A program made the position numbers and the translations under genes. From NCBI GenBank assembly GCA_944323445.1, contig CALUSM010000013.1, positions 1 to 62,087 on the forward strand: a DNA stretch of 62,087 nucleotides. The letters are read 5' to 3'. Shown here in pieces: positions 1 through 62,087 of this stretch (its first letter is position 1; every line of letters starts with the position of its first letter). The notes beneath the pieces are model-generated. The model made no database searches. It was not told the DNA's origin and was given only the letters and a program-made list of their open reading frames with translations. Origin of the DNA: an uncultured Bacteroidales bacterium (GTDB taxonomy: Bacteria; Bacteroidota; Bacteroidia; Bacteroidales; UBA932).

Positions 1-98
1 AAAATTTACATCTTAACAGACTTATTAACCTATATACTTTTACCTCGTTATCTCTCTCAGTCTTTTCAATGAACTATCCGTTTTTCTCAAACGGGCTG

Positions 99-106
99 CA
101 AATATA
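99..106 (-). promoter_or_regulatory. Leftward -7 box, promoter of a gene left of the window
   Basis: Read leftward the bases are TATATTTG, a perfect TAnnTTTG Bacteroidota -7 box. No leftward ORF lies between it and the left edge. The transcribed leader (about 92 down to 1) holds a 6-bp hairpin (78-83 with 89-94) and then a long non-coding stretch, so the gene it serves starts outside the window. It might be an rRNA operon leader; this is a weak resemblance only. Confidence 0.45.
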
Positions 107-218
107 TGGGCGATTTTTTAAACCACCAAATTTTTCTGCAAAAAAAATTCAAAAATTTTTATCCTTTTTTACCAACTACCTGATAATAAGCATACTTTTT
201 ATTTAAATATTTTTTCAC

Positions 219-226
219 TAATTTTG
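219..226 (+). promoter_or_regulatory. -7 promoter box of the GH110 gene
   Basis: TAATTTTG matches TAnnTTTG and ends 19 bases before the ATG at 246, giving a leader of about 14 nt. The rest of 1-245 is AT-rich and has no credible gene. Confidence 0.6.
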
Positions 227-245
227 TGAGAATTTAAAAACACAC

Positions 246-2006
246 ATGAAAAGAATAGTCATAACACTACTGCTTCTCTCCATAATACGCCCCGCGCTGG
301 AAGGACGCATCTTCGAAATGAGCGCCTTTGGAATCAGACCAGGCGCGACAAACCTCCCGGAGAAAATCTCATCAGCCTTAGAAAGCATCCGCAAGGAGAC
401 CGGTCATGGCGACTCCGTGACCCTCCGTTTCCTGCCGGGGCGCTACGACTTCCACTCCACGGATGCCCTGCGGCGCACCTATTTTATTTCTAATCACGAC
501 CAGTCGGAAATGCAGGCTATAGGCATAGCTATAGAAGGATGGGAGAATCTCACTGTCGACGGCTGCGGTGCCGAACTGGTATTTCACGGCGTCATCATCC
601 CCTTGGCTGTCATCGACTCAAAAGGATGTTCCGTCAAGAACCTGTCGATAGATTTTGAGAACCCCCAGACGGCTCAGGTCCGTATCGTAGAGAACAGAGG
701 CGCGGGCGGGATAGTGTTCCGGCCCGAAAGTTGGGTAAAACACAGAATCAGCCGGGACTCGGTATTTGAAGTATACGGAGAGGGGTGGGCTCTGAGACCG
801 TCCACCGGCATCGCTTTTGAGCCTGACACCAGACACATTCTATGGAACACTGGCGATTTATTCTACAGCACGGCAGGGGTGAGGGAAACAGAACACGGCC
901 TTCTGGCTCCCCAGTGGCAGGACAGCCGCCTGACACCGGGCACAGTGGTTGCCATGCGGACATGGAGCAGACCGGCCCCCGGCATCTTTCTGTACGGAGA
1001 CACCGACACCCGCCTCACCAATATAAAAGTACACTACGCATTTGGCATGGGACTCATAGCCCAGTTCTGCAACGGCGTCACACTGAGCGGATTCAGCGTA
1101 TGCCTGAAAAATGAGAATGACCACAGGTACTTCACGACACAGGCAGATGCGACTCACTTCTCACAATGCAGCGGCATCATTCAATCCACTGGAGGGCTCT
1201 ATGAGGGCATGATGGACGATGCCATCAACGTCCACGGCGTATATCTGAAAGTCACCGGGGTAAAAGACGACCGCAGCATTACCGCCAGGTTTATGCATGA
1301 CCAGGCATGGGGATTCAGATGGGGCTGCCCGGGAGATTCGGTACGGATGCTGAATGCAGATGTGATGGAATATACCGGCAGCCTTCTGCATATAGAATCA
1401 ATTACACCGGACAATACCGGCCACGGCTCAAAAGAGCTGACCATAACCTTCAGGGAACCCGTAGATATCGACCCCGAACGCATGAACATCGGCATAGAGA
1501 ACCTGAGCCGCACCCCTGAGGTCATCTTCTCCGGCAACACTGTCAGGAACAACAGAGCGAGAGGTGCCCTTTTCAGTTCCCCGCGTCGGACAGTGGTGGA
1601 AGACAACATATTTGACCATACTTCCGGATCTGCCATCCTGCTGTGCGGAGACTGCAACGGCTGGTATGAGTCCGGAGCCTGCCGGGATGTTCTTATAAAA
1701 GGCAATCGCTTCATAAACGCCCTCACAAGCATGTACCAGTTTACAACGGCAGTAATCTCCATCTACCCAGAAATACCTGATCTCCATAAGCAGACAGTGT
1801 ATTTCCACGGCGGACATCCGGGAGCGATCACTATAACCGGCAACACCTTCGAGACATTCGACTTGCCGGTCCTATACGCCAAGTCTGTAGACGAACTGGT
1901 TTTCAAGGCCAACATCATTACTGTCAACAACGACTACATGCCATTCCATAAAAACTGCAGCAGATTTCTGCTGGAAAGAACCGACAATATCGAAATCTCT
2001 TATTAA
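246..2006 (+). CDS. GH110 alpha-1,3-galactosidase (blood group B / alpha-Gal type)
   Basis: A secreted 586-residue glycosidase expected to remove terminal alpha-1,3-linked galactose from host glycans such as B antigen or linear alpha-Gal. The N-terminus (residues 1-20) is a signal peptide with a hydrophobic LLLLSII core. The body is a right-handed parallel beta-helix. Stretches such as YFISNHDQ, TQADATHFS, MMDDAINVHG and NNRARGALFS are ones I recall from Bacteroides GH110 enzymes, and the length is typical. The paired aspartates D324-D325 in the DDAINVHG motif lie where the family's catalytic acids are expected. The gene stands alone ahead of an OPT transporter, with no SusCD pair beside it, so it is not in a classical polysaccharide utilisation locus. 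Subfamily (branched B antigen versus linear epitope) cannot be told by eye. Confidence 0.9.
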   Translation: MKRIVITLLLLSIIRPALEGRIFEMSAFGIRPGATNLPEKISSALESIRKETGHGDSVTLRFLPGRYDFHSTDALRRTYFISNHDQSEMQAIGIAIEGWENLTVDGCGAELVFHGVIIPLAVIDSKGCSVKNLSIDFENPQTAQVRIVENRGAGGIVFRPESWVKHRISRDSVFEVYGEGWALRPSTGIAFEPDTRHILWNTGDLFYSTAGVRETEHGLLAPQWQDSRLTPGTVVAMRTWSRPAPGIFLYGDTDTRLTNIKVHYAFGMGLIAQFCNGVTLSGFSVCLKNENDHRYFTTQADATHFSQCSGIIQSTGGLYEGMMDDAINVHGVYLKVTGVKDDRSITARFMHDQAWGFRWGCPGDSVRMLNADVMEYTGSLLHIESITPDNTGHGSKELTITFREPVDIDPERMNIGIENLSRTPEVIFSGNTVRNNRARGALFSSPRRTVVEDNIFDHTSGSAILLCGDCNGWYESGACRDVLIKGNRFINALTSMYQFTTAVISIYPEIPDLHKQTVYFHGGHPGAITITGNTFETFDLPVLYAKSVDELVFKANIITVNNDYMPFHKNCSRFLLERTDNIEISY

Positions 2007-2011
2007 ATTTG
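2004..2011 (+). promoter_or_regulatory. -7 promoter box of the OPT transporter operon
   Basis: TAAATTTG is a perfect -7 box. Its first three bases are the TAA stop of the GH110 gene, and it lies 35 bases before the OPT start codon. The OPT-zupT unit can therefore be transcribed independently of GH110. Confidence 0.5.
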
Positions 2012-2046
2012 TTGTCTTAAACCCAAACCTTCCTAATACCTATCTT

Positions 2047-4050
2047 ATGAGCGAAGAAAATAAAAAAGTAACTCTTCCCGAAAACGCATTCCGGGAACTG
2101 AAGCCCGGTGAGAAGTACCAGCCTCTTCTCAATCCGGACAAAGTCTATCCTGAGGTAACAGTATGGTCCGTGACCATCGGCCTCGTGATGACCATCATCT
2201 TCTCTGCTGCCGCAGCTTTCCTCGGATTGAAAGTAGGGCAGGTCTTCGAGGCCGCCATACCTATATCTATAATAGCGGTAGGACTCTCCAGCGCATTCAA
2301 GCGCAAGAATGCCTTGGGGGAGAATGTCATCATCCAGTCCATCGGAGCCTGCTCCGGGGTTATTGTTGCTGGAGCTATTTTCACTCTCCCGGCCCTGTAC
2401 ATCCTGCAGGACAAATACCCTGAACTGACAGTCGATTTCTCCAAGATATTCCTCAGTTCCCTCATCGGAGGAGTCCTGGGCATTCTGCTGCTCATCCCCT
2501 TCCGCAAATACTTCGTCAAGGAGCAGCACGGCAAATACCCCTTCCCCGAGGCTACCGCCACCACTCAGGTACTGGTCAGCGGCGAATCCGGAGGCAAGGG
2601 AGCCAAGACACTGCTTATCAGCGGCCTGATCGGAGGTCTCTACGACTTCATCGTATCCACCTTCGGATGGTGGTCCGAGGTCTTCACCTCCAGGGTACTA
2701 CCATGGGGTGAGCAGGTGGCCACCAACGCAAAGCTGCTTTTCAAGGTCAATGTCGGAGCGGCGGTCCTCGGTCTCGGCTACATCATAGGACTCAAGTACT
2801 CCTTCATAATATGCTGCGGCTCGTTCCTCGTATGGTTCATCATTATTCCGCTGATGAACCTGATCTTCGGAAACAGCGTAGTGGACCTGATGGGATCGGG
2901 CCTGACGGCGACCGTAGGCTCGATGTCGCCTGAGGAAATCTTCACCAACTACGCCCGCCACATCGGCATCGGAGGCATCGCCACAGCCGGCATCATCGGC
3001 ATCATCAAGTCCGCCGGCATCATCAAGTCCGCTCTCGGTCTGGCCGGCAAGGAGTTCCGCGGCAAGAAGACCGGCGCCGAAGCTCAGGAAGCCCGCACAC
3101 AGAGAGACCTGTCGATGAAGATCATTATCATCGGTCTGCTCATCACTCTGGCCCTGATGTTCGTTTTCTTCTACTTCGGAGTTCTGGACAACCTGTGGCA
3201 CGCCGTAATAGCCCTTCTGGTAGTTGCCGTCATCGCCTTCCTCTTCACCACAGTGGCCGCCAACGCAATAGCCATCGTAGGTTCCAACCCCGTCAGCGGC
3301 ATGACCCTGATGACCCTCATCCTGGCCTCCATCATCTTAGTGGCAGCAGGACTCAAGGGCACTTCCGGCATGGCCGCCGCCCTGATTATCGGAGGTGTTG
3401 TCTGCACCGCACTCTCCATGGCCGGAGGCTTCATCACCGACCTGAAGATAGGTTACTGGATAGGCACCACCCCCCGCAAGCAGGAGGGATGGAAGTTCTT
3501 AGGGACAATAGTGGCCGCCGCCACCGTCGCAGGAGTGATGATGATTCTCAACGACACCTTCGGATTCACCGGTGAAGGCGCCCTCGTGGCTCCTCAGGCC
3601 AATGCCATGGCAGCCGTCATCGAGCCCCTCATGCTCGGAGGCAGCGCTCCCTGGATCATGTACGGAATCGGAGCCGCCATCGCCATCCTTCTCACCCTGT
3701 TCAAGGTACCCGCTCTGCCATTCGCACTCGGAATGTTCATCCCCATTGAGCTCAACCTTCCCCTGATGATCGGAGGAGCCGTCGCATGGTATGTAGGTTC
3801 CCGCAGCAAGGACAAGGCCGTCAACGAGGCCCGCAAGGAGAAAGGTACCCTCGTGGCTTCCGGATTTATCGCCGGCGGCGCCCTGATGGGAGTCGTATCC
3901 GCGATCATGCGCTTTGCCGACGTGAACTTAGTCAACACCCAGTGGCAGTCCTCCACCCCCGCGGTATGGGTTGCCCTCGGAGTATATATCCTGCTGATCG
4001 CCTACATGATATGGGCCTGCAGGAAAACTGACGCCGCTGAAGAGAAATAA
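2047..4050 (+). CDS. OPT family oligopeptide transporter
   Basis: An inner-membrane protein of 667 residues with roughly fifteen hydrophobic segments, matching the prokaryotic OPT/YSL family, which takes up oligopeptides or metal chelates by proton symport. A short charged N-terminus (1-40) precedes the first segment. The motif KYPFPEATATTQVL at about residues 158-172 is typical of bacterial OPT proteins. A small internal duplication, two GIIKSA units, lies near residues 318-335. The stop is 2 bases before zupT, so the two are surely co-transcribed. Peptidase T follows, which suggests peptide uptake followed by tripeptide hydrolysis, though the next-door ZIP protein leaves metal-chelate import open. 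Confidence 0.88.
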   Translation: MSEENKKVTLPENAFRELKPGEKYQPLLNPDKVYPEVTVWSVTIGLVMTIIFSAAAAFLGLKVGQVFEAAIPISIIAVGLSSAFKRKNALGENVIIQSIGACSGVIVAGAIFTLPALYILQDKYPELTVDFSKIFLSSLIGGVLGILLLIPFRKYFVKEQHGKYPFPEATATTQVLVSGESGGKGAKTLLISGLIGGLYDFIVSTFGWWSEVFTSRVLPWGEQVATNAKLLFKVNVGAAVLGLGYIIGLKYSFIICCGSFLVWFIIIPLMNLIFGNSVVDLMGSGLTATVGSMSPEEIFTNYARHIGIGGIATAGIIGIIKSAGIIKSALGLAGKEFRGKKTGAEAQEARTQRDLSMKIIIIGLLITLALMFVFFYFGVLDNLWHAVIALLVVAVIAFLFTTVAANAIAIVGSNPVSGMTLMTLILASIILVAAGLKGTSGMAAALIIGGVVCTALSMAGGFITDLKIGYWIGTTPRKQEGWKFLGTIVAAATVAGVMMILNDTFGFTGEGALVAPQANAMAAVIEPLMLGGSAPWIMYGIGAAIAILLTLFKVPALPFALGMFIPIELNLPLMIGGAVAWYVGSRSKDKAVNEARKEKGTLVASGFIAGGALMGVVSAIMRFADVNLVNTQWQSSTPAVWVALGVYILLIAYMIWACRKTDAAEEK

Positions 4051-4052
4051 CG

Positions 4053-4859
4053 ATGCTGAGCGACAGTAACTTCCCTATTGCACTGCTCCTGACCCTTATC
4101 GCGGGACTGTCCACCGGACTCGGAGGGGTGATCGTGCTGCTGACCAGAAAATTCAGCACGAAGACCCTCTCATTTGCCCTCGGTTTCTCGGCAGGAGTGA
4201 TGCTCTTCATCTCCATGACGGAGCTTTTCGCCGAGGCCCGAGCCAGCCTCGGCTCCGCCTTCGGAGAGAGGACGGGGCTGCTGTATACTGTCTTAGCATT
4301 CTTCGCGGGGATAGCGCTGATTGCCCTCATTGACAATCTGATACCCTCGAAGGACAATCCCCATGAATATTCCGCCGCCCCCTCGGAGGACGGCGCCGTC
4401 CCGGACAGTACGGGGCTCATGCGGCTGGGGCTTTTCTCCGTGATTGCCATTGCTATACACAATTTTCCGGAGGGCATGGCCACCTTCGTGAGCGCCATGG
4501 AAAGCCCCCGGACCGGAATTTCCATAGCTGTGGCCGTGGCGATCCACAACATTCCGGAAGGCATAATGGTTGCAATACCGATTTACTATGCCACGCGGAA
4601 AAAGGGCAAGGCCGTCGGAAACGCCTTCCTGTCCGGACTCGCCGAGCCGGTGGGGGGAGTCGTCGGCTATCTGCTGCTCTCGAGGATATTCGACCAGTCC
4701 CTGAACGGAACGGTCCTCGCAGTGGTCGCGGGTATCATGACCTATATCGCATTAGATGAGCTTCTTCCGTCCGCCGAGAAGTTTGGGCACCACCACCTGT
4801 CCATCATCGGGGTCATAGCCGGTATGGCGGTAATGGCGGCAAGTATGATTTTGATTTAG
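4053..4859 (+). CDS. zupT: ZIP family metal transporter ZupT
   Basis: A 268-residue ZIP-family carrier that imports zinc and probably other divalent metals across the inner membrane. About eight transmembrane segments are visible. The two signature metal-binding helices carry HNFPEG (H136) and HNIPEG (H165), as in ZupT. It starts 2 bases after the OPT stop and ends 15 bases before pepT. Length and motifs fit the family fully. Confidence 0.92.
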   Translation: MLSDSNFPIALLLTLIAGLSTGLGGVIVLLTRKFSTKTLSFALGFSAGVMLFISMTELFAEARASLGSAFGERTGLLYTVLAFFAGIALIALIDNLIPSKDNPHEYSAAPSEDGAVPDSTGLMRLGLFSVIAIAIHNFPEGMATFVSAMESPRTGISIAVAVAIHNIPEGIMVAIPIYYATRKKGKAVGNAFLSGLAEPVGGVVGYLLLSRIFDQSLNGTVLAVVAGIMTYIALDELLPSAEKFGHHHLSIIGVIAGMAVMAASMILI

Positions 4860-4874
4860 TTAAATATCTTAGAT

Positions 4875-6101
4875 ATGGAAAAAATAGTTGACAGATTTCT
4901 GAGGTACGTGGCATTCGACACCACGTCGAACCCTGACTCCCAGAGTCAGCCCAGTACCAACAAGCAGTTCGCCCTCCTCGAGCAGCTCCGCAAGGAACTC
5001 GTAGCCATGGGCCTGGAGAATGTCGTGCTGGACAAATACGGCTACCTGATGGCCTCCATCCCCTCCAACATAGAAGAGGACGTCCCCGCCATAGGATTCA
5101 TCTCCCATGTGGACACCTCTCCCGATGCTCCGGGAAGCGGTATCAAGCCACGGATTATCGAAAATTATGACGGCAAGGCCATCACTCTCAACGAGGCTAA
5201 AGGCATGGTTCTCGACCCGGAAGAATTCCCCGAGCTGAAGGACTATGTGGGTCAGACCCTGATCACCACCGACGGCAACACCCTGCTCGGAGCCGATGAC
5301 AAGGCCGGAGTGGCCGAAATCATGGCCGCCGCCGAGTACATCATGGAACATCCAGAATTCAAGCACGGTCCCATCAAGATCGGCTTCACCCCCGACGAGG
5401 AAATCGGCCGCGGGGTAGACCATTTCGACGTGGCTAAGTTCGGTGCCAAATACGCCTACACCATGGACGGAGGCGCCATCGGCGAACTCGAGTACGAGAA
5501 CTTCAACGCCGCGGCCGCCAAGCTGCACATCCAGGGCCGCAACATCCACCCGGGCTACGCCAAGGACAAGATGCTCAATGCGATACTTATCGCGTCCGAG
5601 CTCAACGACATGCTCCCGGTATGGCAGAGACCCGAGTACACCGAGGGCTATGACGGATTCATCCACATCACCAAGTTCACGGGGGTGGTCGAGGAGGCCG
5701 ACATCCAGTACATCATCCGCGACCACGACTTCGAACTGTTCGAGCGCAAGAAGAAGATGATACAGGAGTGCGCCGACTTCATCAACTGCAAGTATGGCGG
5801 CAACATCGTCACCGTGGACATCAAGGACCAGTACTACAACATGAAGAAGGAGGTCGAGCCCCACTACCACATCATCGAGAAGGCAGTCGAGGCCATGAAG
5901 GCCGCGGGCATCAAGCCCAACATCCGTCCCATCCGCGGCGGTACGGACGGCGCCCGCCTCTCGTTCATGGGTCTGCCCTGCCCCAACATCTTCGCCGGCG
6001 GCCTCAACTTCCACGGCAAGTACGAGTATCTCCCCGTGCAGAGCATGGAGAAGGCCTCGGAGGTCATCCTGAACATCATCCGGAATTTCACAGTAAAATA
6101 A
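4875..6101 (+). CDS. pepT: Peptidase T (M20B tripeptidase)
   Basis: A cytoplasmic zinc aminotripeptidase of 408 residues that releases the N-terminal residue of tripeptides. M20B metal and catalytic motifs are in order: SHVDTSP (H78, D80), GADDKAG (D141-D142), TPDEEIGRG (E175-E176), MDGGAIGELEYENF, and a C-terminal IRGGTDGARLS segment. Length is standard. It follows zupT by 15 bases in the same direction. A partial -7-like box (TATCTTAG, 4865-4872) lies right before the start codon but does not match the consensus fully. Confidence 0.95.
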   Translation: MEKIVDRFLRYVAFDTTSNPDSQSQPSTNKQFALLEQLRKELVAMGLENVVLDKYGYLMASIPSNIEEDVPAIGFISHVDTSPDAPGSGIKPRIIENYDGKAITLNEAKGMVLDPEEFPELKDYVGQTLITTDGNTLLGADDKAGVAEIMAAAEYIMEHPEFKHGPIKIGFTPDEEIGRGVDHFDVAKFGAKYAYTMDGGAIGELEYENFNAAAAKLHIQGRNIHPGYAKDKMLNAILIASELNDMLPVWQRPEYTEGYDGFIHITKFTGVVEEADIQYIIRDHDFELFERKKKMIQECADFINCKYGGNIVTVDIKDQYYNMKKEVEPHYHIIEKAVEAMKAAGIKPNIRPIRGGTDGARLSFMGLPCPNIFAGGLNFHGKYEYLPVQSMEKASEVILNIIRNFTVK

Positions 6102-6113
6102 ATTCACACCGCT

Positions 6114-6428
6114 ATGATTATCACTACCACAAGCACCCTGCAGGACAAGCAGATCACCGCATATCACGGTATCGTCACCGGCACCTGCATCATGGGCGCG
6201 AACGTATTCCGTGACCTTTTCGCCGGCATCCGCGACATCGTCGGAGGACGGTCCGGGGCCTACGAGGAAGTCATCGATAAGGCCAAGAACGAAGCCATCC
6301 AGGAAATGGTGGACAAGGCCATGGGAATGAGGGCCAACGCCATCATCGGAGTGGATATCGACTACGAGACTGTAGGCGGCTCCATGCTGATGGTTGCGGT
6401 CAGCGGCACTGCAGTGACAGTACTATAG
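6114..6428 (+). CDS. YbjQ family protein (UPF0145)
   Basis: A 104-residue cytoplasmic protein of the YbjQ/UPF0145 family, sometimes called heavy-metal-binding but of unproven function. Recognisable parts are an N-terminal strand pair ([20 protein letters not shown]), the [18 protein letters not shown] segment and the C-terminal [15 protein letters not shown]. It lies 12 bases after pepT and 10 before the next gene, in a probable operon. Confidence 0.88.
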
Positions 6429-6438
6429 TCCTAAGGCA

Positions 6439-6900
6439 ATGGAAGATATCCAGCTCAACGCGCACAACAAGGAGGAATACCCTCCGATGCACACGGCGGA
6501 ACATATCCTCAACCAGACGATGGTGCGGATGTTCGGCTGTCCCCGCTCGCGCAACGCCCATATCGAGCGGAAGAAGAGCAAATGCGACTATCTGCTGGCG
6601 GAGTGCCCCACTCCGGAGCAGGTCCAGGCCATTGAGGACAAGGTCAATGAGGTGATAGCGGCTGCCCTGCCTGTCACCATTGAGTTCGTACCTCTGTCGG
6701 AGGCAGGCGCGATAGTCGACCTGAGCAAGCTGCCGGAGAATGTCTCGCAGACCCTCCGCATAGTCAGGGTCGGGGACTACGACGCCTGCGCCTGCATCGG
6801 GGCCCACGTCTCCAATACCTCTGAGATCGGGCGCTTCCGGATACTCTCTCATGACTTCGCCGACGGACGGTGGAGAGTCCGCTTCAAGGTCGAGGGATAG
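6439..6900 (+). CDS. AlaX/ThrRS second-additional-domain protein (tRNA editing-like)
   Basis: A free-standing 153-residue protein resembling the SAD editing domain of alanyl- and threonyl-tRNA synthetases. The zinc ligands expected in this fold are present: HTAEH (H18, H22) near the N-terminus and CACIGAH near residue 120. By family knowledge such proteins deacylate mischarged tRNA in the cytoplasm, but this short version lacks the flanking parts of classical AlaX. Substrate (Ser-tRNA-Ala or another) is unknown. Same strand as ybjQ, 10 bases downstream. Confidence 0.75.
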   Translation: MEDIQLNAHNKEEYPPMHTAEHILNQTMVRMFGCPRSRNAHIERKKSKCDYLLAECPTPEQVQAIEDKVNEVIAAALPVTIEFVPLSEAGAIVDLSKLPENVSQTLRIVRVGDYDACACIGAHVSNTSEIGRFRILSHDFADGRWRVRFKVEG

Positions 6901-6920
6901 AGGGGTGGCACGGTAATTGA

Positions 6921-6967
6921 CAGCTTTCATATTTCAGAATCACAAAGCATCTGAAGTATGAAAGCTG
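6921..6967 (+). repeat. 18-bp inverted repeat enclosing the start codon of the SIMPL gene
   Basis: Arms 6921-6938 and 6950-6967 are reverse complements except for one position (T6932 opposite G56 of 6956), which is a G-U pair in RNA. The spacer is 11 nt. The ATG at 6958 lies in the 3' arm. If transcription enters from upstream, the RNA would fold into a continuous 18-bp stem hiding the start codon. Confidence 0.85.
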
Positions 6968-7716
6968 TTTCATTTATTATCGCGGCGGCTGCCGCTTCCA
7001 TTATCTCCTGCGGCATGATGAGAGCCCAGGACGGTGTCCCCTATGATGAGAAATTCCGCTATATCGAGGTTACCGGCACCTCCGAGGTAGAGATAGTGCC
7101 TGACGAGATACACTTCATCATCGGCATCAAGGAGTATTTTGAGGAGGAATTCGACGGAGTCTCCAAACCCGAGGAATACAGGACAAAAGTACGTATCGAG
7201 GACATCGAATCGCAGATGCGCGAAGCCCTTCACTCCATCGGCATCACCGACAGCGATATCCGCACCCAGGACGTGGGTGACTACTGGAGGGAGCGGGGCC
7301 TGGATTTCCTCATCGGCAAGAATCTTGACATCACCCTGCACGATTTCACGATGATAGACAGGATCATCTCTGTCATAGACACCAAGGGAGTGAGTTCCAT
7401 GCGTATCGGGGAAATGACCCACAAGGATATCCTCAAATACCAGGAGCAGGGCAAGAAAGATGCGCTGCTGGCTGCTAAGGATAAAGCCGAATACATGGCG
7501 GAGGCCCTCGGTGAGAAAATCGGGAAGGTCCTCAGCATCATAGAACACGGCGGCGGAACAGACCACTACACGGTCGTCCAGAACAGCAAACTCCGCATGG
7601 ACGGTGCTGCACTCGGCTCAGCCGAAGCCGCTCCGGCAGCCTCCGCCTCCGATGCCTTCCGCACCATCAAGTACACCTACTCGGTCACCTGCCGCTTCGC
7701 CCTCAAAGGCTGGTAA
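6958..7716 (+). CDS. SIMPL domain (DUF541) exported protein
   Basis: A 252-residue protein with an N-terminal export signal (residues 1-25). Either signal peptidase I cuts after MRA, or IISC is a lipobox with Cys18, making it a lipoprotein. The rest fits the SIMPL/DUF541 family: [20 protein letters not shown] at the start, [12 protein letters not shown], and [26 protein letters not shown]. The family is periplasmic or surface-associated with no settled function; some members are linked to stress responses. The start codon is buried in an 18-bp inverted repeat (6921-6967), suggesting translational control. Its end overlaps the end of the convergent glycosyltransferase gene by 14 bases. Confidence 0.85.
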
Positions 7717-9028
7717 TCATATTGCCATTCATCTGCTGGCGGGCGAGGAGCTCGCGGGTGCGGAGGGAGTCCTTGTAGGCGTTGTGGGCGTTGATCTTAG
7801 AGATGTCGAGGGCGGCGTCGGAGTTTCCGCCCCAGCGGCGGCAGCTGTACACCGGGTCGTAGATGCGGCAGAGGCGGTACTCGCGGGTCAGGCGGAGCGC
7901 CACGCCGTAGTCCTCGCCGTAGGAGACGTTCTCGAAGCCGCCGACGGAGCGCAGGGTAGCGGCGTGGAAGGCGCGGGGAGCACCGAGGCCGTTGATGCGC
8001 AGGGCGTTGTTGTGGCCGTTGGAGTCGGTCCACTCGCGGTGATCGATGACTCCGGGCGGTATGGGCCGCAGGTCGAAGTCGGTCATCATGTAGCTGCCGA
8101 TGACCACGGCGCACCGCTCGCGGCGGAACACGTCCACTATCCTCTGCAGGGTATCCGGCCCGCTGTACATGTCGTCACTGTCTAGCTGCACGGCATAGCG
8201 TCCGCAAGCCGGATGATTGATGCCGGCGTTCCAGCAGCCGCCGATGCCCAGGCCGGTCTCCTCCGGGATAACGTGAATCACCCGGCTGTCGGACGATGCC
8301 AGTTCATCTATCCTTTCCGATGTTCCGTCAGTGGAATGATTGTCTATCACTATGACATTGAACGGGAAATCCGTCTGCTGCGAGAGCGCCGAGCGGAGTG
8401 CGTCCTGGATCGTGGCTGCACGGTTGAGCACCGGGATGATGACCGAAGCCTCGACGGCATAGATTCCGCCGTCCTCTCCTACCGTCCGCGTCCGCTGCGG
8501 CAGCCACGCCCCTATTTTCCTTAGATGATCCGTAAAAATAGCCTCCATCTCTATCTGCGCCTCCCGGTTCCTCGGGTCCACATAGTCGAACTGCTTCTGT
8601 CCAGAAGCCCTCGGATCCACCTCGTCCACCCCGTAGAGCATCTGCGGCAGATGCACCAGCGCCCCGTGCCGCGAGAGGAAGAGCCTCAGTGAATACCACC
8701 GGCCGTATTTCAGCACCGTGCCGCCTTCTGCATTGCCCTCCGCCGTCTCCTGCTCCCATTTCTCCATCAGATCCTCATTCACAGCCACCAGCGCCCCGAA
8801 GTCGAAGTCCTCCCGCACACTGCCCGGTTGATAGTCATTGACCGGATTGTCCTTCTGCCGCCCGTCCGACGTCCGCAGCCAATAGTCGCAGTACACCATC
8901 GCTGCCCCCGTCCGGACAGCCTCCTCCAGCAGCCTTCCGCCGGCCTGCCCGGCATCATACATCTTCCGCTCCGGTCCTACCCGCAGCAGCACGTATCCAT
9001 TGTCTCTTTCGATTATTTCCATATCCAA
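7703..9028 (-). CDS. Glycosyltransferase family 2 with a degenerate N-terminal GT2-like half
   Basis: A 441-residue cytoplasmic GT2 enzyme. The C-terminal half (from about residue 190) starts with [14 protein letters not shown] and contains [10 protein letters not shown], the nucleotide-sugar motif LDSDDMYSG (DxD-like), and a [10 protein letters not shown] acceptor-side segment, so it should be active. The first 150 residues ([23 protein letters not shown]) look like the acceptor half of a second GT2 domain without its nucleotide site. Donor and acceptor are unknown. Convergent with the SIMPL gene. The codon use is GC-rich like the core genome, in contrast to the AT-rich mcrC directly upstream, so this gene marks the left border of the island. 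Confidence 0.82.
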
Positions 9029-9031
9029 AAT

Positions 9032-10372
9032 TTAATTGAAATTACGCATATATTCTCTGAATTTACTTTCAGATACTGAAATTTCTGCAATGAAATCCTT
9101 ATAATCAACTGTATTTTGCGGAACATAGAAGAAATATGCCTTTAGTTTCGCATTGTCCTTCTCTCCGTATCCCAGCAAAGAATATGTTCCGATTGAATGT
9201 TCTTGAAGTGCCGGATAAATAAACATCCCGTATTGGGACTTCAGCCGATACATGTAGGTAATGACCTGATGGACATCATCTCTTTTTATTTCAGCTTTAT
9301 ACTTTGCATCAACGACTATACTTCCGTCCTTTCTGAAGAAATCAACATAGCGGGGGAATTTATTGAAGTCTGCCAAATATATCCGCCCTATATTTTTTCT
9401 ATTATTGGGATGCTCGAAACCTTGTTTTGTCAATATCGTTGCAAGATATTCTTCCCATAAATAGGAGACATCAAATAAAACACCATATATCTTGTCCTCA
9501 TTTTGTCCATACTTAAACCGTTCATGTCTCAGTATCCGCAAACAAAGTTTCTGAAGAGGAGTATATCTTGTAAAATAAGGATGCCTTACAATCTTCTGGT
9601 TTTTTCTTATGATCTCCTCTCTTTCTGTTCTGCTATAACTTGGTGTAGCAGACATAATCTGCGCTACATCTGCACGGGTTTCAGCACTATTTTCCAACAA
9701 TGCTCTTCCGAACTTTGATTTCCCGATATATTCTATCGTATGGCGTATCAACTCAGTCACATGATTATCGTGACCGAATTCACATGTTCGGTAAGCCACA
9801 CGGCCACCAAAGGGAATATTGTTTTTAATATGTCGGTTTATATCTATCACACCGCGTATATTCGCATCATTGTATTCATTCCGTCTATATGCTTTGTATA
9901 CACCCTGCGCCAATGCCTCATTTAAAAATCTAGGAAATAAAAACATCAACAAGTCAAAAATCGGCTCGTCACTCGTCCCATGCATCATATTGACCACATT
10001 AATATAAAAGACTTTCTGAAGCATATAATGCAGAAAATAGTCTTTTTCTGAATCTTGGGAGAAACGGGAATGTATAGAAACAGACTGCCCTCGCACGCCT
10101 ATAAAACCCACAAGGTTCCCTGTCTCCAAATTGATTTTTGTACACCTCCCCTTTTCCCAACTGGTCCGGGCAGAAAAAAGTTGCAGTTTACCTGCATCAT
10201 CCTCACAATCCCTGAAAGAATAGGGATAAATCAGTAAACTGTTGCCATTTTCCTCTATCAGTTCCGAGACATTACGGTTTGCGACATCCAAGAGAGAAAA
10301 ATACTTTTCAACATCATCCGTCGTTGAAGAATATGTTGAGTTATCCTTCAATATCAACATCGCCTCTTCCAT
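9032..10372 (-). CDS. mcrC: McrC-type nuclease subunit of a McrBC restriction system
   Basis: A 446-residue McrC-family protein, the nuclease partner of an McrB motor in type IV (modification-dependent) restriction. The N-terminal part (TGNLVGFIGVRGQSVSIHSRF) matches the McrC beta-barrel region. The PD-(D/E)XK core is visible near the C-terminus: RYVDFF, then SIVVDAKYKAE, then a downstream DDVHQVITYMY helix. The start codon lies inside the 3' end of mcrB (32-base overlap), which implies translational coupling. Base composition is far more AT-rich than the flanking genes, a sign of recent acquisition. Confidence 0.87.
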   Translation of the reverse strand: MEEAMLILKDNSTYSSTTDDVEKYFSLLDVANRNVSELIEENGNSLLIYPYSFRDCEDDAGKLQLFSARTSWEKGRCTKINLETGNLVGFIGVRGQSVSIHSRFSQDSEKDYFLHYMLQKVFYINVVNMMHGTSDEPIFDLLMFLFPRFLNEALAQGVYKAYRRNEYNDANIRGVIDINRHIKNNIPFGGRVAYRTCEFGHDNHVTELIRHTIEYIGKSKFGRALLENSAETRADVAQIMSATPSYSRTEREEIIRKNQKIVRHPYFTRYTPLQKLCLRILRHERFKYGQNEDKIYGVLFDVSYLWEEYLATILTKQGFEHPNNRKNIGRIYLADFNKFPRYVDFFRKDGSIVVDAKYKAEIKRDDVHQVITYMYRLKSQYGMFIYPALQEHSIGTYSLLGYGEKDNAKLKAYFFYVPQNTVDYKDFIAEISVSESKFREYMRNFN

Positions 10373-11924
10373 TAAAATAAACTCTCTCGAGCTTCTTTAG
10401 ATTTTCAACTGCATTCAACGTACCTCTTAAATACTCATACAGGACGCCCTTCAAATGATTCTCCCAAAGACACCTGTACGCATAGTCTTTATTTTCATGC
10501 TCTTTATCTAAATAAAGCAACAACTTACTGAAATATGCTCCGCCTATATGATATGAGGCACTCAAACCTTCTATGCCGCTATTATTCTCCTCATCCCAAA
10601 TAGCAGTATTAAGCCGTTTCATTATGTCCAATACCTCTTCTTTCATCTCAGACAAGTCATCCAGCATTTCCGTGTTCTCCAGTGCTTTTACTTCCATCCA
10701 TGCAAAACGACGGCGCATAGCAAAGTCCATACTTTCCACGCTGCGGTCTATATCATTCATTGTTCCTAAGATATAGACATTCTCAGGAACATAGAAACCT
10801 TTATAGAATGGATCAGACTCATCAGTAATCATATTCTGGTATTGGGTCTTCACAAGCCCTTTTTCACCACGATAACCAGGATCGATGCTGAAAAACAACT
10901 CTCCGAAAATTTTAGATATCTCACCTCGATTGATTTCGTCTATGATAAAAACATACAACGATTGAGAGACACTTTCATCATGTTTCCCTTTAGAATAATT
11001 TTTTAATCCAAGGTTGTCTTTCATATATTGGATAATTGCTTTTCGATAATTATCATGGCCTCCACTTGGAGTTCCTCGCAACCCTTTATAAACCTTATAC
11101 AATTGCCCTTTATTAAAAAATTTTGATTTCCCATGAATCCACGTATTCCTCTCACAATCACCATTCTCGTACGTTCTATTGACCAAACCGTCTCCGTTAA
11201 CATTAAGTTCTAATCTAAATCCTTGCTTTCCACTCAATAATCGAATTTCCAAACACCCCTGACTACTCAATAACTCAATTAATTTTAGCCAAGTAACTTC
11301 AAAATTATCTACAACATTGACATATTCACTTTGTATTGCACGTCTACAGAATGCCTTAAACACTCCATCTTTTCTTTCAAATCCTATATTCTCATTACCC
11401 TCGTTAGAAATTGGACGCAACCCTTCCACAAAATCAGTATAATCGTATGAAGGATGAAACTGAACTTGCTCGATATACTTTTCTTGCTCATCGTTTTTAA
11501 CATCTACTGCACTTTCATTTTCATAAATGCATTTTGCCAACGCCGATGAATAAGAATCGTAACCATTTTTCTGACCTCCACACCATAACATCTTATTATA
11601 AGCCTTTTCTATTTCTTTAAAAGGCACATATTTAGGCGAAATAGTTTCTCCAGTCACCAATACTTTAGATTTTGCTTTATCAACCTCTTTTACAATATAT
11701 CGAGTTTTACCTTTTGAACTTACAATTTCCATATTGGGCTTAAGAAAATTGTCTAGTTTTGTTGCAAAATTATTTTCCGAAAATGATTTATTGACTCCTA
11801 TAATATCTCTTGCAATTGCTTTTGCCAAAAAAGTTTTTCCTGTGCCCGGCGCACCTGTAAGAATTAGGTTTTTGTTGGCCCTCAACAACCGTACATATTT
11901 ATCGTATTTACCTTTGCTTTCCAT
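10341..11924 (-). CDS. mcrB: McrB-type AAA+ GTPase of a McrBC restriction system
   Basis: A 527-residue McrB-like AAA+ motor. Walker A GAPGTGKT is at residues 24-31, the McrB motif FHPSYDYTDFVEGLRP at about 156-171, Walker B FIIDEINRG at about 326-334, the McrB GTP-binding signature MNDIDRS at 389-395 and the arginine finger AMRRRF at 402-407. Unlike E. coli McrB there is no N-terminal DNA-binding domain. Two insertions sit within the motor instead: residues about 43-151, and about 200-320 between the FHPSY motif and Walker B. These may carry the target recognition. I chose the ATG at 11924 because the upstream TTG at 11957 overlaps a perfect -7 box. AT-rich; overlaps mcrC by 32 bases. Confidence 0.88.
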   Translation of the reverse strand: MESKGKYDKYVRLLRANKNLILTGAPGTGKTFLAKAIARDIIGVNKSFSENNFATKLDNFLKPNMEIVSSKGKTRYIVKEVDKAKSKVLVTGETISPKYVPFKEIEKAYNKMLWCGGQKNGYDSYSSALAKCIYENESAVDVKNDEQEKYIEQVQFHPSYDYTDFVEGLRPISNEGNENIGFERKDGVFKAFCRRAIQSEYVNVVDNFEVTWLKLIELLSSQGCLEIRLLSGKQGFRLELNVNGDGLVNRTYENGDCERNTWIHGKSKFFNKGQLYKVYKGLRGTPSGGHDNYRKAIIQYMKDNLGLKNYSKGKHDESVSQSLYVFIIDEINRGEISKIFGELFFSIDPGYRGEKGLVKTQYQNMITDESDPFYKGFYVPENVYILGTMNDIDRSVESMDFAMRRRFAWMEVKALENTEMLDDLSEMKEEVLDIMKRLNTAIWDEENNSGIEGLSASYHIGGAYFSKLLLYLDKEHENKDYAYRCLWENHLKGVLYEYLRGTLNAVENLKKLERVYFNGRGDVDIEG

Positions 11925-11954
11925 AATTTCATCGCTTATACAAGAATAACCTTT

Positions 11955-11962
11955 CAAAGATA
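11955..11962 (-). promoter_or_regulatory. -7 promoter box of mcrBC
   Basis: TATCTTTG on the minus strand ends 30 bases before the ATG at 11924. It overlaps the possible TTG start at 11957 and so rules that start out. Confidence 0.6.
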
Positions 11963-12022
11963 GCGAAATATTTGTGTTTCATCAATGTTATAGATACATT
12001 TCCTACATCTGAGAATTTTCCT

Positions 12023-12030
12023 TATTTTTG
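12023..12030 (+). promoter_or_regulatory. -7 promoter box of the Schlafen-like gene
   Basis: TATTTTTG is a perfect -7 box 32 bases before the ATG at 12063. Together with the mcrBC box (11955-11962) it makes a compact divergent promoter region. Confidence 0.55.
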
Positions 12031-12062
12031 TAGAAATACCATTGGCTCCCATCACAGGTTTC

Positions 12063-13583
12063 ATGCAGATACACGACAACATATTAATCGCAGAATGTTC
12101 CTTCTACGACTTCAAGGAAAATCTTGAGCGCAAGAAAGTTAAATCATGGCTTAAATCTATATCAGCCTTTGCCAATACGGACGGCGGCAGTCTGTTTTAC
12201 GGTGTAAACAATAATGGAGAGATTGTAGGTCTGGAGAATCCTCAGTCTGATGCTGAATTTATCAGCGAAACAATTAAAACACGGCTTGATCCTGTTCCGG
12301 AAATACAACTGACTCCGATAGAACATGGAGGACGTTCGCTGATTGAAGTAAAAGTCAAAGCCGGAATACTCACTCCCTATTACTACTTTCAAGACGGTAC
12401 CCGGACGGCCTTCATAAGAATCGGAAACGAAAGCGTGGAATGCAACTCCCAACAACTTCTGTCGCTGGTTCTGAAAGGCTCACACATGACTTGGGACTCG
12501 TTGCCGGCACAAGTAGATTCAAGCAAGCACTCTTTCATCATGCTCTCAAATGTATTCCAGGAACAGACCCGTCAGGATTGGGATGACAAGTATCTTGTAT
12601 CATTCGGACTAATCACGCCGGAAGGGAAATTGACCAACGCTGGAATGTTGTTTGAAGATAACTGCACCGTATTTCAGTCCCGCCTATTCTGCACCCGATG
12701 GACAGGACTTTACAAGGACAACGCAATCAGTTCAATTGAGCATAGGGCCAACCTTATACTCCTCCTTAAATACGGATTGGACTTCATCAAGAACTATACC
12801 ATGAACGGATGGGTGAAGATGCCGGACTACCGCCTCAATCTTCCGGACTACTCAGACCGCGCAATATTCGAGGGATTGGTCAACCACCTCATACACCGCG
12901 ATTATACGGTAATAGGAGGTGAAATACATCTTGACATATACGATGACCGCATAGAATTCTCCTCGCCAGGAGCGATGCCGGACGGAACACAGATTCAGGA
13001 CAGAGACATCTACAGTATACCTTCTATTCGCCGCAACCCTGTTATCGCCGATGTGTTCACACAGCTTGACTACATGGAACAACGTGGCTCCGGTCTACGC
13101 AAAATGCGGGAACTTACAGAAAAACTGCCAAATTTCACAATTGGGAAAGAGCCGCATTACAAAACAGCAGGAGGTTCTTTTTTCACCACATTTTATAACT
13201 TGAACTGGGGAGAACAAGGCCGGATACCTGTAGAAGATGTAGCTCAAAGGATAAATCAGAATGCGGAAAAGTTCGGTGTAAACACGGAAAAGTTCGGTGT
13301 AAACACGGAAAAGTTCGGTGCAAACACGGAAAAGTTCGGTGTAAACACGGAAAAGTTCGGTGTAAGTGCTGAAAAGCATTATGGGAAAATCAGCCGGACA
13401 GGACAAAGAATCATTGATATAGTCATTTCCGACCCTTCGGTCACTGCCGAATCAATGTCTGACAAGATAGGCATTTCCAAACGCGCTATAGAAAAGAACA
13501 TCAAAGTACTACGAGACAGAGGGATCCTCATTCATGAAGGTTCGGACAAATCCGGTTATTGGCGTATTATCTCAAATCCGTAA
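12063..13583 (+). CDS. Schlafen-like (AlbA_2) ATP-binding regulator with winged helix
   Basis: A 506-residue protein in three parts. An AlbA_2/Schlafen-like domain (about 10-125) starts FKENLERKKVKSWLKSISAFANTDGG and includes LFYGV and RIGNES. A HATPase_c_4-type region (about 265-375) contains HLIHRDY, IEFSSPG and RGSGLRKM. A winged helix lies at the C-terminus (about 445-505). Between the last two is a run of five EKFGVNT-type heptads encoded by a 21-bp DNA tandem repeat. By family knowledge it is a nucleic-acid-binding regulator, often found near defence genes. The ATG at 12063 is preferred over an in-frame TTG at 12042 because of distance from the -7 box. Divergent from mcrBC. Confidence 0.78.
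   Translation: MQIHDNILIAECSFYDFKENLERKKVKSWLKSISAFANTDGGSLFYGVNNNGEIVGLENPQSDAEFISETIKTRLDPVPEIQLTPIEHGGRSLIEVKVKAGILTPYYYFQDGTRTAFIRIGNESVECNSQQLLSLVLKGSHMTWDSLPAQVDSSKHSFIMLSNVFQEQTRQDWDDKYLVSFGLITPEGKLTNAGMLFEDNCTVFQSRLFCTRWTGLYKDNAISSIEHRANLILLLKYGLDFIKNYTMNGWVKMPDYRLNLPDYSDRAIFEGLVNHLIHRDYTVIGGEIHLDIYDDRIEFSSPGAMPDGTQIQDRDIYSIPSIRRNPVIADVFTQLDYMEQRGSGLRKMRELTEKLPNFTIGKEPHYKTAGGSFFTTFYNLNWGEQGRIPVEDVAQRINQNAEKFGVNTEKFGVNTEKFGANTEKFGVNTEKFGVSAEKHYGKISRTGQRIIDIVISDPSVTAESMSDKIGISKRAIEKNIKVLRDRGILIHEGSDKSGYWRIISNP
13266..13370 (+). repeat. Five-copy 21-bp in-frame tandem repeat
   Basis: Five consecutive 21-bp units start at 13266, 13287, 13308, 13329 and 13350. Units 1, 2 and 4 appear identical, unit 3 has one T-to-C change, and unit 5 diverges at its 3' end. 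Each encodes a heptapeptide of the form EKFG(V/A)(N/S)(T/A). Because 21 is a multiple of 3, copy-number changes would alter linker length without a frameshift. Confidence 0.95.
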
Positions 13584-13790
13584 ATGTTTTCTCAAAATTT
13601 TACGGCAGGCATAGGAGCGGCCTTAAAATGTAATCATCTCTAGGTCATTAAGTTATGATTAGAGCATGTGCTTTCAGGAGGGGCTAAAAGGGCAGAAAAG
13701 CACTCGTTATATTTGCAAAGACCTGTTTATCAGAGCATTGCAAAACCAGACCGCTACAGTACTTACCGTAGCCAGGCTATCACACACCTC
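13584..13790 (+). other. Intergenic stretch with an orphan -7-like box
   Basis: No gene is supported in these 207 bases between two convergent genes. A perfect TATATTTG box points rightward at 13708-13715, but the only ORF after it is an out-of-frame shadow of the RhuM-Doc gene. A short inverted repeat (GCTAC 13753-13757 with GTAGC 13768-13772) follows. It may be a relic of a lost gene or an antisense promoter to the RhuM-Doc gene. Confidence 0.35.
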
Positions 13791-14762
13791 TTAGTTGTTC
13801 TTGTTTATCAGGTTTACGACGACCTTCACCATCATGTCCTTCTCTTCCGTGCGGCTTTCGGCTATCATGAGCGTGAGGGCCACCAGAGTGTTGTCGGCTA
13901 TGCGCTTCGTGCCGTCCGGGTTGTAGAGGATACCGTTACCGGCCATGAACCATAGAAAAAGAGTTGCGGCAATGCGTTTGTTGCCGTCAGTGAACGAGTG
14001 GTTCTTCGTGACCAGGTAGAGCAGCATGGCGGCCTTTTCCTCGACTGAGGGATAGAGATCCTGTCCGTCAAATGTCTGGTAGATCTGGCCTATGGAACTT
14101 TTGAACGAATCATCCTTCTCATTGGCAAACCACTTGCTTCCACCGAACTTCTCCTTCAATTCACGGATGACATTCATGGCTCCTTCGTAGGTCGCGTGGA
14201 ATTTTTCTTCGTTCGTGGTCTGCTCTACGGACAACTGCTGATAATCGTACCTGTCCAGCGTGTCCAGTGCGTATGTGTAGTCAGTGACAACCGCCACCAG
14301 GTTAAGCGCATCTTCGGAAGTCAATGCCTCCTGCGCCTTGACTGTCCGGCCCAGAACTGCCACCAGCTGTTTCAATTCTGAATACCGCTGCTCGGTCAGG
14401 GCTTTGTTGACGGCATAGCCTTTTACCAGATAGTCTTTCAGCACTTTGTTGGCCCAAATGCGGAACTGAGTACCACGCTGGCTTTTCACACGATATCCTA
14501 CAGAGATGATGACATCCAAGGAATAAAAAGCAACTGGCTGTTTTACTCCATCAACACGCAAAAAATGCGTGTTGTTTTCTCTTTCCAATTCATTCTCCGC
14601 AAACACATTATTTATATGCTTTCTTATTGTCTTTTCATCCCTGTCAAATAAAGTTGACATTTGATTTGCGGAGAGCCACACTGTATCCTGTTCCAATTTA
14701 ACATCTATAGCAGTCTGTCCATCAGCTGTCCTGTAAATCACAATCTTATCATTCAATTCCAT
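13791..14762 (-). CDS. RhuM-Doc (Fic superfamily) fusion protein
   Basis: A 323-residue protein. Residues 1-115 match the RhuM/virulence-protein domain: WLSANQMSTLFDRDEKTIRKHI, then HFLRVDGVKQPVAFYSLDVIISVGYRVKS, RGTQFRIWANKVLKDYLVKGY. The C-terminal part (about 190-323) is a Doc-like Fic domain with the motif HSFTDGNKR at 255-263. By family knowledge Doc-type sites modify translation components, here without an adjacent Phd antitoxin. The RhuM half, with a helix-turn-helix look, may be the regulator or a built-in control element. It sits at the right end of the AT-rich island, 32 bases before the uvrA2 stop. Confidence 0.8.
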   Translation of the reverse strand: MELNDKIVIYRTADGQTAIDVKLEQDTVWLSANQMSTLFDRDEKTIRKHINNVFAENELERENNTHFLRVDGVKQPVAFYSLDVIISVGYRVKSQRGTQFRIWANKVLKDYLVKGYAVNKALTEQRYSELKQLVAVLGRTVKAQEALTSEDALNLVAVVTDYTYALDTLDRYDYQQLSVEQTTNEEKFHATYEGAMNVIRELKEKFGGSKWFANEKDDSFKSSIGQIYQTFDGQDLYPSVEEKAAMLLYLVTKNHSFTDGNKRIAATLFLWFMAGNGILYNPDGTKRIADNTLVALTLMIAESRTEEKDMMVKVVVNLINKNN

Positions 14763-14794
14763 ACCTCAGCACTTTAAACAGATTATACAAATTA

Positions 14795-17290
14795 TCAGAT
14801 AAACCGCCCGGTGACGCTGGAAGGGCAGCGGCGGATGTCGTCAGGAGTGCCGGCTGCCACGATGCGGCCGCCTTCCTCGCCGCCGCCGGGACCCATGTCG
14901 ATGACGTAGTCGGCCGAGCGGATGACATCGATGTCGTGCTCTATGACGATGACGGTGGCTCCGTGGTCTATCAGGCTCTGGAAGACCTGCAGCAGGGTCT
15001 GTACGTCAGCGGGATGCAGACCGATGGTCGGCTCGTCGAACACGAAGACCGAATCATCCTGGCCGCGTCCCATCTCGCTGGCCAGCTTGAGACGCTGGGC
15101 CTCGCCGCCCGACAGTCCGGGAGTCTGCTCGCCGAGAGTCAGATAGCCCAAGCCAAGGTCCTGAAGCACCTGAAGCCGCTGACGCACAGTCCTGAGATCC
15201 CCGCACGCCACGAGAGCATCGCTGACATCCATCGCCATCAATTCGGGAAGAGAGTGATAGGTTCCCTCGAAATTCTCCCGGCGGATACGGTAAGCCGCCT
15301 TGGAATAGCGGGAGCCGCGGCAGTCCGGGCAGGGTATGTCCACGTCGGGCAGGAACTGTACGTCGAGGCTGATTACACCAGTACCGTCACAGGTAGGACA
15401 GCGCAGACGGCCGGTATTGTAGGAGAAATCCCCGTCCTTCCAGCCGGCGGCCTTGGCATCGGGCGTGCGGGCGTAGACCTTGCGCAGCTCGTCGTGAACG
15501 TTGGCGTATGTTGCTACGGTAGAGCGGATATTGATGCCTATGGGCGTAGCGTCTATCAGTTTGGCATGCCGGATGCCGTCGGCCTGTACGGACAGCACGT
15601 GGTCCGGCAGCTTCCCGCCCGAAACCATCGCCTGCAGAGCCGGCACCAGACTCTCCAGTATCAGAGTCGTCTTGCCCGAGCCCGACACTCCAGTCACCAC
15701 GGTCAACCGCCCCTTCGGGATATCCACCTCCAGCGGCTTCACCGTATGTATCGCAGCCGTCGAGATGTGGATACGCCCGTAGTCGAACATCGCTGACTCA
15801 GCCGCCCGCTTCCGGACACTCACTCCTGCCAGCCCGGTCAGAAACGGACCTATCTTCGAGTCCGGACACCGCCCGATATCCTCCAGCGTCCCCTGCGCGA
15901 TCACCTGTCCGCCCGAAGAACCGGCCCCGGGCCCCATCTCGATCATCCAGTCCGACTCCTTGAGTATCTGCACGTCGTGGTCCACGAGTACTATCGAGTT
16001 GCCGTCGGCTATCAGGTCCTTCATCACTCCGGCCAGCCCGACGATATTGGCCGGATGCAGCCCGATCGACGGCTCGTCCAGCACATAGAGCACCCCGGTG
16101 GTACGGTTGCGCACCGCCCTGGCAAGCTGCATCCTCTGCCGCTCCCCGGTCGAAAGCGTGGACGAAGCGCGGTCCAGGCTCAGATACCCCACCCCCAGAT
16201 CCAGCAGCCGCACCGAAGCATCCAGGAACGACTCACAGATCCTCTCGGCCATCGGACGCATCTCCTCCGGCAGGGAAGCCGGCACCCCGCGCACCCATTC
16301 CACCAGTTCCCGCAGACTCATCCGGCACGCCTCGTCTATGGAAATGCCCCTGACCCTAGGAGCGCGGGCAGCCTCGGAGAAACGCGAGCCCCCGCAGTCA
16401 GGACACGGCCCGGTCTTCAGGAACCGCTCCACCCGCTTCATCCCCTTCTCGTCCTTGACCTTCGCAAGGGCGTTCTGCACGGTATAGACGGCATTGTAGT
16501 AGGTAAAATCCAATTCCCCGGCCTGATTGGTATTCTTCGAATGGTAGAATATGTGCTTCTTCTCGGCCGGTCCGTGAAAGACAATATCCCGCTCCTTCGG
16601 GGTCAACTGGTTGAAAGGCACGTCCGTGCGCACTCCCATCGCCCGGCAGACATCGGTCATCAGGGACCACATCAGGGTATTCCACGGCAGCACCGCGCCC
16701 TGGTCGATACTCAGGGTCTCGTCCGGCACCAGGGTGGACTCATCCACGGTGCGGACAGTTCCGGTGCCGTCGCAAGCAGGGCAGGCGCCGCTGCTGTTGA
16801 AGGACAATTCCTCTGCGGACGGAGCGTAGAAATGCGCCCCGCACTCCGGGCAGACCAGTTCCAGACCCGCCGCCACATTGAGCGACGGCGCCACATAATG
16901 CCCGTTCGGGCAGCGGTGGGAGGCCAGGCGTGAATAGATCAGGCGCAGCATGTTGAGCAGCTCCGTCCCGGTGCCGAAGGTGCTGCGGATACCCGGCACC
17001 GCCGGCCTCTGGTGCATGGCCAGGGCCGCTGGCACGTAGAGCACCTCGTCCACGCTCGCCCGCGCCGCCTGAGTCATTCTCCGGCGGGTATATGTCGACA
17101 GCGACTCGAGATAGCGCCGCGACCCCTCCGCATACAGCACCCCGAGGGCCAGCGAGCTCTTGCCCGAGCCCGACACCCCCGCTATCCCCACGACCTTCCC
17201 CAGCGGCACGTCCACATCGATATTTTTCAGATTGTGCACCCTCGCCCCGCGCACCTCTATCCTGTCCGGTCTGTCAATATTTTCCTTCAT
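14795..17290 (-). CDS. UvrA2-type ABC ATPase lacking the UvrB-binding domain
   Basis: An 831-residue UvrA-like protein with two ABC ATPase modules: Walker [14 protein letters not shown] near the N-terminus and GVSGSGKTTLILE near residue 535. Signature motifs STGERQRMQLARA and LSGGEAQRLKLASE and several CxxC zinc motifs are present. Compared with the canonical UvrA in this window (951 residues), the stretch between IYSRLASHRCP and LSFNSSGACPAC is only about 45 residues, so the UvrB-binding domain is missing. This is the UvrA2 class, linked elsewhere to drug or damage tolerance. Start: ATG at 17290 is chosen over TTG at 17296. Divergent from the GH92 gene. Confidence 0.88.
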   Translation of the reverse strand: MKENIDRPDRIEVRGARVHNLKNIDVDVPLGKVVGIAGVSGSGKSSLALGVLYAEGSRRYLESLSTYTRRRMTQAARASVDEVLYVPAALAMHQRPAVPGIRSTFGTGTELLNMLRLIYSRLASHRCPNGHYVAPSLNVAAGLELVCPECGAHFYAPSAEELSFNSSGACPACDGTGTVRTVDESTLVPDETLSIDQGAVLPWNTLMWSLMTDVCRAMGVRTDVPFNQLTPKERDIVFHGPAEKKHIFYHSKNTNQAGELDFTYYNAVYTVQNALAKVKDEKGMKRVERFLKTGPCPDCGGSRFSEAARAPRVRGISIDEACRMSLRELVEWVRGVPASLPEEMRPMAERICESFLDASVRLLDLGVGYLSLDRASSTLSTGERQRMQLARAVRNRTTGVLYVLDEPSIGLHPANIVGLAGVMKDLIADGNSIVLVDHDVQILKESDWMIEMGPGAGSSGGQVIAQGTLEDIGRCPDSKIGPFLTGLAGVSVRKRAAESAMFDYGRIHISTAAIHTVKPLEVDIPKGRLTVVTGVSGSGKTTLILESLVPALQAMVSGGKLPDHVLSVQADGIRHAKLIDATPIGINIRSTVATYANVHDELRKVYARTPDAKAAGWKDGDFSYNTGRLRCPTCDGTGVISLDVQFLPDVDIPCPDCRGSRYSKAAYRIRRENFEGTYHSLPELMAMDVSDALVACGDLRTVRQRLQVLQDLGLGYLTLGEQTPGLSGGEAQRLKLASEMGRGQDDSVFVFDEPTIGLHPADVQTLLQVFQSLIDHGATVIVIEHDIDVIRSADYVIDMGPGGGEEGGRIVAAGTPDDIRRCPSSVTGRFI

Positions 17291-17311
17291 TGTCAATTTG
17301 AATTTATCCTA

Positions 17312-17319
17312 CAAATTTA
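17312..17319 (-). promoter_or_regulatory. -7 promoter box of uvrA2
   Basis: TAAATTTG on the minus strand, 21 bases before the ATG at 17290; a perfect match to TAnnTTTG. Confidence 0.55.
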
Positions 17320-17332
17320 TCAACTTTTTCCA

Positions 17333-17340
17333 TAAATTCG
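17333..17340 (+). promoter_or_regulatory. Imperfect -7 box abutting the GH92 start codon
   Basis: TAAATTCG differs from TAnnTTTG at one base and ends only 4 bases before the ATG at 17345. If used, the GH92 mRNA would have essentially no leader. Confidence 0.35.
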
Positions 17341-17344
17341 CGGT

Positions 17345-19648
17345 ATGAAAAGACAACTCTTCTGTACTCTGGCAATGACAGCGATGACTGTTATCGGAGC
17401 GGCTGCGGCGGGAACCGACAGCCTTTCGAAATGGGTGAATCCCATGATAGGGACAAACGGAATGGGGCATACGTTCCCGGGAGCCTGCTATCCTTTCGGG
17501 ATAGTGCAACTCAGCCCGGACACGGACACCGTGCCGCACAACATCGACGGACGGTACCAGCCCGAGGCCTACCGCTACTGCGCCGGCTACCAGTACGGCG
17601 ACAGCACGATAGTGGGCTTCAGCCACACGCATTTCAGCGGTACGGGACACTCGGACCTCGGGGACGTGCTGCTGATGCCCACCACCGGTGAGCTGAAACT
17701 GCGGCCCGGAACAGCGGCCGACCCTGACGCGGGATACCGCTCCCGGTACTCACATGAGCGGGAAGTATCCCGGCCGGGATACTACGAGGCCTTCCTGGAG
17801 GACTACGGCATACGGGCGCAGCTGACGGCCACCCCTAGGACAGGCGTACACCGCTACACCTACCCCGAGGGCGCCTCGGAGCAGCGGGTCATCCTCGACC
17901 TCATCCACGGCATCTACAACTACGACGGCAAGGTGCTCTGGGGCCAGATCCGCGTCGAGAACGACACCCTGCTGACCGGCTACCGCATCACCAACGGCTG
18001 GGCGCGGACCAACTACACCTACTTCGCGATATCGTTTTCAAGGCCAATACGCGAGTACGGCTACAAGGAATTCGGGAAAGTGCTCTACAACGGGTTCTAC
18101 CGCAAGTTCGACCTGGAGCACAATTTCCCGGAAATCGGAGGCAGGAAGATAGCTGCCTGGTTCGAGTTCGACCCCTCGGAGGGCCGGGAACTGGAGGTGA
18201 AGGTCGCCCTGTCGGGGGTGAGCACCGCCGGAGCGGTCAGGAATCTGGAGGCGGAGGCGGCAGGAAAGGATTTTGAGACCGTGGCGGCCGAGGCCGGGGC
18301 AGCCTGGGACAATGCCCTCTCGGTCATCGAGGCCGAGGGCAATGAGGACCAGCTGTCCATGCTCTACACCTCCCTCTACCACACGATGATCAACCCTTCG
18401 GTCTACTGCGATGTGGACGGGCTCTACCGGGGAGTGGACGGCAACATCCACCGCGCGGAGGGTTTCACGAACTACACCATTTTCTCCACCTGGGACACCT
18501 TCCGGGCCCTGCACCCGCTCTACAACATCATCCAGCGGGAGCGCAGCCATGACATCATCGAGTCCATGATCGCCCACTCCGAGCAGAGCGTCCACGGAGC
18601 CCTGCCGGTATGGAGCCACAACGCCAATGAGAACTGGTGCATGATCGGCTACCACAGTGTCTCCGTCCTCGCCGATGCCATCGCCGCCGGCATCCCTGTC
18701 GATACGGCCCGGGCCCTGAAAGCCATGGTGCGCAGCTCCTCCATACCCTACTACGAGGGCACCGGCGAGATGATGCGCCTCGGCTACGTCCCCATGGAGG
18801 CATCCGGCAGCTCCGCGTCAGTAACCCTCGAATACGCCTACGATGACTGGACGGTCTACAGGACGGCCTCAGCTGCCGGAGACAGCGATATAGCCGCAGA
18901 GTACCTCAAACGCTCCGGCAACTGGCACAACGTATTCGACCCCGTCACCCGCCACGCCCGTCCCCGCCATGAGGACGGCAGCTTCAAGGCTGACTTCGAC
19001 CTGCTCAGCACCCACGGCCAGGGCTTCATCGAGGGCAACTCCCTCAACTACTCCTTCTACGTGCCCCACGACGTACCCGGCCTGATAGAGGCCATGGGCG
19101 GAGCAGAGCAGTTCGAGGCCAACCTCGACACCCTGTTCACCATGCACCTCCCCGACGAGTTCTTCGCCGGCACCGAGGACGTCACCCGCGAGGGCATCCT
19201 CGGCGGCTATGTCCACGGCAACGAGCCCAGCCACCACATCCCCTTCCTCTACGCCTGGACCTCCAGCCCCTGGAAGACCCAGTACTGGCAGCGCGAGATC
19301 ATGAACCGGATGTACCGCAACAACATCGACGGCCTCTGCGGCAACGACGACTGCGGCCAGATGTCCGCCTGGTACATCTTCTCCGCCATGGGCTTCTACC
19401 CCGTCTGCCCCGGCAGCGGCGAGTACATCCTCGGCGCCCCCTACCTCCCTTACATGAAAATCAACCTTGAAAACGGCCGGACCCTCGAGATAAAAGCCCC
19501 GAAAGTCTCCGACCGCAACCGCTACGTCCGCTCCGTCAGCCTCAACGGCACACGGCTCCAGCCCGGAGAGGACGGAGTCCTGAAACTCACCATCGGCCAG
19601 ATCCTCGAAGGCGGCACCCTCGAGTTCGAGATGAGCGCCCGGCACTGA
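17345..19648 (+). CDS. GH92 alpha-mannosidase
   Basis: A 767-residue exported exo-alpha-mannosidase of family GH92, a calcium-dependent family acting on alpha-mannosides such as host N-glycans or fungal mannan. Residues 1-22 are a signal peptide. Family motifs are WVNPMIGTNGMGHTFPGACYPFGIVQLSPD near the N-terminus, GFSHTHFSGTG, HGNEPSHHIPFLY (carrying the expected catalytic glutamate) and GNDDCGQMSAWYIFSAMGFYP near the C-terminus. Linkage specificity cannot be read by eye. It stands alone, without SusCD-like partners, divergent from uvrA2. Confidence 0.93.
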   Translation: MKRQLFCTLAMTAMTVIGAAAAGTDSLSKWVNPMIGTNGMGHTFPGACYPFGIVQLSPDTDTVPHNIDGRYQPEAYRYCAGYQYGDSTIVGFSHTHFSGTGHSDLGDVLLMPTTGELKLRPGTAADPDAGYRSRYSHEREVSRPGYYEAFLEDYGIRAQLTATPRTGVHRYTYPEGASEQRVILDLIHGIYNYDGKVLWGQIRVENDTLLTGYRITNGWARTNYTYFAISFSRPIREYGYKEFGKVLYNGFYRKFDLEHNFPEIGGRKIAAWFEFDPSEGRELEVKVALSGVSTAGAVRNLEAEAAGKDFETVAAEAGAAWDNALSVIEAEGNEDQLSMLYTSLYHTMINPSVYCDVDGLYRGVDGNIHRAEGFTNYTIFSTWDTFRALHPLYNIIQRERSHDIIESMIAHSEQSVHGALPVWSHNANENWCMIGYHSVSVLADAIAAGIPVDTARALKAMVRSSSIPYYEGTGEMMRLGYVPMEASGSSASVTLEYAYDDWTVYRTASAAGDSDIAAEYLKRSGNWHNVFDPVTRHARPRHEDGSFKADFDLLSTHGQGFIEGNSLNYSFYVPHDVPGLIEAMGGAEQFEANLDTLFTMHLPDEFFAGTEDVTREGILGGYVHGNEPSHHIPFLYAWTSSPWKTQYWQREIMNRMYRNNIDGLCGNDDCGQMSAWYIFSAMGFYPVCPGSGEYILGAPYLPYMKINLENGRTLEIKAPKVSDRNRYVRSVSLNGTRLQPGEDGVLKLTIGQILEGGTLEFEMSARH

Positions 19649-19671
19649 TTTTTATATTAGCAATATAAAAA
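19649..19671. repeat. Perfect 10-bp inverted repeat after the GH92 stop
   Basis: TTTTTATATT (19649-19658) and AATATAAAAA (19662-19671) are exact reverse complements separated by AGC. The repeat begins on the base after the GH92 stop codon. It could act as a weak terminator, but the near-copy at 19680-19703 in front of the next gene argues for an operator. Confidence 0.7.
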
Positions 19672-19679
19672 TTTAACCA

Positions 19680-19703
19680 TTTTTATATATCAGCAATATA
19701 AAT
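19680..19703. promoter_or_regulatory. Second palindrome copy, putative operator
   Basis: A near-copy of the 19649-19671 element: TTTTTATAT, then AGCAATATAAA. The arms TTTATAT and ATATAAA still pair. A third related hairpin, TTTGCTA 19703-19709 with TAGCAAA 19719-19725, encloses the -7 box 19708-19715. All three share an AGCAA(T/A)AT core at 19659, 19692 and 19720. Confidence 0.5.
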
Positions 19704-19707
19704 TTGC

Positions 19708-19715
19708 TATATTTG
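19708..19715 (+). promoter_or_regulatory. -7 promoter box of the AAA/DUF4143 gene
   Basis: TATATTTG, a perfect match, ends 20 bases before the ATG at 19736. It lies between the arms of a 7-bp inverted repeat, so a protein bound there would block transcription. Confidence 0.6.
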
Positions 19716-19735
19716 CGGTAGCAAAATATCCGCAC

Positions 19736-21007
19736 ATGGCAATAACAATCGATACATTCCGGATACTGATAAGCGAGGGACAGGAACTTCTCAGAGACAT
19801 TGACCTGTATGACAGGCAGTTCGAATTTGAGGGCAGCGGCCGATACGTCCTTACAGGCGTGCGGCAGGCAGGCAAGTCCTACATGCTGTTCAAACGGGCA
19901 AGGCAGCTGATGTCCGAAGGCCGTCTCCCGGAAGAATTCATCTACATCGATTTCGACGACGAGCGTCTCATAGGAATGGATGCCGGCGACTTCGACACGA
20001 TACTCCAGGCATACAGAAGCACCGGCGGGCAAAAGCCGATACTGATGTTCGACGAGATACAGAACATAGAGGGCTGGGAGCATTTCGCCCGGAGACTTGC
20101 CAACCGGAAGTTTCAGGTATACATCACAGGAAGCAACGCTAAAATGCTCAGCCGGGACATACACACGACCCTCGGGGGCAGATACACGGAAGGGACGGTA
20201 TATCCCTACTCCTTCTCAGAGTATCTTGAGTCACAGGGCATTGTGCTTAGCCAGGGATGGGAATACAGTTCGGAGAGATTCAAGGTCATGGAAATGCTCT
20301 CCCAGTATCTCCTGTGGGGAGGATTCCCTGAGCTCATGCTTTTCAAGAACAAGAGACGGTGGCTGAACGACCTGTATGAGAAAATCCTGTTGAACGACAT
20401 AGTCGTCAGAGGCAGGATCCGCAATGAGACCGCCCTGCGGATGGTGTTCAAAAGACTCGCCGAGAGCATCGGAAAACCCATAGCCTACAACCGGATAGCC
20501 AACCTGATAAAAAGCACCGGAATCAACACTACCCCGGCATCGGTCATCCAGTATGTCGAAGCCGCCAAAGACGCATACATCCTCCTGCCCATTGAGAACT
20601 ACGCTACCAAATCTACGGAAAGGGAGACTGTCAAGAAGCATTACTTCATTGACAACGGCCTCCTGAGCATTTTCCTCAGCAACACTGCCGCCCCCCTGTT
20701 CGAAAACCTCTGCGCCGTCCACCTGAGCAGGACCTACGGAGACAAACTGTACTTCTACCACAAGAATACCGAAGTCGATTTCTACATACCGGAAGCCGGA
20801 TACGCCGTACAGGCCTGCGTCACGCTCAACGACCCCGACACAAAGGAGAGGGAGGTCAATGCGCTTGTCCGGCTGGACCGGGCCGAGAGCCTTTCGAGGA
20901 TGGTGATCGTCACCCGCGACGAAGAAGGCTCCATCCCCCTCCCCGACGGCAGGGCCATAGAAATACTTCCCGTCTGGAAATGGCTGCTGCAGAGCCGGGA
21001 CCTATAG
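19736..21007 (+). CDS. AAA_14/DUF4143 family ATPase
   Basis: A 423-residue cytoplasmic P-loop ATPase. Walker A is GVRQAGKS (41-48), Walker B-like ILMFDEIQNIEGWE near 101-114, followed by sensor-like ITGSNAKML and the family stretch GGRYTEGTVYPYSFSEY. The C-terminal DUF4143 part contains a PD-(D/E)XK-like fold (YHKNTEVDFYIP, then AVQACV). This family is abundant in Bacteroidota and its role is unknown. Expression is probably controlled through the palindromes just upstream. The last 6 bases (CTATAG) are shared with the end of the convergent beta-propeller gene. Confidence 0.87.
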   Translation: MAITIDTFRILISEGQELLRDIDLYDRQFEFEGSGRYVLTGVRQAGKSYMLFKRARQLMSEGRLPEEFIYIDFDDERLIGMDAGDFDTILQAYRSTGGQKPILMFDEIQNIEGWEHFARRLANRKFQVYITGSNAKMLSRDIHTTLGGRYTEGTVYPYSFSEYLESQGIVLSQGWEYSSERFKVMEMLSQYLLWGGFPELMLFKNKRRWLNDLYEKILLNDIVVRGRIRNETALRMVFKRLAESIGKPIAYNRIANLIKSTGINTTPASVIQYVEAAKDAYILLPIENYATKSTERETVKKHYFIDNGLLSIFLSNTAAPLFENLCAVHLSRTYGDKLYFYHKNTEVDFYIPEAGYAVQACVTLNDPDTKEREVNALVRLDRAESLSRMVIVTRDEEGSIPLPDGRAIEILPVWKWLLQSRDL

Positions 21008-22057
21008 CTCCATCTTCGCTAAATACATTATGCCGTCGCGGTCCATCACGGCAGCATAAATTGTATTCTCAGTCTCAGAATAACAAAGCCTTTCTATCTT
21101 ATAATCAGTGTGGATAAGCTCCAGAGGGTTGCCCTCCCAGTCGAAGACCGCTATCTTGGTGTAAGTCTGCCTGTCACCGCTGTTCCAATAGGGATTGACC
21201 TCCCCGTCATACGCTGCCAGAATCCTGTCGTCGAAAGCATATATGTCATAGAATCCCAGGACTGTCCGCTCATTGTAGTCATAGCCGCCGGAGGATACGT
21301 CAATGTCCGGCTCCTCAAATACTCTGACCGCTATAGGAGCTATGCTGTCCTGCCCGATGCCGTACGTTTCCAGCACAGTCCCATGCAATGTTCCTATAGC
21401 CAGACGGCTCTTGTCCGGTGATGCGGAGTAAGGCGTATACATGTACTCATAAAAACGCAGCTCCGGGTCGCTTACCGGGGAATAATCGTACTGACACAGA
21501 GTATGTCCAGCGCGGTCCTGGAGCTCAAACCTGCTTACCTCATGCAGGTCCGGACTTGAATAGCCGACATTCTTCATAAACAACCTGTTGTCTCCAGACT
21601 CCACCACACTCATTGTCCACGTAGGAGGATCATACCGCTCCTCCCTGTACAGAAAACTTCCGGCAAGTATCGAATCTATCTGATAACGGAGTATGCTCCC
21701 CTTCATGTCATCGTAATATGTCAGCACGCCATCGGCAAAATAAGTGTTTTGCAGCCCGCCTATGGTCTCACCCGGTCCGCGGCCGTCGCTGATACCGGAC
21801 CATATCCGCTTGCCGGTATTTTTGTCGTATATCCACAGATTGTGCCCCGTCTTCATGTCCGCCACTGGTACCAGCAGACAAGACTTGTACTCCCACAAAT
21901 CGTATACAACATTGACATACAACTCGTCTGAGACAAGTTCCCACCCGGCTTTCCGTTCTGTCGGGAACGTCACGGACAAAGATACCTCACCGGAACATGA
22001 AAATAGGAAAAATAAGGAAACTAGGATTGTTCCCTTACTAATATTCATCCATATCAT
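21002..22057 (-). CDS. 6-bladed beta-propeller lipoprotein (BF3164/TolB-like)
   Basis: A 351-residue lipoprotein. The lipobox LFSC places Cys21 as the lipidated residue (Cys18 if translation begins at the in-frame ATG 22048). The mature part shows repeated four-stranded blades, e.g. LWIYDKNTGKRIWSG, LTYYDDMKGSILRYQID, IYAFDDRILAAYDGE, IAVFDWEGNPLELI, as in the 6-bladed beta-propeller proteins common in Bacteroidales. Function is unknown. It is the last gene of a leftward unit with an NVEALA peptide and a CxxC lipoprotein, so it may bind or display the peptide outside the cell. It is convergent with the DUF4143 ATPase, sharing 6 bases. Confidence 0.8.
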   Translation of the reverse strand: MIWMNISKGTILVSLFFLFSCSGEVSLSVTFPTERKAGWELVSDELYVNVVYDLWEYKSCLLVPVADMKTGHNLWIYDKNTGKRIWSGISDGRGPGETIGGLQNTYFADGVLTYYDDMKGSILRYQIDSILAGSFLYREERYDPPTWTMSVVESGDNRLFMKNVGYSSPDLHEVSRFELQDRAGHTLCQYDYSPVSDPELRFYEYMYTPYSASPDKSRLAIGTLHGTVLETYGIGQDSIAPIAVRVFEEPDIDVSSGGYDYNERTVLGFYDIYAFDDRILAAYDGEVNPYWNSGDRQTYTKIAVFDWEGNPLELIHTDYKIERLCYSETENTIYAAVMDRDGIMYLAKMEL

Positions 22058-22087
22058 AAATGTGAAAATACAGTTTAAGGCCCGATA

Positions 22088-22375
22088 TTATTTTTCAATT
22101 ACTGATTGAGAGCATGTACAATTGGTCAGTTTACCAGGTCCTTTATATCCTTTTGCCCAGACCTCATTACCACAATTTGGACAAATTGCATCGCAATACG
22201 GGTCAACTGTGCCACATGTTCCCCAATGCTCGACACCTGCCAACGCTTCCACATTGGTTTCGAAAAGTCCGCCGTCAGATTCAGCGTTACTCTGAGATAT
22301 CGCACAGATACTCAGGAAAAGAGAAAGAGTGAGGGCTACCGCCCCTCCGAGAATGAGAATAATTGTCTTCTTCAT
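22088..22375 (-). CDS. NVEALA family secreted Cys-rich peptide
   Basis: A 95-residue precursor. A hydrophobic export segment (about residues 4-27) is followed by a short acidic stretch and the family-naming NVEALA motif (about 41-46). The remainder is a small domain with six cysteines, including CPNC and CTC, and no other hydrophobic region. It belongs to the NVEALA family of Bacteroidota, small exported proteins of unknown function. The layout (leader, conserved motif, Cys-rich core) recalls a processed peptide. Neighbours in the same direction are a CxxC lipoprotein upstream (53 bases) and the propeller lipoprotein downstream (30 bases). Confidence 0.82.
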   Translation of the reverse strand: MKKTIILILGGAVALTLSLFLSICAISQSNAESDGGLFETNVEALAGVEHWGTCGTVDPYCDAICPNCGNEVWAKGYKGPGKLTNCTCSQSVIEK

Positions 22376-22428
22376 TGCTGCTTGATTTTAAAATTAATAT
22401 TTGATTTATCTGTTTTTGCGCAAAACAT

Positions 22429-22986
22429 TCATTTGGCAATACTTTCAAGTACCTTTTCAAAAGCTGTCCTAAGGTCCTCGCTCATTGAAGGATTGCCCAC
22501 ATACACTATCTTCCCTGCACTGTCTGTCAAAAATGTGTGAAAACGCACATCCTCCGGGATGAAACTGTTGGCTTTCCTGAAACGTCCGTCGAAATCTATA
22601 TACACCGGATACGGGAACCTGTGTATATCCAGCAGCCGCCTCACGACTTCGTAATCTTCAGGCTTCGGAGAGAATATGGTCAATACTTCAAATGTACCAT
22701 CCTCTGAACTCTTGCGGTAGAGCCATTCTATGCTGGTAAGATGTGCAATTTCGCAGTCGCTGCATGATGCAGAATCATAGTAGAATATCAACTTAGGCAG
22801 GTCAGACTTGTCTTTATAGAAAAAGACACCCGCAGTATCGACTCCCTGCATGCCGGCCGGAGTCACAACTGTATTCGACATAAACGTCCTCAGTTCCCTG
22901 CGCAACAAGACAGTTTCCCGCGAAGCACATGTGCAAATCAGCACAGGACCTATCATAAATATCAATATGCGGGAGAGAAGTTTCAT
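22429..22986 (-). CDS. Thioredoxin-like lipoprotein with CSDC motif
   Basis: A 185-residue exported protein. The N-terminus is a signal with cysteines at 18 and 20, one of which is probably lipidated, although the lipobox is not ideal. PKLIFYYDSASCSDCEIAHL holds C75 and C78 at the end of a beta strand, as in thioredoxin folds. FPYPVYIDFDGRF and FLTDSAGKIVYVGNP resemble the later strands of TlpA-like oxidoreductases. I infer a redox role, possibly on the Cys-rich NVEALA peptide encoded next. It is the first gene of the leftward unit. Confidence 0.72.
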   Translation of the reverse strand: MKLLSRILIFMIGPVLICTCASRETVLLRRELRTFMSNTVVTPAGMQGVDTAGVFFYKDKSDLPKLIFYYDSASCSDCEIAHLTSIEWLYRKSSEDGTFEVLTIFSPKPEDYEVVRRLLDIHRFPYPVYIDFDGRFRKANSFIPEDVRFHTFLTDSAGKIVYVGNPSMSEDLRTAFEKVLESIAK

Positions 22987-23000
22987 AGTCGTTTTGTTTT

Positions 23001-23008
23001 CAAAGATA
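23001..23008 (-). promoter_or_regulatory. -7 promoter box of the NVEALA operon
   Basis: TATCTTTG on the minus strand, 14 bases before the ATG at 22986. No other good box is seen before the NVEALA or propeller genes, so the three are probably one transcript. Confidence 0.55.
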
Positions 23009-23059
23009 TTGCATTGTTTTCAAATAGACAACTTTTCTTTTACTTTGCAGGTAGAATTT

Positions 23060-23845
23060 ATGAAAATACCTACCACAAAGATTATACGGATTATCCTTCT
23101 CATGGCACTGGCAACAGCTGCCTTGGCTGTAACGATTCCGGTATTCCTGACCGACCGCTTCACTATCAGAGGCGGCTCCATGCTTCCTACCCTGCATGAC
23201 GGACAGCACGTCTTCGTGAACAAACTGCTGATGGGTGCCCGCATCTATACCAAATACGACTTCTCGGACCCGGTGATGGAGTCTTTCCGGATGCCCGGAC
23301 TCAGGAATGTCCGGCCGGAAGACATCGTCATATTCAACTACCCATACCCTGACTCAACCGGCAAAATTCACTTCCGGATCAACTACGTCTACGCAAAGAG
23401 ATGCATAGGAAGGTCTGGCGACACTGTGGGCATCCGCAACGGATACTACTACAACTCCTCGCTGCCGGCAACAGTTATCGGAGCTGAGCGGTATCAGAGA
23501 TGGCTTTCCCGCAGACCTGACTCAGTACTCAAAGCCGATACCGTCCTGAGGTTCGAAGCAGCCGTCTTGCCGGACGGAACCGTCTGGACTATCAAAGATT
23601 ACGGGCCGCTGTACATACCGGGTGCAGGAGACACCATAAGGCTTACCGAAAACAATATCTTCCTGTACGGCAGACTCATCGAGTATGAAACAGGAGACAT
23701 GCCCGATGCAGACTCCGTCTCATGCTATACCTTCCGCAGCGACTATTGCTTCCTCGCCGGAGACAACGTCCTCAACTCCATGGACAGCCGGTACATCGGC
23801 CTCATCCCCGAAGCCTTCATCGTCGGTATCGCTGCCTGGAAATAA
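23060..23845 (+). CDS. lepB: Signal peptidase I (S26)
   Basis: A 261-residue type I signal peptidase with one N-terminal transmembrane segment (about 8-29) and a periplasmic catalytic domain. The serine is S40 in IRGGSMLPTL and the lysine K113 in YAKRCIGRSGD. The GDNVLNSMDSRYIG box is near the C-terminus. An upstream in-frame extension exists but runs through the divergent promoter region and has no homology, so I start at ATG 23060. Divergent from the NVEALA operon, with 73 bases between start codons. It could be a general enzyme or one dedicated to that operon. Confidence 0.9.
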   Translation: MKIPTTKIIRIILLMALATAALAVTIPVFLTDRFTIRGGSMLPTLHDGQHVFVNKLLMGARIYTKYDFSDPVMESFRMPGLRNVRPEDIVIFNYPYPDSTGKIHFRINYVYAKRCIGRSGDTVGIRNGYYYNSSLPATVIGAERYQRWLSRRPDSVLKADTVLRFEAAVLPDGTVWTIKDYGPLYIPGAGDTIRLTENNIFLYGRLIEYETGDMPDADSVSCYTFRSDYCFLAGDNVLNSMDSRYIGLIPEAFIVGIAAWK

Positions 23846-23859
23846 TTAAAATATTTTCG

Positions 23860-23867
23860 TAACTTTG
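23860..23867 (+). promoter_or_regulatory. -7 promoter box of the first AAA-like/PD-(D/E)XK gene
   Basis: TAACTTTG ends 28 bases before the ATG at 23896. The paralogue at 58987 has an equivalent box at nearly the same distance (27 bases). Confidence 0.6.
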
Positions 23868-23895
23868 AGGCGGAATACCCGAAGACACACAGACC

Positions 23896-25458
23896 ATGGA
23901 CACACAGCAGAGACTTTACCCTATAGGCATACAGACATTCGCGGATATCCGGAATGAGAACTACATGTACATCGACAAGACTGAGTACGTATACCGCATG
24001 ACCCACTCCGGGGCAAGGTACATCTTCCTGAGCCGCCCGAGGAGGTTCGGCAAGTCACTGCTGGTATCTACGCTGCACAGCTACTTCGAGGGACGGAGGG
24101 AACTCTTCAAGGGGCTGGCCATAGATATGCTGGAAAAAGAGTGGACGGTGCATCCGGTGCTGCACTTCGACATGAGTATGGCCAAGCACATGGAGAAAGA
24201 GCAGCTCGAGTCCATGCTCAACCTCCAGCTGCTCAAATACGAGAATATATACGGCAAAGTAGAAGCGGAAAAAGGAGTCAACGACAGGCTTGCCGGCATC
24301 ATCCAAAGAGCCTGTACACAGACAGGGCAGAAGGCGGTCGTACTTATCGACGAATACGACGCCCCCCTGCTGGACGTAGTGCACGAGGATACCACCCTCC
24401 CGGTGCTGCGCAACGTCATGCGCAACTTCTACAGCCCCCTCAAGGCCTGCGACCCGTATCTCAGGTTCGTCTTCATGACCGGCATCACCAAGTTCTCCCA
24501 GCTGAGTATCTTCAGCGAACTCAACAACCTGGAGAACATCAGCATGCTGGAGCAGTACGCAGCCGTATGCGGCATCACTGAGGAAGAGATTCTCACCCAG
24601 ATGAGCCCCGACCTGGACACACTGGCGCAGAGGTTGGGCCTGAGCCGCGAAAATACATTCGCCAAGCTGAAAGCCAAGTATGACGGCTACCACTTCACCT
24701 GGCCCTCCCCCGACATCTACAACCCGTTCAGCCTCATCAGGGCCTTCGCCAACGCCAAGCTCGACGCCTACTGGTTCGGCAGCGGAACGCCGGCATACCT
24801 GATAGAGATGATCCGTAAGTTCCGCATGACACCCATCCAGCTTGGAGAGACCTGCAGGGTGGGCAAAGAAGAGTTCGACACCCCTACCGAGCGGATCGGC
24901 AGCATCATCCCCCTATTGTACCAAAGCGGATATTATACTATCAAAAAGGGAAATCCCCTAACCGAGTCCTACACCCTTGGCATACCCAACCAGGAGGTCA
25001 GAATCGGCCTCTTCCGCTCACTGATACCGTACTACGTGACTACCGACACCATATCGGCCTCGTCCACCCTCATAACCATGGCGGAATGTCTCCTCGAAGA
25101 TGACATGGACGGAGCACTCAGGGCCATGCAGACCTTCCTCGGAACCGTCCCCTACACCGACAATACCGACTACGAGGGCCACTGGCAGCAGGTGCTCTAC
25201 ATCATCTTCTCCCTCCTCGGCTACTACGCTGACGTGGAGGTCCGCACTCCGAAAGGCAGGGTGGACATGGTCATGCGCACTGCCACCAGACTATACCTGG
25301 TGGAGCTGAAACTCGACTCAGCCGCCGAGACAGCCATGCAGCAGATAGACTTGAAACAGTACCCAGACCGCTTCGCTCTCTGCGGCCTCCCCGTTATCAA
25401 GGTCGCCATCAGCTTCGACCGGGAGACTCACAACATCAGCAACTGGGAAATTCAGTAA
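23896..25458 (+). CDS. AAA-ATPase-like / PD-(D/E)XK nuclease-fold protein, copy 1
   Basis: A 520-residue protein of the AAA-ATPase_like plus PDDEXK_9 architecture (formerly DUF1703), amplified in Bacteroidota and of unknown role. The N-terminus YPIGIQTFADIRNENYMYIDKT leads to a degenerate P-loop RPRRFGKS (47-54). VLIDEYDAPL follows as a Walker B-like strand. The C-terminal nuclease fold has D457 in GRVDMVM and E470-x-K472 in VELK, so the catalytic triad looks intact. A paralogue at 58987-60552 shares long exact DNA stretches. It ends 6 bases before the DUF4922-SpoIID gene, so the two may be co-transcribed. Confidence 0.85.
   Translation: MDTQQRLYPIGIQTFADIRNENYMYIDKTEYVYRMTHSGARYIFLSRPRRFGKSLLVSTLHSYFEGRRELFKGLAIDMLEKEWTVHPVLHFDMSMAKHMEKEQLESMLNLQLLKYENIYGKVEAEKGVNDRLAGIIQRACTQTGQKAVVLIDEYDAPLLDVVHEDTTLPVLRNVMRNFYSPLKACDPYLRFVFMTGITKFSQLSIFSELNNLENISMLEQYAAVCGITEEEILTQMSPDLDTLAQRLGLSRENTFAKLKAKYDGYHFTWPSPDIYNPFSLIRAFANAKLDAYWFGSGTPAYLIEMIRKFRMTPIQLGETCRVGKEEFDTPTERIGSIIPLLYQSGYYTIKKGNPLTESYTLGIPNQEVRIGLFRSLIPYYVTTDTISASSTLITMAECLLEDDMDGALRAMQTFLGTVPYTDNTDYEGHWQQVLYIIFSLLGYYADVEVRTPKGRVDMVMRTATRLYLVELKLDSAAETAMQQIDLKQYPDRFALCGLPVIKVAISFDRETHNISNWEIQ
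24520..24576 (+). repeat. 57-bp exact match to the paralogue at 59614-59670
   Basis: All 57 bases are identical between the two AAA-like/PD-(D/E)XK genes, inside a longer block (about 24345-24780) of high DNA identity flanked by clearly divergent segments. Confidence 0.9.
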
Positions 25459-25464
25459 AAGACA

Positions 25465-27651
25465 ATGCACAACCTGTTCGACAGACAGCTGGCCGCATGG
25501 CCGGAGGCGGCGCGGAGATACCGTGACCTGCAGAATATAGAAACTAAGGAAATAGACCTCGGCGGGATGCCCGTCCGGGTGCAGTTCAACCCTGCCCGGG
25601 CCGTCTCGACCCTGGCCCGCACCGATGCCGCAGCGATAAAGGCCCGGCCCTGCTTCCTGTGCCGGGACAACCGTCCGGCGCAGCAGGAGGCCCTGCCCTT
25701 CGCGGGCTGTGACGGCCGCCGCTACGAGGCGCTGGTCAATCCCTTTCCCATTTTCCCCGAACACTACACCGTCCCGGCCGTGGAGCACACGCCCCAGCGC
25801 ATAGCCGGCCGCTTCCCAGACATGCTGCGCCTGGCTGAGGCCTTCCCCGACATGGTGGTCTTCTACAACGGCCCGGAGAGCGGAGCCAGCGCCCCCGACC
25901 ATTTCCATTTCCAGATGGGCTGCAGGGGGTTCCTGCCCGTCGAGACGCATTTTGACCGGCTGAGACCCGTGACCGTCATGCGCCCGGGCCGTGCTGTCAT
26001 TGCCGTAACTTCGGGATACATTTCCGGGCTGCCGGTGATTACCGCTCCGGACGGGGCTTCAGCGGCCGCCGCATTCCTCCGGGTGCTCCGTTCCCTGCCC
26101 GTCAGTCCGGCCACCGGCGAGCCGCAGCTCAATATCCTCTGCTGGAGGGAGACGCCCGCTGACGGCGGCTCCGGGGCATTGTTCCGTATCCTCGTCATTC
26201 CGCGCAAGGCCCACCGCCCGTCCTGCTATTTCGCCCCGGAAGACAGGAGCGTGCGCATCAGTCCCGCTTCAGTCGACCTCGGAGGGGTCTTTATCGTTCC
26301 GGCAGAGGAGGATTACCGGAGGGTCAATCTACAGGTGCTCAGGACAATCATCCAGGAGACCGTCAACACTTCCTGGCAGCCGGTCATCGACGTGGGGCTG
26401 CTCACGGCTCCTCTGCTGCGGGTCAGGATGAACGGCGGCGAGGAGGTCTTCACCCTCAGGAACGGGCAAGTGGAATGGAGGGGACGCCGCTACGGAAGGC
26501 TAGAGTTCCGGCCTTCGGACGGGTTCGTGCTGCACAAGGTCAAAATAGGGATCAATTTCCATTGGGAGCGGGAGGAGGACCAGCTGTTCTCCGGCGGGCT
26601 GACCATTCTGCCATCGGAGGACGGGCTTGTGGCCATAAACAGCGTGCTGACAGAGGATTACCTGCTGAGTGTTATCTCCTCGGAGATGAACGGGGATGCG
26701 CCTGAAGAATTTCTCAAGGCCCATGCCGTCATCTCGCGGTCCTGGCTGCTGGCGCGGCCTACGCTCGGGGGAGGGGCGACCGTGGAGTCCGGAAGCCGCG
26801 GTGCACCCGACACCTCCGCTGACAGCATCATCCGCTGGTACGACCGGGAGGACCATACCCTCTTCGACGTATGCGCGGATGACCATTGCCAGAGGTATCA
26901 GGGGCTGCTCAGGGCGGGAAACGCCAATATCCGACGGGCCATCGAGGCTACCCGCGGAATGGTGCTGACCGACGGACCGGACGGGGCCATCTGCGACACG
27001 CGCTTTTCCAAATGCTGCGGGGGAGTATCCGAGCGGTTCTCCGCCTGCTGGGCCGACGAGGACTATGCCTACCTACGGCCCGTACGGGATTCCAACGGTT
27101 CGGACCCTCTGCCGGAGCTTTCCGATGAACAGACTGCCCGCAAGTGGATATTGTCCTCGCCCGAAGCCTTCTGCAACACCTCCGACCCGGCACTGCTCTC
27201 CACCGTCCTGAATTCCTACGACCAGGAGACCGCCGATTTCTACCGCTGGCGGGTCGAATACACGCAGGAGCAACTCAGCGACCTGCTCCGCCGCCGCTCC
27301 GGCATTGACTTCGGCCCTGTGCTGGAACTCAGACCACTGCGCCGCGGGGCCTCCGGACGCATCATCGAACTGCTCATCCGGGGCACGCTGCGGACCGCCA
27401 CCGTAGGCAAGGAACTCGAGATACGCCGCTGGCTGTCCGAGTCGCATCTGTACAGCTCGGCATTTGTTGTGGATACTGTTCACACCGGGGATTCCTCCAT
27501 ACCGTCCGGGTTCATCCTGCACGGTGCCGGCTGGGGCCACGGCGTAGGCCTCTGCCAGATTGGAGCCGCTGCCATGAGCGCCCGCGGGTACACATTCGAC
27601 AGCATCCTCGCCCACTACTTCCGAGGATCCTGCCTCACCCGCCTCTACTGA
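25465..27651 (+). CDS. DUF4922 (HIT/GalT-like) - SpoIID/LytB fusion protein
   Basis: A 728-residue two-part protein. The N-terminal part (about 1-330) is DUF4922-like, with a PCFLCRDNRP segment and the H-x-H-x-Q motif DHFHFQ (H146, H148, Q150) typical of GalT/HIT-type nucleotidyl transferases and phosphorylases. The C-terminal part (about 365-728) is a SpoIID/LytB domain: INSVLTEDYLLSVISSEM, KAHAVISRSWLL, and GWGHGVGLCQIGAAAMSARGYTFDSILAHYF. SpoIID proteins cleave or assist cleavage of peptidoglycan outside the membrane, yet no signal peptide or membrane segment is present. The reading frame is continuous, so the fusion is real in this sequence. Confidence 0.85.
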   Translation: MHNLFDRQLAAWPEAARRYRDLQNIETKEIDLGGMPVRVQFNPARAVSTLARTDAAAIKARPCFLCRDNRPAQQEALPFAGCDGRRYEALVNPFPIFPEHYTVPAVEHTPQRIAGRFPDMLRLAEAFPDMVVFYNGPESGASAPDHFHFQMGCRGFLPVETHFDRLRPVTVMRPGRAVIAVTSGYISGLPVITAPDGASAAAAFLRVLRSLPVSPATGEPQLNILCWRETPADGGSGALFRILVIPRKAHRPSCYFAPEDRSVRISPASVDLGGVFIVPAEEDYRRVNLQVLRTIIQETVNTSWQPVIDVGLLTAPLLRVRMNGGEEVFTLRNGQVEWRGRRYGRLEFRPSDGFVLHKVKIGINFHWEREEDQLFSGGLTILPSEDGLVAINSVLTEDYLLSVISSEMNGDAPEEFLKAHAVISRSWLLARPTLGGGATVESGSRGAPDTSADSIIRWYDREDHTLFDVCADDHCQRYQGLLRAGNANIRRAIEATRGMVLTDGPDGAICDTRFSKCCGGVSERFSACWADEDYAYLRPVRDSNGSDPLPELSDEQTARKWILSSPEAFCNTSDPALLSTVLNSYDQETADFYRWRVEYTQEQLSDLLRRRSGIDFGPVLELRPLRRGASGRIIELLIRGTLRTATVGKELEIRRWLSESHLYSSAFVVDTVHTGDSSIPSGFILHGAGWGHGVGLCQIGAAAMSARGYTFDSILAHYFRGSCLTRLY

Positions 27652-27680
27652 CCTTACGGTCCCGCTTACACACAAGGCAA

Positions 27681-27714
27681 TAAAAAAGCACCTGTACTTT
27701 GATTACAAGTGCTT
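27681..27714 (-). terminator. Rho-independent terminator of the tRNA operon
   Basis: On the minus strand an 11-bp stem (27714-27704 with 27696-27686, one mismatch) and a 7-nt loop are followed by a run of six Ts (27687-27682). It lies 23 bases past the 3' end of the tRNA-Met gene. Confidence 0.85.
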
Positions 27715-27736
27715 CATCCTCAGTGTTTTTTATCAG

Positions 27737-27810
27737 TAGCGAGACCCAGGATTGAACTGGGGACCTCATGATTATGAATCATGCGCTCTAACCAGCTGAG
27801 CTATCTCGCC
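27737..27810 (-). tRNA. tRNA-Met (anticodon CAT), elongator type
   Basis: A full cloverleaf on the minus strand: acceptor GGCGAGA/TCTCGCT (with G1-U72), D-arm AGCTCAGCTGGTTAGAGC, anticodon stem ATGAT/ATCAT around a CAT anticodon, variable loop and T-arm with TTCAATC. The anticodon stem lacks the three G-C pairs of an initiator, and the general sequence is closer to elongator Met than to the lysidine-dependent Ile tRNA, which cannot be fully excluded. CCA is not encoded. Confidence 0.93.
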
Positions 27811-27819
27811 ATCATTTTG

Positions 27820-27890
27820 TTGAGCTACCAGGAGTCGAACCTAGATTTACAGAGCCAGAATCTGTCGTGCTGCCATTACACCATAGCTCA
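27820..27890 (-). tRNA. tRNA-Gln (anticodon CTG)
   Basis: A 71-nt cloverleaf on the minus strand with acceptor TGAGCTA/TAGCTCA, anticodon stem ACAGA/TCTGT around CTG, and T-arm with GTTCGACTC. The U1 start of the acceptor and overall sequence suit tRNA-Gln. CCA is not encoded. It is transcribed first, 9 bases before tRNA-Met. Confidence 0.93.
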
Positions 27891-27905
27891 ATTGGAATCG
27901 GAGCG

Positions 27906-27913
27906 CAAAGGTA
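27906..27913 (-). promoter_or_regulatory. -7 promoter box of the tRNA operon
   Basis: TACCTTTG on the minus strand ends 15 bases before the 5' end of tRNA-Gln. Confidence 0.65.
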
Positions 27914-27947
27914 TACAATTTTTAGAAAATACAAAAAATTTTTGAAA

Positions 27948-28520
27948 TTATTCGCGTATAACCTGCACTTCATTGCGCAGTCCGAGTTTTATAATCGAAG
28001 AGGCTTTTCCTGTCGAACTCTTGTCAAACGATGGATCAATACACAGATCGACAGCTGCTTTAACCTCATCCGGAATATCCACGTAACGGCGGGGAGCCGG
28101 AGTGCCGGAGACATTGGCCGATGTAGACACTATCGGCTTGCCGAAACGGCGGACAAGTTCCACGCAGAAATCATTCTTGGGAATACGGATGGCGATACTG
28201 CCGTCCTCTGCCGTGACATTTGGAGCGAGATTGATTCCCTCCGGATAGATAATGGTCAGAGGCTTGTCGCTCAGAGTCTCTACCGTGACAGCCATCTCCG
28301 GAATCTCCCGGACATAACGGGCCACCATGTCCATGTCGCAGGCCAGGATAATCAGGCTCTTGGAATCGGCTCTCCGCTTGATGTCAAAGACGCGGTTGAC
28401 GGCCGCCTCATCAGTCGCGTCACAACCTATGCCCCAAATTGTGTCCGTCGGATAGAGCAGGATACCGCCCTTCCTCAACACATTCAAGGCTTCTTCAATC
28501 TGTTCTTTTCTATCTTTCAT
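27948..28520 (-). CDS. tsaC: L-threonylcarbamoyladenylate synthase (YrdC/Sua5 family)
   Basis: A 190-residue cytoplasmic enzyme that makes threonylcarbamoyl-AMP from threonine, bicarbonate and ATP for the t6A37 modification of tRNA. Family motifs are GGILLYPTDTIWGIGCDA near the N-terminus, FDIKRRADSKSLIIL, and PIVSTSANVSGTPAPR. The length fits the single-domain TsaC type. It ends the leftward rsmE-to-tsaC cluster and starts 11 bases after the EEP gene. Its partner tsaE is at 43297-43710. Confidence 0.94.
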   Translation of the reverse strand: MKDRKEQIEEALNVLRKGGILLYPTDTIWGIGCDATDEAAVNRVFDIKRRADSKSLIILACDMDMVARYVREIPEMAVTVETLSDKPLTIIYPEGINLAPNVTAEDGSIAIRIPKNDFCVELVRRFGKPIVSTSANVSGTPAPRRYVDIPDEVKAAVDLCIDPSFDKSSTGKASSIIKLGLRNEVQVIRE

Positions 28521-28531
28521 ATCTGTTATGT

Positions 28532-29614
28532 TTACATATGTACTTTCACCAACACCGGATAATGATCAGACCACCCTGTCCTCAAAGTCCTGTGCTCCAA
28601 TACCTGCGACTCCTCCGGGACGAACACGTAATCTATGCGCAGCAACGGCCACAATATTCTGTAAGTGGCTCCGAAACCCTTCCCTGCCTCACAGAACGTA
28701 TCCCTTCTTCCTCTGTACAGGGTCCTGAAACAATAGGACATCGGCGTATCGTTGACATCTCCGCAGATCACCGCTGGAAGACCGCACTCAGATATATTCT
28801 CCAGCAAAGCCCGTACCTGACCGCCCCTTCGGGATGAAGATTTCTTAACTTTTTCGTGAGCCTCAGCCAGTTCCTGTGAGAACTCATCATATCCGCCCCT
28901 GATTTCCTTGATAAGCGAGGCAAGGGATATGTTGTTAGATTCCAGATGTACATTGTACAGACGGAATACACCGTCCCCGTATTCAATATCAGTATACAGC
29001 ACCATATTGGTAGTTCCTCTGAACGGCAGGTACCCGTCTCCGCGCAGAGGCAGGCGGCTGAGAGTCAGATTGCCGACACAGTCTCCGCTGCGCAGCCTGT
29101 AGAAATGCCTCCTTATGTAAGGATATCCGGGGAACATGCGTCCAAGCTCCGCGGCATCGTCAGCACGAAACTCCTGCAGGGACACCACATCCGGAGACTC
29201 TCTCTCTATCAGTTCCACGACCCCGGCCAGGCTCTCTTCCGCGGCACACCCGTCCCCGGAGCGGAATCCTCCCACATTCCAGGTCAGAAGCCTGAGTCCT
29301 TCCGTCTCCGCGACCACCCTGTCTGGAAGAGAATTGCGGTCTCCGGCGCGGAAAAAGAATCCCAGAAAGAAAAAGGAGGGCAGCAGGGCGATTACCGGAA
29401 TCCACACCGATGAGGACCACCGCAGCAATGCAATTATCAACAGCAGGACGTTGACAGCCAGCACCGGAATGAAATAGAGGCCGAAAAATCCCGCCGGCGG
29501 GAAGATGCCGGGATCAATCAGCGCCGACACATAGCTGAGCAGCAGCAGTACGCAGAATACTGTCGCCACCAGCCGGAATGACAGGCTCAGGAACGGATTT
29601 TTCTTCCTGCTCAT
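28532..29614 (-). CDS. Membrane-anchored endonuclease/exonuclease/phosphatase family protein
   Basis: A 360-residue protein with three hydrophobic segments in the first 90 residues, then an EEP (DNase I-like) domain. Its motifs are LLTWNVGGF, VVSLQEFRADD (metal-binding Glu), GDVNDTPMS and the C-terminal WSDHYPVLVKV with the catalytic Asp-His. By family it hydrolyses phosphodiester or phosphomonoester bonds, probably on the outer face of the inner membrane. The substrate is unknown. Same strand and close spacing (15 bases) to the rhomboid gene, in a probable operon. Confidence 0.87.
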   Translation of the reverse strand: MSRKKNPFLSLSFRLVATVFCVLLLLSYVSALIDPGIFPPAGFFGLYFIPVLAVNVLLLIIALLRWSSSVWIPVIALLPSFFFLGFFFRAGDRNSLPDRVVAETEGLRLLTWNVGGFRSGDGCAAEESLAGVVELIERESPDVVSLQEFRADDAAELGRMFPGYPYIRRHFYRLRSGDCVGNLTLSRLPLRGDGYLPFRGTTNMVLYTDIEYGDGVFRLYNVHLESNNISLASLIKEIRGGYDEFSQELAEAHEKVKKSSSRRGGQVRALLENISECGLPAVICGDVNDTPMSYCFRTLYRGRRDTFCEAGKGFGATYRILWPLLRIDYVFVPEESQVLEHRTLRTGWSDHYPVLVKVHM

Positions 29615-29629
29615 CGGAAGCGCACGGTT

Positions 29630-30277
29630 CTAGGAGTACAGCCTGTTCTTTTTCTTCCAGTACAGTATCATGATGACACCGAAAATCATTCCGCCGAGAT
29701 GGGCGAAATGCGCCACGTTGCCACCTCTGCCGGACAGACCGGACAGTAGTTCGATGGCGCCGAAGATGATCACCATCCACTTGGCTTTCATCGCAATGGG
29801 AGGGAATACAAACTGCAGCACATTGTTGGGGAACATCATGCCGTAGGCCAGCAGCAGACCGTAGATGGCACCGGAGGCTCCTACAGTGGGCACCCGGTTG
29901 ATGGCAGCCTCGACCAGCCCGGGAGTCTCGGCAAAGGCTATCTGCAGGTACATCACCAGCTCGTTGATCAGTCCCGCGCCGATACCGCAGACCATGTAGT
30001 ACAGGAAAAATTTCTTCCCGCCCCAGTAGTTCTCCAGCACGCTGCCGAACATGTACAGCGAGAACATGTTGAAGAAGATGTGCCAGAAGCCCCCGTGCAT
30101 GAACATATATGTAATCAGCTGGAAGGGTTTGAAGAAAGGCGAGGTAAAATAGAACAGCGAGAAAGTCCCGTACATGAAGTTCTGGGCGAACATCGTCACC
30201 ACGAAGACTATCGCGTTGATGATTATCAGATTCTTGACTACGAAAGGCAGTCCGGGTCGGTAATATCCGTAATTCAT
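29630..30277 (-). CDS. Rhomboid family intramembrane serine protease
   Basis: A 215-residue six-helix rhomboid. The serine is S135 in GASGAIYG and the histidine H193 in AHFAHLGG. The HGGFWHIFFNMFSLYMFG segment carries the conserved loop and helix 2. I start at ATG 30277, which overlaps the mutL stop as ATGA, a coupling arrangement. A longer in-frame start would lie wholly inside mutL. The substrate is unknown. Confidence 0.92.
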   Translation of the reverse strand: MNYGYYRPGLPFVVKNLIIINAIVFVVTMFAQNFMYGTFSLFYFTSPFFKPFQLITYMFMHGGFWHIFFNMFSLYMFGSVLENYWGGKKFFLYYMVCGIGAGLINELVMYLQIAFAETPGLVEAAINRVPTVGASGAIYGLLLAYGMMFPNNVLQFVFPPIAMKAKWMVIIFGAIELLSGLSGRGGNVAHFAHLGGMIFGVIMILYWKKKNRLYS

Positions 30278-32058
30278 AAATTCTTCTCTATGTCTTGTTC
30301 TGTCAATATAAACATGCATTTCCTGCCGCAGGGCGAAATCTCAGGTTCAGCGCATGAAAACAAGGTATCTACCAAAAGTCGTGCCTCGTCTCCCGAAACG
30401 CGGGTATCACCCCCCGATGCAGCAGAGCGGGCCAGTTTCCGGGCCATTTCCTCCCTCGCGGCAGCCTTTCCAAGGCCTTCCGGCCCTGCATCCATCAGCG
30501 CTGCCACAATGTCATCCACTGCTTTCCGCACAGCCTCCACATCCGTCCCGAACCCCTCGGGCAGCCCCTTGACGGCAATGGTGAAGTCTCCCGCAGGCTC
30601 AATGTCAAATCCCAGCTGCCGAAGCCTTGCGGCATCCTCCATCAGCAGATGATATCTCTCGGCAGGCAGGACAATCTCACAGGGGAACAGGACCTGATGG
30701 GTGATAGGCGAACTGTCGTCCAGCTGCCGAAGGTATCTTTCATAGAATATCCTTTCCCTGGCCCTCCGTACATCCACGATCAGCAGGCCGGAGCGCATGG
30801 GAGTAGCTATATAGCGGCTGGAAATCTGAAGGACTCCGGCTCCTCCGCCCACCGTACCGCTGTCCTCGAAGATTGTACCGTAGCCTGCGGCCTCGGTGAC
30901 GGCCGCAGGCATTGCCCTGCCGTAAGCAGGTTCCGGAAGAATCGGCCCGTAATCCACCTTCCTCTGAGGCGCAGGACGTCCTCCTGCGTAGCTGCCTCCG
31001 CCTGAATAATGGAACTGCGACGGAGCGGGGATGTCGGGAAGGGTATCATGGTCGAAATCTATGGTAGGAATGAAGGAGTTGCGTCCGAGAGCCTCCCTCA
31101 CCACCGCCGTAAGCAGTTCGAAGATCTCCGTCTCGTTCTCGAACTTGACCTCCGTCTTCGAAGGATGGATGTTCACGTCCACATTCTCCGGGAGGGCGCT
31201 GAAAAAGAGGTAGTATGAGGGATAGGAACCGTCTGGGACAAGCTTGTCGTAGGCCTTCATGACCGCCTTGTGGAAATAGGCGGAGCGGAAGTAGCGGCCG
31301 TTGACGAAGAAATACTGGTTGCCGGCGCTGCGGCGGGCATCCTGAGGATTGCCCACGAAACCGGTTATGCTGATAATGCGGGTCGAGGAGGACACATCGA
31401 TGAGCTCCTTGCCCATGTCGCGTCCCTCTATCTCGAGGATACGCTGTTTGAGAGTGTTGGCCCGCCGGAGGTTGTAGATGTCTTTCTTGTTGTGAACCAG
31501 CCTTACTCCCACTTCCGGACGGCACAGGGCCACATGGGAGAACTCGGCGATGATCTGCCGCAGTTCGGTGTTGTCCGACTTGAGGAATTTCCTCCGGGCA
31601 GGAAGGCTGTAGAATATATTGCGTACGGCGATGTTGGTACCCTCGGGCATGGCGGCCTCCTCCTGGGAGACAAAGCCGGAGGGGGTAAAGACGGTCTCGG
31701 AGCCGGTGTCCGAACCTTTCTTTCTGGTCCTAAGAGTGACCTCGGCCACGGCGGCAATGGACGGAAGTGCCTCTCCACGGAAACCGTAGGTCAGGATCGA
31801 GTCCAGGTCGGAGGCCTGCGCTATCTTGGAGGTAGCGTGTCTCTCGAAGCAGAGCCGCGCCTCTTCCGGAGTCATGCCGCAGCCGTCGTCGATCACCTGG
31901 ATCAGGGTCTTGCCCGCATCCTCGATGATGACGCTGACCGAGCCGGCTCCGGCGTCTATGGCATTTTCCAGAAGTTCCTTGACGACAGAGGAAGGGCGCT
32001 GGACCACTTCTCCGGCGGCTATAAGGTTGGATATGTTGGGAGGCAGAATCCTAAGCAT
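30274..32058 (-). CDS. mutL: DNA mismatch repair protein MutL
   Basis: A 594-residue GHKL ATPase that connects MutS mismatch recognition to downstream repair. The ATPase motifs are ELLENAIDAGA, DDGCGM, YGFRGEALPSIAAV and GTNIAVRNIFYSLPARRKFLKS. The linker is about residues 330-400, followed by the dimerisation domain. The endonuclease motif expected as DQHAxxE reads DVRRARE, with the glutamates kept but the Gln-His changed, so nicking activity is uncertain. It follows the small membrane protein gene by 9 bases and overlaps the rhomboid start. Confidence 0.95.
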   Translation of the reverse strand: MLRILPPNISNLIAAGEVVQRPSSVVKELLENAIDAGAGSVSVIIEDAGKTLIQVIDDGCGMTPEEARLCFERHATSKIAQASDLDSILTYGFRGEALPSIAAVAEVTLRTRKKGSDTGSETVFTPSGFVSQEEAAMPEGTNIAVRNIFYSLPARRKFLKSDNTELRQIIAEFSHVALCRPEVGVRLVHNKKDIYNLRRANTLKQRILEIEGRDMGKELIDVSSSTRIISITGFVGNPQDARRSAGNQYFFVNGRYFRSAYFHKAVMKAYDKLVPDGSYPSYYLFFSALPENVDVNIHPSKTEVKFENETEIFELLTAVVREALGRNSFIPTIDFDHDTLPDIPAPSQFHYSGGGSYAGGRPAPQRKVDYGPILPEPAYGRAMPAAVTEAAGYGTIFEDSGTVGGGAGVLQISSRYIATPMRSGLLIVDVRRARERIFYERYLRQLDDSSPITHQVLFPCEIVLPAERYHLLMEDAARLRQLGFDIEPAGDFTIAVKGLPEGFGTDVEAVRKAVDDIVAALMDAGPEGLGKAAAREEMARKLARSAASGGDTRVSGDEARLLVDTLFSCAEPEISPCGRKCMFILTEQDIEKNL

Positions 32059-32067
32059 CGTATCCTG

Positions 32068-32397
32068 TTATCGTATGCCCTCCAGGACTATCGTCGCGTA
32101 TTTGGCGAAAAAGTACAGAAGCGCCAGGAAGGTGGCGACCGACACCAGTCCTATGATACGGGTGAGATTCTTGCTGAGCGAGCCGCGTCTGTTGTTGCGG
32201 GCCTGTTCCTGGAACTTGCCGCTGATATACATGCCGGGCCTGTAGGACTCGTCCTTCCACTCCCTGCCCTCCCGGAGGGCTTTCTCGCGGAGCGTCTCGT
32301 TCTTGACCATCTCGCGGCGTTCCTTCCGCTCGTCCCAGTAGCGGGGCTCGTAGTGGAACACGCGGTGATTGGGGACTTTGAAAAAACTTATACCCAT
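32068..32397 (-). CDS. Small conserved membrane protein upstream of mutL
   Basis: A 109-residue protein that I do not recognise functionally. A basic and acidic N-terminal half (many R, K and E, with a YEPRYWDERKERRE stretch) is followed by a single hydrophobic segment near residues 82-100 (IIGLVSVATFLALLYFF). No signal peptide; most likely a tail-anchored inner-membrane protein. It has its own -7 box and heads the mutL-rhomboid-EEP-tsaC part of the cluster. Confidence 0.75.
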   Translation of the reverse strand: MGISFFKVPNHRVFHYEPRYWDERKERREMVKNETLREKALREGREWKDESYRPGMYISGKFQEQARNNRRGSLSKNLTRIIGLVSVATFLALLYFFAKYATIVLEGIR

Positions 32398-32425
32398 CGC
32401 TTGTCTTCTTTAATGTTGTGACTTA

Positions 32426-32433
32426 CAAAAGTA
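32426..32433 (-). promoter_or_regulatory. -7 promoter box of the mutL transcription unit
   Basis: TACTTTTG on the minus strand, 28 bases before the ATG at 32397; a perfect TAnnTTTG match. Confidence 0.55.
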
Positions 32434-32441
32434 GATAAAAT

Positions 32442-33629
32442 TTACCGCACTTGCAACAGCCACTTCCGGCCCAGCCACCTGCGCAGCGGTTCGTCATACA
32501 CCTTCAGGACGGTGTATGCCAGGACTATGCTGCCCAGGAACACCGTCACCGCCCACGGCCACGCCTCGGAGAAAGGCACGCCGGTAAAGGTCCAGGAATA
32601 GAACAGGTACATGAAGGGATAGTGTATCATGTAGACCGGATAGGATATGTCGCCCAGGAACTTGCAGATGCGTCCGGAGACAGGGCCGGCAAGGCGTCCC
32701 GACGCTCCGATGTAGACCAGCAGAGGGAAGACGCAGGTGACGCAGACCGCCTCGTAAAGACCGTTGAGCCACATACGGTCCTCTCCTCCGATACGGGGAG
32801 CCGAGAGCAGGAGGATGACAGCCGCCGAGCAGATCCAGAACGCCCCGCGCACCTTCCACGGCCGGAAGCCGCGGGACATCAGCAGCCCGACACCGAACGA
32901 GAACATCAGTCGCAGGAAGCCGCCAGGAAGGTTCAGGTCCGTCAATGACCAGCCCACTCCGAGATGGCCGAAGCCGGAGAGGCCGCCCACAGCATAACCC
33001 GCCAGGCCCAGGCCGGAGACCGCAACCACCACAGCCAGAGAGCGGGTGGACAGCCTGCGCAGGACCAGCGCATAGAGGATGTTGCCGATATATTCGAAGA
33101 ACAGGGACCAGGAAGGGCCGTTGAGCGGATACATCTCGTTGTTGCCCCGCACCTCGTAGGGCGCCCCGGGATAAGCCGGAATCAGGAACATGCCCAGCAG
33201 CATGGACAGCATCACCGCCCCGAAAGGCACTTGTGCCCCGTTCCACTGCACCGAGCCCTGAATCAGGAAGGTCACCGCTCCCAGCACCGAGCCGAGCACC
33301 ACCATCGGATGCAGACGGATCAGGCGTCGCTTGAGGAAATCCCTTATCCTCATGCCCCCGCGGACTCCGGAAGCGTCCCCCGGCCGTCCCTTCCACCGGT
33401 CATCGTAAGCGTATCCGACCACGAAGCCGGAGAGGATGAAGAAGAAGTCCACGGCCAGATACCCGTGATTGAACTTCTGGTCCAGCGGACTGGTTGCGAA
33501 GCCCTCGAACACGTGATACCATATCACCACCAGGGCGGCCACTCCGCGCAGCCCGTCCAGAATGGCGTAGTGCGGCTTGGAATCCGCGAAGGCCGATGCG
33601 GCCACAGTTTTGTCTACGGTATTTTTCAT
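32442..33629 (-). CDS. Acyltransferase 3 family membrane protein
   Basis: A 395-residue integral membrane protein with about ten transmembrane segments. LDGLRGVAALVVIWYHVFEG with the catalytic-type histidine, then LAVDFFFILSGFVVGYAYD and NGPSWSLFFEYIGN, are hallmarks of the OafA/acyltransferase 3 family. These proteins O-acylate cell-surface glycans or other exported molecules. The acceptor is unknown. It lies 13 bases after rsmE in the same direction. Confidence 0.9.
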   Translation of the reverse strand: MKNTVDKTVAASAFADSKPHYAILDGLRGVAALVVIWYHVFEGFATSPLDQKFNHGYLAVDFFFILSGFVVGYAYDDRWKGRPGDASGVRGGMRIRDFLKRRLIRLHPMVVLGSVLGAVTFLIQGSVQWNGAQVPFGAVMLSMLLGMFLIPAYPGAPYEVRGNNEMYPLNGPSWSLFFEYIGNILYALVLRRLSTRSLAVVVAVSGLGLAGYAVGGLSGFGHLGVGWSLTDLNLPGGFLRLMFSFGVGLLMSRGFRPWKVRGAFWICSAAVILLLSAPRIGGEDRMWLNGLYEAVCVTCVFPLLVYIGASGRLAGPVSGRICKFLGDISYPVYMIHYPFMYLFYSWTFTGVPFSEAWPWAVTVFLGSIVLAYTVLKVYDEPLRRWLGRKWLLQVR

Positions 33630-33642
33630 ATCAAGTCAGATT

Positions 33643-34416
33643 TCAAATGCAGCAGAGCGCCATATACACCGCGGATACGCAGAGAATTGCCGCAGTCTCG
33701 GTGCGCAGGCGCGAGGGTCCGAGGGACAGGGGCTCGAAACCGGCCTCCAGGGCCTCTGCGATCTCCTCCGAGGAAAAATCCCCCTCAGGCCCTATCAGGA
33801 ACAATGCCCCGGGCTGGGCCTCTCCGGCAGCCTCCTCCCCTCCTGCCTTCACGGCGGCGACCGTCTCCATCAGCGGCACACGGGTATTCAGCCCCGCCGC
33901 TATATCGCTGTCGCAGTATGCGATGAACTTCTTCCCGGAGAACCCTGCCGAGCGCACCTCCTCCATCAGGGCCCGGAACGGAGTAAGTCCGTCGAGCTGC
34001 GGCACTGCCCCTTTGAGGGACTGCTTGGCGGCCGCTACGATGACCCTCTGCCCACGTTCCTGATTGTACACCTTCCGCTCGGAATGGGCGCAGAGCAGGG
34101 GTGTGATCCGGTCCACTCCCATCTCCGTAGCCTTCTCGGTAAACCACTCGAAACGGTCGATATTCTTCGTCGGAGCCACGGCCATCCACAGCCGGTAGGG
34201 ATGCGTCCCGAAGCCGCCCTCGACCGAGAGCACCCGGGCCACGGCCGCACGGCTGTCCGCCTCCTCGAGGCAGCAGCGGTAGAGATTGCCGTCCCCTCCG
34301 CTTACATAGACCTCATCCCCGGCCCTGTGCCTGAGCACCTTGACGCAGTGAGCGGACTCCTCGGGAGAGAGGCGGATCCTCCCGTCGCGGATATCATTTG
34401 AATAAAATACTTCCAT
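33643..34416 (-). CDS. rsmE: 16S rRNA m3U1498 methyltransferase RsmE
   Basis: A 257-residue SPOUT methyltransferase acting on the small ribosomal subunit. The N-terminal PUA-like part is MEVFYSNDIRDGRIRLSPEESAHCVKVLRH. The SAM-binding knot is FLIGPEGDFSSEEI and LSLGPSRLRTETAAI near the C-terminus. An in-frame upstream extension exists, but the standard family N-terminus begins at MEVFY. A perfect -7 box ends only 5 bases before this ATG, so the mRNA may be leaderless. First gene of the leftward cluster ending at tsaC. Confidence 0.94.
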   Translation of the reverse strand: MEVFYSNDIRDGRIRLSPEESAHCVKVLRHRAGDEVYVSGGDGNLYRCCLEEADSRAAVARVLSVEGGFGTHPYRLWMAVAPTKNIDRFEWFTEKATEMGVDRITPLLCAHSERKVYNQERGQRVIVAAAKQSLKGAVPQLDGLTPFRALMEEVRSAGFSGKKFIAYCDSDIAAGLNTRVPLMETVAAVKAGGEEAAGEAQPGALFLIGPEGDFSSEEIAEALEAGFEPLSLGPSRLRTETAAILCVSAVYMALCCI

Positions 34417-34421
34417 GCCCG

Positions 34422-34429
34422 CAAAGATA
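34422..34429 (-). promoter_or_regulatory. -7 box abutting the rsmE start codon
   Basis: TATCTTTG on the minus strand ends 5 bases before the ATG at 34416, where most boxes in this window lie 18-32 bases before the start. Confidence 0.55.
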
Positions 34430-34474
34430 CTCCATTTTTTCCTATCTTGGCGGTCCGTTAAAGACTCACAGGAC

Positions 34475-35326
34475 ATGAACAGCGCAGCATTTTCCCCCGA
34501 CCGCAGGATATCCGTCATGGGGATCGTCAACCTCACGGACAACTCCTATTTTGCCTCCAGCCGCTGCCTCGGCCCCTCCGGAGAGGTGGACCTGGGCAAG
34601 GCCCTCGACCGCACGGAGCAGATGCTGGCCGAGGGCGCCGATATTATAGACATAGGTGCATGCTCGACCCGTCCGGGATCGCAGGGAGTGGGCGCAGAGG
34701 AGGAATGGCGCAGGCTCGGGCCTTTCCTGCGGGAGGTGCGCAGGGCCTTCGGGGACGGTGTCCGCATATCGGTCGATACCTACTGGGCTTCGGTCGTGGA
34801 ACGCTGCTTCGACACGGTCGGCCCGTTCTTGGTCAATGATATATCGGCGGGGGAGGACGATCCGGCGATGCTGCCGCTGGTGGGACGGCTCGGGCTGGAA
34901 TACGTGGCGATGCACAAGCGCGGCACTCCGGCGGACATGCAGTCGCTGTGCCAGTATGAAGATGTGGTGGAGGATGTGCTGGCCTACTTCGGGGATTTCG
35001 GCCGCCGGGCCGCTGAGCACGGCATCAGGGAATGGATTCCGGACCCCGGATTCGGGTTCGCCAAGACTGTGGAGCAGAACTATCGGCTGCTGGCCGGCCT
35101 GGACCGTTTCGCCGCCCTTGGCCGTCCGATACTCGTCGGCGTGTCCCGCAAGAGCATGATCTACCGTCTTCTCGGCATCACCCCAGAGGAGTCCCTGCCC
35201 CAGACCCAGGTCCTGCACCTGGCAGCCCTCGAGCGCGGTGCCTCCATCCTCCGCGTCCACGACGTCGCAGAGGCCGTCCGCACCGTACGCATCTGGCGCA
35301 CACTATACAGCCTGCAGCAGGACTGA
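34475..35326 (+). CDS. folP: Dihydropteroate synthase
   Basis: A 283-residue TIM-barrel enzyme condensing p-aminobenzoate with the pterin pyrophosphate in folate synthesis, the target of sulfonamides. Motifs: [18 protein letters not shown] (the usual VMGIVNVTPDSF site in a variant form), [15 protein letters not shown], and [17 protein letters not shown] start at ATG 34475, which matches the family N-terminus. Divergent from rsmE; its 3' end overlaps ispF by 24 bases tail to tail. Confidence 0.94.
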
Positions 35327-35791
35327 GGCCCAGACGGCGATGCCCTCCTCGCGGCCGGTGAAGCCGAGGTGCTCGGTCGTGGTGGCCTTGACAGAGACCT
35401 GAGAGATGTCCACTCCGAGGATGTCGGCCAAGGTCTGCCGCATCCGGACGATGTAGGGGGCGAGCTTGGGACGCTGTGCGGCGATGGTGATGTCGGCATT
35501 GGATACTGCATAGCCATGCGAGCGGACCAAGGCATCCACCCGCCGCAGCAGAATCTTGCTGTCTATGCCGCGGTATTCCTCCGAAGTATCCGGAAAATGC
35601 TGACCGATGTCGCCGAGAGCCAGGGCCCCGAGCATGGCGTCGCAGAGAGCGTGGATGGCCACGTCCCCGTCCGAGTGGGCGATACAGCCCTTGGTGTGCG
35701 GGATCCTCACCCCGCCGAGCCACAGCTCCAGCCCCTCGCCGAGGGCATGCACGTCGTAGCCGTGGCCTATTCTGAATGGAAGAGAACTCAT
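35303..35791 (-). CDS. ispF: 2-C-methyl-D-erythritol 2,4-cyclodiphosphate synthase
   Basis: A 162-residue trimeric zinc enzyme of the MEP isoprenoid pathway. [15 protein letters not shown] carries the metal-binding Asp and His. [44 protein letters not shown] is nearly invariant across the family. [21 protein letters not shown] forms the C-terminus. Length is standard. Convergent with folP. Confidence 0.96.
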
Positions 35792-35819
35792 CGTCTGAAT
35801 AAATTTAACGGTCCGGGCA

Positions 35820-35827
35820 CAAATGTA
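35820..35827 (-). promoter_or_regulatory. -7 promoter box of ispF
   Basis: TACATTTG on the minus strand, 28 bases before the ispF ATG at 35791. Confidence 0.55.
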
Positions 35828-35849
35828 AACAAAAAAACCGCGAAAGCCG

Positions 35850-35857
35850 TATATTTG
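35850..35857 (+). promoter_or_regulatory. -7 promoter box of the YfcE gene
   Basis: TATATTTG ends 25 bases before the ATG at 35883. With the ispF box it forms a divergent promoter pair. Confidence 0.6.
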
Positions 35858-35882
35858 CCCTCACTAATACGACAACCGACAC

Positions 35883-36380
35883 ATGTACATCGGAATCATT
35901 TCAGACACCCACTGCTGGTTCGACGACCCGCTGAAAAAGTTCCTCGAGCCGGTGGACGAGATATGGCACGCGGGGGACTTCGGGAACGAGGAGACCCTGC
36001 TGCAGATTGCGGATTTCAAGCCGCTCAAAGGAGTCTACGGCAACTGCGACGGCACGCAGGTCCGCGGCAGAGTCCCGTACACACAGTTTTTCGAGTGCGG
36101 GGGAAAGAGAGTGCTGATGATGCACATCGGCGGCTACCCCGGCCGTTACGACTACAAAGCCTTCCAGCTCATCAACGCCCATCTGCCCGACATCTTCGTC
36201 TGCGGCCACTCCCACATCCTCAAAGTCATCTTCGACAAGAAATACAACATGCTCACCGTCAATCCAGGTGCCGCCGGCATCCAGGGCTTCCACCAGGTAC
36301 GCACCGCCATCCGGGTCCACATCGACGAAGGAAATATTCACGGGATGGAAATTGGCGAATGGCCCAGATTTATCAAATAA
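35883..36380 (+). CDS. YfcE/MJ0936-type metallophosphoesterase
   Basis: A 165-residue cytoplasmic metal-dependent phosphodiesterase. The metal ligands follow the calcineurin-like order: ISDTH (D8, H10), HAGDFGN, YGNCDG, HIGGYPG and CGHSH. In vitro substrates of the family are artificial phosphodiesters, and the natural one is unknown. Forty bases separate it from the downstream peptidase gene on the same strand. Confidence 0.9.
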   Translation: MYIGIISDTHCWFDDPLKKFLEPVDEIWHAGDFGNEETLLQIADFKPLKGVYGNCDGTQVRGRVPYTQFFECGGKRVLMMHIGGYPGRYDYKAFQLINAHLPDIFVCGHSHILKVIFDKKYNMLTVNPGAAGIQGFHQVRTAIRVHIDEGNIHGMEIGEWPRFIK

Positions 36381-36420
36381 TTTTTATATTTACATCCTTT
36401 TTAAAACAACTCTCAACCTT

Positions 36421-38877
36421 ATGAAACGCAATATTATCGCAATCATCGCCCTGCTGTGCCTGACCGCGCCCCTGGCCTGGTCCCAGCAGACACCGGTAAC
36501 CGAGGCCAACTACGACCTGGCCGAGCGGTTCTCGCCGAACAAGATCAACAGCATGGTGTTCTCCAAGAACATCCGTCCCTCATGGTTCCCCAATTCGGAC
36601 AAATTCTGGTACGAATGGAAGAGCCCCGAAGGAGTACAGTACTGGATCGTGGACCCAGCAGCCAAGACCAAGACAGCTGTCTTCGACATGGACAAGCTTG
36701 CAATGGAATTGACCACAATCATCAAGGACCCCTTCGATGCTCAGCACATTCCCTTCCAGAATTTCGAGCTGAAAGATGACAACACCTTCACATTCAGCAT
36801 CAAGTCCACGATAGACCAGCCCGTGAAAGATGACAAGGACACCTCCGCGGCCGCCAGACAGAACCCCAAAATGGAGAAGAAGGTTTTCCGCTTCGAGTAC
36901 GACATAGCTTCCAGGAAACTGACCGACGTGACCGACCGGGAAGAGAAGAAAGACTTCCCCGAATGGGCCAGCATAGCTCCCGACAGCAGCTGCGTTGTCT
37001 ACGCAAAGGGCTACAACCTCTACTGCATGGACATGGCCAACCTGCGCAAGGCCATGGAGGACGAGAAAGACTCCACCATCGTGGAATTCGCCCTGACCAC
37101 TGACGGGACCAAGGACGCTGCCTACGGCGGCAACAACTATAGCGGTGTAGAGGACAGGGACTCCGCCGCCAGGTATCCCGTATGGGGACTGTGGTCTCCT
37201 GATTCCAGACATTTCCTCATGGAGAAGTTCGACATGTCGGGCATAGACGAGCTCTGGGTGATCAACTCCACCGCCGAGCCCCGTCCCCGGCTCGAAACCT
37301 ACAAATACCAGATGCCCGGCGAGCCCGGCCCTGAGAGCTACCTGATGATTTTCGACATGCAGGACAAATCCTACAGAAACCTCAACGTATGGGCATTCAA
37401 GGACCAGACCCTGGTACTGCACAACAGGCCGTTCACCAACAAGGACCGCTACGCCGACTACACCCCTGCCGTATGGCTCGGTGACAACAGCTCCTTCTAC
37501 TTCACCCGTACCAGCCGCGACGAGCACCGCGTGGACATCTGCCGCTACTGGCTCGGCACCGACTCGGTACAGGTACTGATCGAGGAGCGTCTGAACACCT
37601 ACATCGACGTGTGCGACTTCGAGCTCCTGAAGAACGGCCAGATCGTAATGCGCTCCGAGCGCAACGGCTGGGCACAGATCTACCTGCACGGTGCTGACGG
37701 CAAGCTCATCCGTCCCCTGACCAACGGCGCATACCACGTATCAGCCATCATGGGCGTGGACGAGAGCACCTCGACTGTATTCTTCACAGCCAACGGCTTC
37801 GACAAGAACGAGCATCCCTACTACAACCACCTCTTCCGTGTCGGCCTCAACGGCTCCGGCCTGAAGATGCTCAATCCCGGTGACTACTACAATGACAGCT
37901 GGATGCCCGATGACCTGAAGTACTTCGTAAACAATGCCTCCAGAGTGGACGCAGCCCCTGTGAACGCTCTCTACAATGCCTCCGGCGCCAAGATCATGGA
38001 CCTCGAGGCCTGCGACATCAGCCGCCTCGTGGCTTACGGCTACAAGTATCCCGAAATCTTCACAGCCAAGGCTGCTGACGGTGTAACCGACCTCTGGGGC
38101 GTCATCTACAAGCCCTTCGACTTCGACTCCACCAAGCTCTATCCTATCATCGAGTACGTATATCCCGGTCCTCAGGTAGAGTCCACCAACTATACCTGGA
38201 ATGCCAGCATGACCCGCGTGGACCGTCTGGCCCAGCTCGGCTTCATCGTAGTGACCGTAGGCCACAGAGGAGGCCATCCCGACCGCTCTAAATGGTATCA
38301 CAACTACGGCTACGGTGACATGCGCCACTACCCTCTCGCTGACCACAAGTACGTAATCCAGAACCTTGCCGCAGAGCGCAAGTACATGGATGTCAATAAG
38401 GTCGGTATCCACGGCCACTCCGGCGGCGGATTCATGTCGACAGCAGCCATCCTCACCTACCCTGACTTCTACAAGGCAGCCGTATCCTGCGCCGGCAACC
38501 ACGACAACAACATCTACAACCGCTGGTGGAGCGAGACCCATCACGGTGTGAAGGAGATCGTTACAGCCGAGGGCGACACCACGTTCAACTACAGCATCGA
38601 GGCCAACCACGAGTTCGTCAAGAACCTCAAGGGTCACCTCATGCTCGTGCACGGTGACATGGACAACAACGTTCATCCCGCCAACACCATCCGCGTAGCC
38701 GACGCCCTCATCCGCGCCAACAAGCGTTTCGAGATGCTCTACCTGCCCGGACAGCGCCACGGCTTCGGAGACATGAACGAATACTTCTTCTGGAGGATGG
38801 CAGACTTCTTCAGCCGCTGGCTCATCGGCGACTGCGAGGAGAGCGTGGACATCCGCCAGCTGAACAACGACTTGTAA
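36421..38877 (+). CDS. Dipeptidyl peptidase IV-like S9 serine peptidase
   Basis: An 818-residue exported peptidase. Residues 1-21 are a signal peptide (LLCLTAPLAWSQ). The N-terminal 500 residues form the DPP IV-type beta-propeller, and the C-terminal third is an alpha/beta hydrolase. The triad is readable: S667 in GHSGGG, D748 in HGDMDNNVHP and H780 in GQRHGF. By family it removes N-terminal dipeptides, often Xaa-Pro, from peptides in the periplasm. An in-frame upstream extension into yfcE lacks support. The PfkB gene follows 12 bases later. Confidence 0.93.
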   Translation: MKRNIIAIIALLCLTAPLAWSQQTPVTEANYDLAERFSPNKINSMVFSKNIRPSWFPNSDKFWYEWKSPEGVQYWIVDPAAKTKTAVFDMDKLAMELTTIIKDPFDAQHIPFQNFELKDDNTFTFSIKSTIDQPVKDDKDTSAAARQNPKMEKKVFRFEYDIASRKLTDVTDREEKKDFPEWASIAPDSSCVVYAKGYNLYCMDMANLRKAMEDEKDSTIVEFALTTDGTKDAAYGGNNYSGVEDRDSAARYPVWGLWSPDSRHFLMEKFDMSGIDELWVINSTAEPRPRLETYKYQMPGEPGPESYLMIFDMQDKSYRNLNVWAFKDQTLVLHNRPFTNKDRYADYTPAVWLGDNSSFYFTRTSRDEHRVDICRYWLGTDSVQVLIEERLNTYIDVCDFELLKNGQIVMRSERNGWAQIYLHGADGKLIRPLTNGAYHVSAIMGVDESTSTVFFTANGFDKNEHPYYNHLFRVGLNGSGLKMLNPGDYYNDSWMPDDLKYFVNNASRVDAAPVNALYNASGAKIMDLEACDISRLVAYGYKYPEIFTAKAADGVTDLWGVIYKPFDFDSTKLYPIIEYVYPGPQVESTNYTWNASMTRVDRLAQLGFIVVTVGHRGGHPDRSKWYHNYGYGDMRHYPLADHKYVIQNLAAERKYMDVNKVGIHGHSGGGFMSTAAILTYPDFYKAAVSCAGNHDNNIYNRWWSETHHGVKEIVTAEGDTTFNYSIEANHEFVKNLKGHLMLVHGDMDNNVHPANTIRVADALIRANKRFEMLYLPGQRHGFGDMNEYFFWRMADFFSRWLIGDCEESVDIRQLNNDL

Positions 38878-38889
38878 TCCTCTCAGGGA

Positions 38890-39882
38890 ATGAAATCCAT
38901 CCTCGGAATAGGCAACGCCCTTACCGACATACTCGCGGTGCTCCCCGATGACAGCCTGCTGCGGCAGTTCCACCTGCCGGTGGGGAGCATGCAGCATGTC
39001 GACAAGGAGACAGGCAACAAAATCTGGCAGGTACTCAAAAAAATAGGAGCGCAGTACGTGGCCGGAGGCGCGGCCGGCAATACCATCACCGGCACTGCTG
39101 TCTTCGGCATGCCATCCGGCTTTATCGGCAAGGTGGGAGATGACGAGGTCGGCGCCCTCTACCGCTCGGACCAGGAGCGCAACGGCATCAAGCCGATTCT
39201 GCTGACCGGCAAGGAGGACTCCGGACGAGCCTCTGTATTCATCACACCGCCCAACGCCGAAAGGACCTTCGCCACCTATCTCGGAGCCGCAATGGAGCTG
39301 TGCCCCGAGGACCTGAAACCGGAATATTTCACCGGATACGACTACTTTTTCATAGAAGGATATCTGGTGCAGAACCAGCAGCTCCTGAGGCAGGCCGTCA
39401 GGCTTGCCCGGGAGGCCGGCTGCTACATCGCCATTGACATGGCATCATACAACGTAGTGGAGTCCAACGACACCTTCCTCCACGACATCGTGGAGCAGTA
39501 TGTAGACATCGTCTTCGCCAACGAGACCGAAGCGGAGTCCTTCACCCGCCACAGCCCCCGCGAAGCAGTGGACATCATCGCCCGCATGTGCGACATCGCC
39601 GTGGTGAAAATAGGCGCCAAAGGCTCCTTCATCAAGAGCGGGGACGAGTTCCACCACATAGACGCCTGCCCCGCCGACGTCAAGGACGCCACCGGTGCCG
39701 GAGACCTGTATGCCGCCGGATTCCTCTATGCCCATGCCCTTGGCATGCCGCTGGACATCTGCGGCCGCGTAGGCTCCATCACCGCTTCCAAAGTAGTGGA
39801 GGTAGTAGGACCTAAAATCGATATTCCTCGCTGGAAAGCAGCGAAAAAAGAGATACGCTCCATTATTGCCGAGAACCTATAG
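38890..39882 (+). CDS. PfkB family carbohydrate/nucleoside kinase
   Basis: A 330-residue ribokinase-fold kinase. GGAAGNTITG near the N-terminus is the PfkB signature 1 region and VKDATGAGDLYAAGFLY is signature 2, with catalytic base D272. The overall look is closest to adenosine-kinase-like members, but the substrate cannot be assigned. It follows the DPP IV gene by 12 bases, and its last 6 bases (CTATAG) are shared with the convergent nadCA gene. Confidence 0.9.
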   Translation: MKSILGIGNALTDILAVLPDDSLLRQFHLPVGSMQHVDKETGNKIWQVLKKIGAQYVAGGAAGNTITGTAVFGMPSGFIGKVGDDEVGALYRSDQERNGIKPILLTGKEDSGRASVFITPPNAERTFATYLGAAMELCPEDLKPEYFTGYDYFFIEGYLVQNQQLLRQAVRLAREAGCYIAIDMASYNVVESNDTFLHDIVEQYVDIVFANETEAESFTRHSPREAVDIIARMCDIAVVKIGAKGSFIKSGDEFHHIDACPADVKDATGAGDLYAAGFLYAHALGMPLDICGRVGSITASKVVEVVGPKIDIPRWKAAKKEIRSIIAENL

Positions 39883-41661
39883 TTCCAGCATTTTACGCAC
39901 TGGTGACGCTGCCTTCTGAATTGTTCCGGAAGGCAGCGTTACTGTATTGCGGGCACTCTGATGGAGCAGTGTCTCGAAAAGGGAGAGCAGGGTTATCTTT
40001 TTCATATCACCGCATATCAGAGTATCCGTCAAGGGAATGAGTTCCTTGTCCGGAGCTTCGCGGCGCAGTCTGTGCATCACTCCCAGCTCGGTGGCGATTA
40101 CAAACTGCCTGCTGTCCGATTCCTTGACGTGCCTGATAATACCGGAGGTGGAGTAGAAGAAGCAGCGGGGATTGCCGGTTATCCCAGGATCAACCGAGCA
40201 GGCTGCCTCCGGATGAATGAGAATCTCTGCCTCAGGATACCTGTCCAAGGCATCCTCCACCAGTTCGGACGTGATGCGGTCATGCACGTGACAGCAGCCC
40301 TTCCACAGTTCCATTTTCAACCCGGAAGTCAGATTGACATATCCGCCGAGATTCCTGTCAGGCACGAATAGCACAGGCTTGCCGGCTGCCGCCGCACATA
40401 CCGACTCAGCAACCCTGACAGCATTGGCCGAAGTACAGCATATATCCGTTCCGGTCTTGGTCTCCGCCGTAGTATTTACGTACGAAATCACTGTTCCGTC
40501 GGCATGCCGTTTCTTCCAGGCCCGCAGATCCTCTCCTGTAATTCCGTCTGCCAGCGAGCAGCCGGCGTCGGGAACCGGCAGCAGCACTTTCTTTCCTGGA
40601 GACAGTACGGCCGCGGTCTCCGCCATGAACCTCACCCCGCAGAACACTATCAGGTCTGCATCGGCTGCTGCGGCCTTGCGCGAGAGCTCCAGGGAGTCTC
40701 CCACGAAGTCAGCCACATCCTGAACCTCCACGGGCACATAGTAATGAGCCAGAATCACGGCGTTGTACCTGCGCTTGAGGTCTTCTATCGCTTTGGTCAG
40801 GTAGGCCGGTGTCAACTGGATGTTCATGCTTATGTCCAAGGCCTTGACTGTATGTGTCAAAGCTCCTACGCTGATAAAATCCACTCCTGTCAAAGCCACC
40901 TCGCGGAGTCTTCCGAGAGTCATGTTTCCCGATGCTTCCGTCCTGGCCCTGCCGCCTATGATGTTCACTGCGTCACGCATCATGTCCGTGGACATGTTGT
41001 CCAGCATGATAATGTCCGCCCTGGCCTCCAGAGCTTCCTTAACCTCGTCCAGAGTTGTGGTCTCAACCTCTATCCTGATGCCGGACGGCACTTTGGAGCG
41101 CACCTGTTCCACGGCCTGGGAAATGGATCCGGCCATCTTGATATGATTGTCCTTGATCATGACCATATCATAGAGTCCCATGCGGTGGTTGGTTCCGCCG
41201 CCGTCCCGGACAGCCATCTTGTCAGTCACCCTCATGCCGGGCGCCGTCTTGCGTGTATCCAGCAGACGGGTATGGGTTCCTTTGAGTTCTGCGACATACT
41301 TTGCCGTTTCGGTAGCGATTCCGGACATTCTCTGAAAAAAGTTGAGGGCAGTCCTCTCCGCCTTCAGCAGAGCCGGATAGCTGCCTTCTATGCGCAGGAT
41401 CACATCTCCCCTGCTCACACTGTCCCCATCATGCACGACGGGCTTGAACACGATATCTCTCTGAAACCTGCGGAATACCTTCTCCACTATGGGCAGACCG
41501 GATATCACACCGTCAGCCTTGGCGGTCATGGTCGCCACAGCCATTGATGACTCAGGAATTATCGAGTCGGTAGTCACGTCCCCCGAAGCGATATCCTCAT
41601 CTATTGCCAAATCGATCAATCTGTCCACCAGTTCCTCCCGGCGGAGCTGCTCAGTTTTCAT
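39877..41661 (-). CDS. NadC-NadA fusion: quinolinate phosphoribosyltransferase plus quinolinate synthase
   Basis: A 594-residue fusion of two de novo NAD enzymes. Residues 1-281 are a complete NadC (RTALNFFQRMSGIAT, LDTRKTAPGMR, GGGTNHRMGLYDMVMIKDNH, EVETTTLDEV). Residues 282-594 are a complete NadA (AHYYVPVEVQDVADFVGDSLELS, YVNTTAETKTGTDICCTSANA, PDRNLGGYV). The three [4Fe-4S] cysteines are expected at C341, C409 and C550. The usual HPEC motif reads HPEAAC, so that cysteine is displaced. The junction is in frame with no stop; NadC retains its ALDISM end. It follows nadB by 14 bases, so the operon runs from aspartate to nicotinate mononucleotide, skipping diffusion of quinolinate between separate proteins. 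Confidence 0.93.
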   Translation of the reverse strand: MKTEQLRREELVDRLIDLAIDEDIASGDVTTDSIIPESSMAVATMTAKADGVISGLPIVEKVFRRFQRDIVFKPVVHDGDSVSRGDVILRIEGSYPALLKAERTALNFFQRMSGIATETAKYVAELKGTHTRLLDTRKTAPGMRVTDKMAVRDGGGTNHRMGLYDMVMIKDNHIKMAGSISQAVEQVRSKVPSGIRIEVETTTLDEVKEALEARADIIMLDNMSTDMMRDAVNIIGGRARTEASGNMTLGRLREVALTGVDFISVGALTHTVKALDISMNIQLTPAYLTKAIEDLKRRYNAVILAHYYVPVEVQDVADFVGDSLELSRKAAAADADLIVFCGVRFMAETAAVLSPGKKVLLPVPDAGCSLADGITGEDLRAWKKRHADGTVISYVNTTAETKTGTDICCTSANAVRVAESVCAAAAGKPVLFVPDRNLGGYVNLTSGLKMELWKGCCHVHDRITSELVEDALDRYPEAEILIHPEAACSVDPGITGNPRCFFYSTSGIIRHVKESDSRQFVIATELGVMHRLRREAPDKELIPLTDTLICGDMKKITLLSLFETLLHQSARNTVTLPSGTIQKAASPVRKMLEL

Positions 41662-41675
41662 ATTCTTACACGGTT

Positions 41676-43238
41676 TTATTGTTCATTGATTTTTTTAGTA
41701 GAAAGCTTCTCGCCTGCACGCTGCACGGTATGAAGAGCAAACTCCTCCCTGAGTGTCGGATAGTCCTCCCTGTAGTGTCCGCCGCGGCTCTCCCTGCGGA
41801 ATCTGGCTCCGGTCATAATCAGATACGCGACCGTGAGCAGCTTGCGCGACGCCTCGTCATAATACTCATGCCGCTCCGGGCCCAGATCCCTGAGTTCCTT
41901 CTTCACCAGATTGAGGCCTGTTGAGAGAAGCAGTTCCGAACGGATAATACCGGAGCAGTTGTTCATCATGTGGGCAATCTGCCTTTTCAGCGCAAAGTAA
42001 CGCTCAGCGCAGGACTCGTCCTTCGTATACTGCAGGTCGAAACGTGGCAGGTCCCCTACAGGACCGCACTCCTCGGCCACACCTATAGCCCTGTGGGCAA
42101 ATACGAGGCACTCTATCAGGGAATTGGAGGCAAGACGGTTGGCGCCCATTATTCCGGTTGATGCTATCTCTCCGCAGACATAGAGCCTGCGGATATCGGA
42201 GCGTCCCCAGAGATCGGAGGCCACTCCGCCTACGGTATAATGCGCCGCCGGTGCAACCGGTATCCAGTCCGTCAGGTCATAGCCGTATTCCGCACATTTG
42301 GCCAGGATGTTGGGGAAACGGCTCCTTATCTTGTCAGGATTGAGGTGTTTGAGGGACAGCACCACATACGGTCTGTCGTCAATAGCCATCTGCCTGAATA
42401 TCGACCGCGCCACTATATCCCTCGGGGCCAGCTCGGCCAGTTCGTGGACAGGAAGCATGAAACGCTTTCCATCCTTGTTCAGGAGCCAGGCGCCCTCTCC
42501 TCTGACGGCCTCGCTGATGAGGAATGCCTTCGGAGAATCCTCCAGATACAAGGACGTAGGATGGAACTGGATGAACTCCATGTCAATAATCCGGCAGCCT
42601 GCCTTATAGGCCATCGCAATGCCGTCACCGATGGTGGTCTCCGGATTGGTTGTCCTCGTATATATGGCGGAGGTACCGCCTGAGGTCAGGAACGTATGCT
42701 CCGCATAGACCAACTCCTCGCAGCCTTTCTCCTCATCCCAGCAGCGGGCTCCGTAACAGACTCCGTCGCGGACCAGAAAATCTATCACGGAAACATTCTC
42801 GCGTATCGTAATATTGGGATCAGACATTACCTTGGAAATAAGGAATTCCGTAATATACCTCCCGGTAGAGTCTCCTCCGGCATGCAGTATGCGCTTGCGG
42901 TGATGTCCTCCCTCCAGGCCAAGGGAAAGCTTGCCGTTCTCGGTGTCAAACTTCATGCCCTCGGCTATTATCTCCTTGATGCGCTGCGGTCCCTCCTGAA
43001 CCAGTATCTCCACGGCCTTGTTCTCACACAGGCCCCGGCCGGCTATCACCGTATCCGTAAAGTGAATCTCAGGATTGTCCTCAATGTCGGTCACCGCGGC
43101 TATGCCGCCCTGTGCGTTGAACGAGTTGCTGTCCCTCAGGGCCCGTTTCGTCACCACCAGGACAGAACCCAGGGCCGAGGCCCTGTGGGCCGTGTACAGC
43201 CCCGCCAGACCGCTTCCTATTACCAGATATTTCAGCAT
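41676..43238 (-). CDS. nadB: L-aspartate oxidase
   Basis: A 520-residue FAD enzyme oxidising L-aspartate to iminoaspartate, the first step of de novo NAD synthesis. The FAD-binding N-terminus is YLVIGSGLAGLYTAHRA. RDSNSFNAQGGIAAV, LGLEGGHHRKRILHAGGDSTG, EFIQFHPTSLY and HYTVGGV follow as in the succinate dehydrogenase/aspartate oxidase family. The C-terminal helical domain is complete (GGHYREDYP). Upstream of nadCA in the same operon. Confidence 0.95.
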   Translation of the reverse strand: MLKYLVIGSGLAGLYTAHRASALGSVLVVTKRALRDSNSFNAQGGIAAVTDIEDNPEIHFTDTVIAGRGLCENKAVEILVQEGPQRIKEIIAEGMKFDTENGKLSLGLEGGHHRKRILHAGGDSTGRYITEFLISKVMSDPNITIRENVSVIDFLVRDGVCYGARCWDEEKGCEELVYAEHTFLTSGGTSAIYTRTTNPETTIGDGIAMAYKAGCRIIDMEFIQFHPTSLYLEDSPKAFLISEAVRGEGAWLLNKDGKRFMLPVHELAELAPRDIVARSIFRQMAIDDRPYVVLSLKHLNPDKIRSRFPNILAKCAEYGYDLTDWIPVAPAAHYTVGGVASDLWGRSDIRRLYVCGEIASTGIMGANRLASNSLIECLVFAHRAIGVAEECGPVGDLPRFDLQYTKDESCAERYFALKRQIAHMMNNCSGIIRSELLLSTGLNLVKKELRDLGPERHEYYDEASRKLLTVAYLIMTGARFRRESRGGHYREDYPTLREEFALHTVQRAGEKLSTKKINEQ

Positions 43239-43259
43239 ATAGTGTCGTTATAAATAATA

Positions 43260-43267
43260 CAAATCTA
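43260..43267 (-). promoter_or_regulatory. -7 promoter box of nadB-nadCA
   Basis: TAGATTTG on the minus strand, 21 bases before the nadB ATG at 43238. No obvious repressor palindrome is seen next to it. Confidence 0.5.
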
Positions 43268-43296
43268 CACAACAGGCCCGGAATTACAAAATTATC

Positions 43297-43710
43297 TTAG
43301 AACGTCACTGTCCTCGAGCCGTCCTCTTCCTCTGCAATGCACACCTTGAGGGCATCCTCCGGCAGCAGGTCCCCTATCTTCTCCGGCCATTCCATAAAAC
43401 AGATGCCGTCACTTCCCAGATATTCCCAATAACCGATGTCCAGGACCTCCTGCAGTTTCTCTATCCGGTAGAAATCAAAATGATACACCGGTACTCCGTC
43501 GGCAGTCCGGTACTCATTGACAATGGTAAAAGTGGGACTGGCCACATCATCCGTCACTCCGAGGACAGAGCACAGCGCGGATATAAACGTAGTCTTTCCG
43601 GCTCCCATGGAGCCGTAAAAGGCATAGACGGAGACTCCCCTGGTCTGCTTCAGAAAATCCCTGGCCGCCTCCTCGAGGCCGGATATACCGTGTATTGTAA
43701 TCTTTCCCAT
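43297..43710 (-). CDS. tsaE: tRNA t6A biosynthesis ATPase TsaE
   Basis: A 137-residue P-loop ATPase needed with TsaB, TsaC and TsaD for t6A37 modification of tRNA. Walker A is GSMGAGKT (33-40). SPTFTIVNEYR, VYHFDFYRIEKLQEVLDIGYWEYL and CFMEWPEKI are standard TsaE blocks. The start at ATG 43710 fits the family; the long in-frame extension into yifB does not. It follows yifB by 26 bases in the same direction. Confidence 0.94.
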   Translation of the reverse strand: MGKITIHGISGLEEAARDFLKQTRGVSVYAFYGSMGAGKTTFISALCSVLGVTDDVASPTFTIVNEYRTADGVPVYHFDFYRIEKLQEVLDIGYWEYLGSDGICFMEWPEKIGDLLPEDALKVCIAEEEDGSRTVTF

Positions 43711-43736
43711 ATGTAATTTCAAATTAAACGATAAAA

Positions 43737-45272
43737 TTACACATTTTCCGGAAATCTGTACTGCACTGCCTCCGAAATATGTCCGGATTCTATTTCGACG
43801 GACCCCGCCATGTCGGCGATGGTACGCGCCACCTTCAGCACCCTCACATATCCGCGTGCCGAAAGCCGGTAACTGTCCATCAGCTTCTGCAGCAGATCCA
43901 TTTCCTTCTTTCCTATACGGCAATAACGCTGGAGGTGGCACGGCAGCATCTGGGCGTTGGTGTGAATGCCCTCCCCTTCAAAACGGCGGTGCTGGATATC
44001 CCTGGCCGCCGCCACCCTGACCGCAATCTCCCGGCTTCCTTCCGCCTCCGGAAATGCTGACATCACAGAATAGTCAACCTGTCTCACATTGATATTCAAG
44101 TCTATGCGGTCCAACAAAGGACCGGACACCCTGTTCCTGTAGCGGTGAATCATACCAGGGGAGCAGGTGCACCTGCCGTCCTGTTCTCCGGCATAGCCGC
44201 AAGGACAAGGATTCATGGAGGCGACCAGCATGAATGACGCCGGATAAGTAACTTTGTACCTGGCCCTCGAGATGACAATCTTCCTGTCTTCCAACGGCTG
44301 ACGGAGCACATCCAATGTTGACGGTGAGAACTGCGCTATCTCGTCCAGACACAGAACCCCGTTGTGCGCCAATGAAATCTCACCGGGCATGGCCCTGGCC
44401 CCGCCTCCCACAACGGACACGGTACTGGCCGTGTGATGAGGCGCCCTGCAGGGCCTGCGCAGAAGCAGACCGGATCCGTCATGCAGCAGTCCCGCCACCG
44501 AATATATCATGCTGGTCTCAAGCGCCTCCTCACGCGTCATGGGCGGAAGGATGGAGGCCATACACTTGGACATAAGACTCTTTCCAGAGCCAGGCGGACC
44601 GGAAAGCAGCACATTGTGCCCACCGCTGGCAGCAATCTCAAGTCCCCTCCTGGCAAACGGTTGTCCGGCGACATCCGAAAAATCACAGGCAGCGGCCTCA
44701 GGGAATGGACGGTACTCCCGGTGACGCACCTCGTACGCCTCCGCCTCCCTGCCCCCGCCGAGCACCACAGCCATCTCCTGCAGGTCCGACACCCCGAAGA
44801 CCCTCACTCCCTCCGCCCACGAAGCCTCGGGAGCCGAATCACGGGGAAACACCAGGAATTCATAACCCATATGCGCAGCCTGCACCGCTATCGGCAGAGC
44901 ACCCCTCACTTTCCTGAGCTTCCCGTCCAGTGACAGCTCGCCCATGATGAGGTACCTCTCCGGCTGCGGAAAGAACATCTGGCCGGAGGCGGACAGCATC
45001 GCCACCGCTATGGCCGCATCGTGACCCGAACCTTCCTTCCTGATGTCCGCCGGAGCAAGATTGATTACGGTCTTCCTTCCGGGAATGCTGAAACCATTGC
45101 GCTGCATGGCCGTCGTAACCCGCAGCAGGGACTCCCGCACGGCATTGTCCGGCAACCCCACCAGAAACAAGCCCACTCCCATGGTTATGGACACCTCCAC
45201 CGTCACTCTCACCACATCCATACCGAGGCACGTGGCGCTGTACGTCCTGCATAAACTTCCTTCGTCACTCAT
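43737..45272 (-). CDS. YifB/ComM family magnesium-chelatase-like AAA+ ATPase
   Basis: A 511-residue AAA+ protein. The N-terminal ChlI-like region contains VGLPDNAVRESLLRV and NLAPADIRKEGSGHDAAIA. Walker A is GPPGSGKS (225-232), with AAA motifs CLDEIAQFS and MVASMNPCPCGYAG, the latter part of a Cys-rich zinc-like insertion. The C-terminal domain has SARGYVRVLKVARTIADM. ComM homologues work as helicases that extend branch migration in natural transformation, so a DNA-recombination role is the best inference. First gene of the yifB-tsaE-nadB-nadCA run. Confidence 0.92.
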   Translation of the reverse strand: MSDEGSLCRTYSATCLGMDVVRVTVEVSITMGVGLFLVGLPDNAVRESLLRVTTAMQRNGFSIPGRKTVINLAPADIRKEGSGHDAAIAVAMLSASGQMFFPQPERYLIMGELSLDGKLRKVRGALPIAVQAAHMGYEFLVFPRDSAPEASWAEGVRVFGVSDLQEMAVVLGGGREAEAYEVRHREYRPFPEAAACDFSDVAGQPFARRGLEIAASGGHNVLLSGPPGSGKSLMSKCMASILPPMTREEALETSMIYSVAGLLHDGSGLLLRRPCRAPHHTASTVSVVGGGARAMPGEISLAHNGVLCLDEIAQFSPSTLDVLRQPLEDRKIVISRARYKVTYPASFMLVASMNPCPCGYAGEQDGRCTCSPGMIHRYRNRVSGPLLDRIDLNINVRQVDYSVMSAFPEAEGSREIAVRVAAARDIQHRRFEGEGIHTNAQMLPCHLQRYCRIGKKEMDLLQKLMDSYRLSARGYVRVLKVARTIADMAGSVEIESGHISEAVQYRFPENV

Positions 45273-45389
45273 CTCTGAAACATTTTGCGGACGCTAAGTT
45301 ACACTCCTGCTCCGATTGATGCAACAGGCTGATATCAGAAAATTTACCAGAATTGAGATTTTAAAGGGGATTTATACGTTTTTAAATAT
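45273..45389. other. Intergenic gap between waaA end and yifB start
   Basis: No gene is seen. A -7-like box (TAACTTAG on the minus strand, 45295-45302, one mismatch) could serve yifB. The left part is AT-rich and may hold a weak terminator for waaA, but no convincing stem with a T-run is present. Confidence 0.4.
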
Positions 45390-46658
45390 TCAGTATTTTT
45401 TAAAAATGTGCTCCATTATTTTATCCGATGCCCCAAGATGGCTCTCGACATACTGCGTACATACCAGAGACGGACGCTCCAGCTGTTCGGGCGCATGGAG
45501 CCATTTCTCCAGAAGAGGACGCAGCTCCTCCCATGAGGAGATGCTGAACGCTCCCCCGAGAGAGATCAGGTCCTTGGCTTCCTGGAACTTCTCATAATGA
45601 GGTCCGAATATCACCGGACAGCCGTATATGGCCGCTTCGAGGATATTGTGTATGCCGCTACTGGAAAACCCGCCGCCGATATAGGCGAAACTGCCGTACT
45701 TATAAATCTTCGAGAGCATGCCCACGCTGTCTATCACCAGAATGTCGGCTGACTCCGCCATGCTGCGCCGCACTCCGCTGTCCTGTCCGGCGCACTCTGA
45801 GTAGAGTATCACCGAATATTCCGAGAACATGCTGCGGATGCGCCTGATATGAGAGGAGTGCACCTCATGCGGCACCAATATCAGTTTGGCGTCCCGCACG
45901 GTATCTAAAGACCTGGATATCACGTACTCGTCCTCGTCCCAAGTACTTCCGGCCACCCATGCCCGATGACCGGATATGAATGCCTCCATCACCTCGTTGT
46001 GAATGTCATTGTGCTGATATATGGACTGTACCTGGTCGAACCGGGTGTCTCCGGCTATCACCGCATTGTCCACGCCTATGCCGGCCAGAAGCCTACGGGA
46101 CTCCTCATTCTGCACGAAGGGCGTGGTGTAGGAACGCAGGACTCTCCGCATGAATGAGCCGTACCAGTGAAAGAATATCTGTCCGGGCCGGAATATCGCG
46201 GATATGATATAGGTCCTGACACCTCTTTCCTTGAGCATGGTCAGATAGTTGTACCAGAACTCATATTTCACGAATATCGCTGTCGACGGAGACACTGCGT
46301 CCAGAAAACGGCGCACATTGCGGGAGGTGTCCATCGGAAGATAGAAGACGGCATCCGCGTAACTGTAGTTCCTGCGGAGCACGTAGCCGGAAGGAGAGAA
46401 GAATGTCAGCACTATGTACATGTCCGGCTCTATATTCCTCAATCTCTCTATCAATGGCCTAGCCTGCTCGAACTCCCCCACGGAAGAGCAGTGGAACCAT
46501 ACAGTCTGTCTGTCTCCGCGTTCTCTCATCTTCTCCTGTATAGTCCTGAGAAGTCCTTTCCTGCCGGCCACGAACAAGGCGGCCTTATGATTGAAGAGGG
46601 CGGCAATCCTTGCACCGAGAAAATACAGGGATATGCCTATGTTGTACAAAAGTTTCAC
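45390..46658 (-). CDS. waaA: 3-deoxy-D-manno-octulosonic acid (Kdo) transferase
   Basis: A 422-residue GT-B enzyme that adds Kdo to lipid A on the cytoplasmic face of the inner membrane. An N-terminal hydrophobic anchor (YNIGISLYFLGARIAALF) precedes VWFHCSSVGEFEQARPLIERL, typical of WaaA. VAGSTWDEDE, LILVPHEVHSSHI, YIGGGFSSSGIHNILEAAIYGCPVIFGPHY mark the Kdo-nucleotide domain. No ATG fits: GTG 46658 or TTG 46649 is the likely start, since a longer in-frame extension crosses the divergent promoter region into mlaE. The -7 box at 46677-46684 supports either choice. Confidence 0.93.
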   Translation of the reverse strand: MKLLYNIGISLYFLGARIAALFNHKAALFVAGRKGLLRTIQEKMRERGDRQTVWFHCSSVGEFEQARPLIERLRNIEPDMYIVLTFFSPSGYVLRRNYSYADAVFYLPMDTSRNVRRFLDAVSPSTAIFVKYEFWYNYLTMLKERGVRTYIISAIFRPGQIFFHWYGSFMRRVLRSYTTPFVQNEESRRLLAGIGVDNAVIAGDTRFDQVQSIYQHNDIHNEVMEAFISGHRAWVAGSTWDEDEYVISRSLDTVRDAKLILVPHEVHSSHIRRIRSMFSEYSVILYSECAGQDSGVRRSMAESADILVIDSVGMLSKIYKYGSFAYIGGGFSSSGIHNILEAAIYGCPVIFGPHYEKFQEAKDLISLGGAFSISSWEELRPLLEKWLHAPEQLERPSLVCTQYVESHLGASDKIMEHIFKKY

Positions 46659-46676
46659 ACACTCTAAATTTGGCAG

Positions 46677-46684
46677 CAAATGTA
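46677..46684 (-). promoter_or_regulatory. -7 promoter box of waaA
   Basis: TACATTTG on the minus strand, 18 bases before GTG 46658 and 27 before TTG 46649. Confidence 0.6.
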
Positions 46685-46705
46685 AGAACAAAAACCTAAA
46701 TTTCG

Positions 46706-46713
46706 TACCTTTG
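46706..46713 (+). promoter_or_regulatory. -7 promoter box of mlaE-mlaF
   Basis: TACCTTTG ends 27 bases before the TTG at 46741. It rules out the longer in-frame start at 46591 and supports the TTG. Confidence 0.6.
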
Positions 46714-46740
46714 GGGGCACTTTCTACAAACATCAGCGTT

Positions 46741-47484
46741 TTGATAAAGAATTTCCTATATGAGACAGGCAGATATCTGCTGTTCCTCAGACGGGTCTTC
46801 AGCAGACCCGAAAAGTGGAGGCTGTCAGTAAGGCAGTTTTTCGTGGAGACGGAGAAACTGGTCATCAACTCCATCCCGCTGATAGCCCTCATTTCCGTGT
46901 TCATAGGCGCAGTACTGGTCATCCAGACGTCCAACAACATGACTTCCCCGTTCCTGCCAAAGATGTACATAGGCTACATGACCCGCGAATCCCTGATTCT
47001 GGAATTCTGCTCCACGATGGTATGCCTCATCCTGGCCGGAAAGATAGGCTCGAACATATCCTCCGAGCTGGGCACGATGCGCATCACCGAGCAGATAGAC
47101 GCCATGGAGATGATGGGGATCAACTCCGCCAACTTCCTGGTATTGCCGAAAATACTCGCCACCACAATCCTCAACCCCCTGCTTACCCTGATGAGTTTCA
47201 TAGTCGGCCTGCTGGGAGGATACCTCATCATAGTCCTCACTGGAATGATCAAGGTAAGCGACTACCTGACCGGCATCCAGTTTGCATTCAACGGGTACTA
47301 CATCACCTACAGCCTGATAAAGACCGCCGTATTCAGCTTCATCATCAGCTCCATATCCGCCTTCTACGGATACTGCGCGACAGGAGGCTCCCTGGGAGTA
47401 GGCCGCTCGGCCACCAAGGCCATAGTCGTGGCCAGCGCCCTGATTCTCACGTTCAACCTTATCCTCACCCGTATCATGCTATGA
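46741..47484 (+). CDS. mlaE: MlaE-type ABC transporter permease
   Basis: A 247-residue inner-membrane permease of the MlaE/YrbE family, part of the system that moves phospholipids between inner and outer membranes. Five or so hydrophobic segments are visible. The family blocks are PLIALISVFIGAVLVIQTSNN, SSELGTMRITEQIDAMEMMGINSANFLVLPKI and GYYITYSLIKTAVFSFIISSISAFYGYCATGGSLGVGRSATKAIV. The start codon is TTG. It overlaps mlaF by 4 bases (ATGA). Confidence 0.93.
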   Translation: MIKNFLYETGRYLLFLRRVFSRPEKWRLSVRQFFVETEKLVINSIPLIALISVFIGAVLVIQTSNNMTSPFLPKMYIGYMTRESLILEFCSTMVCLILAGKIGSNISSELGTMRITEQIDAMEMMGINSANFLVLPKILATTILNPLLTLMSFIVGLLGGYLIIVLTGMIKVSDYLTGIQFAFNGYYITYSLIKTAVFSFIISSISAFYGYCATGGSLGVGRSATKAIVVASALILTFNLILTRIML

Positions 47485-48257
47485 TAACTGTACGCCATCT
47501 ATCCAAGTATTTTGACGGCCGCCCGGCAGTCAAGGACATCTCAGTGGAATACATGCCGGGCCAATGCTCGCTGGTCATAGGCGCCAGCGGCTCGGGCAAG
47601 ACCGTTCTGCTAAAGTCCATAGTAGGACTGCTGGAACCGGAAGAAGGGGAAGTACTGTTCGATACGACTGTATTCAACAGGCTTCCTGCTGCGGAGAAGA
47701 AGAAAATACACTGCAGGATGGGCATGCTGTTCCAGGGAAGCGCACTGTTCGATTTCGCCACGGCCAGGGAGAACGTGAGGTTCCCGCTGGATTTTTTCTC
47801 ACAGATGAGCCGGGAGGAGAAAGCAGACAGAGTAGAGTTCTGCCTCAGGCGGGTAGGTCTTGAGAACATAGGGGATAAATATCCCTCGGAACTTTCAGGA
47901 GGTATGCAGAAGCGGGTCGGCATCGCCAGAGCCATAGCCCTCAATCCCCAGTATCTGTTCTGCGATGAGCCCAATTCAGGACTAGACCCTCAGACGTCCG
48001 TCATGATAGACCGCCTGATACAGGAAATTACGGCAGAATACAACATCACTACCGTCATCAACACCCATGACATGAACTCCGTCATGGAAATCGGTGACAA
48101 GGTGGTCTTTATCTACAAAGGAGAAAAATGCTGGGAAGGCAGCAGGGACAACATCCTCACGTCCGACAACAGGAATCTGGAAGAATTCATCTTCGCCTCC
48201 CGCATGGCCCGGGAGCTCAAGCTCCGATATGGAAACGGAAGCCCATCTCAAGATTGA
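47481..48257 (+). CDS. mlaF: MlaF-type ABC transporter ATPase
   Basis: A 258-residue ABC ATPase partnering MlaE. Walker A is GASGSGKT (34-41), the signature is LSGGMQKRVGIARA and Walker B is YLFCDEPNSGLDP, followed by a conserved NTHDMNSVMEIGDKV switch region. The start overlaps the mlaE stop (ATGA), so translation is coupled. No MlaD-type substrate-binding gene follows; the next gene is convergent and overlaps its tail by 41 bases. Confidence 0.93.
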   Translation: MITVRHLSKYFDGRPAVKDISVEYMPGQCSLVIGASGSGKTVLLKSIVGLLEPEEGEVLFDTTVFNRLPAAEKKKIHCRMGMLFQGSALFDFATARENVRFPLDFFSQMSREEKADRVEFCLRRVGLENIGDKYPSELSGGMQKRVGIARAIALNPQYLFCDEPNSGLDPQTSVMIDRLIQEITAEYNITTVINTHDMNSVMEIGDKVVFIYKGEKCWEGSRDNILTSDNRNLEEFIFASRMARELKLRYGNGSPSQD

Positions 48258-49413
48258 ACTGCAGCGGTTGCTCCGTCCTCACCGAATAGGGCTGACCGCA
48301 GTCGAAGAAGTAGGTCAGGCGGGGATCCACATAGACTCCCATAAAATCCAGGAAACGGTACTCGAAACCAAGCCCCACATTAACCGACCACTGTACCCCG
48401 GGAACCTTTTTTTCCTGCTGGTATTTCACAGAATACAGGTCCGTCATGCTGTAGGAGACCTTCACTGCACGCTCCATCATGCAGCCGGCGCCGGCATAGA
48501 ACGAGAGACGCTCTCCGGAAAGAATGCCGACATAGAAGTTCAGGGGTATTCCGACATAATGCACCGACTGGTCCACAGACGCCTGGTACTGACGGTCCAC
48601 CAATGCCTCGTAACGGCTTTTCAGGAAAGTATAGTTGACACCCAGTCCTACCCCGAGCCTGTTCTTCAGGAACGAATACTTGAGTTCGAGTCCCACCGAC
48701 ACAGGGAAGTAATGCTCAGGTTCCGACACAGGCACAATACCCGAGGAAGACTGACTTCCTCCCGCACCCCATGAATAGCTCGGCTGCGAGAAATCAACAT
48801 TTCCGGAGGCGCGTGCCGTAGACAGGTTTCCTCCGGCAGACAGGGACCATGACGGCTTTTCAGCGCCGGCCCCGGCCGGTACATCCCCGGCCATGGCGAT
48901 ATATTCCGCCCTGGCGGCCTGATCGTATATGGAAGGTATCCCGGACTGAATACTACGGTCTCCGTTCTTTTTCTGTATTCCGTTCAACGGTGCTGTATCC
49001 GAAGTATCGCGGCCACGGACATCCCTCACTGCGACGGGAGGAGGGACCGATCCTGCCGCCAGGTCCGGGCCTGAGAATTCCGCAACAACCGGAACACTGA
49101 TCCCGGGCAGCGCTTTAAGAGGGAGCGTCCTGGGCAGATCCCCGCCTCCGGACGGCAGGGAGGTTTCCTGGGACTCCGCCACCTGTATCTCTGGGCCGGC
49201 CTGTCCGGTCCCGACATGCTGCATCAGGGACACTGCAAACAGGCCCACCACTACAGCCGCCGCTGCCGAAAAGTACATTATCCTTCTCCAGCGCATACGC
49301 CTGCGACGGATATCCAGACCGGCCTCAATCCTGTCCCAGACCTCCGGATCCGGAGTCTCCGAACACGAACCGAGTAGTTCTCTGATTCTTTTATCGAACA
49401 ATTCTTCTTTCAT
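48217..49413 (-). CDS. Anti-sigma-like inner-membrane segment fused to an outer-membrane beta-barrel
   Basis: A 398-residue protein coded just after an ECF sigma factor (ATGA overlap). Residues 1-44 are cytoplasmic and charged (ELFDKRIRELLGSCSETPDPEVWDRIEAGL), resembling short anti-sigma regions. One hydrophobic helix follows (about 46-63). A long, low-complexity periplasmic linker (about 70-210, rich in S, G, P and A) leads to a C-terminal domain (about 215-398) of amphipathic strands ending in an aromatic-rich barrel pattern (FNLEMGFRFHIGA), as in OMP_b-brl_2 proteins. The simplest inference is a sensor bridging both membranes and holding the sigma factor. Confidence 0.75.
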   Translation of the reverse strand: MKEELFDKRIRELLGSCSETPDPEVWDRIEAGLDIRRRRMRWRRIMYFSAAAAVVVGLFAVSLMQHVGTGQAGPEIQVAESQETSLPSGGGDLPRTLPLKALPGISVPVVAEFSGPDLAAGSVPPPVAVRDVRGRDTSDTAPLNGIQKKNGDRSIQSGIPSIYDQAARAEYIAMAGDVPAGAGAEKPSWSLSAGGNLSTARASGNVDFSQPSYSWGAGGSQSSSGIVPVSEPEHYFPVSVGLELKYSFLKNRLGVGLGVNYTFLKSRYEALVDRQYQASVDQSVHYVGIPLNFYVGILSGERLSFYAGAGCMMERAVKVSYSMTDLYSVKYQQEKKVPGVQWSVNVGLGFEYRFLDFMGVYVDPRLTYFFDCGQPYSVRTEQPLQFNLEMGFRFHIGA

Positions 49414-49973
49414 TTCCTGTTTCTCTTTTCCAACAGCCTTTCCTGAAGCCAGGCCCTAGCCCGGCTGAGCTGCGAGCGGGACGTTCCTTCGGATATTCCC
49501 AGCTCCCTGGATATCTCCTGATGGGTATATCCTTCCAGGACACTCATGTTGAACACTGTTTTGAAACCCTCCGGCATCTGCCTGATCATCCTGAGGATAT
49601 CCTTACCGCCTATACCGGCGAGTACATCATCAGGGCTGCTCAGACCACGGGCGGCCGGCTCATCGACATCAGCAGCCCCCCTGAGCACGTCTCCCTTGCG
49701 CAGCCGCATCAGAGCGGTATTCACAAATATCCTGCGCATCCATCCATCCAGGGAACCGGAGCCGCTGAAAGTGGATATCTTCGAGAATACCGTTATAAAA
49801 CCCTCCTGCAGAAGGTCCTGAGCCTCTTCCCTATCCCTGGCATACCTCATGCAAACGACAAACATACGGGAAGAAAACCTCTCGTATAGAGCCCGCTGGG
49901 CCCTTCTGTCCTGCCTTGAGCATCCCAGGACCAATCCTTCTTCAGTACTTAGGTCTAAGCTGTCTGACGCCAT
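49410..49973 (-). CDS. ECF-type RNA polymerase sigma factor
   Basis: A 187-residue sigma-70 family factor with only regions 2 and 4. Region 2 includes RFSSRMFVVCMRYARDREEAQDLLQEGFITVFSKI. Region 4 includes MPEGFKTVFNMSVLEGYTHQEISRELGISEGTSRSQLSRARAWLQ. It is followed, with a 4-base overlap, by a membrane protein that is probably its regulator. Its own -7 box is a standard TAnnTTTG, so no self-activation site is obvious. Divergent from the TPR gene. Confidence 0.92.
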   Translation of the reverse strand: MASDSLDLSTEEGLVLGCSRQDRRAQRALYERFSSRMFVVCMRYARDREEAQDLLQEGFITVFSKISTFSGSGSLDGWMRRIFVNTALMRLRKGDVLRGAADVDEPAARGLSSPDDVLAGIGGKDILRMIRQMPEGFKTVFNMSVLEGYTHQEISRELGISEGTSRSQLSRARAWLQERLLEKRNRK

Positions 49974-49995
49974 TCCGGTGCCTTTTTATTAGATG

Positions 49996-50003
49996 CAAAA
50001 ATA
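49996..50003 (-). promoter_or_regulatory. -7 promoter box of the ECF sigma operon
   Basis: TATTTTTG on the minus strand, 22 bases before the ATG at 49973. Confidence 0.55.
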
Positions 50004-50036
50004 ATTCAATTTGCTGCATCTTCGGCTCGAATATTG

Positions 50037-50044
50037 TATCTTTG
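50037..50044 (+). promoter_or_regulatory. -7 promoter box of the TPR/EnvC-like operon
   Basis: TATCTTTG ends 20 bases before the ATG at 50065. A TTTG at 50010-50013 could be the -33 element, though the spacing is a little long. Confidence 0.6.
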
Positions 50045-50064
50045 TCCACAGATATTGTTTGTAC

Positions 50065-51762
50065 ATGAAATCCGTAATTGTCAAATTCACTCTGACTGTC
50101 CTGGCTTTCACCGCAGTGCTCGATGCCGCCGCCGGAGACAAGGACACCGTTCGCGCTGAAGATTATTTTATAGAAGGTGTACGCGCGTACTGCGCCAAAG
50201 AATACCCTGACGCAGAAGCCAGACTGTCCAGATGCCTGAGCATGGACCCAGGGAACGACGCCGCCATGTATTATCTGGCAATGATCAGCCTCAACCGCAA
50301 TGAGACGGACCGGGCCATGGACCTGCTGGACAGAGCATCCGTCCTGGACCCCGGGAATCCATGGTACCGCCTCGCAATGGCCAGGCTGTACTCCGGAATC
50401 AACGAGACCGACCTGGCAGTCAGCATCTACGAAAGCCTTATATCCGATTACCCGTCCAAGAGCAGCTACTACTACGAATTGACAGATCTGCTGATACGCT
50501 CCGGCGAGCTGGACAAGGCCCTGGAGGCTCTTGACAGGATAGAGCTGATCAACGGAAGCAACGAGCTCACGTGCAACGCGCGCTATGAGATTCTGGTCAG
50601 GCAGAACAGATATGACGAGGCCGAGGCCGTAGTGCGGAAAATGGACGAGGAGTACCCTTCAGCAAGCACGGCCCTGCTCCTGGGAGACATCAGCAAATCC
50701 AGGTACGACGACTCCACAGCCCTGCACTACTACCGCCGGGCGCTGTCCCTGGATCCGGATTTCACCCCGGCCTATTTCGGACTGGCGGAAGTGTACAGGA
50801 TGGAGCGCAACTTCTACTATTATTTCAAATACATCAACATTTTCCTGTCCAGCCCCGGGATGAATCCAGAAATGAAGGCCAGCTATCTCAACGAGGTGGT
50901 GTTTCCCTCAGGCATGATACAGGTATTCAGACCCCAGGTCGACACCATGATGGTCAATGTCCTCAATGCCCACCCCACTGACACCACAGTCCTGAGCATG
51001 ACCGGCTCGTACTATATTGCCCTGGACAGCACGTCATTCGGACTGAAGCTCCTGCGGCGCAACGTGGAGCTGCATCCCGAAGTCAAGTCCGCCCGCTCGA
51101 CACTTCTGGGACAGCTGTACTATCTCCAGGACTGGGACAGCCTCATACCGGCTGCAAAGGAAACGGTGGAACAGTTCCCGGACGATTATCCCCTCCACGA
51201 GATTCTGGCGATAGCCTACTGGCAGAACGGAGACCCCGCAAGCGCGGTTAAGGTATACGAGAACATCATCAGGAAGCTGCCTAAGGACCACCCCATGCTC
51301 ATCAACTGCTACGGTTCCCTGGGAGACCTCCACCACGAGCTGGGCAACCGGCGCCTGTCCTACTCCTATTACGAAAAAGGCCTGAGAATCGACGACAACT
51401 ACAGTCCCATCCTCAACAACTACGCCTACTATCTCAGCGAAGAGAGGCGCAACCTCAAGAAAGCTATAGAGATGAGCCGCAAGACCATCCTCAACGAGCC
51501 AGAGAACTCCACATACCTCGACACCTACGGATGGCTGCTCTACCTGACCGGAGACTACGAGCAGGCCAAGAAATACCTCAAGGAAGCCATGGTCTACGGA
51601 GGCAAGGAGAACGCGGAGATACTGGACCACTATGCCGAGACCCTCTTCGCCCTCAAGGAATACAATCTGGCCTTTCTCTACTGGGGCAACGCCGACAAGA
51701 TAGATCCCGGACTGGGTCTCAGCAGGAAGATAGCCGAACGCAGAAAAGAAGCCGGAAGATGA
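50065..51762 (+). CDS. Exported tetratricopeptide-repeat protein
   Basis: A 565-residue protein with a signal peptide (1-21) and about ten TPR-like helical pairs, e.g. AMYYLAMISLNRNETDRAMDLLDRASVLDPGN and YLDTYGWLLYLTGDYEQAKKYLKEAMVYGG. No catalytic motif is seen; TPR arrays act as scaffolds. Its stop overlaps the start of the EnvC-like gene (ATGA), so the two are made together, and I infer a cell-wall or outer-membrane assembly role. The start at 50065 is chosen because an in-frame ATG-like start at 50011 precedes the -7 box. Confidence 0.88.
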   Translation: MKSVIVKFTLTVLAFTAVLDAAAGDKDTVRAEDYFIEGVRAYCAKEYPDAEARLSRCLSMDPGNDAAMYYLAMISLNRNETDRAMDLLDRASVLDPGNPWYRLAMARLYSGINETDLAVSIYESLISDYPSKSSYYYELTDLLIRSGELDKALEALDRIELINGSNELTCNARYEILVRQNRYDEAEAVVRKMDEEYPSASTALLLGDISKSRYDDSTALHYYRRALSLDPDFTPAYFGLAEVYRMERNFYYYFKYINIFLSSPGMNPEMKASYLNEVVFPSGMIQVFRPQVDTMMVNVLNAHPTDTTVLSMTGSYYIALDSTSFGLKLLRRNVELHPEVKSARSTLLGQLYYLQDWDSLIPAAKETVEQFPDDYPLHEILAIAYWQNGDPASAVKVYENIIRKLPKDHPMLINCYGSLGDLHHELGNRRLSYSYYEKGLRIDDNYSPILNNYAYYLSEERRNLKKAIEMSRKTILNEPENSTYLDTYGWLLYLTGDYEQAKKYLKEAMVYGGKENAEILDHYAETLFALKEYNLAFLYWGNADKIDPGLGLSRKIAERRKEAGR

Positions 51763-52928
51763 TGAGACGTGCGGTCATCATAGTGCTGGCAGCCATAATA
51801 AGCCTGCCTGTCCTGGCCCAGGACGTACAGGAACACCGCGAGCGGAAAAAACAGCTCGAGGATGAGATAGCTATGATTGACCGGCAGTTGGGAAGCACCA
51901 GCAAAAAGCGCAAGGAGAGCCTCAACACACTGATACTCACCAGACAGAAACTGGAAGCACGCAAGAAGCTCATCTCTCAGCTCGACTCCGAGATAGCAGG
52001 ATACGACCAGTCCATCACCTCCACCAACGCCCAGATACAGCGTCTCAATGCCCGTCTCGACACACTGCGCGAATACCATGCTGCCCTGGTCCTCGGAGCC
52101 TACAAGACCCGGGACAACAAAGTCTGGTTCATGTACATCCTCTCCAGCAAGGACATCAACCAGGGACTCCGGCGCTGGTCCTACCTCAAGAACATATCCA
52201 TGTCGGTCAGGCAGCAGGCCATGGCCATCAAGAGCACAGAGCTTGACCTGCAGCTGGAAAACGCACGGCTCGAGGATCTAAAGGCCGGCTCCATGCAGGC
52301 CCGCTCCGAGCGGGAGAAAGAACGTGACGCACTCAGTGCCGAGGAGCGCCGGGCCAATTCCATGGTAGTCAAGCTCTCCAAACAGGAAAAAGCCATGAAG
52401 CGCGAGCTGCAGCAGAAGCAGAAGGAAGTCGAGCGTCTCAACCGTGAGATAGAGCGCATCCTCGCCGAAGCCGTAAAGAACCAGAAATCAGGAAAAGACG
52501 GGGCAGTAGACTATGCCCTTTCCGCCAAATTCGGAGAGAACAAGGGCAAGTTGCCCTGGCCTGTAAACGGTGTCGTCATCCAGAAGTTCGGACAGACCTA
52601 TCACCCTGTTTTCAAGAACCTCAAGATGCCCTACAACAACGGTATCAACATATCGGCCTCAGCCGGAAGCAACGCCAGTGCCGTCTTCGACGGTGTAGTA
52701 AAGCAGATTCTGGTCATGCCAGGCTACGACCAGTGCGTCCTCGTCCAGCACGGCGAGTACTTCACCTTCTACTGCAAGCTCAAGCGCGTCTACGTCAAGA
52801 GCGGTGACAAGATATCCACCGGCGACCGCATCGGAGAGATCAGCCTCAACGAAGACGGTAACGCGGAACTCCACTTCCAGCTCTGGAAGGGCACCGCCAA
52901 GCAGAATCCGGAAAACTGGCTGCGGTAA
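51759..52928 (+). CDS. EnvC-like coiled-coil protein with degenerate LytM (M23) domain
   Basis: A 389-residue exported protein. Residues 1-20 are a signal peptide, about 22-250 a long coiled coil, and about 285-389 a LytM/M23 fold (INISASAGSNASAVFDGVVKQILV, VLVQHGEYFTFYCKL, ELHFQLWKG). The zinc site looks lost: the HxxxD pair reads N293 and N297, and the usual YxHL histidine is a lysine (FYCKL). Only the final LHF histidine remains. This matches EnvC-type activators of amidases rather than active endopeptidases. Translation is coupled to the TPR gene. Confidence 0.88.
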   Translation: MMRRAVIIVLAAIISLPVLAQDVQEHRERKKQLEDEIAMIDRQLGSTSKKRKESLNTLILTRQKLEARKKLISQLDSEIAGYDQSITSTNAQIQRLNARLDTLREYHAALVLGAYKTRDNKVWFMYILSSKDINQGLRRWSYLKNISMSVRQQAMAIKSTELDLQLENARLEDLKAGSMQARSEREKERDALSAEERRANSMVVKLSKQEKAMKRELQQKQKEVERLNREIERILAEAVKNQKSGKDGAVDYALSAKFGENKGKLPWPVNGVVIQKFGQTYHPVFKNLKMPYNNGINISASAGSNASAVFDGVVKQILVMPGYDQCVLVQHGEYFTFYCKLKRVYVKSGDKISTGDRIGEISLNEDGNAELHFQLWKGTAKQNPENWLR

Positions 52929-52947
52929 ATCCTCTATCCGGCAATCA

Positions 52948-54636
52948 TCAATACTCGAAGCTGCTCCCTCCGATGAACTCCCTCATCACGGAGGTCGGCG
53001 GTATGCAGTCTATCTCGTCCGGCGTCAATGGAGTAATGTAGGAGAGGAACTTGAGCAGCCGCACGCTCTCGGAGTAAGCCTCCGACAGGGGCGGGATGCG
53101 CTCGAGCAGGGGCTCGGCATAATAGCGGAGCAGGGGCAGCTCGAAGAGCAGGGCCGAGTTGAACATCGCGTCGGCATTCTCCTGATAGGGAAAAATGTTC
53201 TTCTCCTCTCCGGCGCGGACACTCTTCCAGCGGAGAATGGTGTCCTCGGGGGTGATGCCCCGGGTAAAATTGTCCCGGACCATGCGGCGCAGCAGGCGGT
53301 TGTCCGCCGTCGAGATATAGTTGTTCTCATCCACTGACAGGGAGGTCAGGGCGGAGGCGAAGACGCGGAAAACCTTCTCCCCGTCTATGTGCTTGGTCAG
53401 CTCGGGGTTCAGGGCGTGGATACCCTCCATGATCAGGATATCGCCCTCGCGCATCTGCATCCTGCGGCCGTCGAAGCGGCGGCACCCGTTCACGAAGTCG
53501 TACTTGGGCAGCTCCACCTCCTTACCGTCGAACAGGTCATTGAGCTGGGCTCCGAGGAAGGGCAGGTCGAGGGCATAGATGCTCTCGAAATCGTACTCGC
53601 CGTTAGCGTCCTTAGGAGTCTTGTCCCGGTCCAAGAAGTAATCGTCCATGGCGATGACCAGGGGGCGGAGTCCCAGCACCCGGCACTGCATGGCTATGCG
53701 CTTGGAGGTAGTGGTCTTGCCGCTGCTCGACGGACCGGCGATCAGCACCAGCTTGACCGTATCCCGCCTGTCGTAGATGCGGTCGGCTATCTGCGCGTAC
53801 TTGCGCTCGTGCAGGGCCTCGGCCACGGCTATCAGATCCTTGGCCTCCCCGCGCCTGACGGCCTCGTTGACCGAACCGATACCGTGGGCTCCGAGGATGG
53901 AGCACCAGCGGGAGTTCTCCTTGAAGACGGCACTGAGCTTGTCCTGGTACTTGTAGGGCGAGATTACCGACGGGTCGGAGGCCGAAGGTGACTGGAGGCA
54001 GAAGCCGTCCCCGTAGGGTATCAGATCAAACACGTCTATCTCTCCGGTGCGTTCCAGCAGCGGGCCGTAGAAGGTGTCCGCATAGCTGTCCAGCCAGTAC
54101 ACCGACACGAAGAACTTCTCCATATCGGCCACCAGCGAGGCCTTCTCAGGCCGGCCGTTGTCGCGGAAGAGCCGGGCCGCCTCGTCATTGGTCATCTTCT
54201 TTTTCTCGAAAGGCAGGTCCGCGGCGATTATCTCCGCCATCCGCTTGCGGAGGGCTCCCACCCTGTCCGCTCCTGCCGGTTCGGTGACATATACCCTGTC
54301 TCCGGTATCGCGGCGCAGCTCGCCGTACAGGCCGTTGGGCAGGGTGTAGTCCAGGAAAAGGCTGAGGTCCGGGAACAAGTCCACCGCCGCCTTCTGCAGC
54401 ACGAACGACAGGGAGCGGGAATAGGTTCTGCGTCCGTCCGGATGCGTGCAGTCTATGAACTTGACGGTATGGGACGTATATATCGGGAAGGTCAGTTCCT
54501 TGAGCATGTTGTCCACTAACGCGGCCACCACCGGATATCTGCACCCGGTGTCGATCTTCCGTGCCAGCTCGCCCACCGTCGTTCCGGGAGCGCAGTCGTA
54601 AAAGCCCTGCAGGCTGTCGCAATATACCGTAATCAT
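52948..54636 (-). CDS. TGS-domain nucleoside (uridine) kinase
   Basis: A 562-residue protein of a type common in Bacteroidota. The N-terminus is a TGS-like domain (MITVYCDSLQGFYDCAPGTTVGELARKI), followed by a ThrRS-like middle region (to about 280). The C-terminal kinase has Walker A GPSSSGKT (301-308), then VIAMDDYFLDRDKTP and DFESIYALDLPFL as in uridine kinase/phosphoribulokinase. It should phosphorylate a pyrimidine nucleoside; the role of the TGS part is unknown. One base separates its start from the higA stop. Confidence 0.9.
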   Translation of the reverse strand: MITVYCDSLQGFYDCAPGTTVGELARKIDTGCRYPVVAALVDNMLKELTFPIYTSHTVKFIDCTHPDGRRTYSRSLSFVLQKAAVDLFPDLSLFLDYTLPNGLYGELRRDTGDRVYVTEPAGADRVGALRKRMAEIIAADLPFEKKKMTNDEAARLFRDNGRPEKASLVADMEKFFVSVYWLDSYADTFYGPLLERTGEIDVFDLIPYGDGFCLQSPSASDPSVISPYKYQDKLSAVFKENSRWCSILGAHGIGSVNEAVRRGEAKDLIAVAEALHERKYAQIADRIYDRRDTVKLVLIAGPSSSGKTTTSKRIAMQCRVLGLRPLVIAMDDYFLDRDKTPKDANGEYDFESIYALDLPFLGAQLNDLFDGKEVELPKYDFVNGCRRFDGRRMQMREGDILIMEGIHALNPELTKHIDGEKVFRVFASALTSLSVDENNYISTADNRLLRRMVRDNFTRGITPEDTILRWKSVRAGEEKNIFPYQENADAMFNSALLFELPLLRYYAEPLLERIPPLSEAYSESVRLLKFLSYITPLTPDEIDCIPPTSVMREFIGGSSFEY

Positions 54637-54637
54637 A

Positions 54638-54967
54638 TTACCATAATATTACTTTGCCGGCCAGACCTAAGTCCAATGCCGCCGTTGTGATTCCCAAAGC
54701 CTTAAAGACTCTGCTCATAGTAGGGATTGTTATACTGTATCCGCGCTCCAGACGGGATATCTGTGACTTTTTGACACCTAGGCGCTCACCCAGTTCTTCC
54801 TGCGTAAGATGCTGTTCGAGACGGACCTTTTTTATAGCCTCCCCTATGCGGTAAGCATGCAGCGACTCATCTACGCCTGCCTCAAACTTATCTCTGGCAG
54901 GCGTGCCCTTCTTGCCGTAAAACTCTTCAAGCACATTCTCAAAAGGTGTAAGATTCATATCTGCCAT
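54638..54967 (-). CDS. higA: HigA-like XRE antitoxin
   Basis: A 109-residue DNA-binding antitoxin. A helix-turn-helix lies in the middle: LEQHLTQEELGERLGVKKSQISRLERGYSITIPTMSRVFKALG. It is encoded 3 bases after the RelE-like toxin, the toxin-first order of HigBA modules. It likely binds the 11-bp inverted repeat upstream (55349-55374) to repress the pair. Confidence 0.88.
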   Translation of the reverse strand: MADMNLTPFENVLEEFYGKKGTPARDKFEAGVDESLHAYRIGEAIKKVRLEQHLTQEELGERLGVKKSQISRLERGYSITIPTMSRVFKALGITTAALDLGLAGKVILW

Positions 54968-54970
54968 AAC

Positions 54971-55315
54971 TTATCTATTTTTCATCCTGAAATATTCTTT
55001 TCTTATTGCCTCTGCCCTTGCTATTTCTTTCAAGGGCGTTTTTTGAGTTTTCTTAATTATTCCATGCGTTGCCACAACTACAACCTCATCTTCTGAATCC
55101 CAGAAAGAGAACAACCGATAAGATATTCTTCTGTGCTCAGCCCGAAACTCCCATATCTCAGTATTATGAAGTTTCTTGAAAATCTCTGCATTCTTTTCTC
55201 CTTTGGACGCACGGCTGATATTGCTGTTCATCTTATCCCGCGCCTGTTCCGGTATAGAACGTAAAAATTCCACCGCCGCATCTGTCAACACCACTCTAAA
55301 CACATTAAAATCCAT
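54971..55315 (-). CDS. higB: HigB-like RelE/ParE superfamily toxin
   Basis: A 114-residue toxin of the Gp49/HigB type. Features are VLTDAAVEFLRSIPEQARDKM, IFKKLHNTEIWEFRAEHRRISYRLFSFW and VVVATHGIIKKTQKTPLKEIARAEAIRKEY. By family it cleaves ribosome-bound mRNA. The antitoxin gene follows 3 bases later. A variant -7 box (TATATTCG, 55339-55346 on the minus strand) lies between the operator palindrome and the gene. Confidence 0.9.
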   Translation of the reverse strand: MDFNVFRVVLTDAAVEFLRSIPEQARDKMNSNISRASKGEKNAEIFKKLHNTEIWEFRAEHRRISYRLFSFWDSEDEVVVVATHGIIKKTQKTPLKEIARAEAIRKEYFRMKNR

Positions 55316-55348
55316 AACCGCATTTCTATTTCACAATGCGAATATAGT

Positions 55349-55374
55349 AATAGTTTCGTAATCACGAAACTATT
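55349..55374. promoter_or_regulatory. 11-bp inverted repeat, putative HigA operator
   Basis: AATAGTTTCGT (55349-55359) and ACGAAACTATT (55364-55374) are perfect reverse complements with a 4-base spacer. It lies directly upstream of the higB -7 box and one base from the uvrA stop codon, so it could double as a uvrA terminator, though no T-run follows. Confidence 0.65.
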
Positions 55375-55375
55375 T

Positions 55376-58231
55376 TTAAAATTTCAATAGGGATCTGAGG
55401 TAAGGACCGGTGACCGAGGCAGGGTCGGCGGCGACCTGCTCGGGGGTGCCCTGCGAGACGATGCGGCCTCCGTCGCGGCCCCCTGCCGGGCCCATGTCGA
55501 AGAGGTAGTCCACGGACTTGAGCACGTCCAAGTTGTGTTCGATGATGACGACAGTGTTGCCGCCCTCGGCCAGACGCTGGAGCACGTTCATCAGCACGGC
55601 GATGTCCTCGGAATGCAGGCCGGTGGTCGGCTCGTCGAGGATGTAGAGTGTACGTCCGGTATCCTGCCGGGCCAGCTCGGCCGCTATCTTGACCCTCTGG
55701 TTCTCTCCGCCGCTGAGGGTCAGGGAGGACTGTCCGAGACGGATGTAGCCGAGGCCCACGTCCTCAAGTGTCCTGAGCTTGCGGGCTATCGACGGAACGG
55801 GGGCGAAGAACTCCACGGCCTGGGAGATGGTCATCTCGAGGACATCGTTGATGCTCTTGCCCTTGTACTTGACCGCCAGCACGTCCGGGTTGAACCGCTT
55901 GCCGTGGCACTCCTTGCAGGTGACTGTCACCGAAGGGAGGAAATTCATCTCGATGACCTCCACCCCTGCGCCCTTGCAGGCCTCGCAGCGGCCGCCCTTG
56001 ACATTGAACGAGAACTTATTGGACTTGAAACCGCGGATCTTTGCGTCCGGAGTCTCGGCGAAGAGATTGCGGATGTAGGTGAGCACGCCGGTGTAGGTCG
56101 CGGGGTTGGAGCGCGGGGAGCGGCCCACCGGAGACTGGTCTATCTCCACGAGCTTGTCGATGTTCTCCAGGCCCTCCAGTTCCCGGTACGGCAGGACCTT
56201 GTATTTCGAGCGGTAGAGCCGGTTGCTGATGACCGGCATGAGGGTGTCGTTGATCAGGGAGGACTTGCCGCTGCCGCTGACTCCGCTGATGCCGATGATG
56301 CAGCCGAGCGGGAGGCTGATGTCCACGTCCTTAAGATTATTGCCGGAGGCCCCTCGGAGAGTGATGAATTTCCCGTTGCCCGGACGGCGGTAGGACGGCA
56401 CCTCTATCTGCCGCGTTCCCTTGAGGTACTCGAAGGTAAATCCCCCGTGCGCCTCCCTGTCGATGACCGGCAGAGCTGCCGACAGCCTGAACCCAGGGTC
56501 TAACTTGAGCTGCGGCGGCCCGCTGAAAAGCACCTCGCCGCCCTTCTCTCCCGCGCCCGGACCGATGTCCACGATCCAGTCCGCACTGCGCATCATCTCC
56601 TCGTCGTGCTCCACGACCATGACCGTATTGCCCTCGTCGCGCAGCCGCCTGAGGGAGTTGATGAGTTTTATATTGTCCGACTGATGCAGCCCGATGCTGG
56701 GCTCGTCGAGGATGTACAGCACATTGACCAGCTTGGAGCCTATCTGGGTGGCCAGACGGATGCGCTGGCTCTCCCCGCCGCTGAGCGACATAGTACTGCG
56801 GCTCAGCGAGAGATACGACAGCCCGACATCCACCAGAAAGCCTATCCGCTCCCGGAGTTCCTTGACGATATCGGCGGCCACCGCCTGCCCCCTCGGGTCG
56901 AGTTTGTCCTTCAGACCGCCCACCCAGTCGTAGAGCACGCTCACGTCCATGTCGGAGACCTCCGCTATGTCGAGGCCACCTATCTTGAAGCAGAGCGAGT
57001 CCTTCCTCAGCCGCTTACCGTGACACTCCGGACACACCACCTCGCTCGAATACCTGCTGGCGACGCTGTCATCCTCCTCCTCACCGTCCCCCTCGAACCG
57101 CGAGAGCAGCCCCGGGAAGGTGATCATCTCCGAGAGCCCGCCGCGGGTATCCACCCGGATCAGGTCCTCCGAGCCGTTGAGAATGATGTTCATTGTCTCC
57201 TGAGGAATGTCCCTGATCGGGTCGAAAAGGGAAAAACCGTATTTGCGGGTCACCGCCTCGAGGACCGTGAACACCGCATTGTCCCGCTTCTTGCCGAGAG
57301 GGGCGATGCCGCCGTCCGCAATGGACAGCGAGGGGTCGGGGACTATCTTGGCCATGTCCACCTCCCGGACGGTACCGAGGCCGTTGCACACCGGGCAGGC
57401 GCCCGCCGGGGAGTTGAAGGAAAATGTATGGGGCGCCGGCTCGGGGAAGGATATTCCGCTGTCCGGACAGATAAAATGCTTGCTGAAATGACGGACCTCC
57501 CCCGTCTCAGGGTCGAGAATCATCAGGGAGCCCTTGCCCTGCGTCAGGGCGGAGAGGACCGAGGCGCGGATCCGCTTGCCGTCCTCCTCCTTGGGCACCA
57601 CCCGGTCGATGACCGCCTCTATGAAATGTACCTTGTAGCGGTCCACCCCTGAGGCCATGTCCCCGAGCGGACGGATCTCCCCGTCGATGCGGGCGTAGGA
57701 CAGGCCCTTCTTGAGCAGGCTGTCGAAGAGCTCGCGGTAGTGGCCCTTGCGGCCTTTGACCAGGGGGGCAAGGATGATGCACTTGCGGCCGGCGAACTCC
57801 TTCATGATCAGGTCCACGATGCCGGAGTCGGTGTATTTGACCATCGGCTTTCCGGTTACGGGCGAATAGGCCGTGGAGGCCCTGGCGTAGAGGAGGCGGA
57901 GGAAGTCGGAAATCTCCGTGATGGTGCCGACGGTAGAACGGGGGTTGCGGTTGGTGCTCTTCTGCTCTATGGCGATGGTCGGGCTGAGACCGTCGATGCT
58001 CTCCACCTCCGGCCGCTCCATCACGCCGATGTAGTGCCGGGCGTAGGCGGACAGGGTGTCCATGTAGCGGCGCCGGGCCTCGGCGTATATGGTGTCGAAG
58101 GCCAGCGACGACTTGCCGCTGCCGCTCAGGCCGGTGATGACCACGAGGGCATGCCGCGGTATCCTCAGGGAGATACCCTTGAGGTTGTGGACCGAGGCCT
58201 TGCAGATGTCTATGTAGCCGCTGTCCTGCAT
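55376..58231 (-). CDS. uvrA: Excinuclease ABC subunit A
   Basis: A full-length 951-residue UvrA, the damage-recognition ATPase of nucleotide excision repair. Walker A motifs [12 protein letters not shown] and [13 protein letters not shown] begin the two ABC modules. [14 protein letters not shown] and [14 protein letters not shown] are the signatures, and CxxC zinc motifs are in place. The UvrB-binding domain (between STAYSPVTG and [14 protein letters not shown]) is present, unlike in the shorter UvrA2 at 14795-17290. Two bases separate it from the MBL gene upstream. Confidence 0.96.
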
Positions 58232-58233
58232 GC

Positions 58234-58908
58234 CTATGCGTTCTGCTGCCGGTCTATCTCCCTTGCAATGATATCTTCCAGGAATGGATTGGTCATCTTC
58301 TCCCGTCCGATGTCGGTGGCGGGACCGTGACCGGGATATACCACTGTATCCACGGGCAGGGGCAGTATCTTGGTGCGGATGCTCTCACTGAGCAGGTCGA
58401 AGTCCCCTCCCGGGAGGTCGGTGCGTCCGATGCTGCCGCAGAAGAGGGTGTCGCCGGTGAAGACGTAACCGCCCTTCTCATCGTAGAAAAGCACCCCGCC
58501 GGCGGTGTGTCCGGGAGAGGCCAGCACCCTGAGCTGTATTGTCCCCACATTGATGATGTCCCCGTCCTTTATGTCGCGGACATTGTCCTCCGAAGGCTGC
58601 CCGAACTCGTAGCCGAAGTAGCTGCCGTAGGAGCTGGAGCGCCTGAGCTGGGGGATGTCGGCCGCCGCGAGGTATGTGGGTATGTTCCACTTCGAGGCCA
58701 CGAAGGCATTGCCCATCACGTGGTCGAAATGGCCGTGGGTCTGGAGTATCATCCGGGGATGCAGATGCTTCTCCTCGATAAACTTCACCAGTCTGTCCTT
58801 CTCCGACTGCTTGATGCAGCCCGGGTCGATTATCGCGCACTCTCCCGCCTCGTCGTAGAGCACGTAGCAGCAGGTGCGCAGGTCGTTGAAATAGAATGTC
58901 TGAATCAT
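58234..58908 (-). CDS. MBL-fold (glyoxalase II-like) metallohydrolase
   Basis: A 224-residue cytoplasmic metallo-beta-lactamase-fold hydrolase. The metal motif is THGHFDHVMG (H58, H60, D62, H63), followed by LASPGHTAGGVLFY and a C-terminal VVYPGHGPATDIGREK. It resembles small glyoxalase II-like thioesterases; the substrate is unknown. A perfect -7 box ends 4 bases before its ATG, suggesting a leaderless mRNA. uvrA follows 2 bases later on the same transcript. Confidence 0.9.
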   Translation of the reverse strand: MIQTFYFNDLRTCCYVLYDEAGECAIIDPGCIKQSEKDRLVKFIEEKHLHPRMILQTHGHFDHVMGNAFVASKWNIPTYLAAADIPQLRRSSSYGSYFGYEFGQPSEDNVRDIKDGDIINVGTIQLRVLASPGHTAGGVLFYDEKGGYVFTGDTLFCGSIGRTDLPGGDFDLLSESIRTKILPLPVDTVVYPGHGPATDIGREKMTNPFLEDIIAREIDRQQNA

Positions 58909-58912
58909 GTAG

Positions 58913-58920
58913 CAAAAATA
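58913..58920 (-). promoter_or_regulatory. -7 box abutting the MBL-uvrA start codon
   Basis: TATTTTTG on the minus strand ends 4 bases before the ATG at 58908. Confidence 0.55.
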
Positions 58921-58951
58921 GCAAGATTTACCGAATCTCGGCTATTTTGAC

Positions 58952-58959
58952 TAAATTTG
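58952..58959 (+). promoter_or_regulatory. -7 promoter box of the second AAA-like/PD-(D/E)XK gene
   Basis: TAAATTTG overlaps the ATG at 58957, so that ATG is not the start. The box ends 27 bases before the ATG at 58987. Confidence 0.6.
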
Positions 58960-58986
58960 AAGTCGGAAACGAAAAGATGCATGACC

Positions 58987-60552
58987 ATGGACACACAGCA
59001 GAGACTCTACCCGGTAGGACGGCAGGACTTCGCCGAGATAAGGACAGAGGGCAACTTCTTGTATATCGACAAGACGGAGTACGTCTACAGAATGACTCAC
59101 TCCAGCGCCAAATTCACCTTCCTGAGCCGCCCGAGGAGGTTCGGCAAGTCGCTCCTCGTGTCCACACTGAAATATTACTTCCAGGGCAGGAAGGAACTGT
59201 TCCAGGGGCTGTCCATAGATGCTTTGGAAAAGAATTGGACTACATATCCGGTGCTGCACTTCGACATGAGCATCGCAAAGCACATGGAGAAAGAGCAGTT
59301 GGAGGCGGCATTGGGCAACCAGCTCTCGTGGCACGAGAAGGAATACGGAATAGTTCCCGAAGATAAAGACTCCAACCTCAGGCTGAAAAATCTGATAGAG
59401 ACCGCTTACAGGAAGACCAGACAGAGGGTTGTTATTCTGATTGACGAATACGACGCACCCCTACTGGATGTGGTGCACGAGGACACTACCCTGCCGGTGC
59501 TCCGCAACGTCATGCGCAACTTCTACAGCCCGCTCAAGGCCTGCGATCCGTATCTCCGCTTCGTCTTCATGACCGGCATCACCAAGTTCTCCCAGCTCAG
59601 CATCTTCAGCGAGCTCAACAACCTGGAGAACATCAGCATGCTGGAGCAGTACGCAGCCGTATGCGGCATCTCCGAGGAAGAGATGCTCACCCAGATGAGT
59701 CCGGACATCGACAGACTGGCCCAGAGGCTGGAGCTCAGCCGCGAGGAAACACTGGACAAGCTGAAATCCAAATACGACGGCTACCACTTCACCTGGCCCT
59801 CCCCCGACATCTACAACCCGTTCAGCCTCCTCAGGGCCTTCGCCAACGCAAAGCTCGACTCCTACTGGTTCGGCAGCGGCACACCGACCTACCTGATAGA
59901 GATGATGAGAAAATTCCACGTCACACCCTCACGCATAGGAGGAAACTCAGCCCCTGCCCCGGCGTTTGATGCCCCGACGGAGAGAATGACGGAGATAACC
60001 CCGCTGCTGTATCAGAGCGGCTACATCACCATCAAGGCATACGACCGGATAATTGACCTCTACACGCTGGATATTCCCAACAACGAGGTGCGCATAGGCC
60101 TGATGCGCTCCCTCCTGCCCTACTATGTCACCCCTCCGTGCACCACCGAGGCTTCAACCACCGTCGCCAGAATATACGGAGCCATCCTGAACGAGGACCT
60201 CGACGGCGCCCTCCGCCTCCTCCAGACCTTCCTCGGCACCGTCCCGTACACCGACAACACCGGTTACGAGGGCCACTGGCAGCAGATGCTCTACATCATC
60301 TTCTCCCTTCTCGGCTACTACGTAGACGTGGAGGTGCGCACCCCGAAAGGCAGGGTGGACATGGTCATGCGCACCGCCACTAAACTTTACTTAGTGGAGC
60401 TGAAGCTCGACGCCGGCGCGGATGCCGCCATGCAGCAGATCGACCTGAAGCAGTATCCCGAACGCTTCGCCCTCTGCGGCCTGCCCGTCGTCAAGGTCGC
60501 AATCGACTTCGACCGGGAGGCACACAACATCTCCGGCTGGAAGATTTCATAG
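58987..60552 (+). CDS. AAA-ATPase-like / PD-(D/E)XK nuclease-fold protein, copy 2
   Basis: A 521-residue paralogue of the protein at 23896-25458, with the same architecture: MDTQQRLYPVG start, P-loop RPRRFGKS, VILIDEYDAPLLDVVHEDT and a C-terminal nuclease fold with GRVDMVM and VELK. I start at ATG 58987, which gives the same N-terminus as the paralogue; ATG 58981 is also possible. DNA identity to copy 1 is high in the middle and C-terminal parts but low around residues 85-135 and 300-400. It is convergent with the second beta-propeller gene, sharing 6 bases. Confidence 0.85.
   Translation: MDTQQRLYPVGRQDFAEIRTEGNFLYIDKTEYVYRMTHSSAKFTFLSRPRRFGKSLLVSTLKYYFQGRKELFQGLSIDALEKNWTTYPVLHFDMSIAKHMEKEQLEAALGNQLSWHEKEYGIVPEDKDSNLRLKNLIETAYRKTRQRVVILIDEYDAPLLDVVHEDTTLPVLRNVMRNFYSPLKACDPYLRFVFMTGITKFSQLSIFSELNNLENISMLEQYAAVCGISEEEMLTQMSPDIDRLAQRLELSREETLDKLKSKYDGYHFTWPSPDIYNPFSLLRAFANAKLDSYWFGSGTPTYLIEMMRKFHVTPSRIGGNSAPAPAFDAPTERMTEITPLLYQSGYITIKAYDRIIDLYTLDIPNNEVRIGLMRSLLPYYVTPPCTTEASTTVARIYGAILNEDLDGALRLLQTFLGTVPYTDNTGYEGHWQQMLYIIFSLLGYYVDVEVRTPKGRVDMVMRTATKLYLVELKLDAGADAAMQQIDLKQYPERFALCGLPVVKVAIDFDREAHNISGWKIS
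59614..59670 (+). repeat. 57-bp exact match to the paralogue at 24520-24576
   Basis: Same orientation and reading frame as the match in copy 1; exact over all 57 bases. Confidence 0.9.
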
Positions 60553-61608
60553 CAGATCATAGCGGTAAAGACGGGCGGCTGCGCAGTCCCCGCCGGCATC
60601 CGCCCAGACATATACGGACTTGCCGTCCGCCGACAGGGAGAGAGTCCTGACCCTGCAGTCCAGTCTGTAGGTGCCGAGAATATTGCCGTCCCAGTCAAAA
60701 CGGAAGATAAAGTCGGAGTCCGGAGAGTCCACGTGACGGTAAGCGGCGAGCACCTGCGAACCGTCGGAGGCCGCACAGGTATAGCGGGCGGCAGGATCTG
60801 CTTTACGGTACACAGATACCACTCCTTCATTTCCTGGAACAAACACATACTCCGGTGCGGAAAAATCAGGCCCGGTCATGATCCTCACCGGCCTGGAGAG
60901 ATCTCCGTCATAAAGCTCGGCCATCGAAGAATTGCCGTCGAAAAAGAACACCCTTCCCCTTTCCGCATCCGCCGCCAGACTTCCCTGAGTCACATTTGTG
61001 GGAAAATACTCCGTTTCCGGCACCGTCCACTGCCAGGAGGTATCCGTAACGGCCAGGCGCGGCTGACGGTTGGAGTGTCCGCTGCTGTCCTCGAAATAAC
61101 GGGGATTAAGCATCAGGATACGGTCGTCGTAACCGGTAAAAGCCTGCGCCACATAGCTGACGGCTGCCGTTGGACGGATGTCCTCAAGCCAGTCCTTCCG
61201 CCGCGCGTCCGGCCCCAGGACGACGAACTGCTTCTTGACTATATCGAAGAGTATGAGGCTGTCTCCGCCCAACGCGCTCTGCATGTAAAAGAACTCCCCG
61301 GCCCCTGAGCCGTAGGGCAGAGCCGTTCCGAGGACAGACCAGTCCTGAATACGGAAGACCTCGAGGATATCCATGCACTCCTTGCCGTCAGCAGTATTCA
61401 GCACTATCGCCAGGCTGTCCCGCCAGACGTACACCGAGGATTCAAAGCCGTCGGGGACATATTCCAAGGCCCGTGGAGAAAGCCGCACGGCATTTTCAAG
61501 AAGGTCGTTTTCAAGCACATCGCTGACAGCCTGCGCCCGGCAGGATACCGCCGCGCAGAACGGGATAAGCGACAGCAGAATGGAGAAAATTGGTTTCAGT
61601 GTTTTCAT
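60547..61608 (-). CDS. 6-bladed beta-propeller exported protein
   Basis: A 353-residue protein with a signal region (1-28; Cys23 in AVSC could be lipidated, or signal peptidase I may cut after RAQA). The rest shows repeated propeller-type strands (SLILFDIVKKQFVVLGPD, VFFFDGNSSMAELYDGD, FIFRFDWDGNILGTYRLD, SVYVWADAGGD), with the same general plan as the lipoprotein at 21002-22057, though no long identity is visible. It follows a TonB-dependent receptor by 14 bases, so the pair may bind a shared ligand. Confidence 0.77.
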   Translation of the reverse strand: MKTLKPIFSILLSLIPFCAAVSCRAQAVSDVLENDLLENAVRLSPRALEYVPDGFESSVYVWRDSLAIVLNTADGKECMDILEVFRIQDWSVLGTALPYGSGAGEFFYMQSALGGDSLILFDIVKKQFVVLGPDARRKDWLEDIRPTAAVSYVAQAFTGYDDRILMLNPRYFEDSSGHSNRQPRLAVTDTSWQWTVPETEYFPTNVTQGSLAADAERGRVFFFDGNSSMAELYDGDLSRPVRIMTGPDFSAPEYVFVPGNEGVVSVYRKADPAARYTCAASDGSQVLAAYRHVDSPDSDFIFRFDWDGNILGTYRLDCRVRTLSLSADGKSVYVWADAGGDCAAARLYRYDLL

Positions 61609-61622
61609 GTCATTATGGTATT

Positions 61623-62087
61623 TTAAAATTTGACTTCAAATCCTATGAGTACATTCAGGGGTCTCAGGCGGTAGCTGTAACGGGTGACATTCAGCGGACT
61701 CAGCATGGTGTAGGTGTAGTCCCGGGTATCCAGCAGATTCTTAGCATGCAGGAAAATCTGGAATTTACGGGAGACAAACCAGTACAGGGAGGCATCCAGC
61801 AGGCACATCTGCACCAGATTGTCCTCGGCGTACTTGTCCAGATAATGCTCGGCCGTGACATCGATAGAAAGGGACCTATGGGGAAAGAAAGAGAGGGTCA
61901 GTTTCTGGTTGAGCCCGTGGCTGTCCCCCTCATCCTGCCCGCCGGAGGAGCGGTAGCGGCTCAGGGACCACCCGCCGCTGTAATCCACCTTCATCCACCT
62001 GGCGATGTCCCCTATGAACTTTAGACCGGCAGTATAGGTGTACGAACGGTACGGTATCACCGTCCCCTCCTGATTGATATTGGAGGA
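61623..62087 (-). CDS. C-terminal part of a TonB-dependent receptor / outer-membrane beta-barrel (partial)
   Basis: Only the last 154 or so codons are in the window; the frame is open to base 62087, so the start lies to the right. Alternating amphipathic strands (SLSRYRSS, KLTLSFFPHRSLSIDVTAEHYLD, ASLYWFVSRKFQIFLHAKNLLDTRDY) and the C-terminal VLIGFEVKF ending in Phe are typical of TonB-dependent outer-membrane barrels. Ligand unknown. The beta-propeller gene follows 14 bases later. Confidence 0.8.
   Translation of the reverse strand, partial: SSNINQEGTVIPYRSYTYTAGLKFIGDIARWMKVDYSGGWSLSRYRSSGGQDEGDSHGLNQKLTLSFFPHRSLSIDVTAEHYLDKYAEDNLVQMCLLDASLYWFVSRKFQIFLHAKNLLDTRDYTYTMLSPLNVTRYSYRLRPLNVLIGFEVKF

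Follow-up and report, generated by a model that had tools for sequence, protein, structure and literature searches.

The locus studied here raises the question of whether a small cysteine-rich peptide, a redoxin-like protein, a beta-propeller lipoprotein and a signal peptidase encoded side by side act in one pathway, and what that pathway might do. It lies in a 62,087-nucleotide stretch of DNA from an uncultured Bacteroidales bacterium (the whole of which is called the window here), whose genome we take to be that of a Candidatus Coprenecus. The peptide resembles the NVEALA family (PF14055), whose model description gives no role, and a search of one literature library found no paper containing the term "NVEALA". 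A PADLOC defence search found nothing for the four module proteins within an E limit of 0.001.

Gene layout and the peptide precursor

The features of the locus were as follows.

22429–22986, reverse strand: redoxin/thioredoxin-like exported protein (R), 185 aa with a CSDC motif, from open reading frame and profile reading
22088–22375, reverse strand: NVEALA-type peptide precursor (N), 95 aa, from open reading frame and leave-out profile
22375–22238, reverse strand: putative leader of N, residues 1–46, ending in NVEALA (residues 41–46)
22237–22091, reverse strand: predicted core of N, residues 47–95, with six cysteines
21002–22057, reverse strand: beta-propeller lipoprotein (P), TolB_like, 351 aa, matching PF15869
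23060–23845, forward strand: accessory signal peptidase I (S), 261 aa, matching PF10502 and TIGR02227
23001–23008, reverse strand: candidate −7 promoter box TATCTTTG ahead of R-N-P
21002–22240: diversity block of peptide core and propeller, where synonymous differences from the sister species are at or near saturation
22807–22986: second diverged block, the first 60 codons of R, from comparison with the sister species

An earlier note had described three closely spaced leftward genes for a CxxC protein, an NVEALA precursor and a propeller lipoprotein; open reading frames, coordinates and motifs agree with that description, with gaps of 53 nt between R and N and 30 nt between N and P. The divergent signal peptidase I gene was likewise recovered, as a rightward frame with its best start at 23060. 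The single good −7 box that had been placed before the set is present, separated from the redoxin ATG by 14 nt, and a pattern scan found exact TAnnTTTG in neither gap inside R-N-P. By itself, however, the box is weak proof, because the window contains 39 copies of the pattern versus 15 expected. The sequence around it recurs ahead of an orphan propeller at another locus (L128).

N has the build of the family, namely an N-terminal hydrophobic leader, the NVEALA motif at the leader end and then a variable core; six of its cysteines lie downstream of the motif and one inside the leader. Against PF14055 it scored 14.8 bits (14.5 in the genome search), under the curated cut-off of 27. Against a peptide profile built without the window and sister-species sequences it reached 31.6 bits, versus 17.8 for the best of 500 copies shuffled only after residue 28. 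Leader organisation, motif and gene neighbourhood are all like those of PF14055, and members above the cut-off have the same P, R and S partners. Pfam was rejected as the sole detector of the family, as it missed the window peptide and gave doubtful matches in longer open reading frames. The local profile detected no peptide in three such matches (G070, G080 and G109; E 0.0006 to 0.007; open frames of 162–390 aa), which were left out of the strict genome count; counts are given both ways below.

Across the family peptides, core cysteine content was 9.3% versus 1.5%, and the number of core cysteines was even in 55 of 70 (one of these cores being cut by a contig end) and odd in 15. The last motif residue among the 70 was A in 52, S in 10, T in 6, and I and V in one each, in a set for which the third-last residue was itself a selection criterion and seeds required A or S last. 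The motif end matches the AxA rule and would suit a signal peptidase site, yet it lies ~24 residues beyond the hydrophobic stretch, whereas usual signal-peptide cleavage sites sit closer.

R scored 19.5 bits against PF08534, under the cut-off of 26.6, and weakly matched a solved thioredoxin-like protein (E 0.0015); its AF2 model was poor (mean pLDDT 50) and was not used. R has a poor lipobox here (ICTC), and its sister-species counterpart has a better one (VCSC). CxxC was present in 36 of 43 linked redoxins and, together with the even cysteine counts, is compatible with an oxidising step by R. These redoxins are without what we take to be the thioredoxin cis-proline, so that a role of R as oxidase is not assured. 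As a signal peptidase I (S26A), S scored above cut-off against both PF10502 (84.8 bits) and TIGR02227 (85.3 bits), and its boxes, read by eye as GGSMLPTL, AKRCIG and GDNVLNSMDSRYIG, presumably carry the catalytic serine and lysine.

Linkage, copy number and the paired propeller

The earlier note had held that a lack of conserved linkage across genomes would count against its reading. Linkage proved to be conserved: 65 of 80 family peptide genes have P directly after them on the same strand, and N, P, R and S occur all together on 8 of 20 further Bacteroidales stretches. Arrays reach nine peptides on one contig stretch, and 17 multi-peptide loci contained 49 N, 47 P, 21 R, 8 S and 10 Wzy_C ligase genes. 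In arrays the N:P ratio is thus close to 1:1, and several pairs have R and S, and elsewhere likewise the Wzy_C ligase, in common. Wzy_C was rejected as an obligatory part, since at an E limit of 0.001 it was unmatched in two genomes (G000 and G010). Genes for an RND-TolC exporter lie in 5 or 6 of the 31 S-containing loci, so that such an exporter is a lead rather than an established fixed partner.

P exceeded the PF15869 cut-off (48.4 versus 29.2 bits) and has a lipobox-like FSC. Its AF2 model was weak (mean pLDDT 61, pTM 0.66), and a structure search with it yielded 541 matches in the PDB within an E limit of 0.001, with query TM of 0.34–0.51 among the 50 listed, many of which we take, from their titles, to be propellers. 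The model therefore supports the assignment "propeller" and nothing further. Sequence searches of solved structures with the window P, its five-member alignment and a stronger family propeller returned no match. In loci where N has been lost, the propeller is retained and constrained.

Similarity of peptide cores and propellers was correlated (r 0.39; 0.37 given the leader), a value reached in none of 2000 within-genome permutations, and the leader–P correlation was lower (0.18), which could reflect leader conservation. Such co-divergence is also expected from linkage alone. The earlier suggestion that the propeller holds or senses the peptide is narrowed by the ~1:1 copy number and the co-divergence, which argue for P as a peptide-specific partner that could equally be an immunity protein, a receptor or a carrier. 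In the comparison of the window with its sister species, peptide core and propeller together form a block of old divergence whose flanks are similar. We rejected rapid positive selection as an explanation for this block, in view of its low dN/dS and of a synonymous saturation that is complete or almost so.

A proposed maturation route and its alternatives

Taking these data together, we give even odds to the reading that the product of the locus is a secreted peptide rich in disulfides, which has maturation genes of its own and a partner specific to it. N would be exported via Sec through its N-terminal hydrophobic stretch, after which the accessory signal peptidase would cleave behind NVEALA according to the AxA rule, ~24 residues beyond that stretch, and R would form or shuffle disulfides in the mostly even-numbered core cysteines. 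The propeller lipoprotein from the adjacent gene may then recognise the released peptide, the pair being inherited and exchanged as a unit, with R and S (elsewhere also the Wzy_C ligase) serving several such pairs. The even cysteines, CxxC and AxA end thus fit the maturation half of the module that had been suggested from the window; its display half gained no specific support.

Two alternatives concern the make-up of the locus. That S is a mere neighbour, with the general LepB or another protease processing N, is rather unlikely. S is divergent from R-N-P both here and in the sister species, many N stretches (often short contigs) show no S in view, and another processing route is present in the cell, since the only C39 match in the host genome lies on contig C22 (the window being C13). 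Against this, N associates with accessory and not with housekeeping signal peptidases. Among 149 family genomes drawn, an accessory enzyme was found in 15 of 15 with a convincing N versus ~4 of 134 others (15 of 18 versus 4 of 131 if the three doubtful N calls are kept). With the same profiles, N was present on 15 of 27 accessory-peptidase stretches versus 0 of 18 housekeeping-LepB stretches; one of the 12 accessory stretches without N by these profiles (G140:C533) has a Pfam match. In addition, N-P-R-S are co-directional in eight loci (L068, L071, L072, L105, L108, L139, L147 and L148). A far more improbable alternative is that the diverged block arose by misassembly or chimeric binning rather than by allele exchange. 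The three named comparison contigs do come from MAGs, but intact open reading frames, a low dN/dS within the block and preserved gene order speak against it, as do the different states of the same site in two further genomes.

The remaining alternatives concern what the peptide does. The reading that it acts between bacteria, with P protecting the producer as an immunity-type partner, is the one we tentatively place ahead of a signalling role, which ranks next and which we consider doubtful. In the latter case the mature peptide would be a pheromone bound by the propeller and read out by divergent membrane regulators. Eleven divergent sensor regulators do adjoin N clusters, six of them one-component membrane proteins (L079, L131, L132, L133, L136 and L139) and five HK/RR pairs (L120 twice, L143, L144 and L145), and profiles of the two types align over 180 N-terminal, mostly periplasmic columns (probability 95.8). 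However, the three family examples all come from a single genome (G119), the other eight being among the 20 order-level stretches; no sensor regulator is in view within the window, and arrays of up to nine peptides would be unusual for a signal. It is less probable still that the peptides are structural or redox-buffering envelope or stress factors at the surface, with P as carrier or scaffold. Their cores are Cys-rich, and the Wzy_C ligase and DUF1573 domains found among module partners suggest envelope work, whereas the diversity of the cores, the 1:1 partners and the allele blocks are unexpected for a structural role.

Relation to known peptide systems

Pneumococcal blp-type bacteriocin clusters also combine many small peptides bearing a common leader with partner genes, shared processing and a regulator. 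They differ in being Gram-positive systems with an ABC exporter and double-glycine processing. The passages of PMC6671954 on bacteroidetocins (class IIf proposal) describe short peptides of Bacteroidales that contain four cysteines and have a double-glycine leader of 15 aa together with a peptidase-ABC transporter, and for which no immunity protein was found; deletion of an adjoining thiol oxidoreductase gene attenuates activity, and disulfides were inferred from gel migration. As far as those passages go, the two systems are alike in a cysteine-containing short peptide with a redox gene nearby, and the window system differs in its long hydrophobic leader, signal peptidase I and paired propeller. 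The short GG leader of that type is absent, the N leader being 46 aa with a GG at residues 35–36 that is not kept in the sister species, and no peptidase-C39 ABC transporter was found at the locus. In gene-table rows of PMC10434189, B. thetaiotaomicron BT0662–BT0669 are listed as O-antigen ligase, hypothetical, 6-bladed beta-propeller, signal peptidase I and RND adaptor; judged from these rows, the neighbourhood is of the same kind as that of the window, and that BT0663 is an NVEALA peptide is a guess. This gene table was the one relevant find of the further literature searches; the other papers bear titles on different topics, among them PMC1887533, which mentions BF3164.

It appears that a conserved gene set of gut Bacteroidales makes, trims and cross-links small, highly variable secreted peptides that have their own propeller partners. 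We offer with reserve the wider possibility that Bacteroidales as an order have a so far undescribed Sec/signal-peptidase pathway that makes diversified disulfide peptides, in which a dedicated signal peptidase I paralogue would read NVEALA as a displaced site, each peptide would recombine as an allele block with its own propeller lipoprotein (immunity protein or receptor), and part of the lineages would place the system under shared periplasmic sensor regulators. NVEALA peptides, 6-bladed propeller lipoproteins, extra LepB paralogues and DUF1573-redoxins now stand as separate "unknowns" in Bacteroidales genomes; if they belong to one pathway, this block of genes would gain a single testable function. 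If true, it would be a second Bacteroidales disulfide peptide system beside the bacteroidetocins, from which it would differ in leader, protease and partner, would give accessory signal peptidases a function, and would make peptide–partner specificity directly measurable.

Gene layout and conserved linkage

Reading of the open frames recovered the arrangement proposed in the earlier note, with three leftward genes (R, N and P) and a divergent signal peptidase gene (S). The single -7 box described there for R-N-P was likewise found in front of R, and an exact TAnnTTTG was absent from the R/N and N/P gaps.

Module features in the window
22429-22986 (-): R, redoxin-like protein of 185 aa with a CSDC motif
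22088-22375 (-): N, NVEALA-type precursor of 95 aa, with NVEALA at residues 41-46 and six Cys after the motif
21002-22057 (-): P, propeller lipoprotein of 351 aa, lipobox FSC
23060-23845 (+): S, signal peptidase I of 261 aa
23001-23008: -7 box TATCTTTG, 14 nt ahead of R

P exceeded the cut-off for TolB_like, and S those of Peptidase_S26 and TIGR02227. N and R fell below their Pfam cut-offs (14.8 versus 27 bits and 19.5 versus 26.6 bits). Against a profile of other peptides, from which the window and sister-species peptides were left out, N scored 31.6 bits, compared with a maximum of 17.8 bits for 500 copies of N shuffled after residue 28. Elsewhere in the window, a second propeller-like protein (60547-61608 (-)) was identified by a local profile and matched nothing in Pfam at an E limit of 0.01. 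The AAA_14/DUF4143 gene adjoining the module (19736-21007 (+)) scores 314.6 bits against PDC-S01, a candidate defence family in PADLOC, and its protein is 99% identical to that of the sister species.

The window's genome (2.29 Mb, 89% complete) shares the module genes with a 7136-base contig of the same-genus genome G005. Propeller relatives in named genomes lay on one contig each of Candidatus Coprenecus merdipullorum, C. merdigallinarum and an uncultured Bacteroidales bacterium; NCBI taxonomy places Coprenecus in Bacteroidales, Rikenellaceae. PF14055 was matched in 17 of 149 same-family genomes at E up to 0.01 (11 of these 17 over the cut-off); a stricter limit, E up to 0.001, gave 16 positives among 295 genomes of the order. 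The neighbourhood survey called for in the earlier note, for which stretches were fetched around PF14055 matches and accessory signal peptidases and genes labelled by local profiles, revealed conserved linkage. When the neighbour was taken as the first same-strand gene that carried a label or encoded at least 130 aa, P followed N for 65 of 80 peptides (window and sister included). The other 15 were followed by N (5, two of which had a 359- or 405-aa ORF starting within the peptide ORF that this rule skipped), an unlabelled gene (4), R (2), an opposite-strand gene (2) or the contig end (2). At order level, 20 stretches sampled from 11 of the 16 PF14055-positive genomes all carried N and P, and eight carried N, P, R and S together.

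Two gene orders were common: N-P-R in 24 loci, and R-N-P in 12, among them the window and its sister. N-P-R-S ran in one direction in loci L068, L071, L072, L105 and L108, followed by a Wzy_C ligase in L068, L072 and L105; L071 and L108, both belonging to the window's genus, had no such ligase in view. An additional lipoprotein of ~650 aa was represented by 24 genes in 21 loci; these proteins (L130 3568-5526 (-) and similar) show a motif like AL..AG.NR.EL..VL.HY and a weak F5/8 type C match. A C-terminal DUF1573 was present in two of three other R proteins tested.

A divergent regulator adjoins eleven N clusters, three from one family genome and eight from the 20 order-level stretches (loci L079, L120, L131-L133, L136, L139, L143-L145). 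Six are one-component membrane proteins and five are kinase/response-regulator pairs; none was in view in the window. Pfam searches of two one-component regulators gave a winged-helix match just below cut-off in one and no match in the other. The two kinds share a sensor region: in a profile comparison they aligned (probability 95.8) along the N-terminal part, most of which is periplasmic.

Proposed peptide processing and the accessory signal peptidase

Among 70 peptides with a recognisable motif (10 motif-less peptides were excluded from motif and Cys counts), the final motif residue was A in 52, S in 10, T in 6, and I and V in one each, a fit that is only partly independent since the third-last residue entered the selection and the seeds required A or S at the end. 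The motif ended a median of 24 residues (range 3-27) past the best 15-residue hydrophobic window. Cys made up 9.3% of the cores versus 1.5% of larger ORFs in the same loci, and core Cys number was even in 55 of the 70 (binomial p 2e-6, paralogues not being independent; one 'even' core has zero Cys and is cut by a contig end), which fits disulfides. CxxC was present in 36 of 43 R proteins, the remainder being mostly truncated or misaligned frames.

Signal peptidases were surveyed in 19 genomes (17 with a PF14055 match, the window's and G005). Each of them except G085 had a single long frame (437-510 aa) for the housekeeping LepB, and the other 27 places held shorter accessory frames, including a 66-aa fragment and one with an internal stop. 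With the same profiles, N was found on 15 of the 27 accessory stretches and on none of the 18 housekeeping ones (p 6e-5), and at least one of N, P and R on 20 and 2 of them, respectively, although these profiles, built from loci picked partly for module genes, are biased towards accessory stretches. A sixteenth accessory stretch, G140:C533, carries N by Pfam match only.

The N and signal peptidase searches were also treated as one draw of 149 genomes, having the same genome handles. All 15 genomes with convincing N (14 of the 17 PF14055-positive genomes plus the window's) had an accessory signal peptidase (p 3e-17, kinship uncorrected). Exceptions among the other 134, by the matches listed, were G094, G124 and G128, each exceeding the usual two matches, and G104, which had two LepB-like frames; in N-negative genomes the accessory class was inferred from match counts. 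When three genomes with doubtful N were counted as positive, the association was 15/18 versus 4/131 (p 2e-14), and when 12 matchless genomes were dropped and two unclear single matches scored against it, 15/15 versus 6/122 (p 1e-15; kinship uncorrected in both).

TolC/MFP/RND efflux genes, a possible exit route, lie close to S in some loci (e.g. L059, L067, L142); 6 of the 31 loci containing S have MFP or RND genes. The sole C39-peptidase match of the window's genome, one domain in a 758-aa frame on another contig (G000:C22:9701-10102 (+)), could represent a second route of peptide export.

Peptide-propeller pairing and allele divergence

In 17 family loci with at least two N, we counted 49 N, 47 P, 21 R, 8 S and 10 Wzy_C ligase genes, the last two being undercounted because many contigs are short. 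Across 49 N-P pairs past length filters, core similarity correlated with P similarity (r 0.39; 0.37 with leader similarity removed), compared with r 0.18 for the leader. None of 2000 permutations was as high, also when P was permuted only within genomes; shared inheritance can account for part of this correlation.

Per 100 bases, nucleotide identity with G005 was high in S (94-100%), the AAA_14 flank (97-100%) and mid-R (95-96%) and far lower in R codons 1-60 (60-72%) and across the peptide core and propeller (45-83%). By our own Nei-Gojobori script, dS was 0.12 for S, 0.04 for AAA_14, 0.17 for the GH92 gene, 0.18 for R from codon 61 and 0.42 for the N leader, versus 1.6 for R codons 1-60, 1.6-1.9 for P outside its middle, and saturation in the peptide core and mid-P; dN/dS of whole P was 0.09. 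R is split near 22806 into codons 1-60 and a remainder of strongly different divergence from the sister species, and an apparent recombination boundary lies inside the gene there. Judged from these alignments, the block looks like old alleles brought into a shared background rather than fast adaptive change.

L127 and L128, stretches from two other genomes, carry propellers at the same site as the window, and no N, R or S was found in the 17-18 kb examined.

Orphan propellers at the window's site
L127 8826-12415
L128 7359-8435

Two of these propellers, the L128 one and the second in L127, begin with sequence that aligns to the beginning of N; the L127 alignment extends to the final bases of R, and L128 retains the promoter stretch. 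We read these propeller starts as probable scars of N loss. Orphan P remains constrained (first L127 copy versus L128, dS 0.40, dN 0.07).

Precedent and proposed role

A thiol oxidoreductase encoded beside its peptides has a precedent in the bacteroidetocin system (PMC6671954), and Bacteroides is described in that paper as having no general disulfide machinery; the bacteroidetocin system differs from this module in leader, protease and exporter. The word 'NVEALA' was not found in the literature searched, most subscription journals and preprints being outside its scope. When the module was sought under other terms, one relevant gene table came up, in PMC10434189, in which BT0662-BT0669 carry the same annotations; the module may already be described elsewhere.

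Taken together, these data support R-N-P-S as a maturation-and-partner module, in which S would cut the precursor after NVEALA, R would oxidise the peptide and P would bind it. Much of the pairing, allele-block and orphan evidence also fits signalling. For the role we lean towards a peptide that acts between bacteria and is paired with an immunity-type partner, as this would fit the 1:1 pairing, the many pairs per genome, the allele blocks and the retained orphan partners.
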